Source: Actinocorallia herbida (GTDB lineage: Bacteria > Actinomycetota > Actinomycetes > Streptosporangiales > Streptosporangiaceae). Taken from it: a stretch of 64,000 nucleotides of DNA. Shown one piece after another: positions 1-64,000 of the stretch (positions within the stretch are counted from its first letter, which is position 1; each line of letters starts with the position of its first letter). A model generated the notes under the pieces. That model ran no database searches, was not told the DNA's origin, and was given only the letters and a program-made list of their open reading frames with translations. The stretch covers positions 7,626,001 through 7,690,000 of the forward strand of contig NZ_RJKE01000001.1 in the NCBI RefSeq assembly GCF_003751225.1. Direction: 5' to 3'. The position numbers and the translations under genes are program-made.

Positions 1-23
1 CACGCGCCCGGCACCGCGGATCC

Positions 24-430
24 GGGCCGAGCCGCGCACGCCCGGTGAGACTCGGCCGAGGCGGGCGGAGGCCGCCGGACGCCCCGGTCAAGGGCGTCGC
101 GGGGCCCGGCTGGACCACGCAGAGGTCACACGCGGGGCAGGGCGAGCGCGGGGCCGACCGGAGCACGCGGGGAGTAACGGGCGCAGGGCTCGACTGGTCA
201 GGGCGGGCGCGGGCCTGGCTGGAGCACGCAGAGCGGACGCGGGGCAGAGCGGACACGGGGCAGAGCGGACGCGGGGCAGAGCGGACGCGGGGCAGAGCGG
301 ACACGGGGCAGAGCGGACGCGGGGCAGAGCGGACGCGGGGCAGAGCGGACGCGGGGCAGAGCGGACGCGGGGCCCGGCTGGAGCGCGCGGGGGTCAAGGG
401 CGGGCACGGGGGTCCGGGGCCGGAGCGGGC
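24..430. repeat. degenerate tandem repeat region at left edge
   Basis: About 540 bases at the left edge hold no gene I can support. Imperfect copies of a GC-rich segment of the form gggcc-ggctgga-cacgc recur near 24, 102, 151, 211 and 370, at irregular spacing. A 16-bp minisatellite has expanded inside the array. Frame 1 has a stop (tga) at 46-48 just after the first copy, so positions 1-48 may be the tail of an upstream gene. The repeats would then be decayed copies of that gene's 3' end, as at two other places in the window. The parent gene lies outside the window, so this is inference. Confidence 0.5.
229..372. repeat. 16-bp minisatellite, nine perfect-period copies
   Basis: Nine head-to-tail copies of cagagcggacgcgggg begin at 229 and recur every 16 bases. 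Copies 2 and 5 carry a single g-to-a change (acac instead of acgc), giving a higher-order pattern. Because 16 is not a multiple of 3, three units code 16 residues in any frame, and long spurious reading frames run through on both strands. The near identity of the copies implies recent slippage expansion. Confidence 0.95.
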
Positions 431-537
431 CGGGGAATTCGGGTGGAGGCGCGGTGGCGGGGGACGGGTTCGGGAGCGGGGCAGGGAATTCGCGGGGAGG
501 GGTGGCGTGGGGGGCGGGTGTGGTGGAAGGTGGCGGG

Positions 538-1128
538 ATGCGTGGATGGCGGGTGGTCTCGGTCGGGCTGAAGGTCGCGCTGGTGATCTTGCTGGGGATG
601 GCGGTGGCCTTCCCCGAGTGGGAGAGGTTCGCCGACAAGGCGATGGGTGCGCGGGCCGTCGCGTACCCGCTGGCGGCGCTCCTGGTTCCGGCGGTGTGGT
701 GGGTGCGGAAGGCGCTGCGCAAGGCCGGGCCGTTCCCGTGGGATGTGGACGCGCTGCTGACCGCGCCGTTCGTGATCGACGTGGCGGGGAACGCGGCCGA
801 CCTCTACGACTCGGTCTCCTGGTTCGACGACTTCTGCCACTTCTTCAACTGGGTGCTGCTGGTGTCGGCGGCCGGGGTCGCGCTGCGCCGCGCGTCGCTC
901 GACCTGCCGCGGTGGACCCATGTGCTGCTGTGCGCGGGGATCGGGGCGATCGCCGCGATCGGCTGGGAGATCGCCGAGTACGGCGCGTTCATCCTCGACA
1001 CGCCCGAGAGCGTCGGGATCTACCGGGACACCCTCGGCGACGAGGCGCTCGGCACCCTCGGCGCGCTCTGCGCGGGCCTGATCACCGCGTGGATCCCCCG
1101 TCGGGAGCCCGAACAGACCTCCGCTTGA
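538..1128 (+). CDS. small integral membrane protein (YjdF/DUF2238-like)
   Basis: This encodes 196 residues. I chose the ATG at 538 because ggaagg lies just upstream; an in-frame ATG at 454 would add 28 low-complexity residues. Hydrophobic segments follow one another: an N-terminal helix (GLKVALVILLGMAVAF), a second near residue 45, one at about 95-115 (WVLLVSAAGVAL), one at about 125-145 and a C-terminal one. The acidic and aromatic stretch DSVSWFDDFCHFFNW and the later GWEIAEYGAF recall the YjdF/DUF2238 group of uncharacterised membrane proteins. The role is unknown. It stands alone, with a 147-base gap before the next gene. The family call is moderate; coding status and membrane location are firmer. 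Confidence 0.75.
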   Translation: MRGWRVVSVGLKVALVILLGMAVAFPEWERFADKAMGARAVAYPLAALLVPAVWWVRKALRKAGPFPWDVDALLTAPFVIDVAGNAADLYDSVSWFDDFCHFFNWVLLVSAAGVALRRASLDLPRWTHVLLCAGIGAIAAIGWEIAEYGAFILDTPESVGIYRDTLGDEALGTLGALCAGLITAWIPRREPEQTSA

Positions 1129-1275
1129 CGGTCTTTCGTCGGTTTTGTTCTCTGTTGACTCGGTCACGCTGAGTAGTTTTGGAAGGGTCTTCCGGATAGG
1201 GTGGAGGTGTTTGCCGCTGCTTGGCAGCACCGTGACGGAAGTCGCGGCGACCCCGACCCGCCGAGGAGACCGCCC

Positions 1276-2061
1276 GTGCGCGCCCCACGCATCACCCGGC
1301 TGTCCGACGACGCCCATTTCGTGGAGGCCGCCGCCGTCAACTGGACCATCCTCGCCGAGGGCGACGACGTCACCCTGATCGATGCGGGCTACCCCGGCGA
1401 TCTGGAGACCGTGCGGTACAGCCTTGAGGCGGTCGGGCACCGGCCGGAGCAGATCACCGCGATCCTCGTCACGCACGCCCACGTCGATCACATCGGGGCG
1501 ATCCCGGCGCTGCTGCGGCTGGCGCCCAAGGCCCAGGTGATCACTTCGGCGGAGGAGGCGCCGCACGTCCGGCGCGAGTACCTCCAGCAGGCCGCGCCGA
1601 AGGACGTCGCGGCGAACCTGTGGCGGCCCGGCTTCCTCGGCTGGACCCTGCACATCCTGCGCGCCGGGGCGCTCAGCGACCCGCGCGTCCCCGAGGCCCG
1701 CCCGCACACGCACGACGACCTCGTCCGCGACCCGGTCTCCGGCCTGCCCACCACCGGCGCCCTCGACGTGCCGGGCCGCCCCGTGCCCGTGCTCACCCCC
1801 GGGCACACCTCGGGCCACACCTGCTACCACCTGCCCGACCTCGGCGCCGTCGTCACCGGCGACGCCCTGGCCACCGCGCACCCCACCTCGCGCCGCCGCG
1901 GCCCCCAGCTCCTCCACCCGATCTTCAACCACGACGAACGCGCCACCCGCGCCGCCCTCTCCCTGCTCGCCCCCCTTCCCGCCGACACCGTCCTGCCCGG
2001 CCACGGCCCCGTCCACCGCACCCCGATCTCCGCCGCCGTGGCCGCCGCCCTGTCCTCCTGA
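1276..2061 (+). CDS. metallo-beta-lactamase-fold hydrolase
   Basis: A 261-residue protein of the metallo-beta-lactamase superfamily. The zinc-binding signature THAHVDHIG lies near residue 70, followed by TPGHTSGH, a TGDAL segment and a late PGHGPVH, giving the usual HxHxDH-H-D-H ligand set for a binuclear metal site. No signal peptide is visible, so it is probably cytoplasmic. The substrate is unknown; the family covers glyoxalase II, lactonases and other hydrolases. I start at GTG 1276 because gaggag (1263-1268) sits at the right distance and the 25 residues encoded upstream are not conserved-looking. It converges on the response-regulator gene across a repeat-filled gap with no clear terminator. 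Confidence 0.85.
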   Translation: MRAPRITRLSDDAHFVEAAAVNWTILAEGDDVTLIDAGYPGDLETVRYSLEAVGHRPEQITAILVTHAHVDHIGAIPALLRLAPKAQVITSAEEAPHVRREYLQQAAPKDVAANLWRPGFLGWTLHILRAGALSDPRVPEARPHTHDDLVRDPVSGLPTTGALDVPGRPVPVLTPGHTSGHTCYHLPDLGAVVTGDALATAHPTSRRRGPQLLHPIFNHDERATRAALSLLAPLPADTVLPGHGPVHRTPISAAVAAALSS

Positions 2062-2211
2062 CCCGCGCCCCCACCGGGCCCCCCTGTCGCGGAACCTCCA
2101 GCGCCCCGGACCGTCACACCGGGCCCCGCCCAGAACCACCCCCCTCGCGTGGAAAGAACGCCGATCCCCCCACGTATACGGCGTGGTGCCGGGGAGTCCC
2201 CAAGGCCGGAG

Positions 2212-2425
2212 GCGGAGCCGACCCGGTCTCGCGCGGCCCGAACGCGCCGTGGCGCCGGGAAGGCCATGTGATCGGGCCAGGGCCAGAACAAGCCCCAGTC
2301 CTGCGCGGTCTGGAAACGCGGCGGCACCGGGAAGGCCGCGCGGCCGAGCCAAGGTCAGGGCCGGCCCCGGTCCTGTGCGGCGTGGAGCGGCGTGGTGTCG
2401 GGAAGGCGGTGTGGTCGGGGCAGGG
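2212..2425. repeat. three decayed tandem copies of the response-regulator 3' end
   Basis: The gap from 2062 to 2425 has no gene. From 2212 it holds three degenerate copies, starting near 2212, 2284 and 2355, of the last 70-odd bases of the adjacent minus-strand gene, whose own copy begins near 2425. Spacing is 70-72 bases. Read on the minus strand in matching frames, the gene ends VQAAQDRGWL-stop while the copies read LHAAQDRGRP-stop, FQTAQDWGLF and VRAARDRVGS. Nucleotide blocks such as gtcctg-gcgg and gggaaggc recur in register. A possible fourth, weaker copy reaches back to about 2138. Confidence 0.75.
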
Positions 2426-3031
2426 TCAAAGCCAGCCTCGGTCCTGGGCGGCCTGGACCGCGGCGTGCCGGTTGGCGGCGTCGAGCTTGGTGACGGCGGA
2501 GGAGAGGTAGTTGCGGACGGTGCCTTCGGAGAGGGAGAGGGCACGGGCGATCCGGGAGACGGGGGAGCCGTCGGAGGCGGCCCGGAGGGCGTCGAGCTCG
2601 CGCGGCGTCAGGGGGCATTCCTCGGCGGCGAGGGCGTCGGCGGCCAGCTGGGGGTCGATGTAGCGGGCGCCCGCGTGGACCTGCTCGATCACCTCGGCGA
2701 GGCGGGAGCCCGACGCGTCCTTGCCGAGGAACCCGCGGACGCCCGCGGCCATGGCGCGGCGCAGGTTGCCCGGCCTGCCGTGGCCGGTGACGATCACGAC
2801 CCGGCAGCCGGGCAGCTCGGCGGCGAGCCGTTCGGCCGCGGAAAGGCCGTCCAGGCCCGGCATGTCGATGTCGAGGACCGCCACATCAGGGCGTTCGGCC
2901 AGCGCGCGGGCGACCGCCTCGTCTCCGCGGCCCACGTCGGCGACGACCTCGATCCCGTCCACGGTGTCCAGGAGCAGCGCCAGCGCCTCCCGGACGAGGT
3001 GGTGGTCATCGGCCAGCAGGACCCTGATCAC
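2426..3031 (-). CDS. NarL/LuxR-family response regulator
   Basis: A 201-residue two-component response regulator. The receiver domain (residues 1-120) begins IRVLLADDHHLVREAL, with the phospho-acceptor Asp at residue 54 (VLDIDMPG) and the conserved Lys near 103 (FLGKDASG). A LuxR-type helix-turn-helix follows at about 138-190 (LTPRELDALRA then SEGTVRNYLSSAVTKL). It should bind DNA when phosphorylated by the kinase encoded immediately upstream. The GTG start overlaps the kinase stop as GTGA, so the two are translationally coupled. The last ten codons (VQAAQDRGWL) are the source of decayed tandem copies lying downstream. Targets are unknown. Confidence 0.95.
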   Translation of the reverse strand: MIRVLLADDHHLVREALALLLDTVDGIEVVADVGRGDEAVARALAERPDVAVLDIDMPGLDGLSAAERLAAELPGCRVVIVTGHGRPGNLRRAMAAGVRGFLGKDASGSRLAEVIEQVHAGARYIDPQLAADALAAEECPLTPRELDALRAASDGSPVSRIARALSLSEGTVRNYLSSAVTKLDAANRHAAVQAAQDRGWL

Positions 3032-4152
3032 TGCGCCTCCTTCAGGGGCACCGTCGCCAGCACCCGGAACTCCCCGCCGTCGGCGGGACCCGCCTGGAGC
3101 GCGCCGCCCACCGCGGCGAGCCGTTCGCGCAGCCCGGCGAGCCCGCTCCCGGCGCCCGCCGTCCGGCGTGCCCCGTCGTTCACGATCTCCAGTTCGGCGC
3201 GCGCCCCGTCCGTCCGGACGGCCATCGCGCACCGGGTCGCGCCGCTGTGCCGCAGCACGTTCGTCACCGCCTCGCGCGCCACCCAGCCGAGCGTCTCGTG
3301 GACGTGGCGGGGCAGGTCGGCCGGGAGGGCGGCGCCCTCGCAGTCGATCCCCGCGGCCCGCAGGACCGCGGTCGCGCCGTCGAGTTCGGTGCGCAGCGAG
3401 GTGATCCGGTAGCCGCGGACGACCTCGCGCATCTCCTGCACCGCGCCGCGCGCCATCGCCTGGATCTCCGCGAGCTCCCGCGCCACCCGGTCGGGGTCGC
3501 GGGGCAGCAGCCGCTCGGCGAGCTCGGCGCGCAGCGCGACCGCCTGGAGGCTGTGCCCGAGGACGTCGTGCAGGTCGCGGGCGAAGCGGATGCGCTCCTC
3601 CCCCACCGCGCTGCGGGCCAGTTCGGCGCGGGCGTCCCGCAGTTCGCCGACGGCGAGGCACAGCCAGACCGTGGCGTAGGCGGACAGGCCCGCGATGGGC
3701 AGGCCCAGCCCGGCGATCACCGCCTGGAGCCCGTCCGCCCCGGTCGCCAGGGTGATCCCGCCGGCGAGGAAGGCGGCGGCCGCGGCGAGCGGCACCGAGA
3801 GCCGTTCCGGCAGGGTCACCGCGAGCATCCCGCCGACCGCGAGCATGCCCGCGTTCCAGGCGGGTCCGAGCAGCGGCGGGAGGGCGAAGCAGACCGCGGC
3901 GACGACGGCGAGCGCGATCCGGCTGCGCGCGCCGATCTGCCGGGTGGCCGACTGCCACATCAGCCCGCCTTGGAGCACCACGACCAGCAGCGCCGCCGCG
4001 GTGCCGCCGGCGGCGGGCCGCAGCGGCCCACCGGAGACCGCCTCGCCGATCGCCCCGGCGACGCCCTGGACGAACAGCCCGCAGGTCGCGACCGTGGACA
4101 GCGCGACGACGAACCCCACGATCGTGGTCTCGCGCGGCAGCCGCGGGCGCAC
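3028..4152 (-). CDS. NarL-type sensor histidine kinase
   Basis: A 374-residue membrane histidine kinase and the partner of the response regulator it overlaps. About five or six hydrophobic segments fill residues 10-170. A HisKA_3 dimerisation domain carries ARDLHDVLGHS, with the phospho-acceptor His at residue 195, and a C-terminal HATPase_c domain carries the N-box EAVTNVLRHSGATR and a G-box GSGLAGLRERL. I chose GTG 4152 because gggaggtg precedes it at good spacing. The open frame runs to 4500, but the extra sequence is decayed repeat DNA with no helix-like pattern. No obvious extracellular sensor domain is visible. This arrangement resembles DesK/LiaS-like regulators often found beside ABC transporters, which fits the ABC-like gene upstream. 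Confidence 0.93.
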   Translation of the reverse strand: MRPRLPRETTIVGFVVALSTVATCGLFVQGVAGAIGEAVSGGPLRPAAGGTAAALLVVVLQGGLMWQSATRQIGARSRIALAVVAAVCFALPPLLGPAWNAGMLAVGGMLAVTLPERLSVPLAAAAAFLAGGITLATGADGLQAVIAGLGLPIAGLSAYATVWLCLAVGELRDARAELARSAVGEERIRFARDLHDVLGHSLQAVALRAELAERLLPRDPDRVARELAEIQAMARGAVQEMREVVRGYRITSLRTELDGATAVLRAAGIDCEGAALPADLPRHVHETLGWVAREAVTNVLRHSGATRCAMAVRTDGARAELEIVNDGARRTAGAGSGLAGLRERLAAVGGALQAGPADGGEFRVLATVPLKEAQ

Positions 4153-4378
4153 GGCCCACCTCCCTGGTCCGGGGCTCCACAGCGTACGCGCAAGGCCCGA
4201 CCCCCAGGCAGAACACCACGGAAGCCCCCACCCGACCGAACGACGGCGCGATCTCCGGGCTCCCGCCCAAAAGGAGACCACAAGCCAGACGATCCTTCCC
4301 CCACCGGGAAACCTGCACATTCCGCCAAAAATGAGACACCTCCCGGACTCTGCCCCCGCGGCCACCCGGAGGAGAGCC

Positions 4379-4638
4379 GCGGAGCGGATGATCTGCTCGA
4401 CACCGGCCGCACCGGCCGACCCCGCGTGCCAGGACGGGAGTTCCACGATCGCCCGCATCGGGCGGCCGGCGGGCCTGGCGAATTGCTCGGCGCCGGCCAT
4501 ACCGGCAGACCCGCGTGCCGGGAGGGGGGTTGCGGCGTCGCCCGCTTCGGGTGGCCGGGAGGGGGCGGAGGGATGGTCGGGGTCGGCGGCGGGCCACTCC
4601 CCTCGCCGAGGTGGGCGGAGGCTCCTGGGGCTGGGTTC
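4379..4638. repeat. three decayed tandem copies of the ABC-like gene 3' end
   Basis: The 486-base gap between the kinase and the ABC-like gene contains no gene. Segments resembling the gene's last codons (forward strand gcggaggggatgatccggtc at 4661) recur at 4565, 4469 and 4379, a period of 96, 96 and 90 bases. On the minus strand the gene ends DRIIPSASFLLAA. The copies read DPDHPSAPS, AEQFARPAG and VEQIIRSAALLRVAA, the last also preserving RAIVELP against RSLELP further upstream. A still weaker copy may exist near 4270 (RIVWLVVSFWAGA). The pattern mirrors the array downstream of the response regulator. Confidence 0.7.
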
Positions 4639-5208
4639 TCAGGCGGCCAGGAGAAAGGACGCGGAGGGGATGATCCGGTCGGTTCCGGTCAGGTCGGGGA
4701 GGGCTCGGGCGGCGACGAGGACGGGGAGCTCCAGGGAGCGCAGGGCCGTCCACAGGGTGTCGGCTTCGGAGGGATCCAGATCGGTGCAGGGCTCGTCGGC
4801 GACCAGGGCCGCGGGGGCCGCGAGGAGGGCCAGGGCCAGGTCGAACAGGCGGCGGTCACCCGAGGGCAGGCGCTCGTAGGGGACGGCGGCGCGGGGGGCC
4901 AGAAGGGCCAGGACGGTCGAGGCGTCAGAGGTGAAGGGGCGGGCCGACCAGCGCTGCCAGGCTCCGGTCACCTCGCGCAGGCTCAGCTCCCCGTACAGGC
5001 CGTCCTCGGCCCACAGCGCGCCGACCAGCACCGTGCGGTCCCGGTACGGGTCGGCGCCTTCGACGCGCACCGCGCCGGGCGCCCCCGGGCGCTGTCCGCA
5101 GACGAGTTCCAGCACGCCCCGCGCGTCCGGCCCGCACACCCCGACGACCTCGCCGGGACCGACCGTGCCGCCCCCGCCGATCTCGATCACGTTCGCCCGT
5201 TCGTCCAT
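4639..5208 (-). CDS. degenerate ABC-transporter ATP-binding protein
   Basis: This encodes 189 residues with the outline of an ABC ATPase. There is a start resembling the A-loop/P-loop strand (GEVVGVCGPDARGVLEL), a Q-loop-like region (VGALWAEDGLYGELSLREV), a signature-like YERLPSGDRRLFDLALALL and a Walker B ALVADEPCTDLDP. The Walker A glycine-lysine motif is missing: GPDARGV stands where GxxGxGKS/T is expected, so nucleotide hydrolysis is doubtful. The protein is also shorter than typical (about 220-300 residues). No permease gene is adjacent. It may be a regulatory pseudo-ATPase or a gene in decay; the tandem copies of its 3' end downstream favour local instability. Start ATG 5208 is preceded by ggctggagg. 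Confidence 0.75.
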   Translation of the reverse strand: MDERANVIEIGGGGTVGPGEVVGVCGPDARGVLELVCGQRPGAPGAVRVEGADPYRDRTVLVGALWAEDGLYGELSLREVTGAWQRWSARPFTSDASTVLALLAPRAAVPYERLPSGDRRLFDLALALLAAPAALVADEPCTDLDPSEADTLWTALRSLELPVLVAARALPDLTGTDRIIPSASFLLAA

Positions 5209-5315
5209 GCCTCCAGCCTGCCGGGCAAAGGCGGGCCGCGGTCAGTGCCGACCGTCAGGACATGTCCCTGAAGCTCTCACCTACGACCCATGACAGATGT
5301 CACGGGTCGTGCCGC

Positions 5316-5909
5316 TCAGGGGGCGCGGTGCACGGAGACGGCGTAGCCGCCCCCGTCGTACGGGTCGCCCTCCCACGTCGCGTAACGGGCGTCAAGGATC
5401 AGGCCCGCGTCCGAGCAGTAGGAGTCGTACTCCTCCAGGGTCAGCGAAGGCGGCACGGGGAGGTGCGCCCGGTCGAGGCCGAAGCCCGCCACGAGAAGGG
5501 CGCCCGGACGGAGCGCGGCGGCCAGCCGCCGGACGGTCTCGGCCTCCGTGCCCGTCTCGAGGAGGGGGAGGACATTGCCCGCCGCGACGATCAGGTCGAA
5601 GTCACCGGGCGGGGAGAACCTCGAGAGGTCGGCCTCGATCCACGTCAGATCGGGGGCGGCCGTCCGGGCGACGGCGAGCATCGACGCGTCGACATCGGCC
5701 CCGACGCAGTCATGGCCGAGTTCGGAGAGGCGGATCGCCACCCTTCCGGTGCCGCATCCCGCGTCGAGGACGCGGCCTCCGGAGGGCAGAAGGGCGGCGC
5801 AGAAGCCGGCCTCCCCGTGGACGTCCTTCCCGGACTCGGCCAGCGCCGCGAACCTCGCGGCGTAGCCCTCGCCGGACGTCCCCCCGGTCAGCTCTTCCCA
5901 TCGGTTCAT
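5316..5909 (-). CDS. class I SAM-dependent methyltransferase
   Basis: A 197-residue Rossmann-fold methyltransferase. Motif I is VLDAGCGTGRVA (about residues 47-58), with the acidic ribose-binding residue at GADVDASM, motif II-like WIEADLSRF and motif IV-like DFDLIVAAGNVLPLL. The rest resembles the Methyltransf_25/11 small-molecule group. The C-terminus DPYDGGGYAVSVHR is typical of actinobacterial homologues of unknown substrate. It is cytoplasmic. Start is ATG 5909. It lies 53 bases downstream of the FMN oxidase gene on the same strand and may be cotranscribed. No substrate can be inferred. Confidence 0.9.
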   Translation of the reverse strand: MNRWEELTGGTSGEGYAARFAALAESGKDVHGEAGFCAALLPSGGRVLDAGCGTGRVAIRLSELGHDCVGADVDASMLAVARTAAPDLTWIEADLSRFSPPGDFDLIVAAGNVLPLLETGTEAETVRRLAAALRPGALLVAGFGLDRAHLPVPPSLTLEEYDSYCSDAGLILDARYATWEGDPYDGGGYAVSVHRAP

Positions 5910-5962
5910 GCCCGCAGCCTACGACCGCGGCGCACCTCCCCCGCCCGGACCTTCCGCCATGG

Positions 5963-7111
5963 TCAGGCGAGGACGTCCCGGGTCAGGTCCTCGACCCGGT
6001 TCAGCCCGGAAAGGCTGACGGTCAGCTCCAGCTCGGCGAGCAGGCAGCGCAGGACGTGCTTCACTCCGGCCTCGCCGCCGAGCCCCAGGCCGTAGGCGTA
6101 CTGGCGGCCGATGAGCACCGCGTCCGCGCCGAGCGCGACCGCCTTGGCGACGTCCGCGCCGGTCCTGATCCCGCTGTCGAACAGCACCGACACCCGGTCG
6201 CCGACCGCGTCGGCGATGCCCGGGAGGCAGTCCAGGGAGGCCACCGCGCCGTCCACCTGACGCCCGCCGTGGTTGGACACGACGATGCCGTCCATCCCCG
6301 CGTCGACGGCCTTGCGCGCGTCGTCCACGTGCTGGACGCCCTTGAGGACGATCGGGCCCGCCCAGCGCTCGCGCAGCCACGCCAGGTCGTCCCAGGTGAG
6401 GGTGGGGTTCCCGAAGTTCGCGACCCAGTGCAGGATCGCCGTGATCCGGTTCTCCTCGGTGATCTCGCCGCCGACGGCGCGCAGGAACACCGGGTCGGCG
6501 AAGTAGTTCTGCACGCCGATCCCGCGCAGGAACGGCAGGTAGGCGGTGTCGAGGTCGCGGGGGCGCCAGGCGAGCTTGAACGTGTCGAGGGTCACGACGA
6601 GCGCGTCGTATCCGGAGGCCGCTGCGCGGGAGAGGAAGCTCTCGGCGAGTTCCCGGTCCTTCGGCCAGTACAGCTGGTACCAGCGCGGTCCGGCGACCTC
6701 GGCGACCTGCTCCATCGTGCGGGAGGCCGCGGTGCTGAGGATCATCGGGACGCCGAGTTCCTTCGCCGCCTTCGCGACCGCGATCTCGCCCTCGGGGTGC
6801 ACGATCGACAGCACGCCGACGGGCGCCAGCATGACGGGCGCGGGCATCGGAGTACCCAGGACCGTCGTGGAGAGATCGGGCTTCGAGGTGTCGCGCAGCA
6901 TCCGGGGCACGATGCGCCAACGGTCGAAGGCCGCCCGGTTGGCGCGCGCGGTCGCCTCGGTGCCCGCGGCCCCGGCGACATAGCCGAAGGCCTGGCCTCC
7001 GAGCTTCTCCTGGGCGAGCGCCTCCAGCCGGGACGAGTCGGTCGGCAGCACAGGACGAATGTCCGACAAACCGTTCAGGTAAATCTCGTTCTGGAAGTCG
7101 GCGAGGCTCAA
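5963..7111 (-). CDS. FMN-dependent alpha-hydroxy-acid oxidase (lactate 2-monooxygenase-like)
   Basis: This 382-residue enzyme belongs to the FMN-dependent alpha-hydroxy-acid dehydrogenase family, which oxidises L-2-hydroxy acids such as lactate using FMN. The active-site signature SNHGGRQVDG, with catalytic His and Arg, lies near residue 280. The FMN phosphate-binding region is DSGIRTGADVAKAVALGADAVLIGR, and the N-terminal FGYVAGAAGTE is typical of lactate 2-monooxygenase-type members. No transmembrane anchor is present, unlike LldD of enterobacteria. The start is TTG 7111, supported by an excellent aaggagg six bases upstream. It is divergent from parC with only 51 bases between start codons, so the promoters overlap. 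Confidence 0.93.
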   Translation of the reverse strand: MSLADFQNEIYLNGLSDIRPVLPTDSSRLEALAQEKLGGQAFGYVAGAAGTEATARANRAAFDRWRIVPRMLRDTSKPDLSTTVLGTPMPAPVMLAPVGVLSIVHPEGEIAVAKAAKELGVPMILSTAASRTMEQVAEVAGPRWYQLYWPKDRELAESFLSRAAASGYDALVVTLDTFKLAWRPRDLDTAYLPFLRGIGVQNYFADPVFLRAVGGEITEENRITAILHWVANFGNPTLTWDDLAWLRERWAGPIVLKGVQHVDDARKAVDAGMDGIVVSNHGGRQVDGAVASLDCLPGIADAVGDRVSVLFDSGIRTGADVAKAVALGADAVLIGRQYAYGLGLGGEAGVKHVLRCLLAELELTVSLSGLNRVEDLTRDVLA

Positions 7112-7162
7112 CGGGGCCCTCCTTGTACAAAACTGTCGCTGGGAACCGCGAGAATAGCCACC

Positions 7163-9637
<2,475 letters not shown>

Positions 9638-9643
9638 CCCGGT

Positions 9644-9671
9644 TCCCGGGGGCGGCCCGCCGCCCCCGGGA
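9644..9671 (+). terminator. hairpin after parC
   Basis: A perfect 12-bp inverted repeat (tcccgggggcgg / ccgcccccggga) with loop cccg lies seven bases after the parC stop. There is no U-tract, which is common for actinobacterial terminators. Confidence 0.65.
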
Positions 9672-9711
9672 GCGCCGCCGCGCGCTTCGGCGTCGTGCGG
9701 GCGGTCGGCGG

Positions 9712-9885
9712 TCAGGACCGGCGTCGGCGCAGGAGCTCCAGGACCGCGCCGACGATCGCGGTCCACAGCACCGCCGACACCACGAGCGGGACGAGGCCGA
9801 GGCCGTCGCCGCCGACCTCGGCGAGCAGCCAGGACAGGAAGGCGAAGACGAGGCCGGCGAGCAGATAGGCGAGAACACGGAGCAT
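9712..9885 (-). CDS. 57-residue two-helix membrane protein
   Basis: A short gene for a protein with two hydrophobic helices: LAYLLAGLVFAFLSWLLAEVGG and LVPLVVSAVLWTAIVGAVLELL, ending in RRRRS. The ATG at 9885 is preferred because gtggagg ends six bases before it; the in-frame GTG at 9897 overlaps that ribosome-binding site. It is convergent with parC and followed by the shared hairpin. The good ribosome-binding site and clean hydrophobic pattern support it as real. I do not recognise the family, and function is unknown. Confidence 0.65.
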   Translation of the reverse strand: MLRVLAYLLAGLVFAFLSWLLAEVGGDGLGLVPLVVSAVLWTAIVGAVLELLRRRRS

Positions 9886-10031
9886 GCTGACCTCCACGGC
9901 GTGACCGCAGTTCCGGGCGCAATTCTCCTTGCCCGTTCTCTGCGTTGAGACCCCGGCGCGGCGTCCCAGGTTCGTGATCTCCGGTGTGAAACCCGGTGCG
10001 TGCCGCGGTGCGGGCGTGCGACCATCCCGGG

Positions 10032-10823
10032 ATGGACGCCATGCCTTCCGCGCCGCTCGCCGGGCGGGTCGTGCTCGTCACCGGGGTCAGCCGCAGGCGG
10101 GGCATCGGGCACGCGGTCGCGAGGCGGCTCGGCGGGATGGGCGCGGGCCTGTTCGTCACCCATCACCGGGCGCACGACGAGGCGCAGCCGTGGGGCGCCG
10201 ACGACCTGTCCGCGGTCCTGGGCTCGCTGCGAGAGGCCGCGCCGCGCGTGGCGGACCTCGCGGCCGACCTCGCCGACCCCGGGGCCCCTGAGGCGGTCGT
10301 GGAGGCCGCCGTCGCGGCCTACGGGCATGTGGACGCACTCGTGTGCGTGCACGCCCGCAGCGGCTCCGACGGGCCGCTCAGCGCGCTGGACCCGGCCTGG
10401 CTCGACGCGCACTGGCAGGTCGACGCGCGCTCCACGCTCCTGCTCACCCGCCACTTCGCCGCGCAGCACGACGGACGCCCCGGGGGCCGCGTCGTCTGGT
10501 TCGGATCCGGCCAGCACCTCGGGCCGATGCCGTCGGAGGTCGCCTATACCGCGGCCAAGGGCGCCCTGATCGGCGCGCTGCCGACCGTCGCCGCCGAACT
10601 CGCCGAGCGCGGCATCCTGCTCAACGCGGTCAATCCCGGCCCCGTCGACACCGGGCATCTTCCCCCCAAGGAGGATTTCCCCGGCTTCGACGTCGCGTTC
10701 CCGCTAGGCCGCTACGGCGCCCCCGACGACGCGGCCCGCCTCGTCGCCTGGCTCGTCTCCGATGAGGGCGCCTGGATGGCGGGCCAGCACCTCAGCACCG
10801 AGGGCGGCTTCCGGCGCGGGTGA
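10032..10823 (+). CDS. short-chain dehydrogenase/reductase (SDR)
   Basis: A 263-residue classical SDR oxidoreductase using NAD(P)H. The cofactor motif is VTGVSRRRGIG (TGxxxGIG) near residue 17-27. The catalytic pair is Tyr172-Lys176 in YTAAKGAL, with the assisting Ser in FGSGQHLG. NPGPVDTG follows the active site, and the C-terminal GQHLSTEGGF matches the usual GQ-ixvdGG segment. The arginine-rich turn after the first glycine suggests NADP preference. Substrate is unknown. The start ATG 10032 has only a weak ribosome-binding site. It converges on the next gene with a five-base gap and no terminator. Confidence 0.9.
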   Translation: MDAMPSAPLAGRVVLVTGVSRRRGIGHAVARRLGGMGAGLFVTHHRAHDEAQPWGADDLSAVLGSLREAAPRVADLAADLADPGAPEAVVEAAVAAYGHVDALVCVHARSGSDGPLSALDPAWLDAHWQVDARSTLLLTRHFAAQHDGRPGGRVVWFGSGQHLGPMPSEVAYTAAKGALIGALPTVAAELAERGILLNAVNPGPVDTGHLPPKEDFPGFDVAFPLGRYGAPDDAARLVAWLVSDEGAWMAGQHLSTEGGFRRG

Positions 10824-10828
10824 CAGGG

Positions 10829-11347
10829 TCAGCGGGTCGGGATGTCGTACCAGTACCAGGCGCCCTTGATCGGGCGGTAGACGAAGCCGTTCATGCCCTC
10901 CGCCTGCGTGGGGACCCCCGACGGCGCGTACAGGAAGCCCGTCTCCTCGTAATAGGGACCGCCCGTGCCCGCGAGCCGGAGCCGCGTCATGTCCGACCCC
11001 TCGATCCTCTCGACCTTCGCGATCTCGTAGATCCCCGCCCGCGCCGGCCTCCCCGTCTCGACCTGCCGCGCCAGGTTCGCCTCTCCCGCCGCGAACGCCG
11101 CCTTCACCGGCAGATCGAGCCACGCGCACACGCCCAGCAGCAGAGCCAGCGCGGGCGTCGCCCACAACCACCGGTCCCTCCGCCAGACCAGCCTCCCCAA
11201 CCACACGAGCCCCAGCAGCACCCAGGCCAGCCCGCCGAGCAGGAACGGCCCCGAGTTCCCCGACGGGAACGCCAGCGAGTACAGCACCGCCACCGACGCC
11301 CCCGCCGGCAGGACCGCGAGCCACCACACCGAAGCCTTGACGATCAT
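10829..11347 (-). CDS. hypothetical membrane protein
   Basis: A 172-residue protein with three predicted membrane helices in its first 95 residues (WWLAVLPAGASVAVLYSLAF, PFLLGGLAWVLLGLVWLG, WLWATPALALLLGVCAW). A soluble C-terminal region of about 85 residues follows, ending WYWYDIPTR. The C-terminal part probably faces outside the cell. I do not recognise a named family. It lies downstream of the ketosteroid-isomerase-like gene on the same strand, separated by 188 bases that contain overlapping hairpins, so cotranscription is uncertain. Confidence 0.75.
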   Translation of the reverse strand: MIVKASVWWLAVLPAGASVAVLYSLAFPSGNSGPFLLGGLAWVLLGLVWLGRLVWRRDRWLWATPALALLLGVCAWLDLPVKAAFAAGEANLARQVETGRPARAGIYEIAKVERIEGSDMTRLRLAGTGGPYYEETGFLYAPSGVPTQAEGMNGFVYRPIKGAWYWYDIPTR

Positions 11348-11477
11348 CCGCGCACTCTAACCATCGCCGATCACAGGAGGCTCTCGAACGCCCGGGAACC
11401 CGTACCGGTCGCCCTCGACGCCCTTACTCGGCGTACCGCATCCGGTCGCGGACCTCGCCGGGCGACGACCCGGGAGC

Positions 11478-11534
11478 GATCGGGCGCCGGCGTCCCCAAG
11501 CGCCCGATCATCGCCCCCGACGAAGGATCGGGCG
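11478..11534. terminator. three-element inverted repeat, mutually exclusive hairpins
   Basis: Element A (gatcgggcgc, 11478-11487), element B (gcgcccgatc, 11500-11509) and element C (gatcgggcg, 11526-11534) are complementary such that B can pair with A or with C. The C-B hairpin begins at the stop codon of the isomerase-like gene and probably serves as its terminator. A second configuration is possible. No U-tract is visible. Confidence 0.55.
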
Positions 11535-11535
11535 A

Positions 11536-11904
11536 TCAGCTCGTCATGTCGTCCGGGCCCCAGTAGGCGCGCATGGTGACGATCTCGCCCGCGTCGTTGA
11601 AGGTGAAGACGTCGACGGCCTTGATGGTGAGGTTCAGGGCGGGGAGCTCGATGGTGAAGGCCATCGCGGCGCCGTTGCCGTGCGAGCCGCGGGGCGGGCC
11701 GTCGAGGACGAGTTTCGCGCCGGACTCGACGGCGTCGCGGTAGAACTTGCCGATCTCCTCGAGGCCGTGCCTCTCGGGGGTGCCGACGGGGTCCTCGACG
11801 ACGGCGTCCTCGGCGAACAGTGCGATGACGGATTCGGCGTCTCCGTTGGCGAAGCCGTCCACGTAGGCGCGCAGCGCGGCCTTCATCTCATCCTGGGTGG
11901 GCAT
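11536..11904 (-). CDS. steroid delta-5-3-ketosteroid isomerase-like protein (NTF2 fold)
   Basis: A 122-residue cone-fold (NTF2/SnoaL) protein closely resembling bacterial ketosteroid isomerases, which shift the steroid 5,6 double bond to the 4,5 position. All three catalytic positions known from the Pseudomonas enzymes are present: Tyr14 (LRAYVDGF), Asp38 (VVEDPVG) and Asp98 (KAVDVF). Family-wide pieces such as GSHGNGAAMAF and MRAYWGPDDM also match. ATG 11904 gives the usual length (about 125); the open frame extends 26 codons further, overlapping the divergent redoxin promoter region. No steroid degradation genes sit next to it, though a P450 of CYP124/125-like appearance lies 39 kb away. 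Activity on steroids is inference. Confidence 0.85.
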   Translation of the reverse strand: MPTQDEMKAALRAYVDGFANGDAESVIALFAEDAVVEDPVGTPERHGLEEIGKFYRDAVESGAKLVLDGPPRGSHGNGAAMAFTIELPALNLTIKAVDVFTFNDAGEIVTMRAYWGPDDMTS

Positions 11905-11991
11905 GGGCGCGAGCGTACCAAGCGCTTGGTCGCAGCTCCAGGGCGGGCCGTCAAGGACATCTCCCGTGCCGAAGGATGCCACGATGTCCCC

Positions 11992-12549
11992 ATGGCCATC
12001 CAGTCCTTCCTGGTTCCTCTCGGTACGCCCGCGCCCGCGTTCTCGCTGCCCGACCTGAACGGAACGACGGTCACCCTCGCCTCAGTCGAGGAGCACCCGC
12101 TCCTGCTCGTGGTCTTCCTGTCCAACCATTGCCCGTACGTACGGCGGATAGAGAGCGCGCTCGGCGCCTTGACGTCGCGTTATGCCGCGCGAGGGGTCGC
12201 CACGCTGGGCATCGCGTCCAACGACGCGGACGCCTACCCCGACGACTCCCCGCCCCATCTCGCCGAGCAGGCGAAGCGCGCCGGCTTCACCTTCCCTTAC
12301 CTCTACGACGAGTCCCAGGACGTCGCCCGCGCCTACCGCGCCGCCTGCACGCCCGACTTCTTTCTCTTCGCCCCCGACCGCACCCTGACCTACCGGGGCG
12401 AGTTCGACGGCGCCCGCCCGTCCAACACGGTCCCGGCGACCGGCTCTACCCTGCGCGAAGCACTCGATCTGGCCCTCACCGGCCATCCCGTCCCCGAGCC
12501 GCACACGCCCAGCCTCGGCTGCGGCATCAAGTGGCGGCCCGAGGGCTGA
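11992..12549 (+). CDS. thioredoxin-fold redoxin (AhpC/TSA-like)
   Basis: A 185-residue thioredoxin-like protein. The N-terminus FLVPLGTPAPAFSLPDLNG is the standard redoxin start, and the active-site Cys47 lies in SNHCPYVRR. This NHCPYV motif defines a widespread redoxin subfamily that replaces the CxxC of thioredoxin with CxYV. A second Cys in RAACTPDFFLF could act as resolving residue, next to the cis-Pro segment TPDFFLF. It is likely a cytoplasmic thiol peroxidase or disulfide reductase; the substrate is unknown. It is divergent from the isomerase-like gene, with 87 bases between starts. Confidence 0.88.
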   Translation: MAIQSFLVPLGTPAPAFSLPDLNGTTVTLASVEEHPLLLVVFLSNHCPYVRRIESALGALTSRYAARGVATLGIASNDADAYPDDSPPHLAEQAKRAGFTFPYLYDESQDVARAYRAACTPDFFLFAPDRTLTYRGEFDGARPSNTVPATGSTLREALDLALTGHPVPEPHTPSLGCGIKWRPEG

Positions 12550-12595
12550 CCGACCCCGCCACGCACCCCGCCCCGGTCCCGCATCCGGCACTCCC

Positions 12596-12612
12596 GGCCC
12601 TCCAGGAGGGCC
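12596..12612. terminator. possible terminator between convergent genes
   Basis: A 7-bp inverted repeat (ggccctc / gagggcc, loop cag) lies between the redoxin gene and the convergent hypothetical gene. No U-tract is present and the surroundings are GC-rich, so this is tentative. Confidence 0.3.
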
Positions 12613-12684
12613 CTGCGGGCGCTGCCGCGCCCGCACGGGACCCCAGGGGCCAGGGGCGCCGGCGGCCGGACCGGCCCGGGGCGC

Positions 12685-13032
12685 TCAGCTCGGCGCGCGC
12701 TGAGCCGGGATCGGGAGCCTGGCTCGCTCGGCGCACTCCACGAGCAGCGCGAGCAGTTCCTCCGGCTCGCCGCCCGGGGTGTCGTAGTGCCAGAAGCGGA
12801 CGAGCTTCTCGCCCTCGACGCCCGGGCTGTAGCGGCCGAGCACGAAGCAGCCCGCGGCGTGCAGGCGCAGAATGCTCCGGTCGCTGTCGCTCAGCGCTCG
12901 GGTATGCGCCGCGGCGTCCAGCAGGGCCAGGGCACTGCGCGCGTCACGGCGGTCGTCGGCCGTCCCGGCGCGGTCCAGCCGCCAGCGGGCGCACTGCTGA
13001 AGGTAGTCGGCGACCATCGCACTCTTCTGCAC
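12685..13032 (-). CDS. conserved hypothetical protein next to parE
   Basis: This encodes 115 residues from GTG 13032; an in-frame ATG at 13017 is an alternative. It is predicted soluble and mainly helical (VADYLQQCARWRLDRAG, DARSALALLDAAAHTRAL, EELLALLVECAERARL), with no signal or membrane segment. I do not recognise a named domain. It lies 95 bases downstream of parE on the same strand and could be transcribed with it. Confidence 0.7.
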   Translation of the reverse strand: MQKSAMVADYLQQCARWRLDRAGTADDRRDARSALALLDAAAHTRALSDSDRSILRLHAAGCFVLGRYSPGVEGEKLVRFWHYDTPGGEPEELLALLVECAERARLPIPAQRAPS

Positions 13033-13127
13033 GACGATCAGGGTGCCGGTGGGCGCGGCCCGGCGCGGGCCGCTTGCCCTTACCTTGACGCGCCCCGCAC
13101 GCTTTCCTGACCGGCCCGCCGCACCCG

Positions 13128-15209
13128 TCAGGTGTCGATCCGCGTCTCGTCGATCTCCGCGGCGCCCGCGATGATGAAGTCCCGGCGCGGCGGCACCTCA
13201 CTGCCCATGAGCAGGTCGAACATGCGCTCCGCCTCCGAGGCGTCCTCGATGCGGATCCGGCGCAGGGTGCGGTGGCGCGGGTCCATCGTGGTCTCGGCGA
13301 GCTGGTCGGCGTCCATCTCGCCCAGGCCCTTGTAGCGCTGCACCGGGTCCTTCCAGCGCAGGTTCCTGCGCTCCAGCTCGACCAGCTTGCGGCGCAGCTC
13401 GGCGTCGGAATAGCAGTAGATGTACTTGTCCTGGCCGCGCTTGGGGTTGGTCAGCTGGATCCGGTGCAGCGGCGGCACCGCCGCGTACACCCGGCCCGCC
13501 TCGACCATCGGCCGCATGTAGCGGAACAGCAGGGTGAGCAGCAGCGTGCGGATGTGCGCGCCGTCGACATCGGCGTCGGCCATCAGAATGATCTTGCCGT
13601 AGCGCGCGGCCTCGACGTCGAAGGTCCGGCCGGAGCCCGCCCCGAGCACCTGGATGATCGCGGCGCACTCGGCGTTCTTCAGCATGTCGGCCACGGACGA
13701 CTTCTGCACGTTCAGGATCTTGCCGCGGATCGGCAGCAATGCCTGGAACTCGGAGTCGCGGGCCAGCTTGGCGGTGCCCAGCGCCGAGTCGCCCTCGACG
13801 ATGAACAGTTCGCTGCGGTCCTCGGTGGTGCGGCAGTCGACCAGCTTGGCCGGGAGCGCGGAGGACTCCAGCGCGTTCTTGCGGCGCTGGGTGTCGCGCT
13901 GGGTGCGGGCGGCGATCCGGGTCTTGGCGGCCCCGACGATCTTCTCCAGCACCGTGCGGAGCTGCTGCTTCTGGCCGCGCGTCGGGTTCTCGAAGATCTC
14001 CTTGAGCTGCTTGCCGACCACCTGGTTGACGATCCGGGTGGCGTCGGAGGTGCCGAGGATCTCCTTGGTCTGGCCCTCGAACTGCGGCTCGGGAAGACGG
14101 ACGGTGACGACGGCGGTGAGGCCCTCGAGCACGTCCTCCTTGATCACGTTGTCGTCGTTGACCCTGAGCAGCTTGGTCGCCCGCAGCTGCTCGTTGAGCA
14201 CCCGGACCAGCGCCCGGTCGAAGCCCTGGACGTGGGTGCCGTGCTTGGGCGTGGCGATCACGTTGACGAAGCTGCGGACCACGGTGTCGTAGCCGGTGCC
14301 CCAGCGCAGCGCGACGTCCACGTCGAGCTCGCGCGGGACGTCGGTGGGCACGAGGTGGCCGAGGTCGTCCAGGACCGGGACGGTCTCGGTGAAGTGGCCG
14401 CTGCCCTGGATGCGCAGGACATCGCAGATCTCCGGGTCCCTGGCCAGGAAGCCGGTGAACTCGCTGATGCCGCCCTCGAAGCGGAACACCTCGTACAGCG
14501 GGGTCTCGGCGCGCTCGTCGGTGACCGTGATCTCCAGGCCGGGGACCAGGAACGCGGTCTGCCGCATCCGGTCGAGCACCGGCTCGGTGGCGATCGTGGC
14601 GTCCTTGAGGAAGATCTGGAAGTCCGGCCAGAAGCGGATCCTGGTGCCCGCGCGACCGCGGGGGATCTTCGCGCCCTCCACGACGCCCGACTTCTTCTTG
14701 AACGACGCCTTGGGGCCGTCGCCGTCGAAGATCCCGGCGATGCCGCGGCGGAAGGAGATGTGGTGGGTGTTGCCGGAGCGGTCGACCTCGACGTCCAGGC
14801 GCGCGGACAGCGCGTTCACGACGGAGGCGCCCACCCCGTGCAGGCCGCCGGAGGCGGTGTAGGAGACACCACCGAACTTGCCGCCCGCGTGCAGCCTGGT
14901 CATGACCAGTTCCACGCCGGGCAGCTTGGTCTTGGGCTCGATGTCGACGGGGATCCCGCGCCCGTCGTCGGCGACCGAGCACGATCCGTCCGCGTGCAGC
15001 ACGACGTCGATCTTCGTGCAGTACCCGGCGAGCGCCTCGTCCACACAGTTGTCGACGATCTCCCACAGGCAGTGGATGAGACCGCGGCTGTCGGTCGACC
15101 CGATGTACATACCGGGGCGTTTGCGCACGGCCTCCAGGCCCTCGAGCACCGACAGGTGCCGGGCGGAGTAGCCGGCGGCGTCCACGTTTTCCTCGACGGC
15201 GGTGGTCAC
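13128..15209 (-). CDS. DNA topoisomerase IV subunit B (ParE-type, GyrB family)
   Basis: A 693-residue ATPase subunit of a type IIA topoisomerase. The GHKL ATPase domain shows EIVDNCVDEALAG (the Mg/ATP Asn), DDGRGIPVD and the GGLHGVGASVVNALS lid loop. The transducer domain and then the TOPRIM domain follow, with EGDSALGTAK and the metal-binding ADADVDGAH. The C-terminal QRYKGLGEMDADQL is diagnostic of GyrB/ParE. GTG 15209 follows gggag at proper spacing. With ParC at 7163-9637 it should form the decatenating enzyme; Streptomyces coelicolor likewise keeps parE and parC near hrdB rather than at oriC. Distinguishing it from GyrB rests on context and the ParC partner. Confidence 0.95.
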   Translation of the reverse strand: MTTAVEENVDAAGYSARHLSVLEGLEAVRKRPGMYIGSTDSRGLIHCLWEIVDNCVDEALAGYCTKIDVVLHADGSCSVADDGRGIPVDIEPKTKLPGVELVMTRLHAGGKFGGVSYTASGGLHGVGASVVNALSARLDVEVDRSGNTHHISFRRGIAGIFDGDGPKASFKKKSGVVEGAKIPRGRAGTRIRFWPDFQIFLKDATIATEPVLDRMRQTAFLVPGLEITVTDERAETPLYEVFRFEGGISEFTGFLARDPEICDVLRIQGSGHFTETVPVLDDLGHLVPTDVPRELDVDVALRWGTGYDTVVRSFVNVIATPKHGTHVQGFDRALVRVLNEQLRATKLLRVNDDNVIKEDVLEGLTAVVTVRLPEPQFEGQTKEILGTSDATRIVNQVVGKQLKEIFENPTRGQKQQLRTVLEKIVGAAKTRIAARTQRDTQRRKNALESSALPAKLVDCRTTEDRSELFIVEGDSALGTAKLARDSEFQALLPIRGKILNVQKSSVADMLKNAECAAIIQVLGAGSGRTFDVEAARYGKIILMADADVDGAHIRTLLLTLLFRYMRPMVEAGRVYAAVPPLHRIQLTNPKRGQDKYIYCYSDAELRRKLVELERRNLRWKDPVQRYKGLGEMDADQLAETTMDPRHRTLRRIRIEDASEAERMFDLLMGSEVPPRRDFIIAGAAEIDETRIDT

Positions 15210-15439
15210 GACGCTCCCTCAAACGCTCCTCAGACACGATGTCCCGCGACGGGGCCCGGCGGACCGGACGACCTCGGCGCCGGAATCCGGCGCGAACCCC
15301 GCTCGAAACCCAGGCTCTAACCTAGCCGCGGGTTCGAACATGCATTGCATCGTCGTCGCAAGACCTTACCCCGTCCGGCCGACGGACGAGCGCCGTCCGC
15401 GTTCTGCGGATTTCCGGCGCCCTGCCTAGGGTGGATCGC

Positions 15440-16096
15440 ATGACGATCGCGACCTTCAAAGACCTGTGCCTGGACGCCGGTGACGCGGCGGCCCTCGGCG
15501 CCTTCTGGGGGCGGCTGCTCGGGCTCGCCGACGAGCCGGACGGGGAGGGCGACTCCGTCCTGCGCGGCCCGGACCCTCGGCAGACGATCTGGATCAACCG
15601 GGTGCCCGAGGCCAAGACCGTCAAACACCGCGTTCACCTGGACGTCCTCCCCTCGACCGGCATAGCGGGCCTGGAGGCCCTGGGGGCGCGGGTCCTCGCG
15701 CGGGAACCGGAATGGACCGTCATGGCCGATCCCGAGGGCGGGGAGTTCTGCGTCTTCCCCGGCCCGGCGGAGGGCCGGATCAGGTCCCTCGTCATCGACA
15801 GCGCCGACCCCGCCGCGCAGGCGGCCTGGTGGGCGGCGGCCCTCGGCGCCGAGGCGGCGCAGGAGGACGGCTGGTGGTCCGTCCGGAAGATCCCCGAGTC
15901 CCCCTTCGACTCATGGGATTTCGTGCCCGTCCCGGAGCCCAAGACCCTCAAGAACCGGCTGCACTGGGACGTCACCGGAGAGGTGTCCGACCTGGTCAGA
16001 GCGGGTGCGCGCGTTCTCCGGGAGCAGGACGCGGAGATCCGCTGGACCGTCATGGCGGATCCGGAGGGCAACGAGTTCTGTGTCTTCGGTCACTGA
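15440..16096 (+). CDS. two-domain VOC/glyoxalase-like protein
   Basis: A 218-residue protein made of two tandem vicinal-oxygen-chelate (glyoxalase-like) domains of about 110 residues each. Each repeats the signature of this subgroup: an N-terminal DAGDAAALGAFWGRLLG or DSADPAAQAAWWAAALG strand-helix, then KTVKHRVHLDV or KTLKNRLHWDV, then WTVMADPEGGEFCVF or WTVMADPEGNEFCVF. Internal duplication is therefore plain. Such proteins often bind antibiotics or act as dioxygenases, but no function can be assigned. ATG 15440 is favoured over the GTG nine bases earlier. It is divergent from parE. Confidence 0.85.
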   Translation: MTIATFKDLCLDAGDAAALGAFWGRLLGLADEPDGEGDSVLRGPDPRQTIWINRVPEAKTVKHRVHLDVLPSTGIAGLEALGARVLAREPEWTVMADPEGGEFCVFPGPAEGRIRSLVIDSADPAAQAAWWAAALGAEAAQEDGWWSVRKIPESPFDSWDFVPVPEPKTLKNRLHWDVTGEVSDLVRAGARVLREQDAEIRWTVMADPEGNEFCVFGH

Positions 16097-16244
16097 AACG
16101 AGCCATGGGCGTGGTGGGATCGTGGCGAACCCTCGGTGGAGAAGGCACTTTCTGCTGTCGGCGTAGCGCAGGAGGTTTTGGGAACGCCCAGGTCGGGTTA
16201 GATGTTCTCCTAAGTACCGACCCCCGAGTACAGAGGAAGGTGCC

Positions 16245-16472
16245 GTGACTGGAACCCTTGCCCCGACCAAGCCGCTCACCGCGCAGGACCGCTGCGACCG
16301 CTGTGGGGCCCAGGCTTATGTGCGTGCCACCCTGAGCGGTGGCGCGGATCTATTGTTCTGCGCCCACCACGGCCGGAAGTACGGGGAGACCCTCCGTGCT
16401 TCGGGGGCTGAGCTCCATGACGAAACCGACAAGCTGACCGAGAACCGACTGCGCGGCGACGACCACGCATAA
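16245..16472 (+). CDS. DUF7455 small conserved actinobacterial protein
   Basis: A 75-residue protein starting at GTG 16245 behind gaggaagg. The core CDRCGAQAYVRATLSGGADLLFCAHHGRKY has a CxxC plus CxHH arrangement that could bind zinc, and matches the DUF7455 family found across Actinobacteria near hrdB. Function is unknown. A strong terminator hairpin follows 26 bases after the stop. The neighbourhood is conserved in related chromosomes, suggesting a housekeeping role. Confidence 0.9.
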   Translation: MTGTLAPTKPLTAQDRCDRCGAQAYVRATLSGGADLLFCAHHGRKYGETLRASGAELHDETDKLTENRLRGDDHA

Positions 16473-16497
16473 GTCCTGATCAGCCCGACAGGTCAAC

Positions 16498-16526
16498 GAA
16501 GGGCCGTCCGCCCCGGACGGCCCTTC
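16498..16526 (+). terminator. strong intrinsic terminator after DUF7455 gene
   Basis: A 13-bp perfect stem (gaagggccgtccg / cggacggcccttc) with loop ccc is followed by tgctgcttt. It separates the DUF7455 gene from yaaA. Confidence 0.85.
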
Positions 16527-16535
16527 GTGCTGCTT

Positions 16536-16541
16536 TAAGAT
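16536..16541 (+). promoter_or_regulatory. candidate -10 element for leaderless yaaA mRNA
   Basis: The hexamer taagat ends six bases before the yaaA ATG (16548), so transcription would start at or next to the A of the start codon. No ribosome-binding site is present upstream, as expected for a leaderless mRNA. No clear -35 is seen; the region upstream is the preceding terminator. Confidence 0.5.
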
Positions 16542-16547
16542 CTTCTG

Positions 16548-17291
16548 ATGCTCATCCTCCTGCCGCCGTCAGAGGGGAAGGCGACGGCCGGGACCGGCCC
16601 GCCCCTCGACCTCTCGACGCTCTCCTACGCCGCGCTGACGCCCGTCCGGGCGAAGGTCCTGGCGTCGCTCACGGAGCTCTGCTCCGGCCCCGAGGCGCAC
16701 GCTCAGGCCGTCCTGGGCCTCACCGACGGGCAGCGCGACGCGATCGCCCGCAACCGGGAGCTGCGCACCGCCCCGACCCTGCGGGCCGCCGAGCTCTACA
16801 CGGGCGTGCTCTACGACAATCTGCGCCTCGCCGACCTCGACGAGGCGGCGCGCGCGAAGATCCTGATCTTCTCAGGGCTGTGGGGGGTGCTCCGGCCCGA
16901 TGACCGGGTGCCGCCGTACCGGCTGGCGATGGGCGTCAAGCCGCCGTCACTCGGCGCGCTCGCGGGCGTGTGGCGCCCGGCGCTGCACGAGGCGATCCAG
17001 CCCGGCGAACTCGTGGTCGACATGCGCTCGGCACCGTACGCGGCCGCCTGGAAGCGGCCCTCCGTGGGCGTACGGGTGCTCCGCGAGCGCGTCGTCGACG
17101 GCGTGGTGAAGCGCTCGGTCGTCAGCCACATGGCGAAGGCGACCCGGGGCGCGGTGGCCCGCGACCTACTGGTCAACGGCGTCGCGGCGACGTCCGTCGA
17201 AGAGCTGGTCAAGGCCCTGTCCCGGCTCGGCTATGCCGTCGAGCCGACGAGCGGCGGGATCGACGTGGTGATCAGCGATCCCTTGCCGTGA
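16548..17291 (+). CDS. YaaA family peroxide-stress/DNA-binding protein
   Basis: A 247-residue member of the YaaA (DUF328/UPF0246) family. The hallmark N-terminus is LLPPSEGKA. Family blocks RELYTGVLYDNLRL-like (AAELYTGVLYDNL), FSGLWGVLRPDD, PPYRLAMGVK, VVDMRSAPYAA and VSHMAKATRGAVARDL are all present and full length. In E. coli YaaA lowers damage under hydrogen peroxide stress by limiting free iron, and binds DNA through a helix-hairpin-helix-like fold. The ATG lacks a ribosome-binding site and follows a possible -10 by six bases, suggesting leaderless expression. Confidence 0.92.
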   Translation: MLILLPPSEGKATAGTGPPLDLSTLSYAALTPVRAKVLASLTELCSGPEAHAQAVLGLTDGQRDAIARNRELRTAPTLRAAELYTGVLYDNLRLADLDEAARAKILIFSGLWGVLRPDDRVPPYRLAMGVKPPSLGALAGVWRPALHEAIQPGELVVDMRSAPYAAAWKRPSVGVRVLRERVVDGVVKRSVVSHMAKATRGAVARDLLVNGVAATSVEELVKALSRLGYAVEPTSGGIDVVISDPLP

Positions 17292-17327
17292 AGGGGTCCC
17301 GGGTTCCGGGGCCCTTGGTGCCCGGCC

Positions 17328-18326
17328 TCAGCCGTCCATCAGGTTCAGGTGCTTGCACGCCTTGGCGTACTGGTCGACGACGTTTCCGCCGATGTAGGTC
17401 CACGGCAGAGAAGCGGGCCTGCCTTGCGTCCGCAGCAGGTGGTTGCGGGCGGGACGGCGGGCGTCGGCCAGGTGGAAGGCCGCGCCGAAGAGGTTGTGCG
17501 CCTCGATCGTGCGGGGGTGCGGGCGGGGGCCCTCGTGCCAGCCGCGGGCCGCGGCCTCCACGTCGCGGATCTCGGAGCCGGAGAACCAGGACGACGAGCC
17601 CTTGATGATTCCGGAACGTTCCTGGACGAAGTACTCGAAATATGCGAGAGGCATCAAAGCCGCACGAGGATCTTCACGCGAGGACATGCTCATCGCCACT
17701 CTGGCGAAATCGAACATCTCCTCGGCGACCCCTCCCCATTGCGGAGAAAGGCTGATCACCCGGGCGACGTGCGCGCCATAAAGGGTCGGCCAGCGGGACG
17801 ACGCCTGCTTCCACAGTTCGGTCTTGTCGTCGGCGTCGGTCTCCAGGCCCAGGGCGAGCCACTGCATCGACTCCCACGGCACCGGATCGTCGTGGAACAG
17901 CTCGGCCGCCGTCTTCAGCGGAATCCTCGCCTCGTGCAGGGCCTTGGTGAACGCCTGGTATCCGCCCGCCTGCTGCGACCGCGACCGGGCGGCGGGCCTG
18001 ATCTGCCACGCCTCCTCGATCAGCGTGCGGCCCAGCCAGAGATGCAGGTCGGGGTTGTGCGGATCGTGTGCGAGCAGCGCTTCGATGCCCTTGCTCCAGC
18101 CCACCGCGGCCTTCGCCAGGTACTCCACGCGCAACGAGCGCAGCTCGGGATCGGTTCGGGTCTCCCAGAGGGCGGAGACCGCGACTCTCAGATAGCGTTC
18201 GCGGACGGCATCACAGGCCTGATCCAGAATCGGGTCATGCCAGGGGCGTCCATCTATGACGCGCTCGGCCCGAGGACGGTGTCCCGCGGGCTGCAAGTGC
18301 ACCCTGTCAACCTCCATCACTCCCAT
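17328..18326 (-). CDS. hypothetical protein, helical-repeat-like
   Basis: This encodes 332 residues with no signal peptide or membrane segment. It is rich in Trp and Leu, with helical pairs such as YLAKAAVGWSKGIEALLAHDP, DLHLWLGRTLIEEAWQIR and MQWLALGLETDADDKTELWKQA, which suggests TPR-like alpha-solenoid packing. I do not recognise a catalytic motif or named family. ATG 18326 is the longest start; a GTG 34 bases further in has a better ribosome-binding site (atggagg) and cannot be excluded. It converges with yaaA and lies beyond the sigA terminator, so it is probably monocistronic. Confidence 0.75.
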   Translation of the reverse strand: MGVMEVDRVHLQPAGHRPRAERVIDGRPWHDPILDQACDAVRERYLRVAVSALWETRTDPELRSLRVEYLAKAAVGWSKGIEALLAHDPHNPDLHLWLGRTLIEEAWQIRPAARSRSQQAGGYQAFTKALHEARIPLKTAAELFHDDPVPWESMQWLALGLETDADDKTELWKQASSRWPTLYGAHVARVISLSPQWGGVAEEMFDFARVAMSMSSREDPRAALMPLAYFEYFVQERSGIIKGSSSWFSGSEIRDVEAAARGWHEGPRPHPRTIEAHNLFGAAFHLADARRPARNHLLRTQGRPASLPWTYIGGNVVDQYAKACKHLNLMDG

Positions 18327-18415
18327 GAAATCTGAGACTAGGGAGCACGGGAGCTTCGGTAAGTGCGCTTACGTAAACAGCATGTAAATCGCCCCGCTTT
18401 GGAGAGCATGATCCG

Positions 18416-18447
18416 AAAAAATACGACGGACCGTCTCCAGGAGACGG
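18416..18447 (-). terminator. intrinsic terminator of sigA
   Basis: On the minus strand a 7-bp stem (ccgtctc / gagacgg, loop ctg) is followed after nine bases by a run of five T. It lies 35 bases past the sigA stop. Confidence 0.7.
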
Positions 18448-18481
18448 CCCGCCGTGATCGAATCGTTCGTCGGGTGACGAA

Positions 18482-20104
18482 TCAGTCGAGGTAGTCCCGC
18501 AGCACCTGCGAACGCGACGGGTGGCGGAGCTTCGACATGGTCTTGGACTCGATCTGCCGGATCCGCTCACGCGTGACGCCGTAGACCTTGCCGATCTCGT
18601 CGAGGGTCTTCGGCTGGCCGTCGGTGAGGCCGAACCGCATCGAGACCACACCGGCCTCGCGCTCGGACAGGGTGTCGAGCACCGAGTGGAGCTGCTCCTG
18701 GAGCAGGGTGAAGCTGACCGCGTCGGCCGGGACGATCGCCTCGGAGTCCTCGATCAGGTCGCCGAACTCGCTGTCGCCGTCCTCGCCCAGCGGGGTGTGC
18801 AGGGAGATCGGCTCGCGGCCGTACTTCTGCACCTCGACGACCTTCTCCGGGGTCATGTCGAGTTCCTTGGCCAGCTCCTCCGGGGTGGGCTCGCGGCCCA
18901 GGTCCTGGAGCATCTGCCGCTGCACGCGGGCCAGCTTGTTGATCACTTCGACCATGTGGACCGGGATGCGGATGGTCCGGGCCTGGTCGGCCATGGCGCG
19001 GGTGATCGCCTGACGGATCCACCAGGTGGCGTACGTGGAGAACTTGTAGCCCTTGGTGTAGTCGAACTTCTCGACCGCGCGGATCAGACCGAGGTTGCCC
19101 TCCTGGATCAGGTCCAGGAACAGCATGCCGCGGCCGGTGTAGCGCTTGGCGAGGGAGACCACCAGGCGGAGGTTGGCCTCCAGCAGGTGGTTCTTGGCGC
19201 GACGGCCGTCCTCGGCGATCCACTCGAGGTCCTCGAGGTCCTCCTCCGAGAGGCGGCCGACCTCGTTGGCCAGGCGCTCCTCGGCGAACAGGCCGGCCTC
19301 GATCCGCTTGGCGAGCTCGACCTCCTGCTCGGCATTGAGGAGGGGCACCTTGCCGATCTGCTTCAGGTAGTCCTTGACCGGGTCGGCCGTGGCGCCCGCG
19401 GCGACGATCTGCTGGACGGGGGCGTCCTCGTCGTCGTCGGTGTCGGTGAGGACGAAGCCCTCTTCCTCGTCCTTCTCCCCCGCTGCGCGGGGCTTGGGGA
19501 CCTCGGCCCCGGCCTGGGGCTCCTCGTCCTCTTCGGACTCCTCGGTCTCTTCGACGGTCTCTTCGACGGCGTCGTCGGCCTCGAGGTCGGACAGGTCGAG
19601 GTCCTCGATCTCCTCAAGGTCCTCGGCGTCGTCCTCCCCGTCGGGACCGGCCTTCTTGACGGCCTTGACGGGCTTGGCCGGAGCGGCCTTCTTCGCCCCG
19701 GGAGCGGCAGCCGGCTTGGCGGCAGGCGCCTTGGGCTTGCGCGCCGCCCTGGCGATCGGCTTGGCGGCGGCGGGCTTGTCCTCCGCGCCTTCCTCCACCA
19801 CCGCGGTCACCGTTTCCGGCTTCTCCTTGGCGGCGGCTGCTGTCTTGGGGCGGCGTGGAGCGGCGGCCTTGCGCGGACGCTTGGGCGCCGCGGAGTCGGC
19901 AGCTGTCACCATGACGGTCACACCCTCCTTGCTCAGGCTCCGCAGGATGGCGGGGGCCTTCGACACCGGAATGTCGGCCTCCTCGAACGTCCGGCGTACA
20001 TCGTCAGCCTCGATGTAGCCCTGCGTCCTGGCACGTTCGAGGAGCTGCTCGATGACGAGGTCGTGCAGCTCGGACGGCTTCGAGGTAGAACTGGCAGGCG
20101 ACAC
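18482..20104 (-). CDS. RNA polymerase principal sigma factor (HrdB/SigA)
   Basis: A 540-residue group 1 sigma-70 factor directing most housekeeping transcription. Region 1.2 begins near residue 238 ([16 protein letters not shown]). Region 2 contains the core-binding [18 protein letters not shown] and the -10 recognition [21 protein letters not shown], region 3 follows, and region 4.2 ends [21 protein letters not shown]. The N-terminal 230 residues are an Ala/Lys/Pro and acidic low-complexity extension typical of actinobacterial HrdB, after a region 1.1-like helical start ([21 protein letters not shown]). I chose GTG 20104 behind gagagg; the open frame extends 35 codons more without family resemblance. 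An inverted repeat sits in the 5' leader. Confidence 0.96.
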
Positions 20105-20140
20105 AAATACCTCTCGAACGAACGTGTGGCTTTGACGGCC

Positions 20141-20159
20141 CGTGTCTACTGCAGACACG
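20141..20159. promoter_or_regulatory. inverted repeat in sigA leader
   Basis: A perfect 7-bp inverted repeat (cgtgtct / agacacg, spacer actgc) lies 37-55 bases upstream of the sigA GTG. It could be an operator or a leader hairpin; nothing in the sequence decides which. Confidence 0.4.
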
Positions 20160-20246
20160 TTCCTCAGGCCCGTCAGGGAAGGAGCATCGTACCCGGAGCC
20201 CGCTAACACACCACCTTAGGGGGAGTCCAGTGGTCCTTCGTACGGA

Positions 20247-22325
20247 CTACGCCGTGTTTCTGGGTGGAACATGGAGCGCGAGCACCGTGACATCGTCATC
20301 CTGGTCATACCCGGCGAGCATCTGGTCGACCAGGTAATCCACGAGGATCTCGGGGTCACGGACGACGTCCGGCGGGGCGTTCCCGGCCACCCCGAGAAGT
20401 TCCTCGAGGCCCACGTCGACCCCGCGCCGACGGTTCTCGACAAGTCCATCGGAATAGAACACGACAGTGTTGCCTGGTTCGACCGAAAAACTTGACTGCT
20501 GTCGCTGGGAGGGCCATCCGAGAGGGGTCCCTGGCTCGGCGAACCCGAGCGACGGCGGCCCGTCGGGGCGGACCACGAGGGCCGGAGGGTGTCCGGCATT
20601 GGACACGACCGCGGCGCCGGTCTCCGGGTTGATCACCGCGTAGGCCAAGGTCACGAACTGCTCTTCCGGCTCGGTCGCGGAGAAGACGCGGTCGAGTCCG
20701 GCCAGCACGGCCGCCGGGCGCGGGTCGTTGAGCGCCAGGGCCCGTAGCGCGTTGCGCACCCGGCCCATCACCGACGCGGCGAGGACGCCCTTGCCCATGA
20801 CGTCGCCGACGGCGATCGCGAGGCGGTCGTCGGCCAGCCGGAAGGCGTCGTACCAGTCGCCGCCGACCTGCACGTGGCGGGTCGCGGGGTGGTAGCGGGC
20901 CGCCAGCTGCATCCCGGCGAGCTGGGGCAGGCTGTCGGGCAGCAGGGAGCGCTGGAGGGTCTCCGCGGTCTTGTGCTCCTGCTCGTAGAGGGTCGCGCGG
21001 CCCACCGCCAGCGCGCACTGGCCGGCCAGGGCCTCCAGGAAGACCCGCTCCTCCTCGGTGATCTCCCGAGGGCGGGTGAAGGTGAAGCGCAGGGCGCCGA
21101 TCGCCGACCCCGCCATCAGCAGCGGCAGGCCCACCCAGGCCCGTTCATCGGATTCGGCCAGGTAGCCTTCCAGATCCGCGTCGCCGCCCAGCTGCTGCCG
21201 CAGGCTGGCGGGCGTGGAGGCGAGGAACGGGCGGCTCTCACGGACCGCCACCGACATGGAGGTGGACGCGCTGACCGGGATCACCATGGGCGCCTCGCCC
21301 TCCACGGCGCCGTCCGGGGAGATCAGGGTGAGGCGGAACTTGTCGTGGTCCAGCAGCGCCACCGACGAGCGGTCCGCGCCGATCGCCGACCTGCCCACCT
21401 CGGTGATCACCGAGACCACCTGGGAGACCGTCAGCGCCTCGGCCAGCATCGAGGTGGCCTGCTGGAGGCGCGCGGTGCGCAGGGCCGCGGCGGAGAGCTG
21501 CTCGGTGAGTCGGCCGCGCATCTCGTCGGCCTCGCGCTGGCCGGTGACGTCGGTGTTGGCGCCGACCCACTCGACCACCTGCTCGCCCCGCTTGATCGGG
21601 ACGGCGCGCACCTCGTACTGGCGGAAGGCGCCGGTCTTGGTGCGGACGCGATAGGCGATCTGGAAGGTGCGGTTGTCGTCCAGCGCCTCCAGCCAGGAGG
21701 TCTCGACCCGCTGTCGGTCCTCCTCGTGGACGACCGACAGCCAGCCGCCCTCGCGGTACTCCTCCAGCGTCTGGCCGGTGATCGCGCGCCACTCGGGCGC
21801 GTCGTCGACGGCCTCGCCGCGCGGGGAGGTCACCCAGACCACCTGGGAGGAGGCCTCCACCAGGGACCTGTACCGCTCCTCCTTGCGACGGATCTGCTCC
21901 TCGTCCAGCCGGCGCTCGGTGACGTCCACGGCGATCAGCGCGACACCGAGCACCTTGCCGTCCGGGCCGTGCGAGGGGAACCAGCTCGTCGCCCAGCAGC
22001 CGACGGTGTCCCCCTCGTTCGGGCCGGCGAAGCGGAAGTCACGGTCCACCACGGCGCGGTCGGTGGAGACGACCTCGGCGACCTGCGCGGTCACGGTGGC
22101 CGCGATGTCCTCGCGCAGCAGGTCGGCGGGAAGGGTGTCGACGAGATCATCGGCCGGGACGCCGAGGAGGTCGGCCAGGGTGTCGTTGACCCGTCGGCAG
22201 CGCATCTCGGCGTCGAAGAACGCGAAGCCCATGGGCGCCTCGCGGACCAGCGTCGAGAAGAGCGCCGAGTCGGACGCCGCCAGGCCCGAGACCCGCGGGC
22301 CGGGCACAGACGTATCGGTGCTCAT
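20247..22325 (-). CDS. PAS-PAS-GAF-PP2C (SpoIIE/RsbU-type) serine phosphatase
   Basis: A 692-residue signalling phosphatase. Two PAS domains (about residues 20-135 and 155-265, the second closing with VGANTDVTGQREADEM) and a GAF domain (about 285-450, ending LEALAGQCALAVGRATLYE) precede a PP2C/SpoIIE domain. The latter has LQRSLLPDSLPQLAG, VGGDWYDAFRL, AVGDVMGKGVLAASVMG, NAGHPPALV and VFYSDGLVE, retaining the metal-binding aspartates. Such enzymes dephosphorylate anti-anti-sigma factors and so control alternative sigma factors. No membrane helices are visible, so ligand or redox sensing is probably cytoplasmic. ATG 22325 follows ggaggtgg. It lies just upstream of sigA on the same strand but 142 bases away. 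Confidence 0.93.
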   Translation of the reverse strand: MSTDTSVPGPRVSGLAASDSALFSTLVREAPMGFAFFDAEMRCRRVNDTLADLLGVPADDLVDTLPADLLREDIAATVTAQVAEVVSTDRAVVDRDFRFAGPNEGDTVGCWATSWFPSHGPDGKVLGVALIAVDVTERRLDEEQIRRKEERYRSLVEASSQVVWVTSPRGEAVDDAPEWRAITGQTLEEYREGGWLSVVHEEDRQRVETSWLEALDDNRTFQIAYRVRTKTGAFRQYEVRAVPIKRGEQVVEWVGANTDVTGQREADEMRGRLTEQLSAAALRTARLQQATSMLAEALTVSQVVSVITEVGRSAIGADRSSVALLDHDKFRLTLISPDGAVEGEAPMVIPVSASTSMSVAVRESRPFLASTPASLRQQLGGDADLEGYLAESDERAWVGLPLLMAGSAIGALRFTFTRPREITEEERVFLEALAGQCALAVGRATLYEQEHKTAETLQRSLLPDSLPQLAGMQLAARYHPATRHVQVGGDWYDAFRLADDRLAIAVGDVMGKGVLAASVMGRVRNALRALALNDPRPAAVLAGLDRVFSATEPEEQFVTLAYAVINPETGAAVVSNAGHPPALVVRPDGPPSLGFAEPGTPLGWPSQRQQSSFSVEPGNTVVFYSDGLVENRRRGVDVGLEELLGVAGNAPPDVVRDPEILVDYLVDQMLAGYDQDDDVTVLALHVPPRNTA

Positions 22326-22602
22326 CGCCGCCACCTCCGGTGCCACTCACGCCCTACGGCGAGGCAAGTTTCCATCACTATGGGTGAATGGGAGCAGGTT
22401 AGCGCTCCCGCCTCCATCACAACAGCGGTCGGAGTCACTTCATCATCCCGAGGTGCGCGCGGTTGCACAACCACCCGTCTCGTCGGGCCCAGCCGGTCAA
22501 TGTCACCCTAGTCGTCCCCTCCTACGGGCGCCATGGCGCGAACCGCCCCGAGATCCTAGAACGCGGGACGTCCCCGGTACCCCCAACTCGCCGGTATCGG
22601 GA

Positions 22603-23190
22603 TCAGCCCTGGCTTTTGGCCGCGGCTTTGGCCGCCTTCTTGAACTCCCGCACCTTGACCAACGATTCCGGGCCGGTGATGTCGGCCACCGAACGGTGAG
22701 ACCCTTCTTCCCCGTACGCGCCCGCCGCCTCGCGCCAGCCCTCCGGCGTCACGCCGAACTGCTTGCCCAGCAGCGCCAGGAAGATCTGTGCCTTCTGCTT
22801 GCCGAAACCTGGCAGTTCGTTGAGCCTGCGCAGGAGGGTGCGCCCGTCCGGGACGTCCGCCCAGATGGCCGAGGCGTCGCCGTCGTAGTGCTCGACCAGG
22901 TAGGCGCACAGTTGCTGCACGCGCTTGCCCATCGACCCCGGGTAGCGGTGCACCGCCGGCGTCCGGGCCATGAGCGCGGCGAACCGTTCGGGATCGCACG
23001 CGGCGATCTCGTGCGCGTCCAGATCCGCGGCCTCCATCCGGCGCGCGATCGTCAGCGGCCCGCCGAACGCCCGCTCCATCGGCACCTGCTGGTCGAGCAG
23101 CATGCCGGTGAGCGCCGCGAGAGGGCTGCGCGCCAGCAGCGCGTCGGCCTCCGGATCCTGGGCAAGTCGCAGTTCCACCATGCCCTCCAT
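22603..23190 (-). CDS. HhH-GPD-type base-excision DNA glycosylase
   Basis: A 195-residue protein of the HhH-GPD DNA repair superfamily. The N-terminal LAQDPEADALLARSPLAALTGMLLDQQVPMERAF and the helix-hairpin-helix LLRRLNELPGFGKQKAQIFLALLGKQFG are characteristic of an actinobacterial subgroup. The tail is Lys/Ala-rich (KKAAKAAAKSQG). No iron-sulfur cluster cysteines are present. It probably removes damaged bases; which lesion is unknown. The start may be ATG 23190 or ATG 23181; homologues begin close to the second. It is divergent from the following gene. Confidence 0.85.
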   Translation of the reverse strand: MEGMVELRLAQDPEADALLARSPLAALTGMLLDQQVPMERAFGGPLTIARRMEAADLDAHEIAACDPERFAALMARTPAVHRYPGSMGKRVQQLCAYLVEHYDGDASAIWADVPDGRTLLRRLNELPGFGKQKAQIFLALLGKQFGVTPEGWREAAGAYGEEGSHRSVADITGPESLVKVREFKKAAKAAAKSQG

Positions 23191-23308
23191 TATGAAGCGC
23201 TCCCCCGCTCCTGTCCGGAACCCCCGCTGATCCAGCACCCCGCCCACCGGGCGGGAAAGCGCCCGATCGCCGGAGCGGCGCGGCCGTGACCAAGTACAGT
23301 GGCTGAAC

Positions 23309-24814
23309 GTGAGTCCGCGCCGCGCCGAGGAGATCTCGGGGATCTTCGACGACATGCTCGTGCACGCTCGCGAACTGCTCGCCGTCCGCAGTCCGCTGGA
23401 CGCCGAGCTGATCGTCAGCGAGATCCTGGGCGCCTGGTACGGCGGCAGATCCGGGCAGGGCGATCTGGAGAAGGTCGTCGGCGAGGCGCTGCTCGACCAC
23501 GCGATCCGTTCGGCGACTCCCGCGGCGCTCGCGCTGCTGTCCGGGGTGGCCAATCTCGGCACGCCGCGCCAGGCGCCGAAGGCGGAACGGGGCGCGCTGC
23601 GGTTGATGGGCATGGGCGTGGCGAGGCCGACCTGGGCGGACCGGATGGGTCTCGTGGCGCCGGCCGCCGCCTATCTCTCCCGGGACGTCTACGGCGACCA
23701 GAAGACGGTCATCTGCACCTTCACGTACGGGGGCGAGGAAGAGCACGCGCTCGTCGTCCTGGTGGACGAGAACATGGGCGGGCGCTTCGACGCCCCGGCC
23801 GACAACGGCCTCGTCCGGGACGCGTGGGTGTCCTCTCAGGTGGAACGCCTGCTCGACCACTGCCGTGCGGAGGCACGGTCCAGCCCGCTCATGGAGTTCA
23901 CCGAGATCGACCCGCGTGAGGCCAGGGCACTGCTGGAACCGGCGCTCGAACTGACGGGATCCCTGCGCGACGCTCCGGTGAGCGACTCCTTCGCGTCCTA
24001 TAACGCGCTGCTGCGCGCCCGGGTGAAGGTGCTGCCTCTCGGCGGGTTCAAGCCGCCGCTCCCGAGGTGGAGCGCCGACCGCAGGGCCACGATCGGCGCC
24101 CGGTTCCTGGCGTCGGAGGAGGCGGGCGAACTGTCCGACCTCGCCGCCGCGGGCCGGTGCGTCGACCGGATCATCGACTACGGGTGCGCCCGCGACTTCG
24201 GCCGTCCGCTGCGCGTCAGCCCCATCAAGTGCGAGATGTTCCTGCTGGACTGGCTGCCCCGCAAGGTGTTCCTCAGCCCGTCGGAGCAGGAGGCGATGCC
24301 GCACGTGCTGGCGGCGTGGGTGCGCTGGGCGGCCCGCCGCACGAATCTTCCCGACGAGGGCGTGCGGGCGACCCTGGACGCCGTGTGGGACGCCACCCAC
24401 AAGTTCGGCGAGGCCTACCGGGATCCGGCGGCCTCCGGACTGGACCGGGCGCTGGTGGAGAAGCTGCTGCCCGACGGCGATCTGGAGGCGCTGCCCCGGC
24501 GGGCCTTCGCGCTGCCGTTCCTCACCGGGGAGCTGGCCGGGCTCGATCCCGCCGACGCCGCCGACCGGAGGGTCATGCTCGCCTATGAGCATCCGGGCGC
24601 GACCGAGGCCGAACTCGACGGATACGAGCGGCTGGCCGACCGGTTGTGGAAAGGTGACCCTCCCGAACTGTGGGAGACGACGCAGCGACTGCTCGACGAG
24701 GGCGGCCAGCGTCACCTCGTGGTGCACGGGCTGATGCGCCTCGTCGTGCGTTTCGACCGAGACCGTCCCGGTCTGCGACGGGCTCTCCGGAAGATACGGG
24801 CGGAAGACCTTTAG
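23309..24814 (+). CDS. conserved hypothetical protein, first gene of the TY-Chap-like cluster
   Basis: A 501-residue soluble protein from GTG 23309, with no signal or membrane helix. It contains a helical N-terminus (DAELIVSEILGAWYGGRSG), a central mixed region (KTVICTFTYGGEEEHALVVLVDENMGG) and a C-terminal helical part with FLLDWLPRKVFLSPSEQEAMPHVLAAWVRWA and VVHGLMRLVVRF. I do not recognise a named domain, and no catalytic motif stands out. It is the first of four closely packed plus-strand genes (gaps of 93, 3 and 0 bases) that look like an operon with two YbjN/SseB-like paralogues, so a shared role is likely. Confidence 0.8.
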   Translation: MSPRRAEEISGIFDDMLVHARELLAVRSPLDAELIVSEILGAWYGGRSGQGDLEKVVGEALLDHAIRSATPAALALLSGVANLGTPRQAPKAERGALRLMGMGVARPTWADRMGLVAPAAAYLSRDVYGDQKTVICTFTYGGEEEHALVVLVDENMGGRFDAPADNGLVRDAWVSSQVERLLDHCRAEARSSPLMEFTEIDPREARALLEPALELTGSLRDAPVSDSFASYNALLRARVKVLPLGGFKPPLPRWSADRRATIGARFLASEEAGELSDLAAAGRCVDRIIDYGCARDFGRPLRVSPIKCEMFLLDWLPRKVFLSPSEQEAMPHVLAAWVRWAARRTNLPDEGVRATLDAVWDATHKFGEAYRDPAASGLDRALVEKLLPDGDLEALPRRAFALPFLTGELAGLDPADAADRRVMLAYEHPGATEAELDGYERLADRLWKGDPPELWETTQRLLDEGGQRHLVVHGLMRLVVRFDRDRPGLRRALRKIRAEDL

Positions 24815-24907
24815 ACTGTGGCCGCCCGGTTGCCAGAGTGACAGCGCATCGGGATCATTCGCTGGACGTCCAGGGGGATGCCCCACAGCGTGAAAGGGAG
24901 AATCGCC

Positions 24908-25900
24908 TTGGAGTGGTCGGAGTTCGCCCAGCGGTTCGCCCTTGAGCTGTCGACCCTCGACCGCGACACGATCCTCATCGTCCGTGAGCACGACGAGAGC
25001 CGTCATTACGTGCAGGCGATGCGCGAACCCGACAGGCTCTACGCCGAGTCGGTCAGCAACAACTTCCTCGACGGCCCGCTGCTGCTCGGCCCGTCGGACG
25101 AGGAGATCCTCACCGAGGCCGGCTGGCGGCCCCCCACGGCCGACTGGTCGCCCGCCAACTGGTGGACGGAGCTGCCGCCCGACTCCGGGCCCGGCGCGTT
25201 CACCCTGCTCGCCGACATGATGGTGACCGCGCTGCGCGACGTCCAAGGCGTCCGGCGGCCTCTGGACCTGGTGTACGAGTCGTTCCATCGGCACGGCACC
25301 GGGCAGATCGACCTGCCGCGCTTCGGCATCGCCTCCGCCCAGGCGGCGGGCCGCCGCCGCGCGCCCGCGCCCATCTCCGCGCCCGTCCCTACCCGGGAGC
25401 CGACCGTGGAAGACGTCCTCACCGACGCCCGAAGACGCGATGACCACGTCACCTACTTCGACGTCCTGATCGGCGCGGAGCTGCTGCTGCCGCTGACCGG
25501 GGCGGGCCAGGTGGGCTATCGCACCGTCCTGCACGACGGGGCGGTGCACGTCCTGGCGTTCACCTCGCCCGCCGCGCAGGACGCCGCCGGATACGCCGGG
25601 CCGCACCACCGCACCGACGTGCTGGGGCTGGCGGGAGGCTGGCCCGATCCGGCCTGGCAGCTCACCGTCAACCCGGGGCTGCCGAGCGAGATGCGCTTCG
25701 ACGCGACGTCGGTCCAGCGGCTCGCCGACATGCGCCGCACCGCGGGCCGGGTGTCCGCGGTGGACGCCCAGGTGCTGCCACCCGCGCCAGGGCTGCCGAT
25801 CCGGCTGCCGCACGGCGCGCAGCTGTGGTCCGACACCGGCCTGATCGCCGTGTTCGACGGCGTGAGCGGCCGCTGGACCGAGACCTCCCGGGCGCAGTAG
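24908..25900 (+). CDS. TY-Chap/YbjN-SseB-like protein, short paralogue
   Basis: A 330-residue protein starting at TTG 24908, chosen because aaaggga precedes it and because its first residues (EWSEFAQRFALELSTLDR) align with the start of the next gene's product (MDWGEFAERLARELAGLD). The N-terminal domain (1-145) resembles YbjN/type III chaperone-like modules called TY-Chap. A short linker (APISAPVPTREPT) leads to an SseB-like domain with FDVLIGAELLLPLTG, LAFTSPAAQDAAG, WPDPAWQLTVNPGLPSEM and a closing RLPHGAQLW. It is cytoplasmic; such proteins are thought to act as chaperones or adaptors. The paralogue downstream shares both ends but has a long repeat insert. Confidence 0.8.
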   Translation: MEWSEFAQRFALELSTLDRDTILIVREHDESRHYVQAMREPDRLYAESVSNNFLDGPLLLGPSDEEILTEAGWRPPTADWSPANWWTELPPDSGPGAFTLLADMMVTALRDVQGVRRPLDLVYESFHRHGTGQIDLPRFGIASAQAAGRRRAPAPISAPVPTREPTVEDVLTDARRRDDHVTYFDVLIGAELLLPLTGAGQVGYRTVLHDGAVHVLAFTSPAAQDAAGYAGPHHRTDVLGLAGGWPDPAWQLTVNPGLPSEMRFDATSVQRLADMRRTAGRVSAVDAQVLPPAPGLPIRLPHGAQLWSDTGLIAVFDGVSGRWTETSRAQ

Positions 25901-25903
25901 GCC

Positions 25904-28255
25904 ATGGACTGGGGAGAATTCGCCGAGCGGCTGGCCCGCGAGCTTGCCGGACTCGACTCGCACATGGTCCTCGTCGTCCACCGGCGCGCCGAGGGCAGCC
26001 ACTACGTGCAGGCGTTCCGTACGGGCGACCTGCTCCACGCCGAGGCGGTCAGCAGTTCCGTGCTCAGCGCCGCCCTTCGCTTCGACCCGGTCGCCGAGGA
26101 CAGGCTCGCCGACATCGGCTGGCAGCGGCCCGAGACCTTCGGCAACTGGTCGTTCGACCTGACCTTCTCCTCGCCGCCGGACGGCTTCCGCGAGGTGGCG
26201 ACCCTGATGACGATCGCGCTGCGCGATGTCCAACGGGCCGACAGCCCCGACGAGCTCGCTTACGAGTCGTTCCGCGGGGGCGTCTTCCTCGAGCTGACGG
26301 AGTTCGGCATCGAGCCGGCCGAGGCCGGACGCGCCACGGAGAAGCACGTCCCGCCGCCGCTGCCCGATGTCCCGCCCCGGCTGTCGGCCGTGCCCCCGGT
26401 CCGGGATCCCTTCCCCGAGGCGGCGTCCCCCGCGCCCGGCTACGGGTCCCCGTTCGGCGACGTCTCCTGGGCGGACCCCGCGCCGGAGCCTTCGGTGCCC
26501 TACCGTCCGGAGGACGACCCGCTGCTGACGACCGCGGACACGTCGCACTTCCCGGCGGTCCGCGCCGACGACGGCCCTCCGGCGACCCGTCCGGTCTCGC
26601 CTTCCCCACCGCGGTCTGCCGCGCCTTCGGAGTTCGACTCCTCGACGGGCGCCTACTCCCTTCCGCCTCTCCCTCCCCTCGACGACGACCCCCTCACCTC
26701 GGGCTCGTTCAGCGTCCCTCGGGAGGACCCCTACGCGCTGCCGTCGTACGGAACCTCCGACCTGGACGACCCCCTGGCTTCGGGCTCGTTCAGCTTCCCG
26801 CCGACGAGGCCGCCCGCGCAGGAAGACCCTCTGACGTCCGGGTCCTTCTCCTTCCCGCCCACGACGCCGCCCGCGCAGGAGGATCCCCTGACGTCCGGGT
26901 CCTTCTCCTTCCGGCCTTCGAAGCCGCCGGCGCAGGACGACCCCCTCACGTCGGGCGCTTACTCCTTCCCGCCCACGACGCCGTCCGGGCAGGGCGACCC
27001 CGGCGCGTCCGGGTCGTACTCCTTCCCTCCGGTCACCGACGACCTGTACGCGCGGCCGCCTTACCCGGAGGACGACCCCCTCACGTCGGGCTCGTTCGGT
27101 TTTCCCGCGCCGTCGGGGGACCCGGGCATGACCACCGCCGACGTGCCGCGCCCGGCCGGCCCCGGTCCGGACGAAGACCCCCTCACGTCCGGTTCGTTCT
27201 CCTTCCCGCGACCCGCCGCCGAGCCCTCCCGCGAGGACGACCCCCTCACGTCGGGGTCCTTCGCCTTCCCGTCGTCGGGCGACCCGGGCGTCACCATGGC
27301 CGACCGCGGGTTCCCCCGCGACGAAGCCGCCTCGGGGCCCGGGGAGGACACCGCGCGGTTCGCCGCCGTCACGGACGGCCCCTCCCCGGCCGGCGCGACC
27401 CTCGCCGACGTCCCCCGCCCCGACGCGCGTCACGCGGAGCCGCCCGCCGGGGACGTGCCCGTCGCGGGCGGTCACGCCAAGACGCCCAACCGCACGGCGC
27501 TGCGCCTGGCCGAGGCCAAGGCCAACTCCGACCGGGACGGCTACCTGAACGTCCTGGAAGGCGCGGAGCTGTACGTCACGGGCACCGTCATCTACTCCGA
27601 CGGCGTGTACCTGCGCGCGTTCACCTCGCCGCCTGACGAGCCGCACGCGGCCACGGAGCTGCGCGCGCTGGTGGCCGACTGGCCGCAGCCGCATTGGCAG
27701 CTCGCCGTGGACGACGGTCTCCCGAGCGCCGGATACCTGGACTCGCTGACGCTCACGCGCCTCGCGGGCGGGGTCTCCTCCCGGCTCGTCATGCAGAAGG
27801 TGCTGCCGCACCCGCTGGTCGTCCACTACCTGGAGGGCGGGTACGACCGCGTCGCCGGGTACGTCCACCGCGTGGCCGACGTCCTGACTCTGACCACGCC
27901 CAAGCAGCTGTACGCGGCGCTCGGCCTCGGCCACGGGCGGGCGTCCACCTTCTCCCCCGACGACGACGCGGTGCACGTGCTGCGCTGGCACGCCAGGTTC
28001 GGCGGCCCCCTGCGCACCCCGTTCGGCGGCCCCGACGAGGCGGCGATGGGCCGCATGCCCGGCGGCTGGGTGGTGGAGCATCCGCCGTTCGAGGGCAACG
28101 GGTTCGCGCCGGGCCTCGGCACGGCGATCCCCGAGTTCAAGGTCGACAGCCAGCGGCTGCCGCACGGCGCCGAGATCTACCGGCTCGACAGGTCGGGCCG
28201 CCGGGTCCTGGTCGCCCTGTTCGACGCCGACGGCACGCGATGGGCGGCGGTGTAG
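25904..28255 (+). CDS. TY-Chap/SseB-like protein with DPLTSGSFSFP repeats
   Basis: A 783-residue protein built as: N-terminal TY-Chap-like domain (about 1-145), a Pro-rich linker, a low-complexity region with nine clear copies of an 11-residue DPLTSGSFSFP-type motif (about residues 260-455), another acidic linker, then an SseB-like domain (GYLNVLEGAELYVTG, AFTSPPDEPHA, WPQPHWQLAVDDGLPSAGYLDS). A further C-terminal domain of about 190 residues is absent from the paralogue, although both end RLPHGA-. The repeats contain conserved Thr-Ser-Gly-Ser next to acidic residues and could be phosphorylation or ligand-docking sites; that is inference. It starts three bases after the preceding stop and abuts the following gene. 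No signal peptide is present. Confidence 0.82.
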   Translation: MDWGEFAERLARELAGLDSHMVLVVHRRAEGSHYVQAFRTGDLLHAEAVSSSVLSAALRFDPVAEDRLADIGWQRPETFGNWSFDLTFSSPPDGFREVATLMTIALRDVQRADSPDELAYESFRGGVFLELTEFGIEPAEAGRATEKHVPPPLPDVPPRLSAVPPVRDPFPEAASPAPGYGSPFGDVSWADPAPEPSVPYRPEDDPLLTTADTSHFPAVRADDGPPATRPVSPSPPRSAAPSEFDSSTGAYSLPPLPPLDDDPLTSGSFSVPREDPYALPSYGTSDLDDPLASGSFSFPPTRPPAQEDPLTSGSFSFPPTTPPAQEDPLTSGSFSFRPSKPPAQDDPLTSGAYSFPPTTPSGQGDPGASGSYSFPPVTDDLYARPPYPEDDPLTSGSFGFPAPSGDPGMTTADVPRPAGPGPDEDPLTSGSFSFPRPAAEPSREDDPLTSGSFAFPSSGDPGVTMADRGFPRDEAASGPGEDTARFAAVTDGPSPAGATLADVPRPDARHAEPPAGDVPVAGGHAKTPNRTALRLAEAKANSDRDGYLNVLEGAELYVTGTVIYSDGVYLRAFTSPPDEPHAATELRALVADWPQPHWQLAVDDGLPSAGYLDSLTLTRLAGGVSSRLVMQKVLPHPLVVHYLEGGYDRVAGYVHRVADVLTLTTPKQLYAALGLGHGRASTFSPDDDAVHVLRWHARFGGPLRTPFGGPDEAAMGRMPGGWVVEHPPFEGNGFAPGLGTAIPEFKVDSQRLPHGAEIYRLDRSGRRVLVALFDADGTRWAAV
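26636..27271 (+). repeat. coding repeat array, DPLTSGSFSFP motif
   Basis: Nine copies match DP-(L/G)-(T/A)-SG-(S/A)-(F/Y)-(S/G/A)-(F/V)-(P/R), with a degenerate tenth at the start (DSSTGAYSLPP). Spacing varies from about 20 to 35 residues and linkers are Pro-rich (PPTTPPAQE). Two adjacent units are nearly identical in DNA, so the array has grown by recent duplication while the core peptide is conserved. Confidence 0.85.
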
Positions 28256-28621
28256 ATGCGCGACGGATATTTCACGATGTGGCACGGCGAGGAGTACGCC
28301 TGCGCGCCCGGCGAGGGCGAGGTCAGGCTGTACTCGGCGGACCCCCGGATCGGTTTCACCGCCGCGGCTCCGGGCAGGTTCGTCAAGGTCGTCCCCGCGT
28401 GGGAGGTCGACCAGCTCAAGTACGTGGTCACCCGCTGCGTGTGGCGGGACGAGCCGTTCCTCATCATCGGCGAGCACGACGGATGGCTGCGGGTGGAGTA
28501 CACCGGCGGCAGCGCCCTCACGGCCGAGGCGCTCGGCCTGGAGTACTTCGACCGGGGCGTCTACCAGGCGTGGGCGCCGGTGACCGAGGTCGGCCAGGTC
28601 CGCGAGGAGGTGTACGGATGA
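28256..28621 (+). CDS. hypothetical protein, last gene of TY-Chap-like cluster
   Basis: A 121-residue soluble beta-rich protein whose ATG directly follows the stop of the preceding gene. It reads MRDGYFTMWHGEEYACAPG, with a central CVWRDEPFLIIGEHDGWLRVEYTGG and a C-terminal FDRGVYQAWAP. I do not recognise the family, but its position suggests it works with the repeat protein, perhaps as a partner or immunity-like factor (speculative). Its stop overlaps the pxpA start as ATGA, so translation of pxpA is probably coupled. Confidence 0.75.
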   Translation: MRDGYFTMWHGEEYACAPGEGEVRLYSADPRIGFTAAAPGRFVKVVPAWEVDQLKYVVTRCVWRDEPFLIIGEHDGWLRVEYTGGSALTAEALGLEYFDRGVYQAWAPVTEVGQVREEVYG

Positions 28622-29433
28622 GCGACAGGCTGGTCGCGGGCAGGGCCGTCGACCTGGGCAGGAGGCCCACCGTCATGGACCTGCGGACCATCGACCTCAA
28701 CGCCGATCTCGGCGAGGGCTTCGGCGCCTGGCAACTGGGCGACGACACCGCGCTGCTGTCGGTCGTCACGAGCGCGAACGTCGCCTGCGGGTTCCACGCC
28801 GGCGACCCGCTGATCATGCGCACGGTGTGCCGGGCGGCCCAGGCGCGGGGCGTCACGGTAGGCGCCCAGGTCTCCTACCGGGATCTCGCCGGGTTCGGCC
28901 GCCGCGCGATGGACGTGCCGTTCGAGGAACTGGCGGCGGAGATCCTCTACCAGCTCGCGGCCCTGGACGGGATCGCCCGGAGCTGCGGCACGCGGGTCTC
29001 CTACGTGAAGCCGCACGGCGCGCTGTACAACCGGATCGTCCATGACCGGGAACAGGCGATGGCGGTGGCCGAGGCGGTGCTGGCCTATGACGCCTCGCTG
29101 CCCGTCCTGACCCTGCCGGGATCGGTGCTGGCCGAGGTCCACGACGACCTCCAGACCGTCGCCGAGTGCTATGCCGACCGGGCCTACACGCCGGAGGGGA
29201 CCCTGGTCTCTCGGCGTTCCCCGGTGGCCGTCGTCCGGGATCCGGAGAAGGTCGCCGAGCGCGCGGTGCGCATGGCCGTCTCGGGGGAGGTCGAGGCGAT
29301 CGACGGGACGGTCGTGCCGGTCTCGGCGCGGTCGATCTGCGTGCACGGGGACACCCCGGGCGCGGTGGAGCTGGCCAGGTCGGTGCGGCGGGCGCTGAGC
29401 GACGCGGGCGTCCAGATCATCCCGTTCGCCTGA
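28618..29433 (+). CDS. 5-oxoprolinase subunit A (LamB/YcsF family)
   Basis: A 271-residue PxpA, one of three subunits of the ATP-dependent prokaryotic 5-oxoprolinase that opens 5-oxoproline to glutamate. The family signature DLNADLGEGFGAW is followed by NVACGFHAGDP, GAQVSYRDLAGFGRR, YVKPHGALYN and CVHGDTPGAVELA. ATG 28618 overlaps the previous stop and has gaggaggtg upstream. A second ATG at 28675 also has aggagg at workable spacing and gives the more usual length of about 252 residues. Its stop overlaps the pxpB start (TGATG), so the two are coupled. Confidence 0.93.
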   Translation: MSDRLVAGRAVDLGRRPTVMDLRTIDLNADLGEGFGAWQLGDDTALLSVVTSANVACGFHAGDPLIMRTVCRAAQARGVTVGAQVSYRDLAGFGRRAMDVPFEELAAEILYQLAALDGIARSCGTRVSYVKPHGALYNRIVHDREQAMAVAEAVLAYDASLPVLTLPGSVLAEVHDDLQTVAECYADRAYTPEGTLVSRRSPVAVVRDPEKVAERAVRMAVSGEVEAIDGTVVPVSARSICVHGDTPGAVELARSVRRALSDAGVQIIPFA

Positions 29434-30035
29434 TGGACATCCGGCCCGCGGGCGACCGCGCGCTGCTGGTGGAGACGGACGCGCCGCACGCGCTGCGGGC
29501 CGCGGTGGCGGCCGCGGGGCTCCCCGGCGTCGCGGAGATCGTGCCCGGCGAGCGGACCCTCCTCGTGGTGTTCACCGGGCCGGTCGGGGACGCGGCGGGC
29601 CGCATCGCCGCGCTGGAGGTCCGCGCGGCCGAGGCCGGCGGACGGCTCGTCGAGGTGCCCGTCGTCTATGACGGGGCCGATCTGGCCGAGGTCTCCGAGC
29701 TGACGGGCCTGTCGGTCCCGGAGGTCGTACGGCGGCATGCCGCGGCCGAGTACACCGTGGCCTATCTGGGGTTCTCTCCTGGTTTCGGCTATCTGACCGG
29801 GTTGGACGGCTCGCTGACCGTGCCCCGGAAGGAGACCCCGCGCACGTCGGTACCGGCCGGATCCGTCGCGATCGCCGGGCCGTACACGTCGGTCTACCCG
29901 TCGGCGTCGCCGGGCGGATGGCGCCTGATCGGCCGCACCGGCCTGCGGCTGTGGGACGTCGACCGCGACCCTCCGTCCCTGCTGGAGCCGGGTGACCGGG
30001 TGCGGTTCCGCGAAAGTGTCGGAGGGGTCACGTAG
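29433..30035 (+). CDS. 5-oxoprolinase subunit B (KipI-like)
   Basis: A 200-residue PxpB. The C-terminal cyclophilin-like domain shows the family block YLGFSPGFGYLTGLD, followed by VPRKETPRTSVPAGSVAIAG and YPSASPGGWRLIGRT. The N-terminal half DIRPAGDRALLVE is also diagnostic. In Bacillus the homologue KipI inhibits the sporulation kinase KinA, but beside pxpA and pxpC the 5-oxoprolinase role is the safe assignment. The start overlaps the pxpA stop by one base. pxpC is not next in the operon; it lies inverted 265 bases downstream. Confidence 0.93.
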   Translation: MDIRPAGDRALLVETDAPHALRAAVAAAGLPGVAEIVPGERTLLVVFTGPVGDAAGRIAALEVRAAEAGGRLVEVPVVYDGADLAEVSELTGLSVPEVVRRHAAAEYTVAYLGFSPGFGYLTGLDGSLTVPRKETPRTSVPAGSVAIAGPYTSVYPSASPGGWRLIGRTGLRLWDVDRDPPSLLEPGDRVRFRESVGGVT

Positions 30036-30045
30036 CGTCGCGCGC

Positions 30046-30291
30046 ATGATCTCGACGACAGGTGACCGGGCGGCGCATCGGATCGGCCGCACGGTATCGC
30101 GCAAGGCCCGCGGCGCGGGCGCCCAGGCTCTGCGGGCGGCCCAGACCGCCCTGTGGGGGCGGATCCGGGGAACGGCCCTGTCCGCCTCGTCGCACGCTCG
30201 CGGAGCCGCCCTGCGGGCCCGTGGCGCGCGGGAGCGGATCCGTGCGGCCGCGCTGCGGGCCTCGTTGCGCGCTTGGCCCGCCGAACCCTGA
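30046..30291 (+). CDS. small Ala/Arg-rich hypothetical protein (doubtful)
   Basis: A possible 81-residue protein from ATG 30046, ten bases after pxpB. It is composed almost wholly of Ala, Arg, Gly and Leu in helix-like periodicity (AAHRIGRTVSRKARGAGAQALRAAQTALWGRIRG) and contains no recognisable domain. Only nine bases separate it from the stop of convergent pxpC. The composition could be a basic amphipathic helix or merely GC-rich spacer; no ribosome-binding site is evident. Confidence 0.3.
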   Translation: MISTTGDRAAHRIGRTVSRKARGAGAQALRAAQTALWGRIRGTALSASSHARGAALRARGARERIRAAALRASLRAWPAEP

Positions 30292-30300
30292 AGAGACCGC

Positions 30301-31152
30301 TCAGCGGGCGCGGCGGAACGACACCTCGTCGCCCGGCCGCAGCTGCGCCGCATGCCCCAGATCCGCCTCGGCCACCACGGCGATCACCGGATAGCCGCCG
30401 GTCGTGGGGTGGTCGGCGAGGAAGAGGATCGGCTTGCCGTCCGGGGGCACCTGGAGCGCGCCCGTCACCATGCCCTCGCTCGCCAGTTCGTCCGTACGGG
30501 CCCTGGCGAGCACCGGGCCGTCCAGCCGCACCCCGACCCGGTTGCTCCGGTCGGTCACGGTGTAGCGCGCGCCGAGCAGGGTGCCGAGCGCGCCGGGGGT
30601 GAACCAGTCGGCCCGCGGTCCCGGCACCACCGCGAGCACGGGCGCGGCGGGCAGCGGCGCGCGCGGGGCGACGTCCACCCCCTCGAAGCCCCCGACCACC
30701 TTGCCCACCGGCAGCGTCATGCCTTCGGCGAGCGGCTTCGGACCGAGTCCCGAGAGCAGGTCGGTCGATCTGCTGCCGAGCACCGGAGGCACCGCGATGC
30801 CTCCGCGCACGGCGAGATAGCTGCGCAGGCCCCGCTCCGGCGCCCCGAACCGCACCACCGCGCCCCCGGGCACGAAGCACGGCCCGAGGCAGCCCTGCCC
30901 CCTGCCGTCCACCGCCCACTCCAGTGGCGCACCGGTGACGGCCACCCACGCCGGGCGCACGAACCGCAGCCGCGCGCCGCCGAACGTCAGCTCCAGGCCC
31001 GCGGCGTCCTCGGGATTGCCGACCAGCCGGTTGGCCAGCGCCAGGCTCTCCCGGTCCGCCGCGCCCGCCCGGGGCACGCCCAGATGGGCCAGCCCCGTCC
31101 GTCCCAGGTCCTGCACCGTCGTCAGCGCCCCGCCCGCCAGCACCTCGATCAT
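30301..31152 (-). CDS. 5-oxoprolinase subunit C (biotin-dependent carboxylase-like, KipA family)
   Basis: A 283-residue PxpC. Diagnostic blocks are the N-terminal GALTTVQDLGRTGLAHLGVPRAGAAD, GLELTFGGARLRF, SYLAVRGGIAVPPVLGSRSTDL, SNRVGVRLDG, ELASEGMVTGALQVPPDGKPILFLADHPTTGGYPVIAVV and the final QLRPGDEVSFR. It completes the PxpABC enzyme. The gene is on the strand opposite pxpAB and convergent with them, unlike the usual pxpBCA operon, so a local inversion or separate regulation is implied. ATG 31152 is chosen; the open frame begins 15 bases earlier. Confidence 0.93.
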   Translation of the reverse strand: MIEVLAGGALTTVQDLGRTGLAHLGVPRAGAADRESLALANRLVGNPEDAAGLELTFGGARLRFVRPAWVAVTGAPLEWAVDGRGQGCLGPCFVPGGAVVRFGAPERGLRSYLAVRGGIAVPPVLGSRSTDLLSGLGPKPLAEGMTLPVGKVVGGFEGVDVAPRAPLPAAPVLAVVPGPRADWFTPGALGTLLGARYTVTDRSNRVGVRLDGPVLARARTDELASEGMVTGALQVPPDGKPILFLADHPTTGGYPVIAVVAEADLGHAAQLRPGDEVSFRRAR

Positions 31153-31197
31153 TGGCGAACGGTACAACGCCCGGCCGCGGGAGAGCGCACAGGCACG

Positions 31198-33477
31198 TCA
31201 CTCGACGCCGCGGATGTCCCCCTGGACGAGCGTCGTCAGGTCGTCGGTGGTGGGCGCGGGCAGCGCGGAGACCCGCACGTCGCGCGCCGCGCAGGACCGC
31301 TCGTAGACGGTCCTGGCGAAGCGCGCGTTGCCGAGCGTGTCGATCGCGCCCTGGCCGCACGCGCGCTGGAACACCAGCGCGAGGTCGTCCAGCGCGTCGT
31401 CGGCCCAGTGGTCGCCGTTCTCCGCGGCGAGCGTCACCGCGATGCGCAGCAGTTCGTCCGGACCGTACGACGGGAAGGGCACGCGGGTGTCGAAGCGCGA
31501 GGCCAGCCCTGGGTTGGCCGCGAGCAGCCGCTCCATGTCCGGCGGATAGCCGGCGAGGACCACGACGAGGTTGTCCCGGTCGTCCTCGGCACGTTTCAGC
31601 AGGGTCTGCACCGCCTCCTGGCCGAACGCGTCGCCGCCGGAGTACCCGGTGCCGATCAGACTGTAGGCCTCGTCGACGAACAGCACCCCACCGAGCGCGG
31701 AGTCGATCACCCGGTTCGTCTTGAGCGCCGTCGCGCCCAGATGCTCGCCGACCAGGTCGGCCCGGCTGACCTCGACCACGTCGGGCCGGCTGAGCAGGCC
31801 GAGCGCGGCGAAGATCCGGCCGAGCACCCGCGCGACGGACGTCTTGCCGGTGCCCGGCGGGCCGGTGAAGACGAAGTGCCGCATCGGCGGCTGGGCGGGC
31901 AGACCTTGGGCCGCGCGCAGCCTCCTGACCTGGAGCTGCGCGGCGATCTGGTGGACCTGGCGCTTCACCGGCTCCAGTCCGATCATGCCGTCGAGCGAAC
32001 CGAGCGCCTCCTCCAGCGTCGGGGTCTCGGCGTAGCCGCGGTAGCGGGCGGTCAGCTCGTCGTAGGAGGCCCGCACGTCTTCGGCCCGGATCGTCACGAG
32101 TTCGGCGGCCGAAGGGTGCGCGCTGCGGGAGACCACGCGCAGGTCGCGGGCGCGCGAGGCGCCTTCGGCGAGCGAGCGGACGAAGCGGCCGTTGCCGAGC
32201 TGGTCGACGATGCCGCGGCGGCGGATCTCCTCGAAACACCCGGAGAGATGGTCGAGCGCGTCGGCCGACAGCCGGTCGCCGCGCGCCTCGGTGTGCGTCC
32301 GGCAGATCGCCAGCAGTTCCTCCGGCAGGTAGCTGGGGAACAGGACGCGGGTCCCGAACCGGGAGGCGAGCCCCGGGTTGGAGTCCAGGAACTCGTCCAT
32401 CTCCGTCTCGTAGCCCGCGAGGATGATGACGAGGTTGTCCCGGTCGTCCTCGGCGCGTTTCAGCAGCGCCTGGACCGCCTCGTTGCCGAATCTGTCGGCC
32501 TGGCCGTCGCCCGCGTTGACCAGCGAGTACGCCTCGTCGACGAACAGGACCCCGCCGACCGCGGAGTCCACCACCTCGTTGGTCTTGATCGCGGTCGCGC
32601 CCAGGTACTCCCCCACCAGGTCGGCCCGGTGCACCTCGACGACCCGGGCGGAAGGGAGCAGCCGGAAGGCGTAGAAGATCGTGGCGAGGGTCCGGGCGAC
32701 CGTCGTCTTGCCGGTGCCGGAGGGCCCGGCGAACACCAGGTGCCGCAGCGGCTTCTCGATCGGCACCCCGGCCTCGGCCCGCAGATGCGCGGCCTCGATC
32801 GAGGCGGCGATGGAGCGGACCTGCCGCTTCACCGGCGCCAGCCCGATCATGTCCTCGAGTTCGGCGAGCGCCGCGGCGACCGAGGGCCGCGGCTCCGCGG
32901 CGGGCGGCCGCGGCGCCGGGACGAGGATCGGGGGCGGCGCGGGCGGCGGTTCCGGCACGGGCGCCCGCACGGGAACCGGCGCGGGCGCCGCCTCCTCGAC
33001 CCAGCCGGAGTCGTAGGAGTCGGCCGCGACGACCCGTCGCGCGCGGTCCCACCGGTAGGCCAGCACCAGGACCGCGCCCGCCCAGGCCGGTCCGGCGTGC
33101 AGCCGGGGCGCCAGATCGGCGAGCGCCGCGGTGAGCAGCCCGGCGACCGCCAGCGCCCACAGCGCGCTCCGCCAGGGCACATAACCGCGCAGCCGCAGGG
33201 AGGCCACCGCGACGGGAAGGGCGAGCAGGGCGAGGACGAGACCCTGATAGGCCCCCTCGGGGTACATCCGCGAAAGCGGCACCACGAGGGCGAGCCAGCA
33301 TGCCGTCACCGCCAGCACGGCGGTTCCGGCCGGGGAGCGAAGCGTCAGATCGACCACCACCAGCGCGACGATGGCTCCCACCAGGGTGCCCGGCACCGGC
33401 AGTTCCGCTGTCACCGCGACGGTGAGGCAGACCGCCAGCAACAAGATCCCCGCGAGCCGCCTGAGACCAGAGTGCAT
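31198..33477 (-). CDS. membrane-anchored double CbbX/EccA-type AAA+ ATPase
   Basis: A 759-residue protein. About five hydrophobic helices occupy residues 5-125, then a Pro-rich linker (EPPPAPPPILVPAPRPP) leads to two tandem AAA+ domains of the CbbX/EccA type. The Walker A motifs are GPSGTGKTT (near 250) and GPPGTGKTS (near 538). Each domain repeats GVLFVDEAYSL, a Walker B with sensor, and RAEDDRDNLV-ILAGY. CbbX members remodel Rubisco, and EccA acts in type VII secretion; the membrane anchor is less usual for either. No other secretion genes are in the window. The start is uncertain (ATG 33477 or 33564; the open frame reaches 33645). It is cotranscribed-looking with rnhB upstream but 264 bases away. 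Confidence 0.85.
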   Translation of the reverse strand: MHSGLRRLAGILLLAVCLTVAVTAELPVPGTLVGAIVALVVVDLTLRSPAGTAVLAVTACWLALVVPLSRMYPEGAYQGLVLALLALPVAVASLRLRGYVPWRSALWALAVAGLLTAALADLAPRLHAGPAWAGAVLVLAYRWDRARRVVAADSYDSGWVEEAAPAPVPVRAPVPEPPPAPPPILVPAPRPPAAEPRPSVAAALAELEDMIGLAPVKRQVRSIAASIEAAHLRAEAGVPIEKPLRHLVFAGPSGTGKTTVARTLATIFYAFRLLPSARVVEVHRADLVGEYLGATAIKTNEVVDSAVGGVLFVDEAYSLVNAGDGQADRFGNEAVQALLKRAEDDRDNLVIILAGYETEMDEFLDSNPGLASRFGTRVLFPSYLPEELLAICRTHTEARGDRLSADALDHLSGCFEEIRRRGIVDQLGNGRFVRSLAEGASRARDLRVVSRSAHPSAAELVTIRAEDVRASYDELTARYRGYAETPTLEEALGSLDGMIGLEPVKRQVHQIAAQLQVRRLRAAQGLPAQPPMRHFVFTGPPGTGKTSVARVLGRIFAALGLLSRPDVVEVSRADLVGEHLGATALKTNRVIDSALGGVLFVDEAYSLIGTGYSGGDAFGQEAVQTLLKRAEDDRDNLVVVLAGYPPDMERLLAANPGLASRFDTRVPFPSYGPDELLRIAVTLAAENGDHWADDALDDLALVFQRACGQGAIDTLGNARFARTVYERSCAARDVRVSALPAPTTDDLTTLVQGDIRGVE

Positions 33478-33741
33478 CCGAAAATATCCGCCTCGGGCGC
33501 GCTCGAAAAGGTCCCGCGCCGCTCTTGTGGGCGGGCGGATCACGATTCGTCCCGACGCTCCCATCTTGAACCGACAGCCTGACCCCTGACCGGCCGCGAG
33601 TCCAGCGCCACACCCCGCTACCGCGATTTTCGTAGGCTGGATCACTCCGCGATCGGATCGTCGGCCACACCCGTCCCACGGGCACCATCGGGCGATCTCC
33701 GGGGTGGTCCGGCGAACCGTGCCAGGGGCGTGTCCCGGGCG

Positions 33742-34449
33742 TCACATGAGGCTGAGCTGTCCCTCTCCGGCGAGTGGATCCCGGTGCACCCTGAGATGGC
33801 GCCAGCGGGGCAGATCGTCCAGATACGACCAGGAGAGGCGGTGGTGCTCGGTGGGCCCGAGCCGCTCCAGCGCGGCGGTGTGGACCGGCGAGGGATAACC
33901 CGAGCCGTCGGCGAAGCCGTACTCGGCTCCGCCGGGCAGCTCCGCCATGTACCTGTCGCGGTAAACCTTGGCGAGGACCGATGCCGCCGCGACCGTCACC
34001 GACCGCTGGTCGGCCTTGACCTCGGTGCGCACCCTCCACGGAGCCCCGAGGAAGTCGTGCCCGCCGTCGACGATCACCATGTCGGGGCGTTCGGGAAGGG
34101 CTTCCAGCGCGCGCACGGCCGCCTTGCGCAGGGCCGCGGTCATGCCCAGCTCGTCGATCTCGCGTGCGGACGCCTCGCCCAGCGCCCAGCCGCTCAGCCA
34201 GCCGGGCAGGACCTCGGCGAAGGCGGACCGGTGCGCGGCGCTGAGCAGCTTGGAGTCGGTGAGCCGGACCGGCGGGCGCTTGCCGCGGGGCAGCTCGGGC
34301 GGCGGGCCGAAGTCCGTGACGGCCGCGCAGACCACGACGGGTCCCGCCCAGGCGCCGCGGCCCACCTCGTCGATCCCGGCGACGCGCTTCGCGCCCGCCG
34401 CGCGCAGTTGTTCCTCGACCTCGTATCCGGCAGCCACGCGGGCCATCAT
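33742..34449 (-). CDS. ribonuclease HII
   Basis: A 235-residue RNase HII, which cleaves RNA in RNA-DNA hybrids and removes single ribonucleotides from DNA. The catalytic DEDD set is visible: [15 protein letters not shown] supplies the first Asp and Glu, and VDGGHDF and the later [14 protein letters not shown] complete the family signature. LTDSKLLS is the conserved substrate-binding loop. The two adjacent ATG codons at 34449 and 34446 both fit; no strong ribosome-binding site is seen. A terminator-like hairpin lies in the upstream leader on the same strand. Confidence 0.94.
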
Positions 34450-34532
34450 CCCAGGGCCCGAGGAGTGCGCGACATAGGGACGCCCGGGAACCCTGGAGGA
34501 GGAGAACGCCCCTAGGGGAAGAAAAGGGAAAA

Positions 34533-34556
34533 GGGGGCGTGGACACCCACGCCCCC
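34533..34556 (-). terminator. orphan terminator-like hairpin in rnhB leader
   Basis: A perfect 10-bp stem (gggggcgtgg / ccacgccccc) with a four-base loop is followed on the minus strand by ttttcccttttctt. It lies 84-107 bases upstream of the rnhB start, and no minus-strand gene precedes it, so it could end a short leader or small RNA or attenuate rnhB. Confidence 0.6.
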
Positions 34557-34748
34557 TTAAATAGCACCCGGAGCCGTAGCGCGCCATGCACGGCCCCGCG
34601 TCGCCCGCCATCCTACGGCGACCACACACCGACATGAAGCGAAGACACTCCGTAATGGCATGGAAGTGTGACGCGGACCATGTTGCAAGTGGTCACTTAC
34701 TATGTGACCGTGAGTCCGTCCGGTGCCACCCCACCCGGAGGAATCCAC

Positions 34749-35612
34749 ATGACGAGCCCCGTCTCGCCCCTGCCGAAGGACCAGCCCGTCCAGGAGGACG
34801 GTCCCGTCCCCCGCGCGGTCCAGGCGACCCTGAGCTGGTACGCCATGGCTCTCGGTCTCCCGAACGTGCTGATGCAGCTGTCCAACATCAAGGTCGGCTA
34901 CGGAGTCGCGGAGAGCCGGGTGGAGAGCGGCCGGATCGACAGGCATCCGATCAAGCGCCTGCGCACCACCCTCACCTTCCTCGCCGTCGCCACCCACGGC
35001 ACCTCCGCCGAACGCGCCTACATGCGCGAGGAGATCAACCGGGCGCACCGCCAGGTCGTCTCCAAGCCCGGCGACAAGGTCAAGTACAACGCGTTCGACC
35101 GCGAACTCCAGCTGTGGGTCGCCGCGTGCCTCTACAAGGGCACCGAGGACATGATCACCGCCCTGGAGCTGACCTTCACCGACGGCGAGTGGGAGGAGCT
35201 GTACCAGCACTCCTCCCGCCTGGCCACCAGCCTCCAGGTCCCCCGCGACCTGTGGCCGGCCGACCGCGAGGCGTTCGCCAAGTACTGGAACGACGCCCTG
35301 GGCGCGCTGACGACCGACGAGTACACGCGGGGCTTCCTCCGCGACCTCGCGGGCCTGGAATTCCTGCCGGGACCCGTCAGCGCGGCCCTCGGCCCGCTCT
35401 CCCGGTTCATCACCACGGGCTTCCTCCCGCAGGAGTTCCGCGACGAGCTCGGCCTCCCCTGGACCGCCCGGTCCCAGGCGCTGTTCGACAAGTTCGTGCA
35501 CGCCTCGGCGAGCCTCAACCGCGCGCTTCCGCCCGTCGCCCGGCGGTTCCCCTTCAACGTCTACCTCTGGGACTTCCGGCGCCGCATGCGCCTGGGCCGT
35601 TCCGTCGTCTGA
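34749..35612 (+). CDS. MpaB/DUF2236 family oxygenase-like protein
   Basis: A 287-residue protein of the DUF2236 (rubber oxygenase Lcp/MpaB-like) family. ATG 34749 is preceded by ggagga at good spacing; the longer open frame adds 27 codons from the promoter region. The helical segments IKRLRTTLTFLAVATHGTSAERAYMREEINRAHRQV and the conserved DRELQLWVAACLYKGT, followed by WPADREAFAKYW and PFNVYLWDFRRRMR, are family features. The Arg and His residues are those proposed to contact a b-type haem in Lcp. Substrate is unknown. It is divergent from rnhB and followed by the MerR regulator gene on the other strand. Confidence 0.87.
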   Translation: MTSPVSPLPKDQPVQEDGPVPRAVQATLSWYAMALGLPNVLMQLSNIKVGYGVAESRVESGRIDRHPIKRLRTTLTFLAVATHGTSAERAYMREEINRAHRQVVSKPGDKVKYNAFDRELQLWVAACLYKGTEDMITALELTFTDGEWEELYQHSSRLATSLQVPRDLWPADREAFAKYWNDALGALTTDEYTRGFLRDLAGLEFLPGPVSAALGPLSRFITTGFLPQEFRDELGLPWTARSQALFDKFVHASASLNRALPPVARRFPFNVYLWDFRRRMRLGRSVV

Positions 35613-35689
35613 GACCCCCTCCGAGCCGCCGGGGGGCGGGGCCCGGCGCCGCACTCTCCCCGGCGCCGGGCTCCTTTCTCCTCCCGCGT

Positions 35690-36586
35690 TCAGTGCGCGC
35701 GCAGCGCCTCGATCAACCAGGCGAACGCCGGGACCGCGGGCTCCCGCGGCGGCCACCCGTTGAGCGCGCCGAGCAGCTGCCAGTACCGCTCGACGCGCGC
35801 GTCGGCGAACAGCTCGAGCTGCTCCAGGATCCGGGCCCTGACCTCGGCCGGGGTGTCCTCCGGGACGATCCGCCCGAGCGCCTCCCGGCCCGCCGCCGAC
35901 TCCGGCGCGACCCCGTCGGCCAGCGCCTTCCCGGCGTGCTCGACCACCAGGTGGTGGTCCGGCCCGTGTTCCAGCTCCTCGGCGCCCTTCCCGGCGACGG
36001 CCATCTCCCGGACCCGGGCACGGAACGCGGGGTCGCCGACCAGCCCGGCCAGCTCCACCCAGGCGTCCACCTGCTCGGGCGTCGGGTCGTCGGGCAGGTC
36101 CGCGGGCAGCCGCCGCATGCTCTCGGCGATGCCCCGCGCGGGCGCGTCCGCCGCCATCCCCTCGACGATCTCCGCGACGAACCCGTCGATCATCCGCTGC
36201 CGCTCCCGCGCCGACAGCCGCGCCAACTCGTGCACCACTCTCATCTCCTCCACGGTTCCGTCCCTTCGGGCCACGGACGAGAGGACCGCCCGGCGCAGCC
36301 TGAGCACCCGGATCTCGGCGTCCAGCGCCCGCGCATGCGCGCTCGCCACCTCGGCCACGGTCGCGTTCCGCGCGAGCACCCGCCGGACCTCGTCCAGCCC
36401 GATCCCCAGCCCTCGCAGCGTCGCCACCAGCTCCACCCGGGCCACGGCCTCGGCATCGAACAGCCGATACCCGCCTCCCGACCTACCGGAAGGCTCCACG
36501 ACCCCGGCCTCAGCCCAGAACCGCAAGGTCCGAGCCGAAACCCCGACAAGCCGAGCCACCTGCGCCACGGTCATCCCCTCATCCAC
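35690..36586 (-). CDS. MerR-family transcriptional regulator
   Basis: A 298-residue regulator. The N-terminal MerR winged helix reads MTVAQVARLVGVSARTLRFWAEAGVVEPSGRSGGGYRLFDAEAV, followed by the wing helix region LRGLGIGLDEVRRVLARN. A large C-terminal domain of about 200 residues has no cysteine cluster, so metal sensing is unlikely; a multidrug or small-molecule ligand is more probable. It starts at GTG 36586 behind gagaggg, with ATG 36574 a close alternative. It converges on the MpaB-like gene with a 77-base gap. Its target is unknown. Confidence 0.9.
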   Translation of the reverse strand: MDEGMTVAQVARLVGVSARTLRFWAEAGVVEPSGRSGGGYRLFDAEAVARVELVATLRGLGIGLDEVRRVLARNATVAEVASAHARALDAEIRVLRLRRAVLSSVARRDGTVEEMRVVHELARLSARERQRMIDGFVAEIVEGMAADAPARGIAESMRRLPADLPDDPTPEQVDAWVELAGLVGDPAFRARVREMAVAGKGAEELEHGPDHHLVVEHAGKALADGVAPESAAGREALGRIVPEDTPAEVRARILEQLELFADARVERYWQLLGALNGWPPREPAVPAFAWLIEALRAH

Positions 36587-36736
36587 GCCCCCACCCTCTC
36601 CCTCCCACCCACTGACACCTCAACCCGAACACCCGCACAAGGCGACCGGATGTCTCCCCGCCCGAAGCGTTTCGGGCGGATACGCCGGATCTCCTGACCG
36701 ACCGAGCCACTTCCTCGACTGCCGAGGAGAGACGGC

Positions 36737-36768
36737 GAAGGGGCGCCGACGGTCGTCGGCGCCCCTTC
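36737..36768 (-). terminator. terminator downstream of nrdJ
   Basis: A perfect 14-bp stem (gaaggggcgccgac / gtcggcgccccttc) with loop ggtc lies 18 bases beyond the nrdJ stop. There is no long U-tract. A second hairpin (ccgcccgaa / ttcgggcgg, 36658-36679) lies further on, ahead of the MerR gene. Confidence 0.75.
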
Positions 36769-36785
36769 GGGTGGTGCGGGAACGG

Positions 36786-39629
36786 TCAGCTGCAGCCGCT
36801 GGTGGAGCCGCAGCCTTCGCAGACGTAGCAGGAGCCTGCGGGGCGCATGTTGGTGCCGCAGGTCATGCACATCGGGGCGTCGGCGGTGCGGCGGCCGTGG
36901 CTTTCGGTCGCGTCGACGGGGGCGGACTGGATCTGGATGACGGGCGGGGCCGCCACGGCGGGCTGGGCCGGGGCCTGGTCGACCGGGGCCGACTGGGCGA
37001 GGGCCGCGACGTCCTCGGTGGTGTGCAGGGACGCCGGGTCCTCACCGGACACCTGGAGCGCGCGCTCCTCGGCCGAGAAGATGCCCAACTCGGCGCGGGA
37101 CTCGTACGGCAGGTGGTCCAGCGCCAGCCGGCGGAAGATGTAGTCCATGAAGGACGTCGCCATCCGGATGTCCGGGTCGTCGGTCATGCCCGCGGGCTCG
37201 AAGCGCATGTTGGTGAACTTCTCGACCCACGTCTCCAGCGGCACCCCGTACTGGAGGCTGATGGAGATGGCCATGGAGAACGCGTCCATGACGCCCGCAA
37301 GGGTGGAGCCCTGCTTGCCGAGCTTCAGGAACACCTCGCCCAGCCCGTTGTCGGGGTAGGACGAAGCGGTCATGTAGCCCTCGGCGCCCGCGACGGAGAA
37401 GCGGGTGACCGTGGCCGGACGCTTCTTCGGCAGCCGCTTGCGCACCGGACGGGCCGGGGCCGCGGGAACAGCGGGAGCGGCGACGACCGGGGCCGCCGCG
37501 ACAGGCTCCGCCTTCTTCTTGGCGACCGACAGCGGCTGGCCGACCTTGCAGTTGTCGCGGTAGATGGCGAGCGCCTTCAGGCCCATCTTCCAGCCCTCGA
37601 AGTACACCTTCTCGATGTCCTCGACGGTCGCCGTCTCCTGCATGTTGACGGTCTTGGAGATCGCGCCGGACAGGAACGGCTGGGTCGCCGCCATCATCCG
37701 GACGTGGCCCATCGGGCTGATCGACCGCTCGCCCATCGCGCAGTCGAACACCTCGTAGTGCTCGCGCTTGAGGCCGGGGGCGTCGACGATGTGGCCGTGC
37801 TCGGCGATGAAGGCGATGATCGCCTCGGCCTGCTCGCCGGGGTAGCCGAGCTTGCGCAGCGCGCGCGGCACGGTGTGGTTGACGATCTCCATGGAGCCGC
37901 CGCCGACGAGCTTCTTGAACTTCTTCAACGCCAGGTCCGGCTCGATGCCGGTGGTGTCGCAGTCCATCATCAGGCCGATGGTGCCGGTCGGCGCCAGGAG
38001 CGAGGCCTGGGCGTTGCGGTAGCCGTTCTTCTCGCCGAGGCGCAGGACCTCGGCCCACTCGCGGGTGGCCTCGGTGTGGATCGCCTTGTCCACCTCGTCC
38101 AGGGTGCGGACCTGGTCGTTGGCCGCGGCGTGCTTGCGCATGACGCGCTTGTGCGCGTCGGCGTTGCGCGCGTAGCCGTCGTACGGGCCGACGGCCGCGG
38201 CGAGCTCCGCCGAGCGGCGGTAGGCGGTGCCGGTCATCAGCGAGGTGATCGCCGCGGCGAGGGCACGGCCGCCTTCGGAGTCGTAGGCGTGGCCGGTGGC
38301 CATGAGCAGCGCGCCGAGGTTGGCGTAGCCGATGCCGAGCTGGCGGAACGCCCGCGTGGTCTCGGTGATCCGCTCGGTCGGGAAGTCCGCGAAGGTGATC
38401 GAGATGTCCATCGCGGTGATGATCAGCTCGACGAGGTCGCGGAACGGCTCGACGTCGAAGGTGTTGTCCTCGCGCAGGAACTTCAGCAGGTTGATGCTGG
38501 CGAGGTTGCACGAGGAGTTGTCCAGGTGCAGGTACTCCGAGCACGGGTTCGACGCGGTGATCCGGCCGGACTCCGGCGAGGTGTGCCAGTCGTTGATCGT
38601 GTCGTCGTACTGGACGCCGGGGTCGGCGCACTCCCAGGCGGCCTGGGCCATGAGCCGGAAGAGGTCCTTGGCCTTGATGGTCTCGATGACCTCGCCGTTG
38701 AGCCGGGCGCGCAGCCCGAACTCGCCGTCGGTCTCCACCGCGCGCATGAACTCGTCCGAGACCCGGACGCTGTTGTTCGCGTTCTGGTACTGGACGGAGA
38801 CGATGTCCTTGCCGCCCAGGTCCATGTCGAAGCCCGCGTCCCGCAGCGCGCGGATCTTGTCCTCTTCGCGGGCCTTGGTCTGGATGAACTCGGCGATGTC
38901 GGGGTGGTCGACGTCCAGGACGACCATCTTGGCCGCCCGGCGGGTCGCGCCGCCCGACTTGATCGTCCCGGCGGACGCGTCGGCGCCGCGCATGAACGAG
39001 ACGGGGCCGGAGGCGGTGCCCCCGGAGGACAGGAGCTCCTTGGAGGAGCGGATGCGCGAAAGGTTGACGCCCGAACCGGAGCCGCCCTTGAAGATCACGC
39101 CCTCTTCCTTGTACCAGTCCAGGATCGACTCCATCTGGTCGTCCACGGACAGGATGAAGCACGCGCTGACCTGCTGCGGCGACTTGGTGCCGACGTTGAA
39201 CCACACCGGCGAGTTGAACGCGAAGACCTGGTGGGCGAGCGTGTACTTCAGCTCGTGGTCGAAGATCTCGGCGTCCTCGTCGGTGGCGAAGTAGCCGTGC
39301 TCGCGGCCGGTCTCGGTGTAGACCCGCACCACCCGGTCGATGAGCTGCTTGAGGCTCCACTCGCGCTGCGGGGTGCCGACCGCGCCGCGGAAGTACTTGG
39401 TGGTGACGATGTTCGCCGCGTTGACCGACCAGTAATCGGGGAACTCCACGCCGCGCTGCTCGAAGTTGATCGAGCCGTCGCGCCAGTTGGTCATGACGAC
39501 ATCACGGCGTTCCCAGGTGATCTCGTCGTACGGGTGCACGCCGGGCTTGGTGAAGATGCGGCGCATCTTCAACCCCTTGCGCACCGTGGTCTTGCCACGA
39601 CGAGCCGGTCCGCTGACCGTCTCTGTCAT
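36786..39629 (-). CDS. vitamin B12-dependent ribonucleotide reductase (class II, NrdJ)
   Basis: A 947-residue class II reductase that makes deoxynucleotides using adenosylcobalamin. Active-site blocks include SACFILSVDDQMESILDWY, GSGSGVNLSRIRSS, NPCSEYLHLDNSSCNLASINL (with the N-x-C-x-E radical/catalytic set) and LAPTGTIGLMMDCDTTGIEPD. The C-terminal tail carries zinc-ribbon-like cysteines, CMTCGT and CYVCEGCGSTSGCS, which regenerate the active-site disulfide. A Pro/Ala/Lys-rich linker lies near residue 715. ATG 39629 follows ggggga. The gene forms an operon with nrdR upstream (138-base gap containing hairpins) and should be repressed by NrdR. I looked for a B12 riboswitch and found none. Confidence 0.96.
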   Translation of the reverse strand: MTETVSGPARRGKTTVRKGLKMRRIFTKPGVHPYDEITWERRDVVMTNWRDGSINFEQRGVEFPDYWSVNAANIVTTKYFRGAVGTPQREWSLKQLIDRVVRVYTETGREHGYFATDEDAEIFDHELKYTLAHQVFAFNSPVWFNVGTKSPQQVSACFILSVDDQMESILDWYKEEGVIFKGGSGSGVNLSRIRSSKELLSSGGTASGPVSFMRGADASAGTIKSGGATRRAAKMVVLDVDHPDIAEFIQTKAREEDKIRALRDAGFDMDLGGKDIVSVQYQNANNSVRVSDEFMRAVETDGEFGLRARLNGEVIETIKAKDLFRLMAQAAWECADPGVQYDDTINDWHTSPESGRITASNPCSEYLHLDNSSCNLASINLLKFLREDNTFDVEPFRDLVELIITAMDISITFADFPTERITETTRAFRQLGIGYANLGALLMATGHAYDSEGGRALAAAITSLMTGTAYRRSAELAAAVGPYDGYARNADAHKRVMRKHAAANDQVRTLDEVDKAIHTEATREWAEVLRLGEKNGYRNAQASLLAPTGTIGLMMDCDTTGIEPDLALKKFKKLVGGGSMEIVNHTVPRALRKLGYPGEQAEAIIAFIAEHGHIVDAPGLKREHYEVFDCAMGERSISPMGHVRMMAATQPFLSGAISKTVNMQETATVEDIEKVYFEGWKMGLKALAIYRDNCKVGQPLSVAKKKAEPVAAAPVVAAPAVPAAPARPVRKRLPKKRPATVTRFSVAGAEGYMTASSYPDNGLGEVFLKLGKQGSTLAGVMDAFSMAISISLQYGVPLETWVEKFTNMRFEPAGMTDDPDIRMATSFMDYIFRRLALDHLPYESRAELGIFSAEERALQVSGEDPASLHTTEDVAALAQSAPVDQAPAQPAVAAPPVIQIQSAPVDATESHGRRTADAPMCMTCGTNMRPAGSCYVCEGCGSTSGCS

Positions 39630-39646
39630 GTCTTCCCCCTTCATCT

Positions 39647-39715
39647 GGGCCCTCCCGCAAGGGCCCGTGCTCGCACATGACGGATCGCGCCCTCTTCCGG
39701 GCATCCCGGAAGGGG
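39647..39715 (-). other. two intercistronic hairpins between nrdR and nrdJ
   Basis: The first transcribed (39691-39715) has an 11-bp stem, cttccggg paired with cccggaag plus three flanking pairs, and a cat loop. The second (39647-39666, gggccct / agggccc) lies just before the nrdJ ribosome-binding site. Neither has a U-tract. They may adjust the nrdJ to nrdR ratio through partial termination or RNA processing. Confidence 0.5.
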
Positions 39716-39767
39716 CGTGGTTGTTCGGTGTGCGCTCGCGTCGGTTACAGCGCGTCCGCCGGCTTCC

Positions 39768-40223
39768 TCATTCCGGCGGCGCGATCCGGCGCAGCGCGTT
39801 GATCTCTTTCTCGAAGTCGTCGAGCGACTCGAATCCCCGGTAGACCGAGGCGAAGCGCAGATAGGCGACCTCGTCCAGCTCCTGCAACGGCCCCAGGATC
39901 GCCAGTCCGATCTCATGGGACTGGATCTCCGCGGCGCCGGTCGCCCTGATCGACTCCTCGACCCGCTGCCCCAGTGCGGCGAGCGCGTCTTCGTCGACCG
40001 GGCGGCCCTGGCAGGCCCTGCGAACCCCGGCGATGATCTTCTCCCGGCTGAACGGCTCGGTCACGCCGCTGCGCTTGGCCACCATCTGGAGGACGTTCTC
40101 CTGGGTGGTGAAGCGCTTGTTGCACTCCGGGCAGGAGCGCCTGCGGCGGATGGCGGCGCCGTCCTCCGTGGACCTGCTGTCGATGACCCGGCTGTCAGGG
40201 TTACGGCAGAACGGGCAGTGCAC
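39768..40223 (-). CDS. transcriptional repressor NrdR
   Basis: A 151-residue NrdR with an N-terminal zinc ribbon (CPFC near residue 3 and CPEC near residue 31) and an ATP-cone domain ([24 protein letters not shown], then [20 protein letters not shown]). It senses ATP/dATP and represses ribonucleotide reductase genes. The GTG start 40223 follows aaggag with six-base spacing. It is the first gene of the nrdRJ operon, and tandem NrdR boxes lie 47-93 bases upstream, so it autoregulates the operon. It is divergent from lexA across a 366-base regulatory region. Confidence 0.96.
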
Positions 40224-40269
40224 GTCCGTCTCCTTCCCGTTCCTCCGGCGTCAACCGTTCACCGACAGA

Positions 40270-40316
40270 ACACAATCTGTGGTGAACTACATCCATGTAA
40301 CTACTAGATGTTGTGG
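40270..40316 (-). promoter_or_regulatory. tandem NrdR boxes upstream of nrdR
   Basis: Two 16-bp sites, acacaatctgtggtga (40270-40285) and ctactagatgttgtgg (40301-40316), match the NrdR-box consensus acaCwAtATaTwGtgt at about 12 and 11 positions. Their starts are 31 bases apart (15-base gap), the three-turn spacing NrdR requires. The rest of the 40224-40589 gap is AT-richer promoter DNA. Confidence 0.85.
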
Positions 40317-40439
40317 TCACTAAACCTAAGCCTATGATCTTGGCAACGCAAGCCGAACCGGCCCGAGACGTTGTAGCGCCCGTCACGTACCGTCCACCGG
40401 CGTGTCGAGTGGCGATCTTCCCGCGGCTTCCCGCACCCC

Positions 40440-40470
40440 TCGAATGCAGATTCGATAGAACGGATGTACG
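40440..40470 (+). promoter_or_regulatory. SOS-box-like sites upstream of lexA
   Basis: A perfect palindrome tcgaatgcagattcga (40440-40455) differs from the actinobacterial SOS box TCGAAC-N4-GTTCGA by one symmetric change in each arm. Directly adjacent, agaacggatgtacg (40457-40470) matches CGAAC-N4-GTTCG with two mismatches. Both lie 120-150 bases upstream of the lexA ATG, consistent with autorepression. Confidence 0.7.
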
Positions 40471-40589
40471 ATGGTGGCCGCGGACACGCTAACGTTCTTC
40501 GTGGCGACGCTCCGTGGCGACGCCGTGCGCTTTGTGCGGCGGCGAAGACCAGGCAAGCGAACTCGTGCACGAAGGAAGGGGAAGGCGCC

Positions 40590-41261
40590 ATGAGCAAGGT
40601 CTCCCAGACGCCTGAGGGACCCCTGGACGAAGGCGGCCTCACCCAGCGCCAGCGCATGGTACTCGAGGTGATCCGGGATTCGGTCCAGCGCCGCGGCTAC
40701 CCGCCGTCGATGCGCGAGATCGGCGAAGCGGTCGGCCTCACCAGCACGTCCAGTGTCTCCCATCAGCTGCGCACACTCCAGCGCAAGGGCTTCCTGCGCC
40801 GCGATCCCAACCGCCCGCGCGCGGTGGAGGTCCGGATGCAGGGCAAGCCCACTCCTGCCGAGGGAGAATCCTTCGCGCGGGGCCCTGAGCCCGCGTATGT
40901 GCCCCTCGTGGGCCGTATCGCGGCCGGTGGCCCCATCCTCGCCGAAGAGTCCGTCGAGGACGTCTTCACGCTGCCCAAGCAGCTGGTCGGCGAGGGTGAG
41001 CACTACCTGCTCAAGGTGCAGGGCGACTCGATGATCGAGGCGGCCATCGCCGACGGCGACTGGGTGGTCGTGCGCCAGCAGCCCGACGCCGACAACGGCG
41101 ACATCGTCGCCGCGATGATCGACGGCGAGGCCACCGTCAAGACGTTCAAGCGCAAGGACGGGCACGTCTGGCTGCTCCCCCAGAACTCGGCCTACGAACC
41201 GATCCCCGGCGACTCCTCCAGCGTCCTGGGCAAGGTCGTGGCGGTTCTCCGCAAGATCTGA
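40590..41261 (+). CDS. SOS-response repressor LexA
   Basis: A 223-residue LexA. The N-terminal winged HTH (residues 18-80) reads [44 protein letters not shown]. The C-terminal S24 peptidase domain has an Ala-Gly cleavage site within GRIAAGGPI, the catalytic Ser in [15 protein letters not shown] and the catalytic Lys in ATVKTFKR. It represses DNA-damage genes and self-cleaves when RecA filaments form. ATG 40590 follows gaaggggaagg. It is divergent from nrdR. Downstream a strong bidirectional terminator separates it from the convergent nucleotidyltransferase gene. Confidence 0.96.
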
Positions 41262-41298
41262 AGAGTCGCCCGCGGGCGGCTCTTCGCATTTCCGCGCC

Positions 41299-41331
41299 CC
41301 TCGCCCCGTCGGCGTCGCCGACGGGGCGAGG
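41299..41331. terminator. bidirectional terminator between lexA and nucleotidyltransferase gene
   Basis: A perfect 15-bp stem (cctcgccccgtcggc / gccgacggggcgagg) with loop gtc lies between the two convergent genes. A second imperfect hairpin (aagagtcgccc / gggcggctctt, 41262-41285) directly follows the lexA stop and ends in ttcgcattt. Confidence 0.85.
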
Positions 41332-41360
41332 CCGTATCCGCTCCCCGGTCCGCGCCCGCG

Positions 41361-42068
41361 TCAGGCGGCCCAGTCCAAGAGCTTGAGCTCCCGGTTGGCC
41401 TCCTGCAGGTCCCTGGCGCTGTCGATCGCGCGCCAGTAGCCGTCGATGTCGTAAGCGGCGAGCCGGCCTTGCGCGGCGAGCCGCGGGAACGTGACCGCCT
41501 CGTGGTCGCCGAGGTCGGGCAACAGCGCGGTGGTCTCGGGCGCGAACAGCTGCACTCCCGCATTGACCTTCTGCGGCAGCACCGGCGCCGTCTCGAAGCC
41601 GTGGATCCGCCCGTCCGCCCCCACGTCGACGATCCCGTAGGGCGACCGGAGCGCGGCGACCCCCAGGGTCGCGGCGGCGCCCGACGCGGTGTGCCGCTCG
41701 GCGAGTCCGGCCAGCGGGAACCGGGTGACGATGTCCCCGTTGAGCGCCAGCCAGGCCTCGTCCGCCAGCGGCAGGGCCCGCGCGGCGTACTTGAGCCCGC
41801 CGCCGCGGCCGAGCGGCCGCTCCTCCACCACCACGGTCACCTCCAGCGGCAGCGTCCTGCCCAGCAGGTGCCGCTGGAGCACGTCCGCGCGGTATCCGCA
41901 GGAGAGCACGGCGTGCTCGACCCCCTCGTCGGCCAGCCAGGAGAGCTGGTGCTCGAGGATCGGCTTGCCGCCGACGTCGACGAGCGCCTTGGGCACCCGG
42001 TCGGTGTAGGGCCTGAGCCGGGTGGCGTTGCCTCCGGCCAGGATGACGGCCTGCCTCACCTGGGTCAC
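41361..42068 (-). CDS. sugar-phosphate nucleotidyltransferase
   Basis: A 235-residue nucleotidyltransferase of the mannose-1-phosphate guanylyl/glucose-1-phosphate thymidylyl superfamily. It shows the nucleotide-binding signature VILAGGNATRLRPYTDRVPKAL, the sugar-binding KPILEHQLSWL, the metal Asp in LALNGDIVTRF, and the late DIDGYWRAIDSARDL. It is shorter than RmlA or ManC, without the C-terminal hexapeptide repeat. It probably activates a sugar for cell-surface or secondary glycans; which sugar and nucleotide cannot be told. It is downstream of leuS on the same strand (96 bases), and no glycan cluster surrounds it. Confidence 0.9.
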   Translation of the reverse strand: MTQVRQAVILAGGNATRLRPYTDRVPKALVDVGGKPILEHQLSWLADEGVEHAVLSCGYRADVLQRHLLGRTLPLEVTVVVEERPLGRGGGLKYAARALPLADEAWLALNGDIVTRFPLAGLAERHTASGAAATLGVAALRSPYGIVDVGADGRIHGFETAPVLPQKVNAGVQLFAPETTALLPDLGDHEAVTFPRLAAQGRLAAYDIDGYWRAIDSARDLQEANRELKLLDWAA

Positions 42069-42164
42069 GCTGGGACCTCCTGTCGTCGGGAAGGTCCCAG
42101 CGTGCCCGGCCGACGTTACGTCCGGGTGACCCGCCGCCGACGGTTTGTTAAGTCGGCGAGGCGG

Positions 42165-44636
42165 TCAGACGACGATGTTGACGATCTTCGGCGCGCGCAC
42201 GATCACCTTGCGCACCGCGGCGTCGCCGATCGCGGCCTGGACCTTCGCCGAGGCCAGTGCCAGCTTCTCCAGCTCGTCCTCGGCGATGTCCGGCGCCACC
42301 TCCAGGCGGTCGCGGACCTTGCCCTTCACCTGCACCACGCAGGTCACCGACTCCTGCACCAGCAGCGCGGGATCCGCGACGGGCCAGGAGACCCGGGCGA
42401 TGGAGGTGTCGGCGCCGTGGCCCAGCTTCTCCCAGGCCTCCTCGGTGATGTACGGGGCGGCGACCGACAGCATGATCGCCAGCGCCTCGGCCGCCTCGCG
42501 CACCGCGGGGTCGCCCGCACCGGGGCCGCTGTCGATGGCCTTGCGGGCCGCCGACGTCAGCTCCATCAGACGCGCGATGGCGACGTTGAACCGGTGCCCC
42601 TCGACCAGCCGGGTGACCTCGTCGACCGTCCGGTGGGTGAAGCGGCGCAGGTCGGTGTCGCCCGCGGCGAAATCGACGCCGGGCTCGCTCGTCACGTCGG
42701 TCATGACCCGGTAGGCCCGGGCCAGGAACTTCTGAGAGGCGGCCGGGGAGACGTCGGCCCAGTCGATGTCGTCCTCCGGCGGGCCGCCGAACAGCATGGT
42801 CAGCCGGACGGCGTCGACACCGAACTCGTCGATCTGCTTGCCCAGGTCGACGCCGTTGCCCAGGGACTTGGACATCGCCTTGCCCTGGTTGATCACCTGG
42901 CCCTGGTTCAGCAGCCGGGTGAAGGGCTCGGTGAAGTCGATCATGTCCATGTCGTACAGCACCTTGGTGAAGAACCTGCAGTACAGCAGGTGCATCACCG
43001 CGTGCTCGATGCCGCCGATGTACTGGTCGGCGGGCATCCACTGCTTGACCTTGGCCGGGTCGAACGGGCCGCCGGTGTAGCCGGGCGAGGTGTAGCGCAG
43101 GAAGTACCAGGACGAGTCGACGAAGGTGTCCATGGTGTCGGTGTCCCGCTTGGCGGCGCCACCGCACTTGGGGCAGTCGACGTTGACCCAGTCCGTGGCC
43201 GCGGCCAGCGGGGAGATCCCCTTGGGGGCCAGGTCGGCGCCGCGCAGGTCGTCGGGCAGGGTGACCGGCAGCTGGTCGTCCGGGACGGGCACCTCGCCGC
43301 AGTCCGGGCAGTGGATGATCGGGATCGGCGTGCCCCAGAACCGCTGCCGGGACAGCAGCCAGTCGCGCAGCCGGAAGTTGACGGTGCCGTGGCCCAGGCC
43401 CTTGTCCTCCAGGATCGAGATGATCTTGGTGATGGCGTCGGCCTTGGTCAGCCCGTCCAGCGGACCGGAGTTGACCAGCCTTCCCTCGCCCGGGGTGGCG
43501 GTGCCCGTGGCGTTCGGGTCCTCGGCGCCGGTCTCCAGCACCACCTTGACCGGCAGGCCGAACGCGCGGGCGAAGTCCAGGTCGCGCTGGTCGTGCGCGG
43601 GCACCGCCATGATGGCGCCGTGCCCGTAATCGGCCAGCACGTAGTCGGCGGCCCACACCGGAATCCGCTCGCCGTTCACCGGGTTGACCGCGTGGACGCC
43701 CAGGAAGACGCCGGTCTTCTCCTTCTCGGTGGACAGCCGGTCGATGTCGCTCAGCTTGGCGACCTCGGCCCGGTAGGCGTCCAGCGCCGCCCGCTGCTCA
43801 TCGCTGACGATCTGCTCGGCCAGCGGCGCGTCGGCGGCCACGACGAAGAAGGTCGCGCCGTACAGGGTGTCGGGGCGGGTGGTGTAGACGGTGACGGGCC
43901 CGTGGCCTTCGATCTCGAAGGTGACGTCCGCGCCCTCGGAGCGCCCGATCCAGTTGCGCTGCATGGTCAGCACCCGGTCGGACCAGCCGCCCTCGATCTG
44001 CTTCATGTCGTCCAGCAGCCGCTGCGCGTAGTCGGTGATCTTGAAGTACCACTGGGTCAGCTCACGCCGCACGACATCGGCGCCGCAGCGCTCGCACCTG
44101 CCGGCGACGACCTGCTCGTTGGCCAGCACCGTCTGGTCGTTGGGGCACCAGTTGACCAGGCCGCCCTTGCGGTAGGCCAGGCCGCGCTCGAAGAACCGGG
44201 TGAACATCCACTGGTTCCACCGGTAGTAGTCCGGGTCGCTGGTGTGCAGGCGGCGCGACCAGTCGAAGGAGATCCCGTAGCGCCGGAAGGAGTTCGCCTG
44301 CGTCTCGATGTTGGCGTAAGTCCACTCCGCGGGGTGGGCGTTGCGCTTGATCGCGGCGTTCTCCGCGGGCAGGCCGAAGGAGTCCCAGCCGATCGGGTGC
44401 AGGACGTTGTAGCCCTTGTGGAACCAGTAGCGCGCGATCACGTCGCCGATCGCGAAGACCTCGCCGTGGCCCATGTGCAGGTCGCCCGACGGGTAGGGGA
44501 ACATGTCCACCACGAAGCGGCGCTCGCGCGGGTCCGCGGGGTCGTCACTGGCGGCGAAGGTGCCGAGCTCGGCCCAGCGGTCCTGCCACTTGTCCTGGAC
44601 TGCGCGGACGTCGTACTGCTGCTCTTCGTCGCTCAC
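42165..44636 (-). CDS. leucyl-tRNA synthetase
   Basis: An 823-residue class I leucyl-tRNA synthetase. The HIGH-type motif is [11 protein letters not shown] near residue 47 and the KMSKS loop is [10 protein letters not shown] near residue 590. The CP1 editing domain contains [16 protein letters not shown] and [15 protein letters not shown], the hydrolytic site that clears misacylated tRNA. A zinc-binding CERCGADVV and a second CPDCGEV/CPKCGG cluster are visible. The C-terminal domain ends [17 protein letters not shown] 44636 follows aaggaca. The 5' leader holds a leucine-codon leader peptide and terminator-like hairpin (see separate entries), suggesting attenuation by charged leucyl-tRNA. Confidence 0.96.
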
Positions 44637-44676
44637 TGGGTGTCCTTTTCCGGTTCGCTGCCTCTAGCAATGAAGA

Positions 44677-44763
44677 AGCCCCTCACACAGGGAGGGGCTG
44701 CCGCGCCGACCTGGTCCGCCCGGAAAACGCCTTCGGCGTGCCCGGGACCTCGGTCAACGCGGC
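44677..44763 (-). promoter_or_regulatory. leuS leader: long-range helix plus terminator hairpin
   Basis: On the minus-strand RNA, gccgcguugacc (44763-44752), which covers the leader-peptide stop codon, can pair over 12 positions (two G-U) with ggucggcgcggc (44711-44700). A GGUCC/GGACC hairpin folds between them. Directly after, agccccuc (44699-44692) pairs with gaggggcu (44684-44677) and is followed by ucuucauu, resembling an intrinsic terminator 41 bases before the leuS start codon. Which fold prevails should depend on the ribosome position on the leader ORF. Confidence 0.65.
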
Positions 44764-44789
44764 CGGCTGAGAAGCAGCCACGATCGCAT
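44754..44789 (-). CDS. leuS leader peptide MRSWLLLSRPR
   Basis: A 12-codon ORF (ATG 44789 to TGA 44754) reads MRSWLLLSRPR, with three consecutive Leu codons CTG-CTT-CTC. CTT is rare in a genome this GC-rich, which would sharpen stalling when leucyl-tRNA is scarce. There is no strong ribosome-binding site; a -10-like tattct ends six bases before the ATG, so a leaderless start is possible. It sits 118 bases ahead of leuS, before the hairpins described for 44677-44763. Confidence 0.65.
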   Translation of the reverse strand: MRSWLLLSRPR

Positions 44790-44857
44790 AGCCCAAGAAT
44801 AGCGCAAGAGCAAGAAACCTCGGGTTTTCCTTGACGGCCTGCGCTCCGCCTCTAGAT

Positions 44858-44873
44858 GTGGATCATGTTCCAC
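44858..44873. promoter_or_regulatory. inverted repeat between leuS leader and acyl-CoA ligase gene
   Basis: The sequence gtgga-tcatgt-tccac (44858-44873) is a 5-bp-arm inverted repeat in the divergent promoter region. A second (atgtgg / ccacat) follows at 44880-44897. Either could be a repressor site for the ligase gene; evidence is symmetry and position only. Confidence 0.35.
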
Positions 44874-44937
44874 GGTTGGATGTGGTCACCCCCACATGAA
44901 GTTCACCGACCAGCCCCTGGCGCGAGGAGTCAAGTCC

Positions 44938-46482
44938 ATGCTCAACCTGTCCGTGCTGATCGAGGACGCCGCCCGCGAGACCCCCGACCGGGACGCGGTC
45001 GTCTTCGGCGAAATGCGCCTTTCCTACGCGTTCATCAACACGGTCGCCAACCAGGTCGCCAACCTCCTGGTGGCTCGGGGCATCCAGCCGGGGGACAAGG
45101 TCGCGATCTCCTCGCCGAACCTGCCCTACTTCCCGATGGTCTACTTCGGCATCCTCAAGGCGGGCGCCGTGGTCGTCCCGCTGAACGTCCTGCTCAAGCC
45201 CCGCGAGGTCGCCTACCACCTTGCCGACTCCGACGCCAAGGCGCTCTTCTGCTTCGAGGGCACCCCCGAGCTGCCCATCGGCGAGGCGGGTTACGCGGGC
45301 TTCAAGGAGGCCGCGGACTGCGAGCACTTCTTCCTGCTCCCCGCCAACCCCGCCGCGACCGAGCCCGCGATCGAGGGCGCCGAGCTGTTCTGGGCGGCGC
45401 TGGCGGGCCAGGCCTCGACCTTCGAGCCGGTCATCACCGAGGCGACCGACACCGCGGTGGTGCTCTACACCTCCGGCACCACCGGCCAGCCCAAGGGCGC
45501 CGAGCTGACCCACGGCAACATGATGATGAACGCCATGGTCGCCGACGGCCTGTTCGAGAAGTCCCTGCACGACACCTTCCTCGTCGCGCTGCCGCTGTTC
45601 CACATCTTCGGCCAGACCTGCGTCATGAACGTCGGCATCTACCGCCGCGCGACCCTGGTCCTGGTGCCGCGCTTCGAGGTCAAGGCCGCCGTCGAGCTCC
45701 TGGTCAAGGAGAAGGTGAACGTGTTCGCCGGCGTCCCGACCATGTGGTGGGCGCTGACCGCCGACGACACCTCGGCCGACGACGTCGCCGCGATCACCGA
45801 GAACCTGCGGGTCGCCGTCTCCGGTGGCGCGGCGCTGCCGCTGGAGGTCATCAAGGGCGTCAAGGCGAAGTTCGGCGCGGACATCCTCGAGGGCTACGGC
45901 CTGTCCGAGACGTCCCCGGTGGCCGCGTTCAACCGCCCGGACCGGGAGACCAAGGCCGGCTCGATCGGCCTGCCGGTCTGGGGCGTGGAGCTGAGGCTCA
46001 TCGACGACGACTGGAAGACGATCGAGGGCGAGGGCCCCGGTGAGATCGCGATCCGCGGCCACAACATCATGAAGGGCTATTACAACCGGCCCGAGGCGAC
46101 CGCCGACGCGATCAAGGACGGCTGGTTCCGCACCGGCGACCTGGCGAAGCGCGACGACGAGGGCTACTACTACATCGTCGACCGCTCCAAGGACATGATC
46201 ATCCGCGGTGGCTACAACGTCTACCCGCGCGAGATCGAGGAGATCCTCATGACGCACCCGGCCGTCTCCCTGGCCGCGGTCGTGGGCGTCGCGCACGACA
46301 GCCACGGCGAGGAGGTCAAGGCGTACATCATCAAGACCCCGGGCGCCGAGATCACCGAGGCCGAGCTCATCGCGTGGGGCAAGGAGCAGTTCGCGAACTA
46401 CAAGTACCCGCGCATCGTGGAGTTCCGCGACGCGCTGCCGATGACCGCCACCGGCAAGATCCTCAAGCGCGAGCTGCGCTAG
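44938..46482 (+). CDS. long-chain fatty-acid--CoA ligase (AMP-forming)
   Basis: A 514-residue ANL-superfamily acyl-CoA synthetase. The AMP-binding P-loop is [16 protein letters not shown] near residue 180, followed by [11 protein letters not shown], the A5 motif [10 protein letters not shown], the A7 motif [31 protein letters not shown], and the catalytic A10 Lys in [13 protein letters not shown]. It activates fatty acids to acyl-CoA for beta-oxidation or lipid synthesis. I chose ATG 44938 because gaggag lies eight bases upstream; the ATG at 44896 would add 14 residues. It is monocistronic and ended by a strong hairpin. Confidence 0.93.
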
Positions 46483-46483
46483 C

Positions 46484-46521
46484 CGTACCGGGGGCCCGGC
46501 CCGCGCCGGACCCCCGGTACG
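46484..46521. terminator. bidirectional terminator after acyl-CoA ligase
   Basis: An 11-bp stem (cgtaccggggg / cccccggtacg) with an inner 5-bp extension (ccggc / gccgg, one mismatch between) and loop ccgc lies between the convergent ligase and GMC genes. Confidence 0.85.
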
Positions 46522-46548
46522 TGCCGCGTCCGGGCCGGGTCCCGTCCA

Positions 46549-48096
46549 TCAGCCCTTGATGAGGTCGGCGGCCTTCTCGCCGATCATGATCGCGGGGGCG
46601 TTGGTGTGGCCCCGGATGATGCGCGGCATCACCGAGGCGTCGGCGACGCGCAGGCCGTCGATCCCGCGCACGCGGAGTTCGGGGTCCACGACGGACGCCT
46701 CCTCCACGCCCATCCGGCAGGTTCCGACGGGGTGGTAGAGCGTCTCGGCGTGCGCCCGGATGTAGGCGCGCAGGGCCGCGGGGTCGTCGGCGCCCGTGTA
46801 GGGCGCGTAAGGCTCGGCGGTGTAGGGCGCCAGCGCCTCGGTCGCGAAGAGCCGTTCGGCCTCGCGGATCCCGAAGGCGAGCCGCTCGAGGTCGGTGTCG
46901 CCGGTCAGGTAGGCGGCGTCGATCTCGGGGTGCGCGGCCGGATCGGCCGAGGCGAGCCGGAGCGACCCGACGCCGTCCGGCTGGAGCAGCACCACCCCGA
47001 TCGTCAGCGCGTCGCCGGACGGCTCGCGCAGCCCGTGCTCGACGAACGGCACCGGCGCGAAGATGAGTTCGAGGTCGGGCGCGGGCAGCGCGTCGTCGCT
47101 GCGCAGGAAGGCGACGGCCTCGCCGACGTTCGAGGTGAACGGCCCCTTGCGCCGGCCGAGGTAGCGGGCGAGCCCGCTCGCGGTGCCCGCGCTGGCGAGC
47201 GTCACCTTGCGCGGGCAGGCGCGCAGCACCGGGATCGACAGGTGGTCCTCCAGGTACTGCCCCACGGACGGGCTGGGGTGCGCCACCGCGATGCCGTGCT
47301 CGGCCAGGTGAGCGGGGTCGCCGACCCCGGACAGGAGGAGCAGGTGCGGGGAGCCGATGGCCCCGGCGCACAGCACCACCTCGCGCCGTGCCCGGGCCTC
47401 CTGCCCCCCGTAGGCGACGCCGACGGCCCGCCCGTCCGTGATCAGCACCTTGGCGACCTGGACGCGGGTGATGACGGTGAGGTTGGGCCGGTCGAGGACG
47501 GGCTTGAGGTAGGCGTCGTGCGCCGACCAGCGCCTGCCGCGCTTCTGCGTGACGGGTGTCGGCCCGAACCCCTCGGCGTCGGCGCCGTTGACCTCGGCGA
47601 GGCGGGTGTGCCCGGCCTCGGCGCACGCCGCGAGGAACGCCGCGGTGGTGACGTTCGGGTCGCGCAGCTCCTCGACGTGCAGGGGCCCGTCGGTGCCGTA
47701 GACGCCGCCCTCGTTGGAGCCGACCCGGCGCTCGGCCCGCCGGAAGTAGGGCAGGACGTCGTCGTAGGACCAGCCGGGCACGTCCCAGCCGTCGTAGTCG
47801 GCCCGGCCGCCGCGCAGCCACATCATCGCGTTGATGCTCGAGGAGCCGCCGAGGACCTTGCCGCGCGGCCAGTAGAGCGAACGGCCGTCCAACGCGCTCT
47901 GGGCGGCGGTCTTGTAGTCCCAGTCCGCGTCGGTCTTGAACAGCTTGGGGAACGCCGCGGGGATGTGGAACTCCTTGGCGTCGTCGCCGCCCCCGGCCTC
48001 GATGAGCGCGACCGTGACCGCAGGGTCCTCCGACAGCCGCGCGGCCAGGACGCACCCGGCCGATCCGGCGCCGACGATCACGTAGTCGTAGTCCAA
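46549..48096 (-). CDS. GMC-family FAD oxidoreductase (choline dehydrogenase-like)
   Basis: A 515-residue glucose-methanol-choline oxidoreductase. The N-terminal FAD-binding strand is [24 protein letters not shown]. The GMC signature 1 is [21 protein letters not shown] and signature 2 is [15 protein letters not shown]. The C-terminal active site contains [10 protein letters not shown] and the His of [19 protein letters not shown]. It is cytoplasmic; the alcohol substrate is unknown. The start is TTG 48096 with ggagga upstream, which matches the usual homologue start; the frame extends 11 codons further from a GTG. It lies downstream of the class III aminotransferase on the same strand and may share its transcript, as in amine or polyol catabolism. 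Confidence 0.92.
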
Positions 48097-48190
48097 GGGG
48101 GTCCTCCGGGGTGTGGGGCGGGCCGACACCCCGGAGTGAACACCGCGCGCGGCGGTGGTGTCTACGGCTTCCCGGGAGGTTCCGGATCCA

Positions 48191-49552
48191 CTACAGCTTC
48201 GTCCAGGCCTCGGTGAGGACGGCGCGGAGCTTCTGCTCGATCTCGTCGAAGTGGGACTGGTCGCAGATGAGCGGCGGGCTCAGCTGGATGACGGGGTCGC
48301 CCCGGTCATCGGCCCGGCAGTACAGGCCGATGTCGAACAGGGCCTTGGACAGGAAACCGCGCAGGAGCCGTTCGGACTCGTCGTCGTTGAAGGTCTCCCG
48401 GGTCGCCTTGTCCTTGACCAGCTCGATCCCGTAGAAGAAGCCGTCGCCGCGCACGTCGCCGACGATGGGCAGGTCGCTCAGCTTCTCCAGGGTGGCGCGG
48501 AAGGGGCCCTCGTTGCGCAGGACATGGCCGAGGAGGTCCTCGCGCTCGAAGATGTCGAGGTTGGCCAGGGCCACGGCCGCGGAGACGGGGTGCCCGCCGA
48601 AGGTGTAGCCGTGGGCGAACATGGTGTCGCCGTGCTTGAACGGCTCGAACAGCCGGTCGCTGACGAGCATCGCGCCGAGCGGGGAGTACCCGGAGGTGAG
48701 GCCCTTGGCGCTGGTGATGATGTCGGGCCGGTAATCGAACTTCTGCGCGCCGAACATGGTGCCGAGGCGGCCGTAGGCGCAGATGACCTCGTCGGAGACG
48801 AGCAGGACGTCGTACTTGTCGCAGATCTCGCGGACCCGCTGGAAGTAGCCGGGGGGCGGTGGGAAGCAGCCTCCCGCGTTCTGGACGGGTTCGACGAAGA
48901 AGGCGGCGACGGTGTCGGGGCCTTCGAAGAGGATGGCCTCCTCGACCCGGTCGGCGGCCCAGCGGCCGAACGCCTCGACCTCCTCGCCGTGCTCGGTCGC
49001 GCGGTAGAAGTTGGTGTTGGGGACCCGGAACGTCGACGGCACGAGCGGTTCGTAAGGCTGCTTGAACGCGGGGATGCCGGTGATGGACAGCGCGCCCTGG
49101 GTGGTGCCGTGGTAGGCGGTCTGGCGGCTGAGCACCTTGTGCTTGAGCGGCTTGCCGACCAGCTTGAAGTAGTGCTTGGCGAGCTTCCAGGCCGACTCGA
49201 CGGCCTCGCCGCCGCCGGTGGTGAAGAAGACGCGGTTGAGGTCGCCGGGGGCGGCCGCCACGAGCCGTTCGGCGAGTTCGGCGGCCTTGGGGTGGGCGTA
49301 AGACCAGAGCGGGAAGAACGCGAGTTCCCTCGCCTGCTTGGCCGCGGCCTCGGCGAGTTCCTCGCGGCCGTGGCCGGCCTGGACCACGAAGAGCCCGGCG
49401 AGGCCGTCGAGGTACCGCTTGCCCTTGTCGTCGTAGATGTAGGCGCCGTCACCGCGGACGATCATCGGCACCGCGGCGCCGTTCTCGTGCACGGAGTGCC
49501 GGGTGAAGTGCAACCAGAGGTTGTCGCGAGCCGCTGCCTGTAGGTCCGTCAT
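48191..49552 (-). CDS. class III PLP-dependent aminotransferase (omega-transaminase-like)
   Basis: A 453-residue class III aminotransferase. PLP contacts are visible: FFTTGGGEAVESAWKLA, YHGTTQGALSITG, the Asp in LLVSDEVICAYGRLG and the Schiff-base Lys in SAKGLTSGYSPLGAM. The set resembles omega-amino acid:pyruvate, putrescine or taurine transaminases often annotated as aspartate aminotransferase family. Tetramer or dimer, cytoplasmic. The substrate cannot be fixed from sequence. ATG 49552 follows aggatgagag. It precedes the GMC oxidoreductase gene by 94 bases. Confidence 0.92.
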   Translation of the reverse strand: MTDLQAAARDNLWLHFTRHSVHENGAAVPMIVRGDGAYIYDDKGKRYLDGLAGLFVVQAGHGREELAEAAAKQARELAFFPLWSYAHPKAAELAERLVAAAPGDLNRVFFTTGGGEAVESAWKLAKHYFKLVGKPLKHKVLSRQTAYHGTTQGALSITGIPAFKQPYEPLVPSTFRVPNTNFYRATEHGEEVEAFGRWAADRVEEAILFEGPDTVAAFFVEPVQNAGGCFPPPPGYFQRVREICDKYDVLLVSDEVICAYGRLGTMFGAQKFDYRPDIITSAKGLTSGYSPLGAMLVSDRLFEPFKHGDTMFAHGYTFGGHPVSAAVALANLDIFEREDLLGHVLRNEGPFRATLEKLSDLPIVGDVRGDGFFYGIELVKDKATRETFNDDESERLLRGFLSKALFDIGLYCRADDRGDPVIQLSPPLICDQSHFDEIEQKLRAVLTEAWTKL

Positions 49553-49729
49553 CTCTCATCCTTGGGCGACATCAACTTATTTCGTCGTCGTTACGGACAC
49601 TTGACACTGATTCCCGCGCCGTAGCCTGATTCCACAACGGTATCCGAAGTTCTCCAGCGCGGCGAGCCCCGCTCCCACACCAGAATCGGGTTCTAGCCGA
49701 GGCGCGCCGGGCGCAGTACCGTCGCCGCC

Positions 49730-50602
49730 ATGACCGAGACGACGACGATCAAGGCCAATGGGATCGAGTTCGCCTGCCGCACCGCCGGTCCCGCCGACGG
49801 CCCCTTGGCCCTCCTCCTGCACGGGTTCCCCGACACCCCTCGCTCCTGGCGCTTCCTCATGCCCGCACTCGCCGACGCCGGATTCCGCGTCGCGGCCCCC
49901 TTCATGCGCGGCTACGCGCCGACGGGCACCGCGCCGGACGGCGACTACCGGGCGGGCGCGCTCGGAGCCGACGCCAACGCCCTGCACGAGGCGCTCGGCG
50001 GGGACTCCTCGGCCGTACTGGTGGGCCACGACTGGGGCGCGGCCTCGGTCTACGCCGCGATCCGCCAGGACCCGTCCCGGTGGCGGCGCGGCGCCACCCT
50101 CGCGCTGCCGCCGCTGCCCGCGCTGCTGTCCGGCTTCTTCACCTATCCCCAGCTCAAGCGGTCCTTCTACATCTTCCTGTTCCAGACGCCGCTCGCCGAG
50201 ATGGCCCTGGACCGCCCCTTCGTCGAGGGGCTGTGGCGCGACTGGTCCCCCGGGCACACCGAGGACGTCGGCCACATCATGGACGCGCTCGGCACGCCGG
50301 AGAACATCGCCGCGGCCCTCGGGTACTACCGGGCGATGCTCGCCCCCGAGAACCTCGGCGCGGAGGCGACGGCCTCCGCGGGCGCGGTCGACGTACCCCT
50401 GCTCTACCTGCACGGCGCGGACGACGGCTGCCTCGGCCTCGACGCCGTCGGCCCGGCCGGCGCCGACGGCACGCCGGACCTCTCCACCATCACCGCGCAC
50501 CTTCCGGCGGGCTCGCGCGCCCGGATCGTGCCCGGCGCGGGCCACTTCCTCCAGGTGGAGCAGCCGGAGGCGGTGAACGCCGCGATCCTTGAGTGGCTGT
50601 GA
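49730..50602 (+). CDS. alpha/beta hydrolase (epoxide hydrolase/haloalkane dehalogenase type)
   Basis: A 290-residue alpha/beta hydrolase. The oxyanion motif is LLHGFPDTPRSW, and the nucleophile elbow GHDWGAAS has Asp rather than Ser, as in epoxide hydrolases and haloalkane dehalogenases. An acid residue lies in YLHGADDGC and the catalytic His in GAGHFLQVEQP. The cap domain spans about residues 125-220. Epoxide hydrolysis is likely; the substrate is unknown. The P450 gene begins 79 bases downstream on the same strand, so an oxidise-then-hydrolyse pair is plausible. A palindrome lies between them. Confidence 0.9.
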   Translation: MTETTTIKANGIEFACRTAGPADGPLALLLHGFPDTPRSWRFLMPALADAGFRVAAPFMRGYAPTGTAPDGDYRAGALGADANALHEALGGDSSAVLVGHDWGAASVYAAIRQDPSRWRRGATLALPPLPALLSGFFTYPQLKRSFYIFLFQTPLAEMALDRPFVEGLWRDWSPGHTEDVGHIMDALGTPENIAAALGYYRAMLAPENLGAEATASAGAVDVPLLYLHGADDGCLGLDAVGPAGADGTPDLSTITAHLPAGSRARIVPGAGHFLQVEQPEAVNAAILEWL

Positions 50603-50610
50603 CCCAGGTA

Positions 50611-50625
50611 ACATACAGTGTACGT
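50611..50625. promoter_or_regulatory. near-perfect palindrome upstream of the P450 gene
   Basis: The 15-bp sequence acatacagtgtacgt is an inverted repeat with a central g and one mismatched pair. It lies 57-71 bases before the P450 ATG and resembles a TetR-type operator in size and symmetry. No cognate regulator is adjacent. Confidence 0.4.
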
Positions 50626-50681
50626 AGAAGGTTTGGCATGATGCACGAACCGAATGTTGTTCTAAAGCCGAGGGGCGGGAC

Positions 50682-51929
50682 ATGCTCAACGTCGAGGACA
50701 TCGACCTGACCGAATGGGCCTTCTGGGAGCGTCCGTTCGCGGAACGCAACGAGGGCTTCCGCCTCCTGCGCGAGCACGGCTCCCCTCGGCACTTCCGCGA
50801 GCTCCCCGCGGGCTTCGGCGACCCGGGACCCGGCTACAGGGCCCTGGTCACCTACGCGGACGTGGTCGAGGCCTCGCGGCGCCCCCAGGACTTCTGCTCC
50901 GGACAGGGCGCGATCAGCATCCCCGACATGCCGACCGAGGTGAACGAGTACTTCGGCTCCATGATCAGCATGGACGACCCGCGGCACGCCAAGATCCGCC
51001 GGATCGTCTCGCGCGCCTTCTCGCCGCGCATGATCCAGCGGTTCGAGGACCAGGTCGAGACCGTCGCCGAGCTGATCGTCGACGACCTCCGCGCGGGCAA
51101 GGGCACCGGCGACTTCGTGCTCGACGTCTCCTGCCGCCTCCCCTTGAAGATCATCTGCGACATGATGGGCATTCCGGAGTCGGCCTACCAGGACGTCCTG
51201 GACTCCTCCAATGTCATCCTCGCCGGCAACGACCCCGAGTACCTGCCGTCGAACGACTTCGAGGGCATCATGCTCAAGCTCGCCGCGGCGGGCGAGACCC
51301 TCCAGAACCTCGTGCAGGATCTCAGCCGCGAGCGCAAGGGCAAGGACGGCGACGACCTCATCTCGCTGCTCATCAACGCCAACATCGACGGCGAGTCGCT
51401 CACCCCGCAGGAACTCGGCTCGTTCTTCATCCTGCTGGCGGTCGCGGGCAACGAGACCACGCGCAACGCCATCTCGCACGGCCTGCACCTGTTCACGCAG
51501 CACCCCGAACAGCGGGCCCTGCTGCTGTCGGACTACGAGGCGCACGCACCCGGCGCGATCGAGGAGATCGTCCGGTTCGTCTCCCCGGTCATCTGGATGC
51601 GGCGCACCGCCACCCGCGACACCACGCTCAACGACCACGAGATCAAGGCGGGCGAGAAGCTCGTCCTGTACTACGGCTCGGCCAACCGCGACGCGACGGT
51701 CTTCACCGACCCCGACGAGTTCGACATCGCCCGCTCGCCCAACCCGCACATCGGCTTCGGCGGCCCCGGCCCGCACTTCTGCCTGGGCGCGCACCTCGCC
51801 CGCCGCGAGGTCAACGTCATGTTCCGCCGCCTCTTCGCCGCCTTCCCCGAAATCCGCTCCGGTGAGCCCGACCGCCTCTTCTCCAATTTCATCAACGGCA
51901 TCAAGCACCTCCCCTACACCCTCTCCTGA
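50682..51929 (+). CDS. cytochrome P450 (CYP124/125/142-like)
   Basis: A 415-residue soluble bacterial P450. The I-helix is LLAVAGNETTRNAISHG, the K-helix ExxR lies in EEIVRFVSP, and the haem-binding loop is GFGGPGPHFCLGAHLARRE with the ligand Cys367. The AGNETTRN I-helix, the SPVIWMRRTATRD region and the terminal NGIKHLPY resemble mycobacterial CYP125/CYP124/CYP142, which hydroxylate the terminal carbon of sterol side chains or methyl-branched lipids. That substrate is inference. Electron partners are not in the window. ATG 50682 follows gaggggcggg. A hairpin terminator follows. Confidence 0.93.
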   Translation: MLNVEDIDLTEWAFWERPFAERNEGFRLLREHGSPRHFRELPAGFGDPGPGYRALVTYADVVEASRRPQDFCSGQGAISIPDMPTEVNEYFGSMISMDDPRHAKIRRIVSRAFSPRMIQRFEDQVETVAELIVDDLRAGKGTGDFVLDVSCRLPLKIICDMMGIPESAYQDVLDSSNVILAGNDPEYLPSNDFEGIMLKLAAAGETLQNLVQDLSRERKGKDGDDLISLLINANIDGESLTPQELGSFFILLAVAGNETTRNAISHGLHLFTQHPEQRALLLSDYEAHAPGAIEEIVRFVSPVIWMRRTATRDTTLNDHEIKAGEKLVLYYGSANRDATVFTDPDEFDIARSPNPHIGFGGPGPHFCLGAHLARREVNVMFRRLFAAFPEIRSGEPDRLFSNFINGIKHLPYTLS

Positions 51930-51951
51930 ACCCACACCCCACGCGTCCGAT

Positions 51952-51984
51952 GCCGCCCCGGCCGGTCACCCGGTCCGGGGCGGC
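51952..51984. terminator. terminator after the P450 gene
   Basis: A 10-bp stem (gccgccccgg / ccggggcggc) with an inner 4-bp stem (ccgg / ccgg) and loop tcac lies between the P450 gene and a convergent gene. Confidence 0.8.
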
Positions 51985-52002
51985 TCGGCTCAGCGGGCCG
52001 CG

Positions 52003-52866
52003 TCACCATGCCAGTTCGGTCACCACGTCCTCCCTCCAGGAGCCTGTGCGGCGGGCAGGGCCACGGGGGGCGGGGGCCACGACCGACAGGAGGGTGGGCG
52101 GGCCGCCCGGGGTGCCGGGGTCGAGGCGGAGCGCCAGGAGCGCGGCGCCGCGGCGGTGCGGGCAGCCCGCGGTCGCCCGGCCGACCTCGGCGGCGGTGAG
52201 CCCGACCTCGGCCGGGATCTCCCGGAAGGCGCTAGCCGGCGCCGCCTCCAGATCGGCCCACTGCTCGAGCAGCAGGTGCTGCGCGAGCCCTGACAGCACG
52301 TCGGACCACGGCCGGCGCAACTCCTCCGGGATCCGCGTGACGCGCAGTTCGGGCAGCCCGAGGACGGCGAGCCCCGCGGTCGTCAGGGTCCAGCCCCTAC
52401 CGCGGTCCTCCGGGACGGACACCACGCCGATCCACTCGGCCGCCGCGAACTCCCCGGGCCCGTCGTCGAACGGCTCCGGCGGACCCGACCACGGCTCCAC
52501 GTCGCCCGTCACCGCGTCCAGGAGGATCCCTCCGGTCTCCTCGGCCAGCACGAAGGCGAGCGCCGCGGCCTCGGTGAGATGGCGCGGCGGCCAGCGCGGA
52601 CCGCCCACCGCGCTGACCCGCAGATGGAAGTCCGCCGCGCGCATCCGGCGCACCAGACCGCTGTCGATGTCGAGCCCGCCGGGCACGCAGCGCGGACAGT
52701 GCGCGCTCGGCCCGATCAGCCACGGCAGCGGCGGCACCCCCGCCGTGACCAGCTCGACCAGCGCTAACGCACCGGACCCCAATCCCACGGGCAGACTCAG
52801 CGGCGCGGCGACCACGCACACCGCGCGCAGTTCGGCGGGGACCGGAAGCACAAATGTCTTGTCCAT
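52003..52866 (-). CDS. hypothetical protein
   Basis: A 287-residue protein from ATG 52866 (the frame extends ten codons upstream). There is no signal peptide; one region, VGLGSGALALVELVTAGVPPLPWLIGP, is hydrophobic but contains prolines. A single Cys pair (CPRC near residue 60) and a late CPHRRG are present. A segment RVSAVGGPRWPPRHLTEAAALAFVLAEETGG looks helical. I do not recognise a named family. It lies downstream of tmsB on the same strand beyond a terminator-like hairpin, so it is probably transcribed separately. Confidence 0.72.
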   Translation of the reverse strand: MDKTFVLPVPAELRAVCVVAAPLSLPVGLGSGALALVELVTAGVPPLPWLIGPSAHCPRCVPGGLDIDSGLVRRMRAADFHLRVSAVGGPRWPPRHLTEAAALAFVLAEETGGILLDAVTGDVEPWSGPPEPFDDGPGEFAAAEWIGVVSVPEDRGRGWTLTTAGLAVLGLPELRVTRIPEELRRPWSDVLSGLAQHLLLEQWADLEAAPASAFREIPAEVGLTAAEVGRATAGCPHRRGAALLALRLDPGTPGGPPTLLSVVAPAPRGPARRTGSWREDVVTELAW

Positions 52867-52905
52867 GCCGCGCACGCTACGCCCCGCCACCGACATTTCA
52901 CGGAG

Positions 52906-52940
52906 CGGGGCGGCGACCCGGTGTCCGGATCGCCGCCCCG
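52906..52940 (-). terminator. terminator downstream of tmsAB
   Basis: An 11-bp stem (cggggcggcga / tcgccgccccg) surrounding a small inner ccgg hairpin lies 18 bases past the tmsB stop. No U-tract follows. Confidence 0.7.
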
Positions 52941-52957
52941 AAGCGGACCTCAGCCCG

Positions 52958-54220
52958 TCACATGCCCCAGGCGGACCTCAGCGGCATGCCCGCGTCGTTC
53001 GACTCCGGGAGCTTCACCCCGAGCACCTGGTGGAGCTGGATCATGTTCCGGTCGAAGCCGAGGCGACAGCCGGCCATGTACACCCGCCACACGCGGGCGA
53101 TCTCCGGCCCCACCTCCGAGACCGCCTCGTCCCAGTGCTCGTCGAGGTTCCGGCACCAGTCCCGCAGCGTCATCGCGTAGTGCTCGCGGATGTTCTCCTC
53201 GTGGCGGATCTCGAACCCGTTGTCGTTCATCTCCGTGACGAGGTACCCCGGGCCCTCCAGCTCGCCGTCGGGGAACACGTAGCGGTTGATGAACCCGTCG
53301 GGCCTGATCGACGGCTGGAGGTTGTCCGGCCGGGTGATGCAGTGGTTCAGCATCCGCCCGCCCGGCCGCAGCTTGCCGTTCAGGAACGCGAAGTAGCCGG
53401 GGACGTTCGCCTGCCCGATGTGCTCGGTCAGGCCGATGGAGCTGACCGCGTCGAAGCCGCTCTCGACGACGTCGCGGTAGTCCATGTAACGGACCTCGGC
53501 GAGGTCGCTCAGCCCCTGCTCGGCGATGGCCTTCTGGGCCCACTCCGCCTGCTGCTTGGACAGCGTGACGCCCAGCGCCTTCACCCGGTGCTCGCGGGCG
53601 GCGTGCATCACCATGCCGCCCCAGCCGCAGCCGACGTCCAGCAGCCGCATGCCCGGCTCCAGGCCGAGCTTGCGCGCCACGAGCTCGTGCTTGGTGAACT
53701 GGGCCTCCTCCAGCGAGGAGTCCAGCTCGGGGTACACCGCGCAGGTGTAGGCCATCGACGGCCCGAGCACCCACTCGTAGAAGCGGTTGGAGACGTCGTA
53801 GTGGTGGTGGATCGCCTTCGCGTCCCGCCGCTTGGAGTGGCGGCGGAGCTTCCCGCCCTTCGGCGCCTCGACCGACGGCGGGTCGAGCCTCGTGGCGGCG
53901 GCCGCGCGCAGGAGCGGGTCGTCCAGGACGCCCGCGAGCACCCGCAGCCGGTCCCCCACCGAGATCTTCTCCAGCGTCTGCGAGAGCGTGCTCAGCGTGG
54001 TGTACATGTCTCCACGGACCTCGATATGGCCCGATACGTACGCCCGTGCCAGGCCGAGCAGGCCTGGCGAGCGCACGAGGTAGGAGATCGCGTAGGGACT
54101 GCGGATCTCCACTCTGATGTCGGAGCCGTGGCGTCCTGCCCGGCTCCCGTCGTAGGCCGCGAACTCGACGGGGACGTCCGCCCCGTGAGTGACTCTTTCA
54201 AAGACTTTCGCCAGGGTCAT
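52958..54220 (-). CDS. fatty-acid 10-methyltransferase (cyclopropane synthase family, TmsB)
   Basis: A 420-residue SAM-dependent enzyme of the cyclopropane-fatty-acyl-phospholipid synthase family. The SAM motif LLDVGCGWGGMVMHAA, the HHYDVSNRFYEWVLGPSMAYTCAVY block and the GLTEHIGQ region are conserved, while the N-terminal domain (1-120) is the actinobacterial type. Beside the FAD oxidoreductase gene it overlaps, this matches TmsB (BfaB), which methylates oleate at C10 to a 10-methylene intermediate that TmsA reduces to 10-methylstearate (tuberculostearate). ATG 54220 overlaps the tmsA stop as ATGA, so the two are translationally coupled. Assignment rests on gene pair and domain similarity. 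Confidence 0.88.
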   Translation of the reverse strand: MTLAKVFERVTHGADVPVEFAAYDGSRAGRHGSDIRVEIRSPYAISYLVRSPGLLGLARAYVSGHIEVRGDMYTTLSTLSQTLEKISVGDRLRVLAGVLDDPLLRAAAATRLDPPSVEAPKGGKLRRHSKRRDAKAIHHHYDVSNRFYEWVLGPSMAYTCAVYPELDSSLEEAQFTKHELVARKLGLEPGMRLLDVGCGWGGMVMHAAREHRVKALGVTLSKQQAEWAQKAIAEQGLSDLAEVRYMDYRDVVESGFDAVSSIGLTEHIGQANVPGYFAFLNGKLRPGGRMLNHCITRPDNLQPSIRPDGFINRYVFPDGELEGPGYLVTEMNDNGFEIRHEENIREHYAMTLRDWCRNLDEHWDEAVSEVGPEIARVWRVYMAGCRLGFDRNMIQLHQVLGVKLPESNDAGMPLRSAWGM

Positions 54221-55548
54221 GTGCCCCTCACACACTTGTCGTAAAGGTCGTACAAGCGGCCCCCGGAGTCATAGCGCTCCTTGAGGGCCTGGTACGTCTT
54301 CCCGTCGTAGTGGCGCCAGAACTCGTCCCGCGCGTAGAAGGACGTCGAATACAGGGACTTGTGCCCGTCCAAGGAGTCGACCACGCGCTCGACGCGGCGG
54401 TTGTAATGGTCGGGCAGGCTGCCGGGCTGCTGCGGGACCGTCCCCCAGAAGCCGACGTTGACATAGCTGCGTCCGGGTTCGAGCGGATAAAGCGGCCACT
54501 TCTCTTGTGCCTTGAGCGGGCAGAGCCATATCGGACTCATGCCTACTTCCTTGTGGAAGAACTCAAGGAACTCGGGGAGACGTTCGGTGGGGACCTCGAT
54601 GTCCTGGATGACGTCCTCGCGCGGCGGTTTGCCCGTCCAGCGGTCGAGGCGCGCGGTGACGTGCACGCGCTTGTCCCAGGCGACGATCTTCCGGTACACG
54701 TCGGAGCGCTTCTTGGCGGCGGGCCACAGGCGGCGGACCGCGGGCCGGTGCAGGCCGAAGGCGCCCGAGCACCAGAACCAGTCGGTGTCCCAGCGCCACA
54801 GGTAGTCGTGCACGGTCAGATAGTCGACCGAGCGCTCCTGGACGGACCGGAAGTAGATCTTCTGTCCGGTGTAGTCGGAGGTGTAGGGGGCCTCGTCGGT
54901 GAAGGTGCCGATCGAGAGGTAGATCTCGTCGGGGCCGAAGACGGTGCCGTCCAGGAAGTCGGCGTCGGTGACCTCGGCCATCGCCCGGGCGGCCTCGGCC
55001 GCGTCGGTGAAGCGGACGTGCCGGACCTTGACGAACGGTTTCACCGGGATGAGGTCGATGGTGAGCCGCACGGCGTAGCCGAGGGTGCCGTAGGAGTTGG
55101 GGAAGCCGTAGAAGAGGTCGGCGTGCTCGTTGTCGCGGCTCGCGGTGACGATCTCGCCGTCGCCGGTCATGATGTCCATCTCGCGGACCGCCTCGTGCGG
55201 CAGTCCGAGGCGGAACGACGTGGACTCGATGCCGAGACCGGTGACGGCGCCGCCGAGCGTGATGGTCTTGAGCTGGGGGACCACCGTGGGCATCATCCCG
55301 TGCGGCAGGGTGGCCGCCACGAGGTCCTCGTAGGTCGTCATCCCCTGGACCACCGCGGTCGTCCCGTCGATCCGCAGTACTCCGTCGAACCCGCTCACGT
55401 CGAGGCCGGGCGTGCCCGGGCTGTCCCGGAACCGGAAGAGGTTCGAGGTCGGTTTCGCCAGCCGCACGGGGGCTCCCGGCGGGATGGCGGCGTAGGACGC
55501 GCGGAGCGCGGCCACCGCTGCGTCATGTGAGGACTCGGTCACTGGCAT
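54217..55548 (-). CDS. FAD-dependent fatty-acid reductase (TmsA)
   Basis: A 443-residue FAD_binding_4 (DprE1/DHCR24-like) oxidoreductase. The FAD-binding half contains LRIDGTTAVVQGMTTYEDL, TLGGAVTGLGIESTSFRLGLPHEAV and GYAVRLTIDLIPVK. The C-terminal half, rich in Trp/Tyr, resembles plant delta-24 sterol reductase-like enzymes. As the gene upstream of, and overlapping, tmsB, it fits TmsA (BfaA), which reduces the 10-methylene fatty acyl chain to the 10-methyl product. ATG 55548 follows gagggagg. Together the pair should make methyl-branched membrane lipids. Confidence 0.88.
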   Translation of the reverse strand: MPVTESSHDAAVAALRASYAAIPPGAPVRLAKPTSNLFRFRDSPGTPGLDVSGFDGVLRIDGTTAVVQGMTTYEDLVAATLPHGMMPTVVPQLKTITLGGAVTGLGIESTSFRLGLPHEAVREMDIMTGDGEIVTASRDNEHADLFYGFPNSYGTLGYAVRLTIDLIPVKPFVKVRHVRFTDAAEAARAMAEVTDADFLDGTVFGPDEIYLSIGTFTDEAPYTSDYTGQKIYFRSVQERSVDYLTVHDYLWRWDTDWFWCSGAFGLHRPAVRRLWPAAKKRSDVYRKIVAWDKRVHVTARLDRWTGKPPREDVIQDIEVPTERLPEFLEFFHKEVGMSPIWLCPLKAQEKWPLYPLEPGRSYVNVGFWGTVPQQPGSLPDHYNRRVERVVDSLDGHKSLYSTSFYARDEFWRHYDGKTYQALKERYDSGGRLYDLYDKCVRGT

Positions 55549-55641
55549 GGGCGCCTCCCTCACTCGATCTTCACGCACAACTCATGCGGTAAACCTTTCC
55601 GTCCCGTAAATATTCCAGGTCCTTTACTTCTGAGACTCAGA

Positions 55642-56133
55642 TCACTTGATGAGCCTGAGTGTCAGCGGGTATCGGAAGGAACCGCCCGTCAGAGCCGCGA
55701 GCCCCGCGACCAGTGACGCGATCCAGGCCACCGCGAACACGACACCTCCGACACCGAGCGTGACGATGGTGAAGATCAGGAGCGTCAGCTGGAAGTTGAG
55801 CGCCTCCACGGCGTGTGCCCGCACACGTGCGGAGCGCGGTCCCGAGACGAGCATCAGGACGAGCGGGCCGACGAAGCTGGTGAGCATCCCGGCGGCGTGC
55901 GCGAGCGCGCCGAGGACCTTGTCCTCGCTCGTCTCCTCGGCGTCGTGCGGGAGCCGCGGAGACAGGTCGCGGGTGAGCGGTTCAAGGTCGCCCCGCGTCT
56001 TGCCGGTCATGGCGAGGTGGACTCTCTGGTCGAGTTCCTCGGTGTCCAGCCTCCCGTCGGCGTAGGCGGTCTGGAGGACGTCGATGACGGATTCGCGCTC
56101 GGCGTGGCCGACGCGCATCTGGGTGGTGTCCAT
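55642..56133 (-). CDS. DUF1707-DUF4870 small membrane protein
   Basis: A 163-residue protein with two known modules. The N-terminal DUF1707 (residues 6-60) reads RVGHAERESVIDVLQTAYADGRLDTEELDQRVHLAMTGKTRGDLEPL, a short helical domain common in Actinobacteria and related to SHOCT. The C-terminal DUF4870 has four hydrophobic helices (LAHAAGMLTSFVGPLVLMLV, FQLTLLIFTIVTLGVGGVV and AVAWIASLVAGLAAL). Function is unknown; DUF1707 is thought to mediate self-association or membrane targeting. ATG 56133. It lies upstream of tmsA on the same strand, 93 bases away. Confidence 0.9.
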   Translation of the reverse strand: MDTTQMRVGHAERESVIDVLQTAYADGRLDTEELDQRVHLAMTGKTRGDLEPLTRDLSPRLPHDAEETSEDKVLGALAHAAGMLTSFVGPLVLMLVSGPRSARVRAHAVEALNFQLTLLIFTIVTLGVGGVVFAVAWIASLVAGLAALTGGSFRYPLTLRLIK

Positions 56134-56191
56134 ACTCCGATCGTCGCCGCAGGACCCGTCCTCCGCATCGGGGAGAACCCTGAAAATCCCC

Positions 56192-56995
56192 CTAGCGCGC
56201 GACCGACGTCTTCCGCTCCCGGTACTGGTGGCCCGGCTTGAGCACCGTCCCTTGGAAGAGCCTGCTGACCGTCACGAACCGGTAGCCCTTGGCGGCGAGC
56301 CCTTCCAGGATCGCGGGCACCGCGTCAACGGTGGTGGCGTGGATGTCGTGCATGAGCACCACACCGCCCGGGCGCGTCTCGGAGAGGACGCGACGGGTGA
56401 CGAGCGACGAGCTCCGGTCCCGCCAGTCCATCGGGTCGACCGCCCAGATGATCTCCGGAAGCCCGAACGACGCGGCGACCTTCGCCACCCGCTCGTTGGA
56501 CGAGCCGTAAGGGGGACGCAGCAGGACCGAGCGGTAGCCGGACTGCCGGAGGATGGCGTCCTGGGTCCGCTGGATCTGCGCGGTGACGCCTTCGGCGGAC
56601 AGGCTCGCGAGGTCGGAGTGATCCCAGCTGTGGTTGGCGATCTCGTGCCCCGCCGCCACCTCTTTGCGGACGACGTCCGGGAACTCCTCGACCATTTTGC
56701 CGACGACGAAGAACGTCGCCAGCGCGTCATAGCGGGCCAGGATCTCCAGCAGGCGCTCGGTGTGCTCCATCGGGCCGTCGTCGAAGGTCAGCGCGACGCA
56801 CTTGGCGCGGACGCACAGGTCGGGACGGCCGTCCGGGCCGAGCCCCCGGCGCGTCTCCGGGTCCGGCTCGCGGTAGACCATCGGCCGCACCAGCACCGGC
56901 ACGTCCGCCACCGCGCGCGTGTGCTCCCGGTCGGGCGCCTCGCCGCAGGCCGCGAGCGCGACCAGTACGACCAGCGCCGCCATGAGCCGTTTCAC
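56192..56995 (-). CDS. polysaccharide deacetylase (NodB-type) lipoprotein
   Basis: A 267-residue exported enzyme. The N-terminus MKRLMAALVVLVALAACGE is a lipoprotein signal with a lipobox ending at Cys17, so the mature protein is membrane-anchored outside. The NodB domain has the metal Asp in LTFDDGP, the H-xx-x-H ligands in HSWDHSDL, RPPYGSS and a late VLMHDIHA. It likely removes N-acetyl groups from peptidoglycan or a cell-wall glycan, a modification that gives lysozyme resistance. Start GTG 56995. It is 58 bases upstream of the DUF1707 gene. Confidence 0.92.
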   Translation of the reverse strand: MKRLMAALVVLVALAACGEAPDREHTRAVADVPVLVRPMVYREPDPETRRGLGPDGRPDLCVRAKCVALTFDDGPMEHTERLLEILARYDALATFFVVGKMVEEFPDVVRKEVAAGHEIANHSWDHSDLASLSAEGVTAQIQRTQDAILRQSGYRSVLLRPPYGSSNERVAKVAASFGLPEIIWAVDPMDWRDRSSSLVTRRVLSETRPGGVVLMHDIHATTVDAVPAILEGLAAKGYRFVTVSRLFQGTVLKPGHQYRERKTSVAR

Positions 56996-57118
56996 TGTGC
57001 ACCCCCGTCGCTGGAAACGCTGGTGAGATGCCCTTGTGATGATCTACAGGAACCTGATGTCGGATTTCTTCGTTATCGTTTTCCGTGCGCTTTTCCCCAT
57101 GGTGATGATCGGACGGCG

Positions 57119-57463
57119 ATGAGGTTCTGGGATCGTTTCGGGCTCAAGAGGCACCGCGGCGGTGCGATCCAGCGGTTCGACCGCGAGGCCACGAACGCCG
57201 ATGTGAAGGCGCTGATCGCCTTCGCCAAGGACCGGCGCGGCGTGGAGTTCTTCGTCGAACCCGAGACCTTCGCCACCGACACCACGGCGGTGGCCGTCGC
57301 GCACGACGGCGAGTGGATCCGGCGCCGCGTCGGCGCCCCCGCGGTGATCGCCAAGGTCGCCCGCGACCTTGGCCTGCCGGTGTACGACGTCCAGATCGTC
57401 GGGTACCCGCCGCGGATGCGGGCGTGGAACGAGCGGAACAAGGGCGCCCGCGGCTACCTCTGA
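57119..57463 (+). CDS. small conserved actinobacterial protein
   Basis: A 114-residue soluble protein. Recognisable segments are REATNADVKALIAFAKDRRGVEFFVEPETFATDTTAVAVAHDGEW and the C-terminal DLGLPVYDVQIVGYPPRMRAWNERNK, conserved in Streptomyces and relatives as an uncharacterised family. It is mixed alpha/beta with no catalytic motif that I can name. The start ATG 57119 follows an AT-rich promoter-like stretch (57045-57090), divergent from the deacetylase gene. Function is unknown. Confidence 0.8.
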   Translation: MRFWDRFGLKRHRGGAIQRFDREATNADVKALIAFAKDRRGVEFFVEPETFATDTTAVAVAHDGEWIRRRVGAPAVIAKVARDLGLPVYDVQIVGYPPRMRAWNERNKGARGYL

Positions 57464-57538
57464 GCGCCGCGCCGGCCACCGGAAAAGTTATCCACAGGCC
57501 GTTCTGCGGGCCCGCGTCGAATGTGCGAGCGTTCGGGC

Positions 57539-58543
57539 ATGGACGAGACACGCGGCGGTGCCGCTCCCCTGGTCATCCGAGGTCCCGCGGAACTCATCGC
57601 GGCGATCCCCTACATGCTGGGCTACCACCCGGCGATGAGCGTCGTCGGCATCGGCATCGACGGCCCCGGAGGCGCATGCGCGGTCCGGCTCGGCTTAGAC
57701 GTCACCGCGGACGCGGCGGCACATCTGGCGGCGCTGCTCGGGGCGCACGGCTTCACCGAGGTGATGCTGGTCTGCTACGGCCCGCCCGAGGCCGCCGATC
57801 CGGCCATGGACCTCACCTGTGCGGCGCTCGCCGAGGCGGGCATCGACATCGGCGACGCGCTGCGGGTCCACGACGGCGGCTTCTGGTCCTACCTGGACCG
57901 GAGGATCGCGGACGTGCCGCTGCGGCCCACCACCGTCGAGGTGCAGGCCGTGGTGAACGGGCTGGTGGCGCTGCCCTCCCGGGAGGAGCTCACCGCCTCC
58001 GTCGCGCCGCTCCCCGATCCCGTCGCCGCGGCGGTCGCCAGGGAGACCGCGCGGGCCGCGCGGCTGCCGCTCGATCCCACCGCGGGCCTGCGGCTCGTGC
58101 GCGAGGTCATGGCCGGGGTCGGCAGCGGGCGGCCGCCGCCCGACCTGCCCGAGATCGCGCGGTTCACCGTCGCGCTCGGCGCGGTCCGCCTGCGCGACGA
58201 GGCGTGGGTGCGGATCGACCCGCAGGACCTGTACGCCCAGCGGGAGTTCTGGCTGCACGTCCTGCGCCGCACGGCCAGGGCCTATCGCCCGGCGCCCGCT
58301 TGCCTGCTCGCCTACTGCGCCTTCCTCTCGGGGGACGGCGCCTTGGCGAACGTCGCGTTGGACGTCGCCGAGGAGGCCGATCCGGCCTACACCCTCGGCG
58401 ATCTCCTGCGCCAGATGATGGAGGTCGGGGTGCACCCGTCGGCGGTGCGCATGCGCATGACGCCCGAGGATCTCGCCCGCGCCTACGCCGATCCCCCGGA
58501 TCCGGGAGGGGGTGATCCTGACTCCTTGACAACAAAGCAGTGA
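57539..58543 (+). CDS. DUF4192 family protein
   Basis: A 334-residue protein of DUF4192, a family restricted to Actinobacteria. The hallmark N-terminus is IRGPAELIAAIPYMLGYHPAMSVVGIGIDG. Later blocks include PAPACLLAYCAFLSGDGALANVALDVAEEADPAYTLGDLLRQMMEVGVHP. It is cytoplasmic; no enzymatic motif is known and no function is established. ATG 57539 is chosen over the upstream GTG at 57521. It lies 75 bases after the preceding gene on the same strand and 63 bases before the acylase gene. Confidence 0.93.
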   Translation: MDETRGGAAPLVIRGPAELIAAIPYMLGYHPAMSVVGIGIDGPGGACAVRLGLDVTADAAAHLAALLGAHGFTEVMLVCYGPPEAADPAMDLTCAALAEAGIDIGDALRVHDGGFWSYLDRRIADVPLRPTTVEVQAVVNGLVALPSREELTASVAPLPDPVAAAVARETARAARLPLDPTAGLRLVREVMAGVGSGRPPPDLPEIARFTVALGAVRLRDEAWVRIDPQDLYAQREFWLHVLRRTARAYRPAPACLLAYCAFLSGDGALANVALDVAEEADPAYTLGDLLRQMMEVGVHPSAVRMRMTPEDLARAYADPPDPGGGDPDSLTTKQ

Positions 58544-58606
58544 CGAATGTCCTGGTAATGAGGCCCGCACGCCCTTTTACGTGACCTGCGCCATAGAGTG
58601 CTGGCC

Positions 58607-61105
58607 GTGAAGTTCATGCGTCAATGGCCCTGGCCGCTGCGGTGGGGCGTGCGGGCACTCGCCCTGGTGATGGTCGTGGTCCTCGTGGCCACGGGTTGGT
58701 TCGTCTGGACGGTCCGCAAGGCCTTCCCGACCTATGACGGGCAGATCAAGATGCCCGGTCTGGTCGGAGAGGTCACCGTGCACCGGGATTCCTATGGCAT
58801 CCCCCAGATCTACGCGGACTCCCCCGAGGACCTCTTCCGCGCCCAGGGCTATGTCACCGCCCAGGACAGGTTCTGGGAGATGGACTTCCGGCGCCACATC
58901 ACCGCGGGCCGTCTGTCGGAGCTGTTCGGCGAGGCCACCCTGGACACCGACAAGGTCACCCGCACCCTTGGCTGGCGCAAGACCGCCGAGGCCGAACTGC
59001 CGCTGCTGGAGCCCGAGACCCGGCAGCTGCTCGAGGCCTACGCCGCGGGCGTCAACACCTGGCTCAAGGACAACCCGGACACCGCACAGCAGTCGCTGGA
59101 GTACTCCGTGCTCGGCTTCCAGCGGACCGGCTACCGGCCGGAGGAGTGGACCGCCGTCGACTCCGTCGCCTGGCTGAAGGCGATGGCCTGGGACCTGCGC
59201 TCCAACATCGAGGAGGAGCTGGGCCGCGCCATCGCCGACGCCAAGCTGCCCACGGAGCGGGTCGACCAGCTCTACCCGGGCTACGACTTCCGCCGGATGC
59301 CGACGATCGTCACCGGCGGCGAGGTCACCGACGGCTCCTTCACCGGGGGCGGGACCAGGGCCAAGACCGACGACGCGGCGCAGGCGCCCGCGCGGGCCCT
59401 CACCTCGGTGCTGGAGGCCATCCGCGTGATGCCGGACGACCTCGGCAACGGCGACGCCGAGCTGGGCTCGAACTCCTGGGTGATCTCCGGTGAGCGCAGC
59501 ACCACGGGCAAGCCGCTGCTCGCCAACGACCCGCACCTGTCGGCCCAGATGCCGTCGGTCTGGTACCAGACCGGCCTGCACTGCCGGACCGTCACCGACG
59601 CCTGCCCGTACGACGTCACCGGCTTCACCTTCTCGGGGCTGCCCGGCGTCGTCATCGGGCACAACCACAAGGTCGCCTGGGGCTTCACCAACCTCGCCCC
59701 CGACGTCTCCGACCTCTACCTGGAGAAGACCACCGCGACGACCGCCGAGTACAAGGGCGTCCAGGAGCCTCTCCAGATCCGCACCGAGAAGATCGAGGTC
59801 GCCGGCGGCAAGCCCGTCGAGCTGACGGTCCGGGCCACCCGGCACGGCCCGATCATCTCCGACGTGATGTCCGACGCCGAGGCCGCCGCACCGGGCGGCG
59901 AGGCCGTCGCGCTGCGCTGGACCGCCCTGGACCCGGGCAAGACCGCCGACGCGATCTTCCAGATGAACCGGGCCACCGACTGGACCACCTTCCGCGCGGC
60001 CGCCTCGTCCTTCGAGGTCCCCGCCCAGAACCTCGTGTACGCCGACGTCGAGGGCAACATCGGCTACCAGTCCCCCGGCCGGATCCCGATCCGCACCGAG
60101 GGCGACGGCACCCGTCCGGTGCCCGGCTGGGACGGCGTCCACGAATGGGACGGCTTCCTCCCGTTCGAGGAACTGCCGACGGTGCTCAACCCCGACTCCG
60201 GCTACATCGTCACCGCCAACAACGCGGTCATCGGCGACTCCTACGAGCCCCTGCTCACCAAGGACTGGGCCTACGGCTACCGGGCCCAGCGGATCGACGA
60301 CCTCGTCCGCAACGGCGGCCGCCTCGACGCCGCGGCCATGGGCGAGATCCAGATGGACGGCAGGCAGGGCTTCGCGCCGATCCTCGTGCCGCACCTGCTG
60401 CGGCTCGGCGCCGGCGTCAAGGGCATCGAACTGCTCCGCACCTGGGACTACTCCCAGCCCGTGGACTCCGCGCCCGCCGCGTTCTTCAACGCGGTCTGGC
60501 GGCAGCTCCTCCTGCGCACGTTCAACGACGAACTGCCCGAAGGCGCCCGCCCCGACGGCGGCGACCGCTGGTTCGAGGTGGTCCGCACCCTCCTGGACCG
60601 CCCGGCCGACCCGTACTGGGACGACGCCGCCACCGCGAACGCGACCGAGCAGCGCGACGACATCCTGCTGCGCGCGCTGCGCGAGGCCAGTGCCGAACTG
60701 GTCGAGCGGCTCGGCGCCGACCCCTCCGGCTGGCGCTGGGGCGAACTGCACACCCTGACGCTCACCAACGAGAGCTTCGGCACCTCCGGGATCACCCCCA
60801 TCGAGAAGATCTTCAACCGGGGCCCGATCGAGGTCGGCGGCGGCAAGTCGGTCGTCAACGCCGCAGGCTGGGACGCCCAGGAAGGCTACGAGGTCAAGAC
60901 GGTCCCGTCGCTGCGCCTCGTCGCCGACCTGGCCGACCTCGACGCCTCCCGCTACATCAACCTCACCGGTTCCTCAGGCCACGCGTTCTCCCCGTACTAC
61001 TGGGACCAGACCAAGCTGTGGGCGCGCGGGGACACCATCCCCTGGCCCTTCACCGCGAAGGCGGTGGAGAAGTCCGCCGAGCACACGCTCACCTTCAAGC
61101 CCTGA
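58607..61105 (+). CDS. penicillin-acylase-family Ntn hydrolase
   Basis: An 832-residue member of the penicillin amidase (S45) family. An N-terminal membrane helix (about residues 15-37, ALALVMVVVLVATGWFVW) exports and anchors it. The alpha chain is followed by the autoprocessing site before the nucleophile Ser in ELGSNSWVISGERS near residue 289; the oxyanion Asn lies in VTANNAV. In this family cleavage at that Ser releases the active N-terminal nucleophile. Likely substrates are acyl amides, such as beta-lactam side chains or acyl-homoserine lactones (quorum quenching); the sequence does not decide. The start is GTG 58607 or ATG 58616. A good terminator follows. Confidence 0.92.
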   Translation: MKFMRQWPWPLRWGVRALALVMVVVLVATGWFVWTVRKAFPTYDGQIKMPGLVGEVTVHRDSYGIPQIYADSPEDLFRAQGYVTAQDRFWEMDFRRHITAGRLSELFGEATLDTDKVTRTLGWRKTAEAELPLLEPETRQLLEAYAAGVNTWLKDNPDTAQQSLEYSVLGFQRTGYRPEEWTAVDSVAWLKAMAWDLRSNIEEELGRAIADAKLPTERVDQLYPGYDFRRMPTIVTGGEVTDGSFTGGGTRAKTDDAAQAPARALTSVLEAIRVMPDDLGNGDAELGSNSWVISGERSTTGKPLLANDPHLSAQMPSVWYQTGLHCRTVTDACPYDVTGFTFSGLPGVVIGHNHKVAWGFTNLAPDVSDLYLEKTTATTAEYKGVQEPLQIRTEKIEVAGGKPVELTVRATRHGPIISDVMSDAEAAAPGGEAVALRWTALDPGKTADAIFQMNRATDWTTFRAAASSFEVPAQNLVYADVEGNIGYQSPGRIPIRTEGDGTRPVPGWDGVHEWDGFLPFEELPTVLNPDSGYIVTANNAVIGDSYEPLLTKDWAYGYRAQRIDDLVRNGGRLDAAAMGEIQMDGRQGFAPILVPHLLRLGAGVKGIELLRTWDYSQPVDSAPAAFFNAVWRQLLLRTFNDELPEGARPDGGDRWFEVVRTLLDRPADPYWDDAATANATEQRDDILLRALREASAELVERLGADPSGWRWGELHTLTLTNESFGTSGITPIEKIFNRGPIEVGGGKSVVNAAGWDAQEGYEVKTVPSLRLVADLADLDASRYINLTGSSGHAFSPYYWDQTKLWARGDTIPWPFTAKAVEKSAEHTLTFKP

Positions 61106-61123
61106 CCTCCTCCCACCCCCGGC

Positions 61124-61155
61124 AAGGGCGGCGTTCCCCCCGGGACGCCGCCCTT
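61124..61155. terminator. terminator after the acylase gene
   Basis: A 14-bp stem with one mismatch (aagggcggcgttcc / gggacgccgccctt) is followed by tccttt, in the plus direction. It lies between the convergent acylase and dinG genes. Confidence 0.82.
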
Positions 61156-61214
61156 TCCTTTGACGGGCGAGGAACGTCAGGCGGGCGGCGCGCGGCGCAG
61201 CCCCTTCCCGGGGC

Positions 61215-63260
61215 TCAGCTCGCGGTGAGCCGCTTCAACGCGGCCTTGACCTGCTCCGGGTCGCTGGTCGGCCAGAACGGCGGCAGGCTGCCCGTCAGGA
61301 ACGAGCCGTACCCTCGGGTGGCCAGGCGCGAGTCCAGGACGGCGACCACGCCCTTGTCCGACCCGCTGCGCAGCAGCCGGCCCGACCCCTGGGCGAGCAG
61401 CAGGGCCGCCTGGGCGGCGGCGACCTGCATGAACCCGTTGCCGCCGCGCCTGTCGATCATCCGCTGCCGCGCCGACGCCACCGGGTCGTCCGGGCGCGGG
61501 AACGGGATCCGGTCCATGACGACCAGCGACAGCGACGGCCCGGGGACGTCCACGCCCTGCCACAGCGAAAGCGTGCCGAACAGGCAGGTCTCCGGCGACG
61601 CGGCGAACTGCTTGACGAGCTGGGAGGTGGAGTCCTCGCCCTGGCACAGCACCGGGTAGTCGATGTCCAGTTCGTCGGCGGCCTGCCTGGCCGCCCGCAT
61701 CGAGGAGAACAGCCCGAGGGTCCGGCCGCCCGCCGCCTCGATCAGCGACTTCAGCTCCGCCAGCACCTCCTTCGCCAGGCCGTCGCGGCCCGGCTGCGGC
61801 AGGTGCCTGGCGATGTAGAGGATGCCGCTGCGCGGGTAGTCGAACGGCGATCCGACGTCCAGCCCCGACCAGATGATCGGCGTCTCGTCGTCTTCGGCCG
61901 CCTCCCCGTCGCGCGCGGCGGGCACCGATGGAACGGGCCCTCCCGGCGCGGGCAGCCCCCACTGCCGGGCCAGCGGCTCGAACGACCCGCCGAGGGTGAG
62001 GGTCGCGGAGGTGAGGATGGTCGTGCGGGTCCGGAACAGCGCGTCACGCAACAGCCCGCCCACCGCGATCGGCGCGACATGCAGGGAGGGCGGCCACTTG
62101 CCGTCGAACGACTTCGCCAGCCACACCACCTCCCAGCGCTCGGTGATCGGCACCTCGAACGCGGCGAGCATCCGCACGGCATCGCCGTGCACGTCGTCCA
62201 GGGCGCTCTTGGCGGCCCGCCTGGCGCCGGCGACGGCGGGATCGGCGTCCTTCGGCTCCGGACCGAGCCCGGTCAGGCAGGCCTGCGCGGCGTCGCGCAC
62301 CGCGGCCAGGGTGTTGCCGAGGTGCGAGGGCAGCACGTCGAGCCGGGCCGCCGACTCCTCGTCCAAGGCGGCTCGGAGATCCTCGGCCAGCTCCTTCAAC
62401 CGCTCGGCAGTACGATCCGGGACGAGCTTGGCCGCCCGCCGCGCCGCCGCCTCCACCGCGTTCGCCGACAGCTCCCCGGAGGCGACCGAGGTGACCCGGT
62501 CGACCAGATCATGCGCCTCGTCGATCACCACCGCGTCGTGCTCGGGCAGGACCTGGAACTCCTCGAGCGCGTCGATCGCCAGCATCGCGTGGTTGGTGAC
62601 CACCACGTCGGCCTCGGCCGCCTCGGCCCGCGCCAGCTCCGAGAAGCAGGACTGCGCCTGCGGGCAGCGCTGGCCGCCCAGGCACTCCTTCGCCGACACC
62701 GCGACCTGCCGCCACGCCTGCTCCGAGACGCCCGGCACCAGCTCGTCCCGATCGCCCGTCTCGGTCTTCTCCGCCCACTCGTGCAGCCGCTGCACCTGAC
62801 GGCCCAGCGTCGAGACCTGGGCGGTGTCGAACAGCCCCTCCTCGGGGTCCTCCGGCGCGCCCACCGACATCCGGTTCAGGCACACGTAGTTGCGGCGGCC
62901 CTTCAAGATCGCATAGCGCAGCTCCCGCCCGAGCAGCGGCTCCAGCGCGCCGGCGAGGCGCGGCAGATCCCGGTCGACGAGCTGCTGCTGGAGCGCGATG
63001 GTCGCCGTGGACACCACGACCGTGACGCCCTTGGACACCGCGTGCCGGATGGAGGGCACCAGATAGGCCAGCGACTTGCCCGTGCCCGTGCCCGCCTGGA
63101 CCGCGAGATGCTCCCGGCGGCGCAGCGCCTGGTCGACCGCCTCGACCATCTTCACCTGGCCCGGCCGCTCACTGCCGCCCACGGCGGCCACCCCCGCCGA
63201 CATGAGGTCCTCCAGCGGAGGCACATCCTTCAGGGCGATACGGGGCTGCGGAGAAGACAC
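61215..63260 (-). CDS. ATP-dependent DNA helicase DinG (XPD-like)
   Basis: A 681-residue superfamily 2 helicase of the DinG/XPD/Rad3 group. Walker A is QAGTGTGKSLAYL, the DEAH box is VVIDEAHDL, and motif VI is QGSGRLLRSGSDKG. Four cysteines that would bind a 4Fe-4S cluster are spaced as VCLNRM, then ECLGGQRCPQAQSCF. It unwinds 5' to 3' and resolves R-loops and repair intermediates. The GTG start 63260 has only a weak ribosome-binding site. In this chromosome it sits near lexA, but no SOS box is seen upstream. Confidence 0.94.
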   Translation of the reverse strand: MSSPQPRIALKDVPPLEDLMSAGVAAVGGSERPGQVKMVEAVDQALRRREHLAVQAGTGTGKSLAYLVPSIRHAVSKGVTVVVSTATIALQQQLVDRDLPRLAGALEPLLGRELRYAILKGRRNYVCLNRMSVGAPEDPEEGLFDTAQVSTLGRQVQRLHEWAEKTETGDRDELVPGVSEQAWRQVAVSAKECLGGQRCPQAQSCFSELARAEAAEADVVVTNHAMLAIDALEEFQVLPEHDAVVIDEAHDLVDRVTSVASGELSANAVEAAARRAAKLVPDRTAERLKELAEDLRAALDEESAARLDVLPSHLGNTLAAVRDAAQACLTGLGPEPKDADPAVAGARRAAKSALDDVHGDAVRMLAAFEVPITERWEVVWLAKSFDGKWPPSLHVAPIAVGGLLRDALFRTRTTILTSATLTLGGSFEPLARQWGLPAPGGPVPSVPAARDGEAAEDDETPIIWSGLDVGSPFDYPRSGILYIARHLPQPGRDGLAKEVLAELKSLIEAAGGRTLGLFSSMRAARQAADELDIDYPVLCQGEDSTSQLVKQFAASPETCLFGTLSLWQGVDVPGPSLSLVVMDRIPFPRPDDPVASARQRMIDRRGGNGFMQVAAAQAALLLAQGSGRLLRSGSDKGVVAVLDSRLATRGYGSFLTGSLPPFWPTSDPEQVKAALKRLTAS

Positions 63261-63334
63261 CCCGACACCGTACCGGCCGCCGCCGACAGCCGCCGCCCGT
63301 TGTCCACAGCCCCCGACGGGGCGGGCCCGTCCCG

Positions 63335-64000
63335 TCAGCGCAGCATGCGCGGCTCCAGGAACTCCGCGAACCGCCCGATGGCCTCCTCCAGCACATCGGC
63401 GTAAGGCAGGGTGACGAACCGGAAGTGATCCGGCCGCGGCCAGTTGAACCCGCTGCCGTGCACGATCAGGAGCTTCTGCTCCTCCAGGAGGTCAAGGCAG
63501 AACTTGACGTCGTCGGCGATCGGATAGACCAGCGGATCCAGGTGGGGGAAGACGTACAGCGACCCCTTCGGCTCGACGCAGCTCACCCCCGGGATGCCGT
63601 TCAGTAGCTTGACCGCCCTGTCTCGCTGCTCCAGCAACCGCCCACCCGGCAGGACCAGGTCGCGGATGCTCTGCCGGCCGCCCAGCGCCGCCTGGATCGC
63701 GTGCTGCGCCGGCGCGTTCGGGCACAGCCGCATGTTGGCGATCAGGTCGAGGCCCTCGATATAGGAGGCGGCCCCGCGCTTCGGTCCGGACAGCACCACC
63801 CAGCCCGATCGGAACCCGGCGACCCGGTAGGACTTCGACAGGCCGCTGAACGTCAGGCACAGCAGGTCCGGCGCCAGCGTCGCGATCGAGGTGTGGACGG
63901 CGTCGTCGTAGAGGATCCGGTCGTAGATCTCATCCGAGAAGAGGATCAGATCGTGCCGCCTGGCCAGCTCCGCGATCCGGCCCAGGGTCTCCCGCGAGTA
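63335..64000 (-). CDS. class I/II aminotransferase, partial (5' end beyond window)
   Basis: The C-terminal 221 residues of a fold-type I PLP aminotransferase; the N-terminal half lies beyond the right edge. The PLP Asp-x-x-Tyr is in LILFSDEIYDRILY, the Schiff-base Lys is in TFSGLSKSYRVAGFRSGW, and the substrate Arg lies in RFVTLPY. The FSGLSKSYRVAGFRSGW motif matches AlaA/AlaT-type glutamate-pyruvate transaminases. It is probably an alanine transaminase-like enzyme. It is 74 bases upstream of dinG on the same strand. Confidence 0.9.
   Translation of the reverse strand, partial: YSRETLGRIAELARRHDLILFSDEIYDRILYDDAVHTSIATLAPDLLCLTFSGLSKSYRVAGFRSGWVVLSGPKRGAASYIEGLDLIANMRLCPNAPAQHAIQAALGGRQSIRDLVLPGGRLLEQRDRAVKLLNGIPGVSCVEPKGSLYVFPHLDPLVYPIADDVKFCLDLLEEQKLLIVHGSGFNWPRPDHFRFVTLPYADVLEEAIGRFAEFLEPRMLR

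Follow-up and report, generated by a model that had tools for sequence, protein, structure and literature searches.

In the window, that is, the whole stretch of 64,000 nucleotides that was analyzed, the leucyl-tRNA synthetase gene leuS (42165..44636, GTG start at 44636, 823 aa) of Actinocorallia herbida is preceded by a compact leader, all elements of which lie on the minus strand together with the gene itself. The product of leuS matches NCBIfam TIGR00396 (leuS_bact) with E 4.1e-283, and the gene is 90% identical to leuS of Actinocorallia populi. Read towards leuS, the leader starts with a -10-like box, TATTCT (44796..44801), which ends 6 nt ahead of the ATG of a short ORF, hereafter called leuL (44754..44789). 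Delimited from the sequence and by comparison with relatives, leuL encodes the 11 residues MRSWLLLSRPR in the codons ATG CGA TCG TGG CTG CTT CTC AGC CGG CCG CGT TGA (44789-44754), and its run of leucine codons, CTG CTT CTC, occupies positions 44769..44777. The stop codon of leuL is overlapped by the 5' arm, GCCGCGTTGACC (44752..44763), of a long-range helix of 12 bp, hereafter P1, which starts 14 nt past the first base of Leu codon 1 and closes with the 3' arm GGTCGGCGCGGC (44700..44711). In a terminator scan the latter arm is flush with a terminator-like hairpin, hereafter T (AGCCCCTCCCTGTGTGAGGGGCT, 44677..44699); the helix location script, which finds both arms of P1 as well, places T at 44702-44674, with one mismatch. 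The tail 3' of T, TCTTCATT, contains a short U-tract, and AAAAGGA (44643..44649) is the probable ribosome-binding site of leuS.

An earlier note on this DNA had pointed out the mini-ORF with its three leucine codons, the 12-bp helix over the leuL stop, the terminator-like hairpin and the -10-like hexamer six bases ahead of the ATG. All these features are present at the positions given above; the stem of T covaries in relatives (see below), which also keep a similar spacing of the box. The terminator scan, run on both strands of 501 bases, returned three sites, two of them overlapping at T, compared with a mean of 0.4 in shuffled sequences. A consensus promoter scan found no sigma-70-type promoter, the visible part being the -10-like box only, and an exact search showed that the leader core occurs as a single copy in the genome. 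T-box riboswitches (RF00230) also control aminoacyl-tRNA synthetase genes, and yet RF00230 has no match in the whole genome, a single contig of 9.8 Mb, or in the window. Rfam as a whole gave no match in the window at the gathering score, the best for the leader reaching only 10.7 bits (E 7.2), and a T-box or another known Rfam family is thereby rejected as the identity of the leader.

Known leuS leaders and distribution among relatives

Attenuators ahead of leuS were predicted in 2005 for Streptomyces avermitilis and S. coelicolor (text of PMC1262725), and the text of PMC8079986 describes leuL2 of S. lividans TK24, MRAVRLLLSEPR followed by a stop codon, with a leaderless transcript that starts at the ORF and continues into a hairpin and uridines. 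The leuS leader of A. herbida belongs to this already published kind of attenuator. The Streptomyces examples likewise lie ahead of leuS and combine a leader ORF rich in Leu codons with a terminator hairpin, although they come from a different actinomycete family; leuL2 in particular has in common with leuL three Leu codons, the PR ending before the stop and leaderless transcription, the last being predicted for leuL with a start at 44789. The possibility raised in the earlier note that the ORF is leaderless gains weight from the S. lividans transcript, which belongs to the same leader. The main text of PMC8914203 (on S. griseus) and that of PMC13236596 make no mention of leuS. For further comparison we used a covariance model, hereafter R1, built from 66 leuS leaders, the window leader being within the training set. 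The features that define the leuL2 family, namely an ORF of the form MR..LLL..PR with stop, a -10-like box, the same helices and a match to one covariance model, were all found in the window leader (82.9 bits). Genomes of the family labeled f20, one leader of which (L188) encodes MRAVRLLLSEPR, the very peptide of S. lividans leuL2, scored 79.3-94.3 bits among the matches listed, four f20 leaders having been in the training set.

The conservation of the leader was evaluated in 199 distinct regions upstream of leuS. The near-relative set comprised the 80 best of 478 named loci, the 30 loci that scored best among 200 order genomes and 40 more of these genomes picked by genus, an uneven sample, and the class set was drawn from 73 of 118 genomes; one locus whose contig begins within leuS (L102), one that was too short (L152) and 22 near-identical upstream regions were left out. 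In class genomes with LeuS matched in pieces the gene start was taken from the local alignment, and leaders may be missed there. We then searched for ORFs 7-22 codons long that contain a run of three Leu codons (the LLL test), and noted whether a TANNNT box lies 5-8 nt ahead of the start. Such an ORF with its box is found in 85 of the 127 near-relative regions and in 28 of the 72 class regions, hence in 113/199 overall, the window's own counted; the reverse complements gave 0/199 and dinucleotide shuffles 1/3980 with the box and 27/3980 without it. A -10-like box accompanies the LLL ORF in 113/113 regions, the box being no criterion for the ORF, and the form frequently seen by eye in relatives is MR...LLL..PR followed by the stop codon. 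The claim of conservation rests on the LLL test because this test, unlike the score used to select the 128 leaders described below, gave no credit for a -10 box or for an ending in P[RHC].

By the tests used, many relatives appear to be without this form of the leader, for 42 of the 127 near-relative and 44 of the 72 class regions failed the LLL test. One group of relatives (L119, L123-L126, L128, L130, L134, L137-L144) is without an accepted leader, as are loci of Microbispora and Planotetraspora such as L052, L055 and L058. With R1, the Planotetraspora loci L055, L063 and L082 showed weak matches (29-35 bits), while L052 and L058 gave none. No leader was accepted in 72 regions, namely 71 unselected ones and L151; R1 matched eight of these at E <=0.01, and its matches were strong in three that the ORF test had missed (L217, L176 and L173). 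The LLL counts are therefore lower bounds, since R1 matches regions that the ORF test missed. Two loci that resemble the region of Microbispora bryophytorum (L109), L017 and L018, retain a -10-like box ahead of leuS; their leader start codon is gone and, by eye, the Leu run, P1 and T look decayed, and R1 found nothing in either. In the Nonomuraea loci L087 (N. terrae) and L092 (N. aridisoli), ~120 extra bases separate T from leuS as compared with most other Nonomuraea.

In the window leader and those of relatives the otherwise rare codon CTT is strongly preferred, most of all at the third place of the Leu run: this third codon is CTT in 95/113 and CTC in 18/113 LLL leaders, compared with 6 CTT among 296 Leu codons counted over eight genes of the window. 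The bias may reflect sensing by the CUY-reading tRNA, or else a requirement for unpaired RNA rich in U.

Covariation and spacing of the helices

The helix, ruler, folding and covariation analyses were carried out with 128 selected leaders, of which 113 are LLL leaders and 15 have fewer Leu codons in a row. The search for P1 ran from ~26 nt ahead of T to 2 nt within it, so that linkers from about -3 to +20 were possible, and the script located both helices in 127/128 leaders. The exception, L151, has no T; in L147 P1 was misplaced (linker 19) and the leader was dropped from later steps, and L206 was not anchored in the ruler measurement.

In an alignment of 66 of the 84 non-redundant leaders, P1 and T are paired in 95.8% of the cells, compared with 40-56% in slid controls, and changes on both sides of a pair occur in 12 pairs and 112 cells; 0/500 shuffles reached any of five covariation measures. 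The arms of P1 also fit their own partner better than permuted ones (0/5000 permutations; 53 and 30 distinct arms in two sets), as illustrated by the variants ACCACGTTGA, GCCACGTTGA, GCCGCATCGA, GCCGCACCGG, GCCGCGGCGA and GCCGTGCTGA, whose partner arms retain most or all pairs. In three leaders (L153, L154 and L207), the ORFs read MRSALLLT, MRAILLLS or VARFLLLT and the stop codon TAG overlaps the P1 core by its final G alone. Because P1 persists in these leaders, it is kept as RNA and not for a peptide ending in PR; that the PR ending is kept for the sake of the peptide is rejected, since P1 persists without it and both arms vary together. A comparison of leuS leaders had been proposed as a check in the earlier note, and its outcome agrees with the proposal: relatives carry the mini-ORF with its Leu codons, a -10-like box and covarying stems.

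The position of P1 varies little on either side. Counted from the first nucleotide of Leu codon 1, the P1 core begins after 14 nt in 109 of 111 LLL leaders and after 11 nt in the other two, a spacing whose freedom to vary is limited by common descent and by the reading frame. The start of the stop codon lies at -2, 7, 13, 16, 22 or 25 nt relative to the start of P1 in the same class of leaders. On the other side, the linker between P1 and T is 0 in 77/127 leaders, -1 to +1 in 110/127 and -3 to +2 in 126/127. The two helices share no base in 95/127 leaders and overlap by 1-3 nt in 32/127; the window leader, with a linker of -3 for T as extended by the script and of 0 for T of the terminator scan, was counted as an overlap of 3. 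Neither the 14-nt spacing nor the abutment of P1 and T is described in the text, figures aside, of PMC1262725 and PMC8079986.

Candidate mechanisms

Two features favor attenuation, namely the cluster of cognate codons in a short ORF ahead of leuS that is predicted to be translated, and the predicted intrinsic terminator, with covarying stem and U-rich tail, between this ORF and the gene. The leuS leader is thus very probably a ribosome-mediated transcription attenuator that senses charged Leu-tRNA; this confidence covers the attenuator only, the steric step discussed below being its least certain part. The leader-peptide attenuator proposed in the earlier note is supported by the comparison with relatives, which concerns sequences, whereas its suggestion that stalling changes the fold is not supported insofar as the change would consist in taking the bases of the terminator, because little of the 5' arm of T is already paired while the ribosome stalls.

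This follows from the folding of 126 leaders in three states, with no ribosome, with a ribosome stalled on Leu codon 1 and with one that has reached the stop codon. The probability of T is >=0.8 in 112, 119 and 122 of the 126 leaders in these states, respectively (0.76 in the window leader and about 0.2 in L069). T probability fails as a discriminating measure: for the E. coli trp attenuator, which served as yardstick, it is likewise 0.99-1.0 in every state. At equilibrium T would form in all three ribosome states, and how P1 would stop termination is not evident from the sequence. The pairing of the T 5' arm before its 3' arm is made has medians of 0.36, 0.20 and 0.335 for the three states in the order given above (0.32, 0.29 and 0.58 in the window leader), compared with 0.06, 0.62 and 0.01 for E. 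coli trp with the same script; in the stalled state it reaches >=0.5 in 2/126 leaders and >=0.8 in none. The slightly freer T 5' arm would, if anything, favor termination on stalling. Competition between P1 and T for base pairs was sought by folding and not found, the leaders lacking the trp pattern.

Our preferred reading is steric hindrance of T by P1, an inference that starts from the spacing of the elements, folding alone not predicting antitermination. A ribosome whose A site holds Leu codon 1 would cover roughly the next 12-13 bases. Given this footprint and the 14-nt spacing, P1 would be just free when the ribosome stalls, whereas in most leaders a ribosome at the stop codon would lie over the P1 5' arm, and over only part of it where the stop lies 22-25 nt downstream. 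With plentiful Leu-tRNA the ribosome would reach the stop codon and keep P1 from forming, so that T folds freely and transcription ends. With scarce Leu-tRNA the ribosome would wait at Leu codon 1, its A site on that codon and its front edge just short of P1, leaving P1 free to form; since P1 ends without a gap at the base of T, it may hinder closure of the lowest pairs of T inside the exit channel of RNA polymerase. With T hindered, leuS would be transcribed, and the proposed direction is therefore more LeuS when Leu-tRNA is low. The leader adds a further case of the predicted control of leucyl-tRNA synthetase in actinomycetes; its layout could matter more, as the spacing matches the front edge of the ribosome and the helix touches T without sharing bases. 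If true, attenuation could be tested in a form outside the textbook drawings of antiterminator and terminator, and a simple sequence rule would be available to find such switches.

A serious rival to steric hindrance, even if not a likely one, holds that P1 is mainly a pause hairpin which synchronizes RNA polymerase with the leading ribosome, regulation then coming from the coupling and not from P1 blocking T. In trp-type leaders the pause hairpin sits where P1 sits, and P1 would be complete with the polymerase about in T; the flush placement of P1 against T is left unexplained by such a role.

Similarly unlikely is classical attenuation as in E. coli trp, with mutually exclusive antiterminator and terminator. 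In 2005 the text of PMC1262725 labeled the leuS leaders 'classical candidate attenuators' and gave them an antiterminator and a terminator; the order of the elements agrees with this and so does the overlap of P1 and T in the 32 leaders counted above. The leuS leader resembles the trp attenuator also in its peptide with regulatory codons and in its U-tailed terminator. However, the trp antiterminator takes the 5' arm of the terminator, which P1 of the leuS leaders hardly does, and a plain base-pair swap fails as an explanation for this reason. An antiterminator excluding T through shared bases was not found, considering that 95/127 leaders share none and that the T 5' arm is at least half pre-paired on stalling in only 2/126, the stalled median of 0.20 contrasting with 0.62 for trp.

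Translational control, in which the Leu-codon segment would pair with a segment past T near the ribosome-binding site of leuS, as in the LEU element of leuA, is highly improbable. In the window, the segment 44657-44668 is complementary to the Leu-codon segment 44766-44778. The minimum-energy fold of the window leader closes with such a helix; the partner site lies, however, 7 nt upstream of AAAAGGA and not on it. Position-restricted permutation with three window lengths gave p values of 0.0054-0.060 in the family set and 0.041-0.24 in the class set, and from 0/5000 to 0.018 when both sets were pooled, a procedure that mixes lineages of differing composition. When ranked against swapped partners, 7/32 leaders of the class set fall in the best tenth; yet this holds for only 7/94 in the family set (median 0.63) and for 14 of all 126 leaders, which is about chance (median rank 0.47). 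Across relatives, support for this pairing is weak and inconsistent, being weak to moderate by the permutation and chance-like by the ranking. Finally, a chance combination of a mini-ORF with GC-rich hairpins, to which one might be led by the ready folding of DNA of high G+C and by a fold z-score of only -2.53 for the leader region, is already contradicted by the conservation and covariation with their controls and can be dismissed.

Related leaders ahead of cimA, ilvB and leuA

In the genome of A. herbida, R1 matches three places at E <0.001, namely the leaders of leuS (82.9 bits, as above), cimA (37.7 bits) and leuA (26.9 bits). The leuA leader (L235, G000:C1:1214866-1217500) encodes VLFGLLLLSGRDEA and stop, and apparently corresponds to the known LEU-element type. 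In the class sample, at least 154/246 genomes are matched at E 0.001, a count that includes the leaders of cimA, ilvB and leuA. Fifty mostly weaker places were examined, L245 being left out of this classification, and comprised 21 cimA, 16 ilvB, 7 leuA and 4 leuS leaders, with two places not assigned.

The leaders of ilvB and leuA in Actinobacteria are like those of leuS in having branched-chain codons with P1 soon after, and ilvB also has T beside P1; the leuA leaders differ from the leuS leader in that they are without an obvious terminator (texts of PMC8079986 and PMC1262725). According to the text of PMC1262725, changes of the candidate codons in the S. coelicolor ilvB leader were without effect, a result that argues against simple sensing of codons in this related leader, and the effect of codon changes in leuA was unlike classical attenuation.

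P1 and T are separated by -1 to +1 nt in 20/21 cimA and 14/16 ilvB leaders. In cimA, P1 lies 12-14 nt from the first regulatory codon in 13 of the 19 scored rows and 10 nt from it in the other six, in which a Val codon after the Ile codons was counted as regulatory by the script; in ilvB this distance ranges from 10 to 17 over 16 rows, with only two at 14, a spread that arises partly because the codon triple and the edge of P1 are ambiguous. The ruler is thus shown for leuS and likely for cimA, whereas the ilvB rows do not show it. We tentatively suggest, as a possibility only, that actinomycete leuS, cimA and ilvB share a non-overlapping steric attenuator, in which the helix that governs read-through leaves the bases of T alone and sits flush at its base, with a ribosome ruler between the first regulatory codon and this helix.

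Our search of the literature, judged by titles, found no report of a cimA leader peptide, although the survey of Lopatovskaya et al. (2010) may list some such leaders. With R1, cimA leaders were found in the A. herbida genome and in 20 other genomes. The A. herbida leader (L234, G000:C1:814376-817000; leader ~814576-814685) encodes MRSGLIIIGRRVG and stop, with three Ile codons, and has P1 and a terminator ahead of cimA; the downstream protein is citramalate synthase (TIGR00977, 641.9 bits vs a cut-off of 450). A leader with Ile codons ahead of citramalate synthase points to isoleucine control of cimA.
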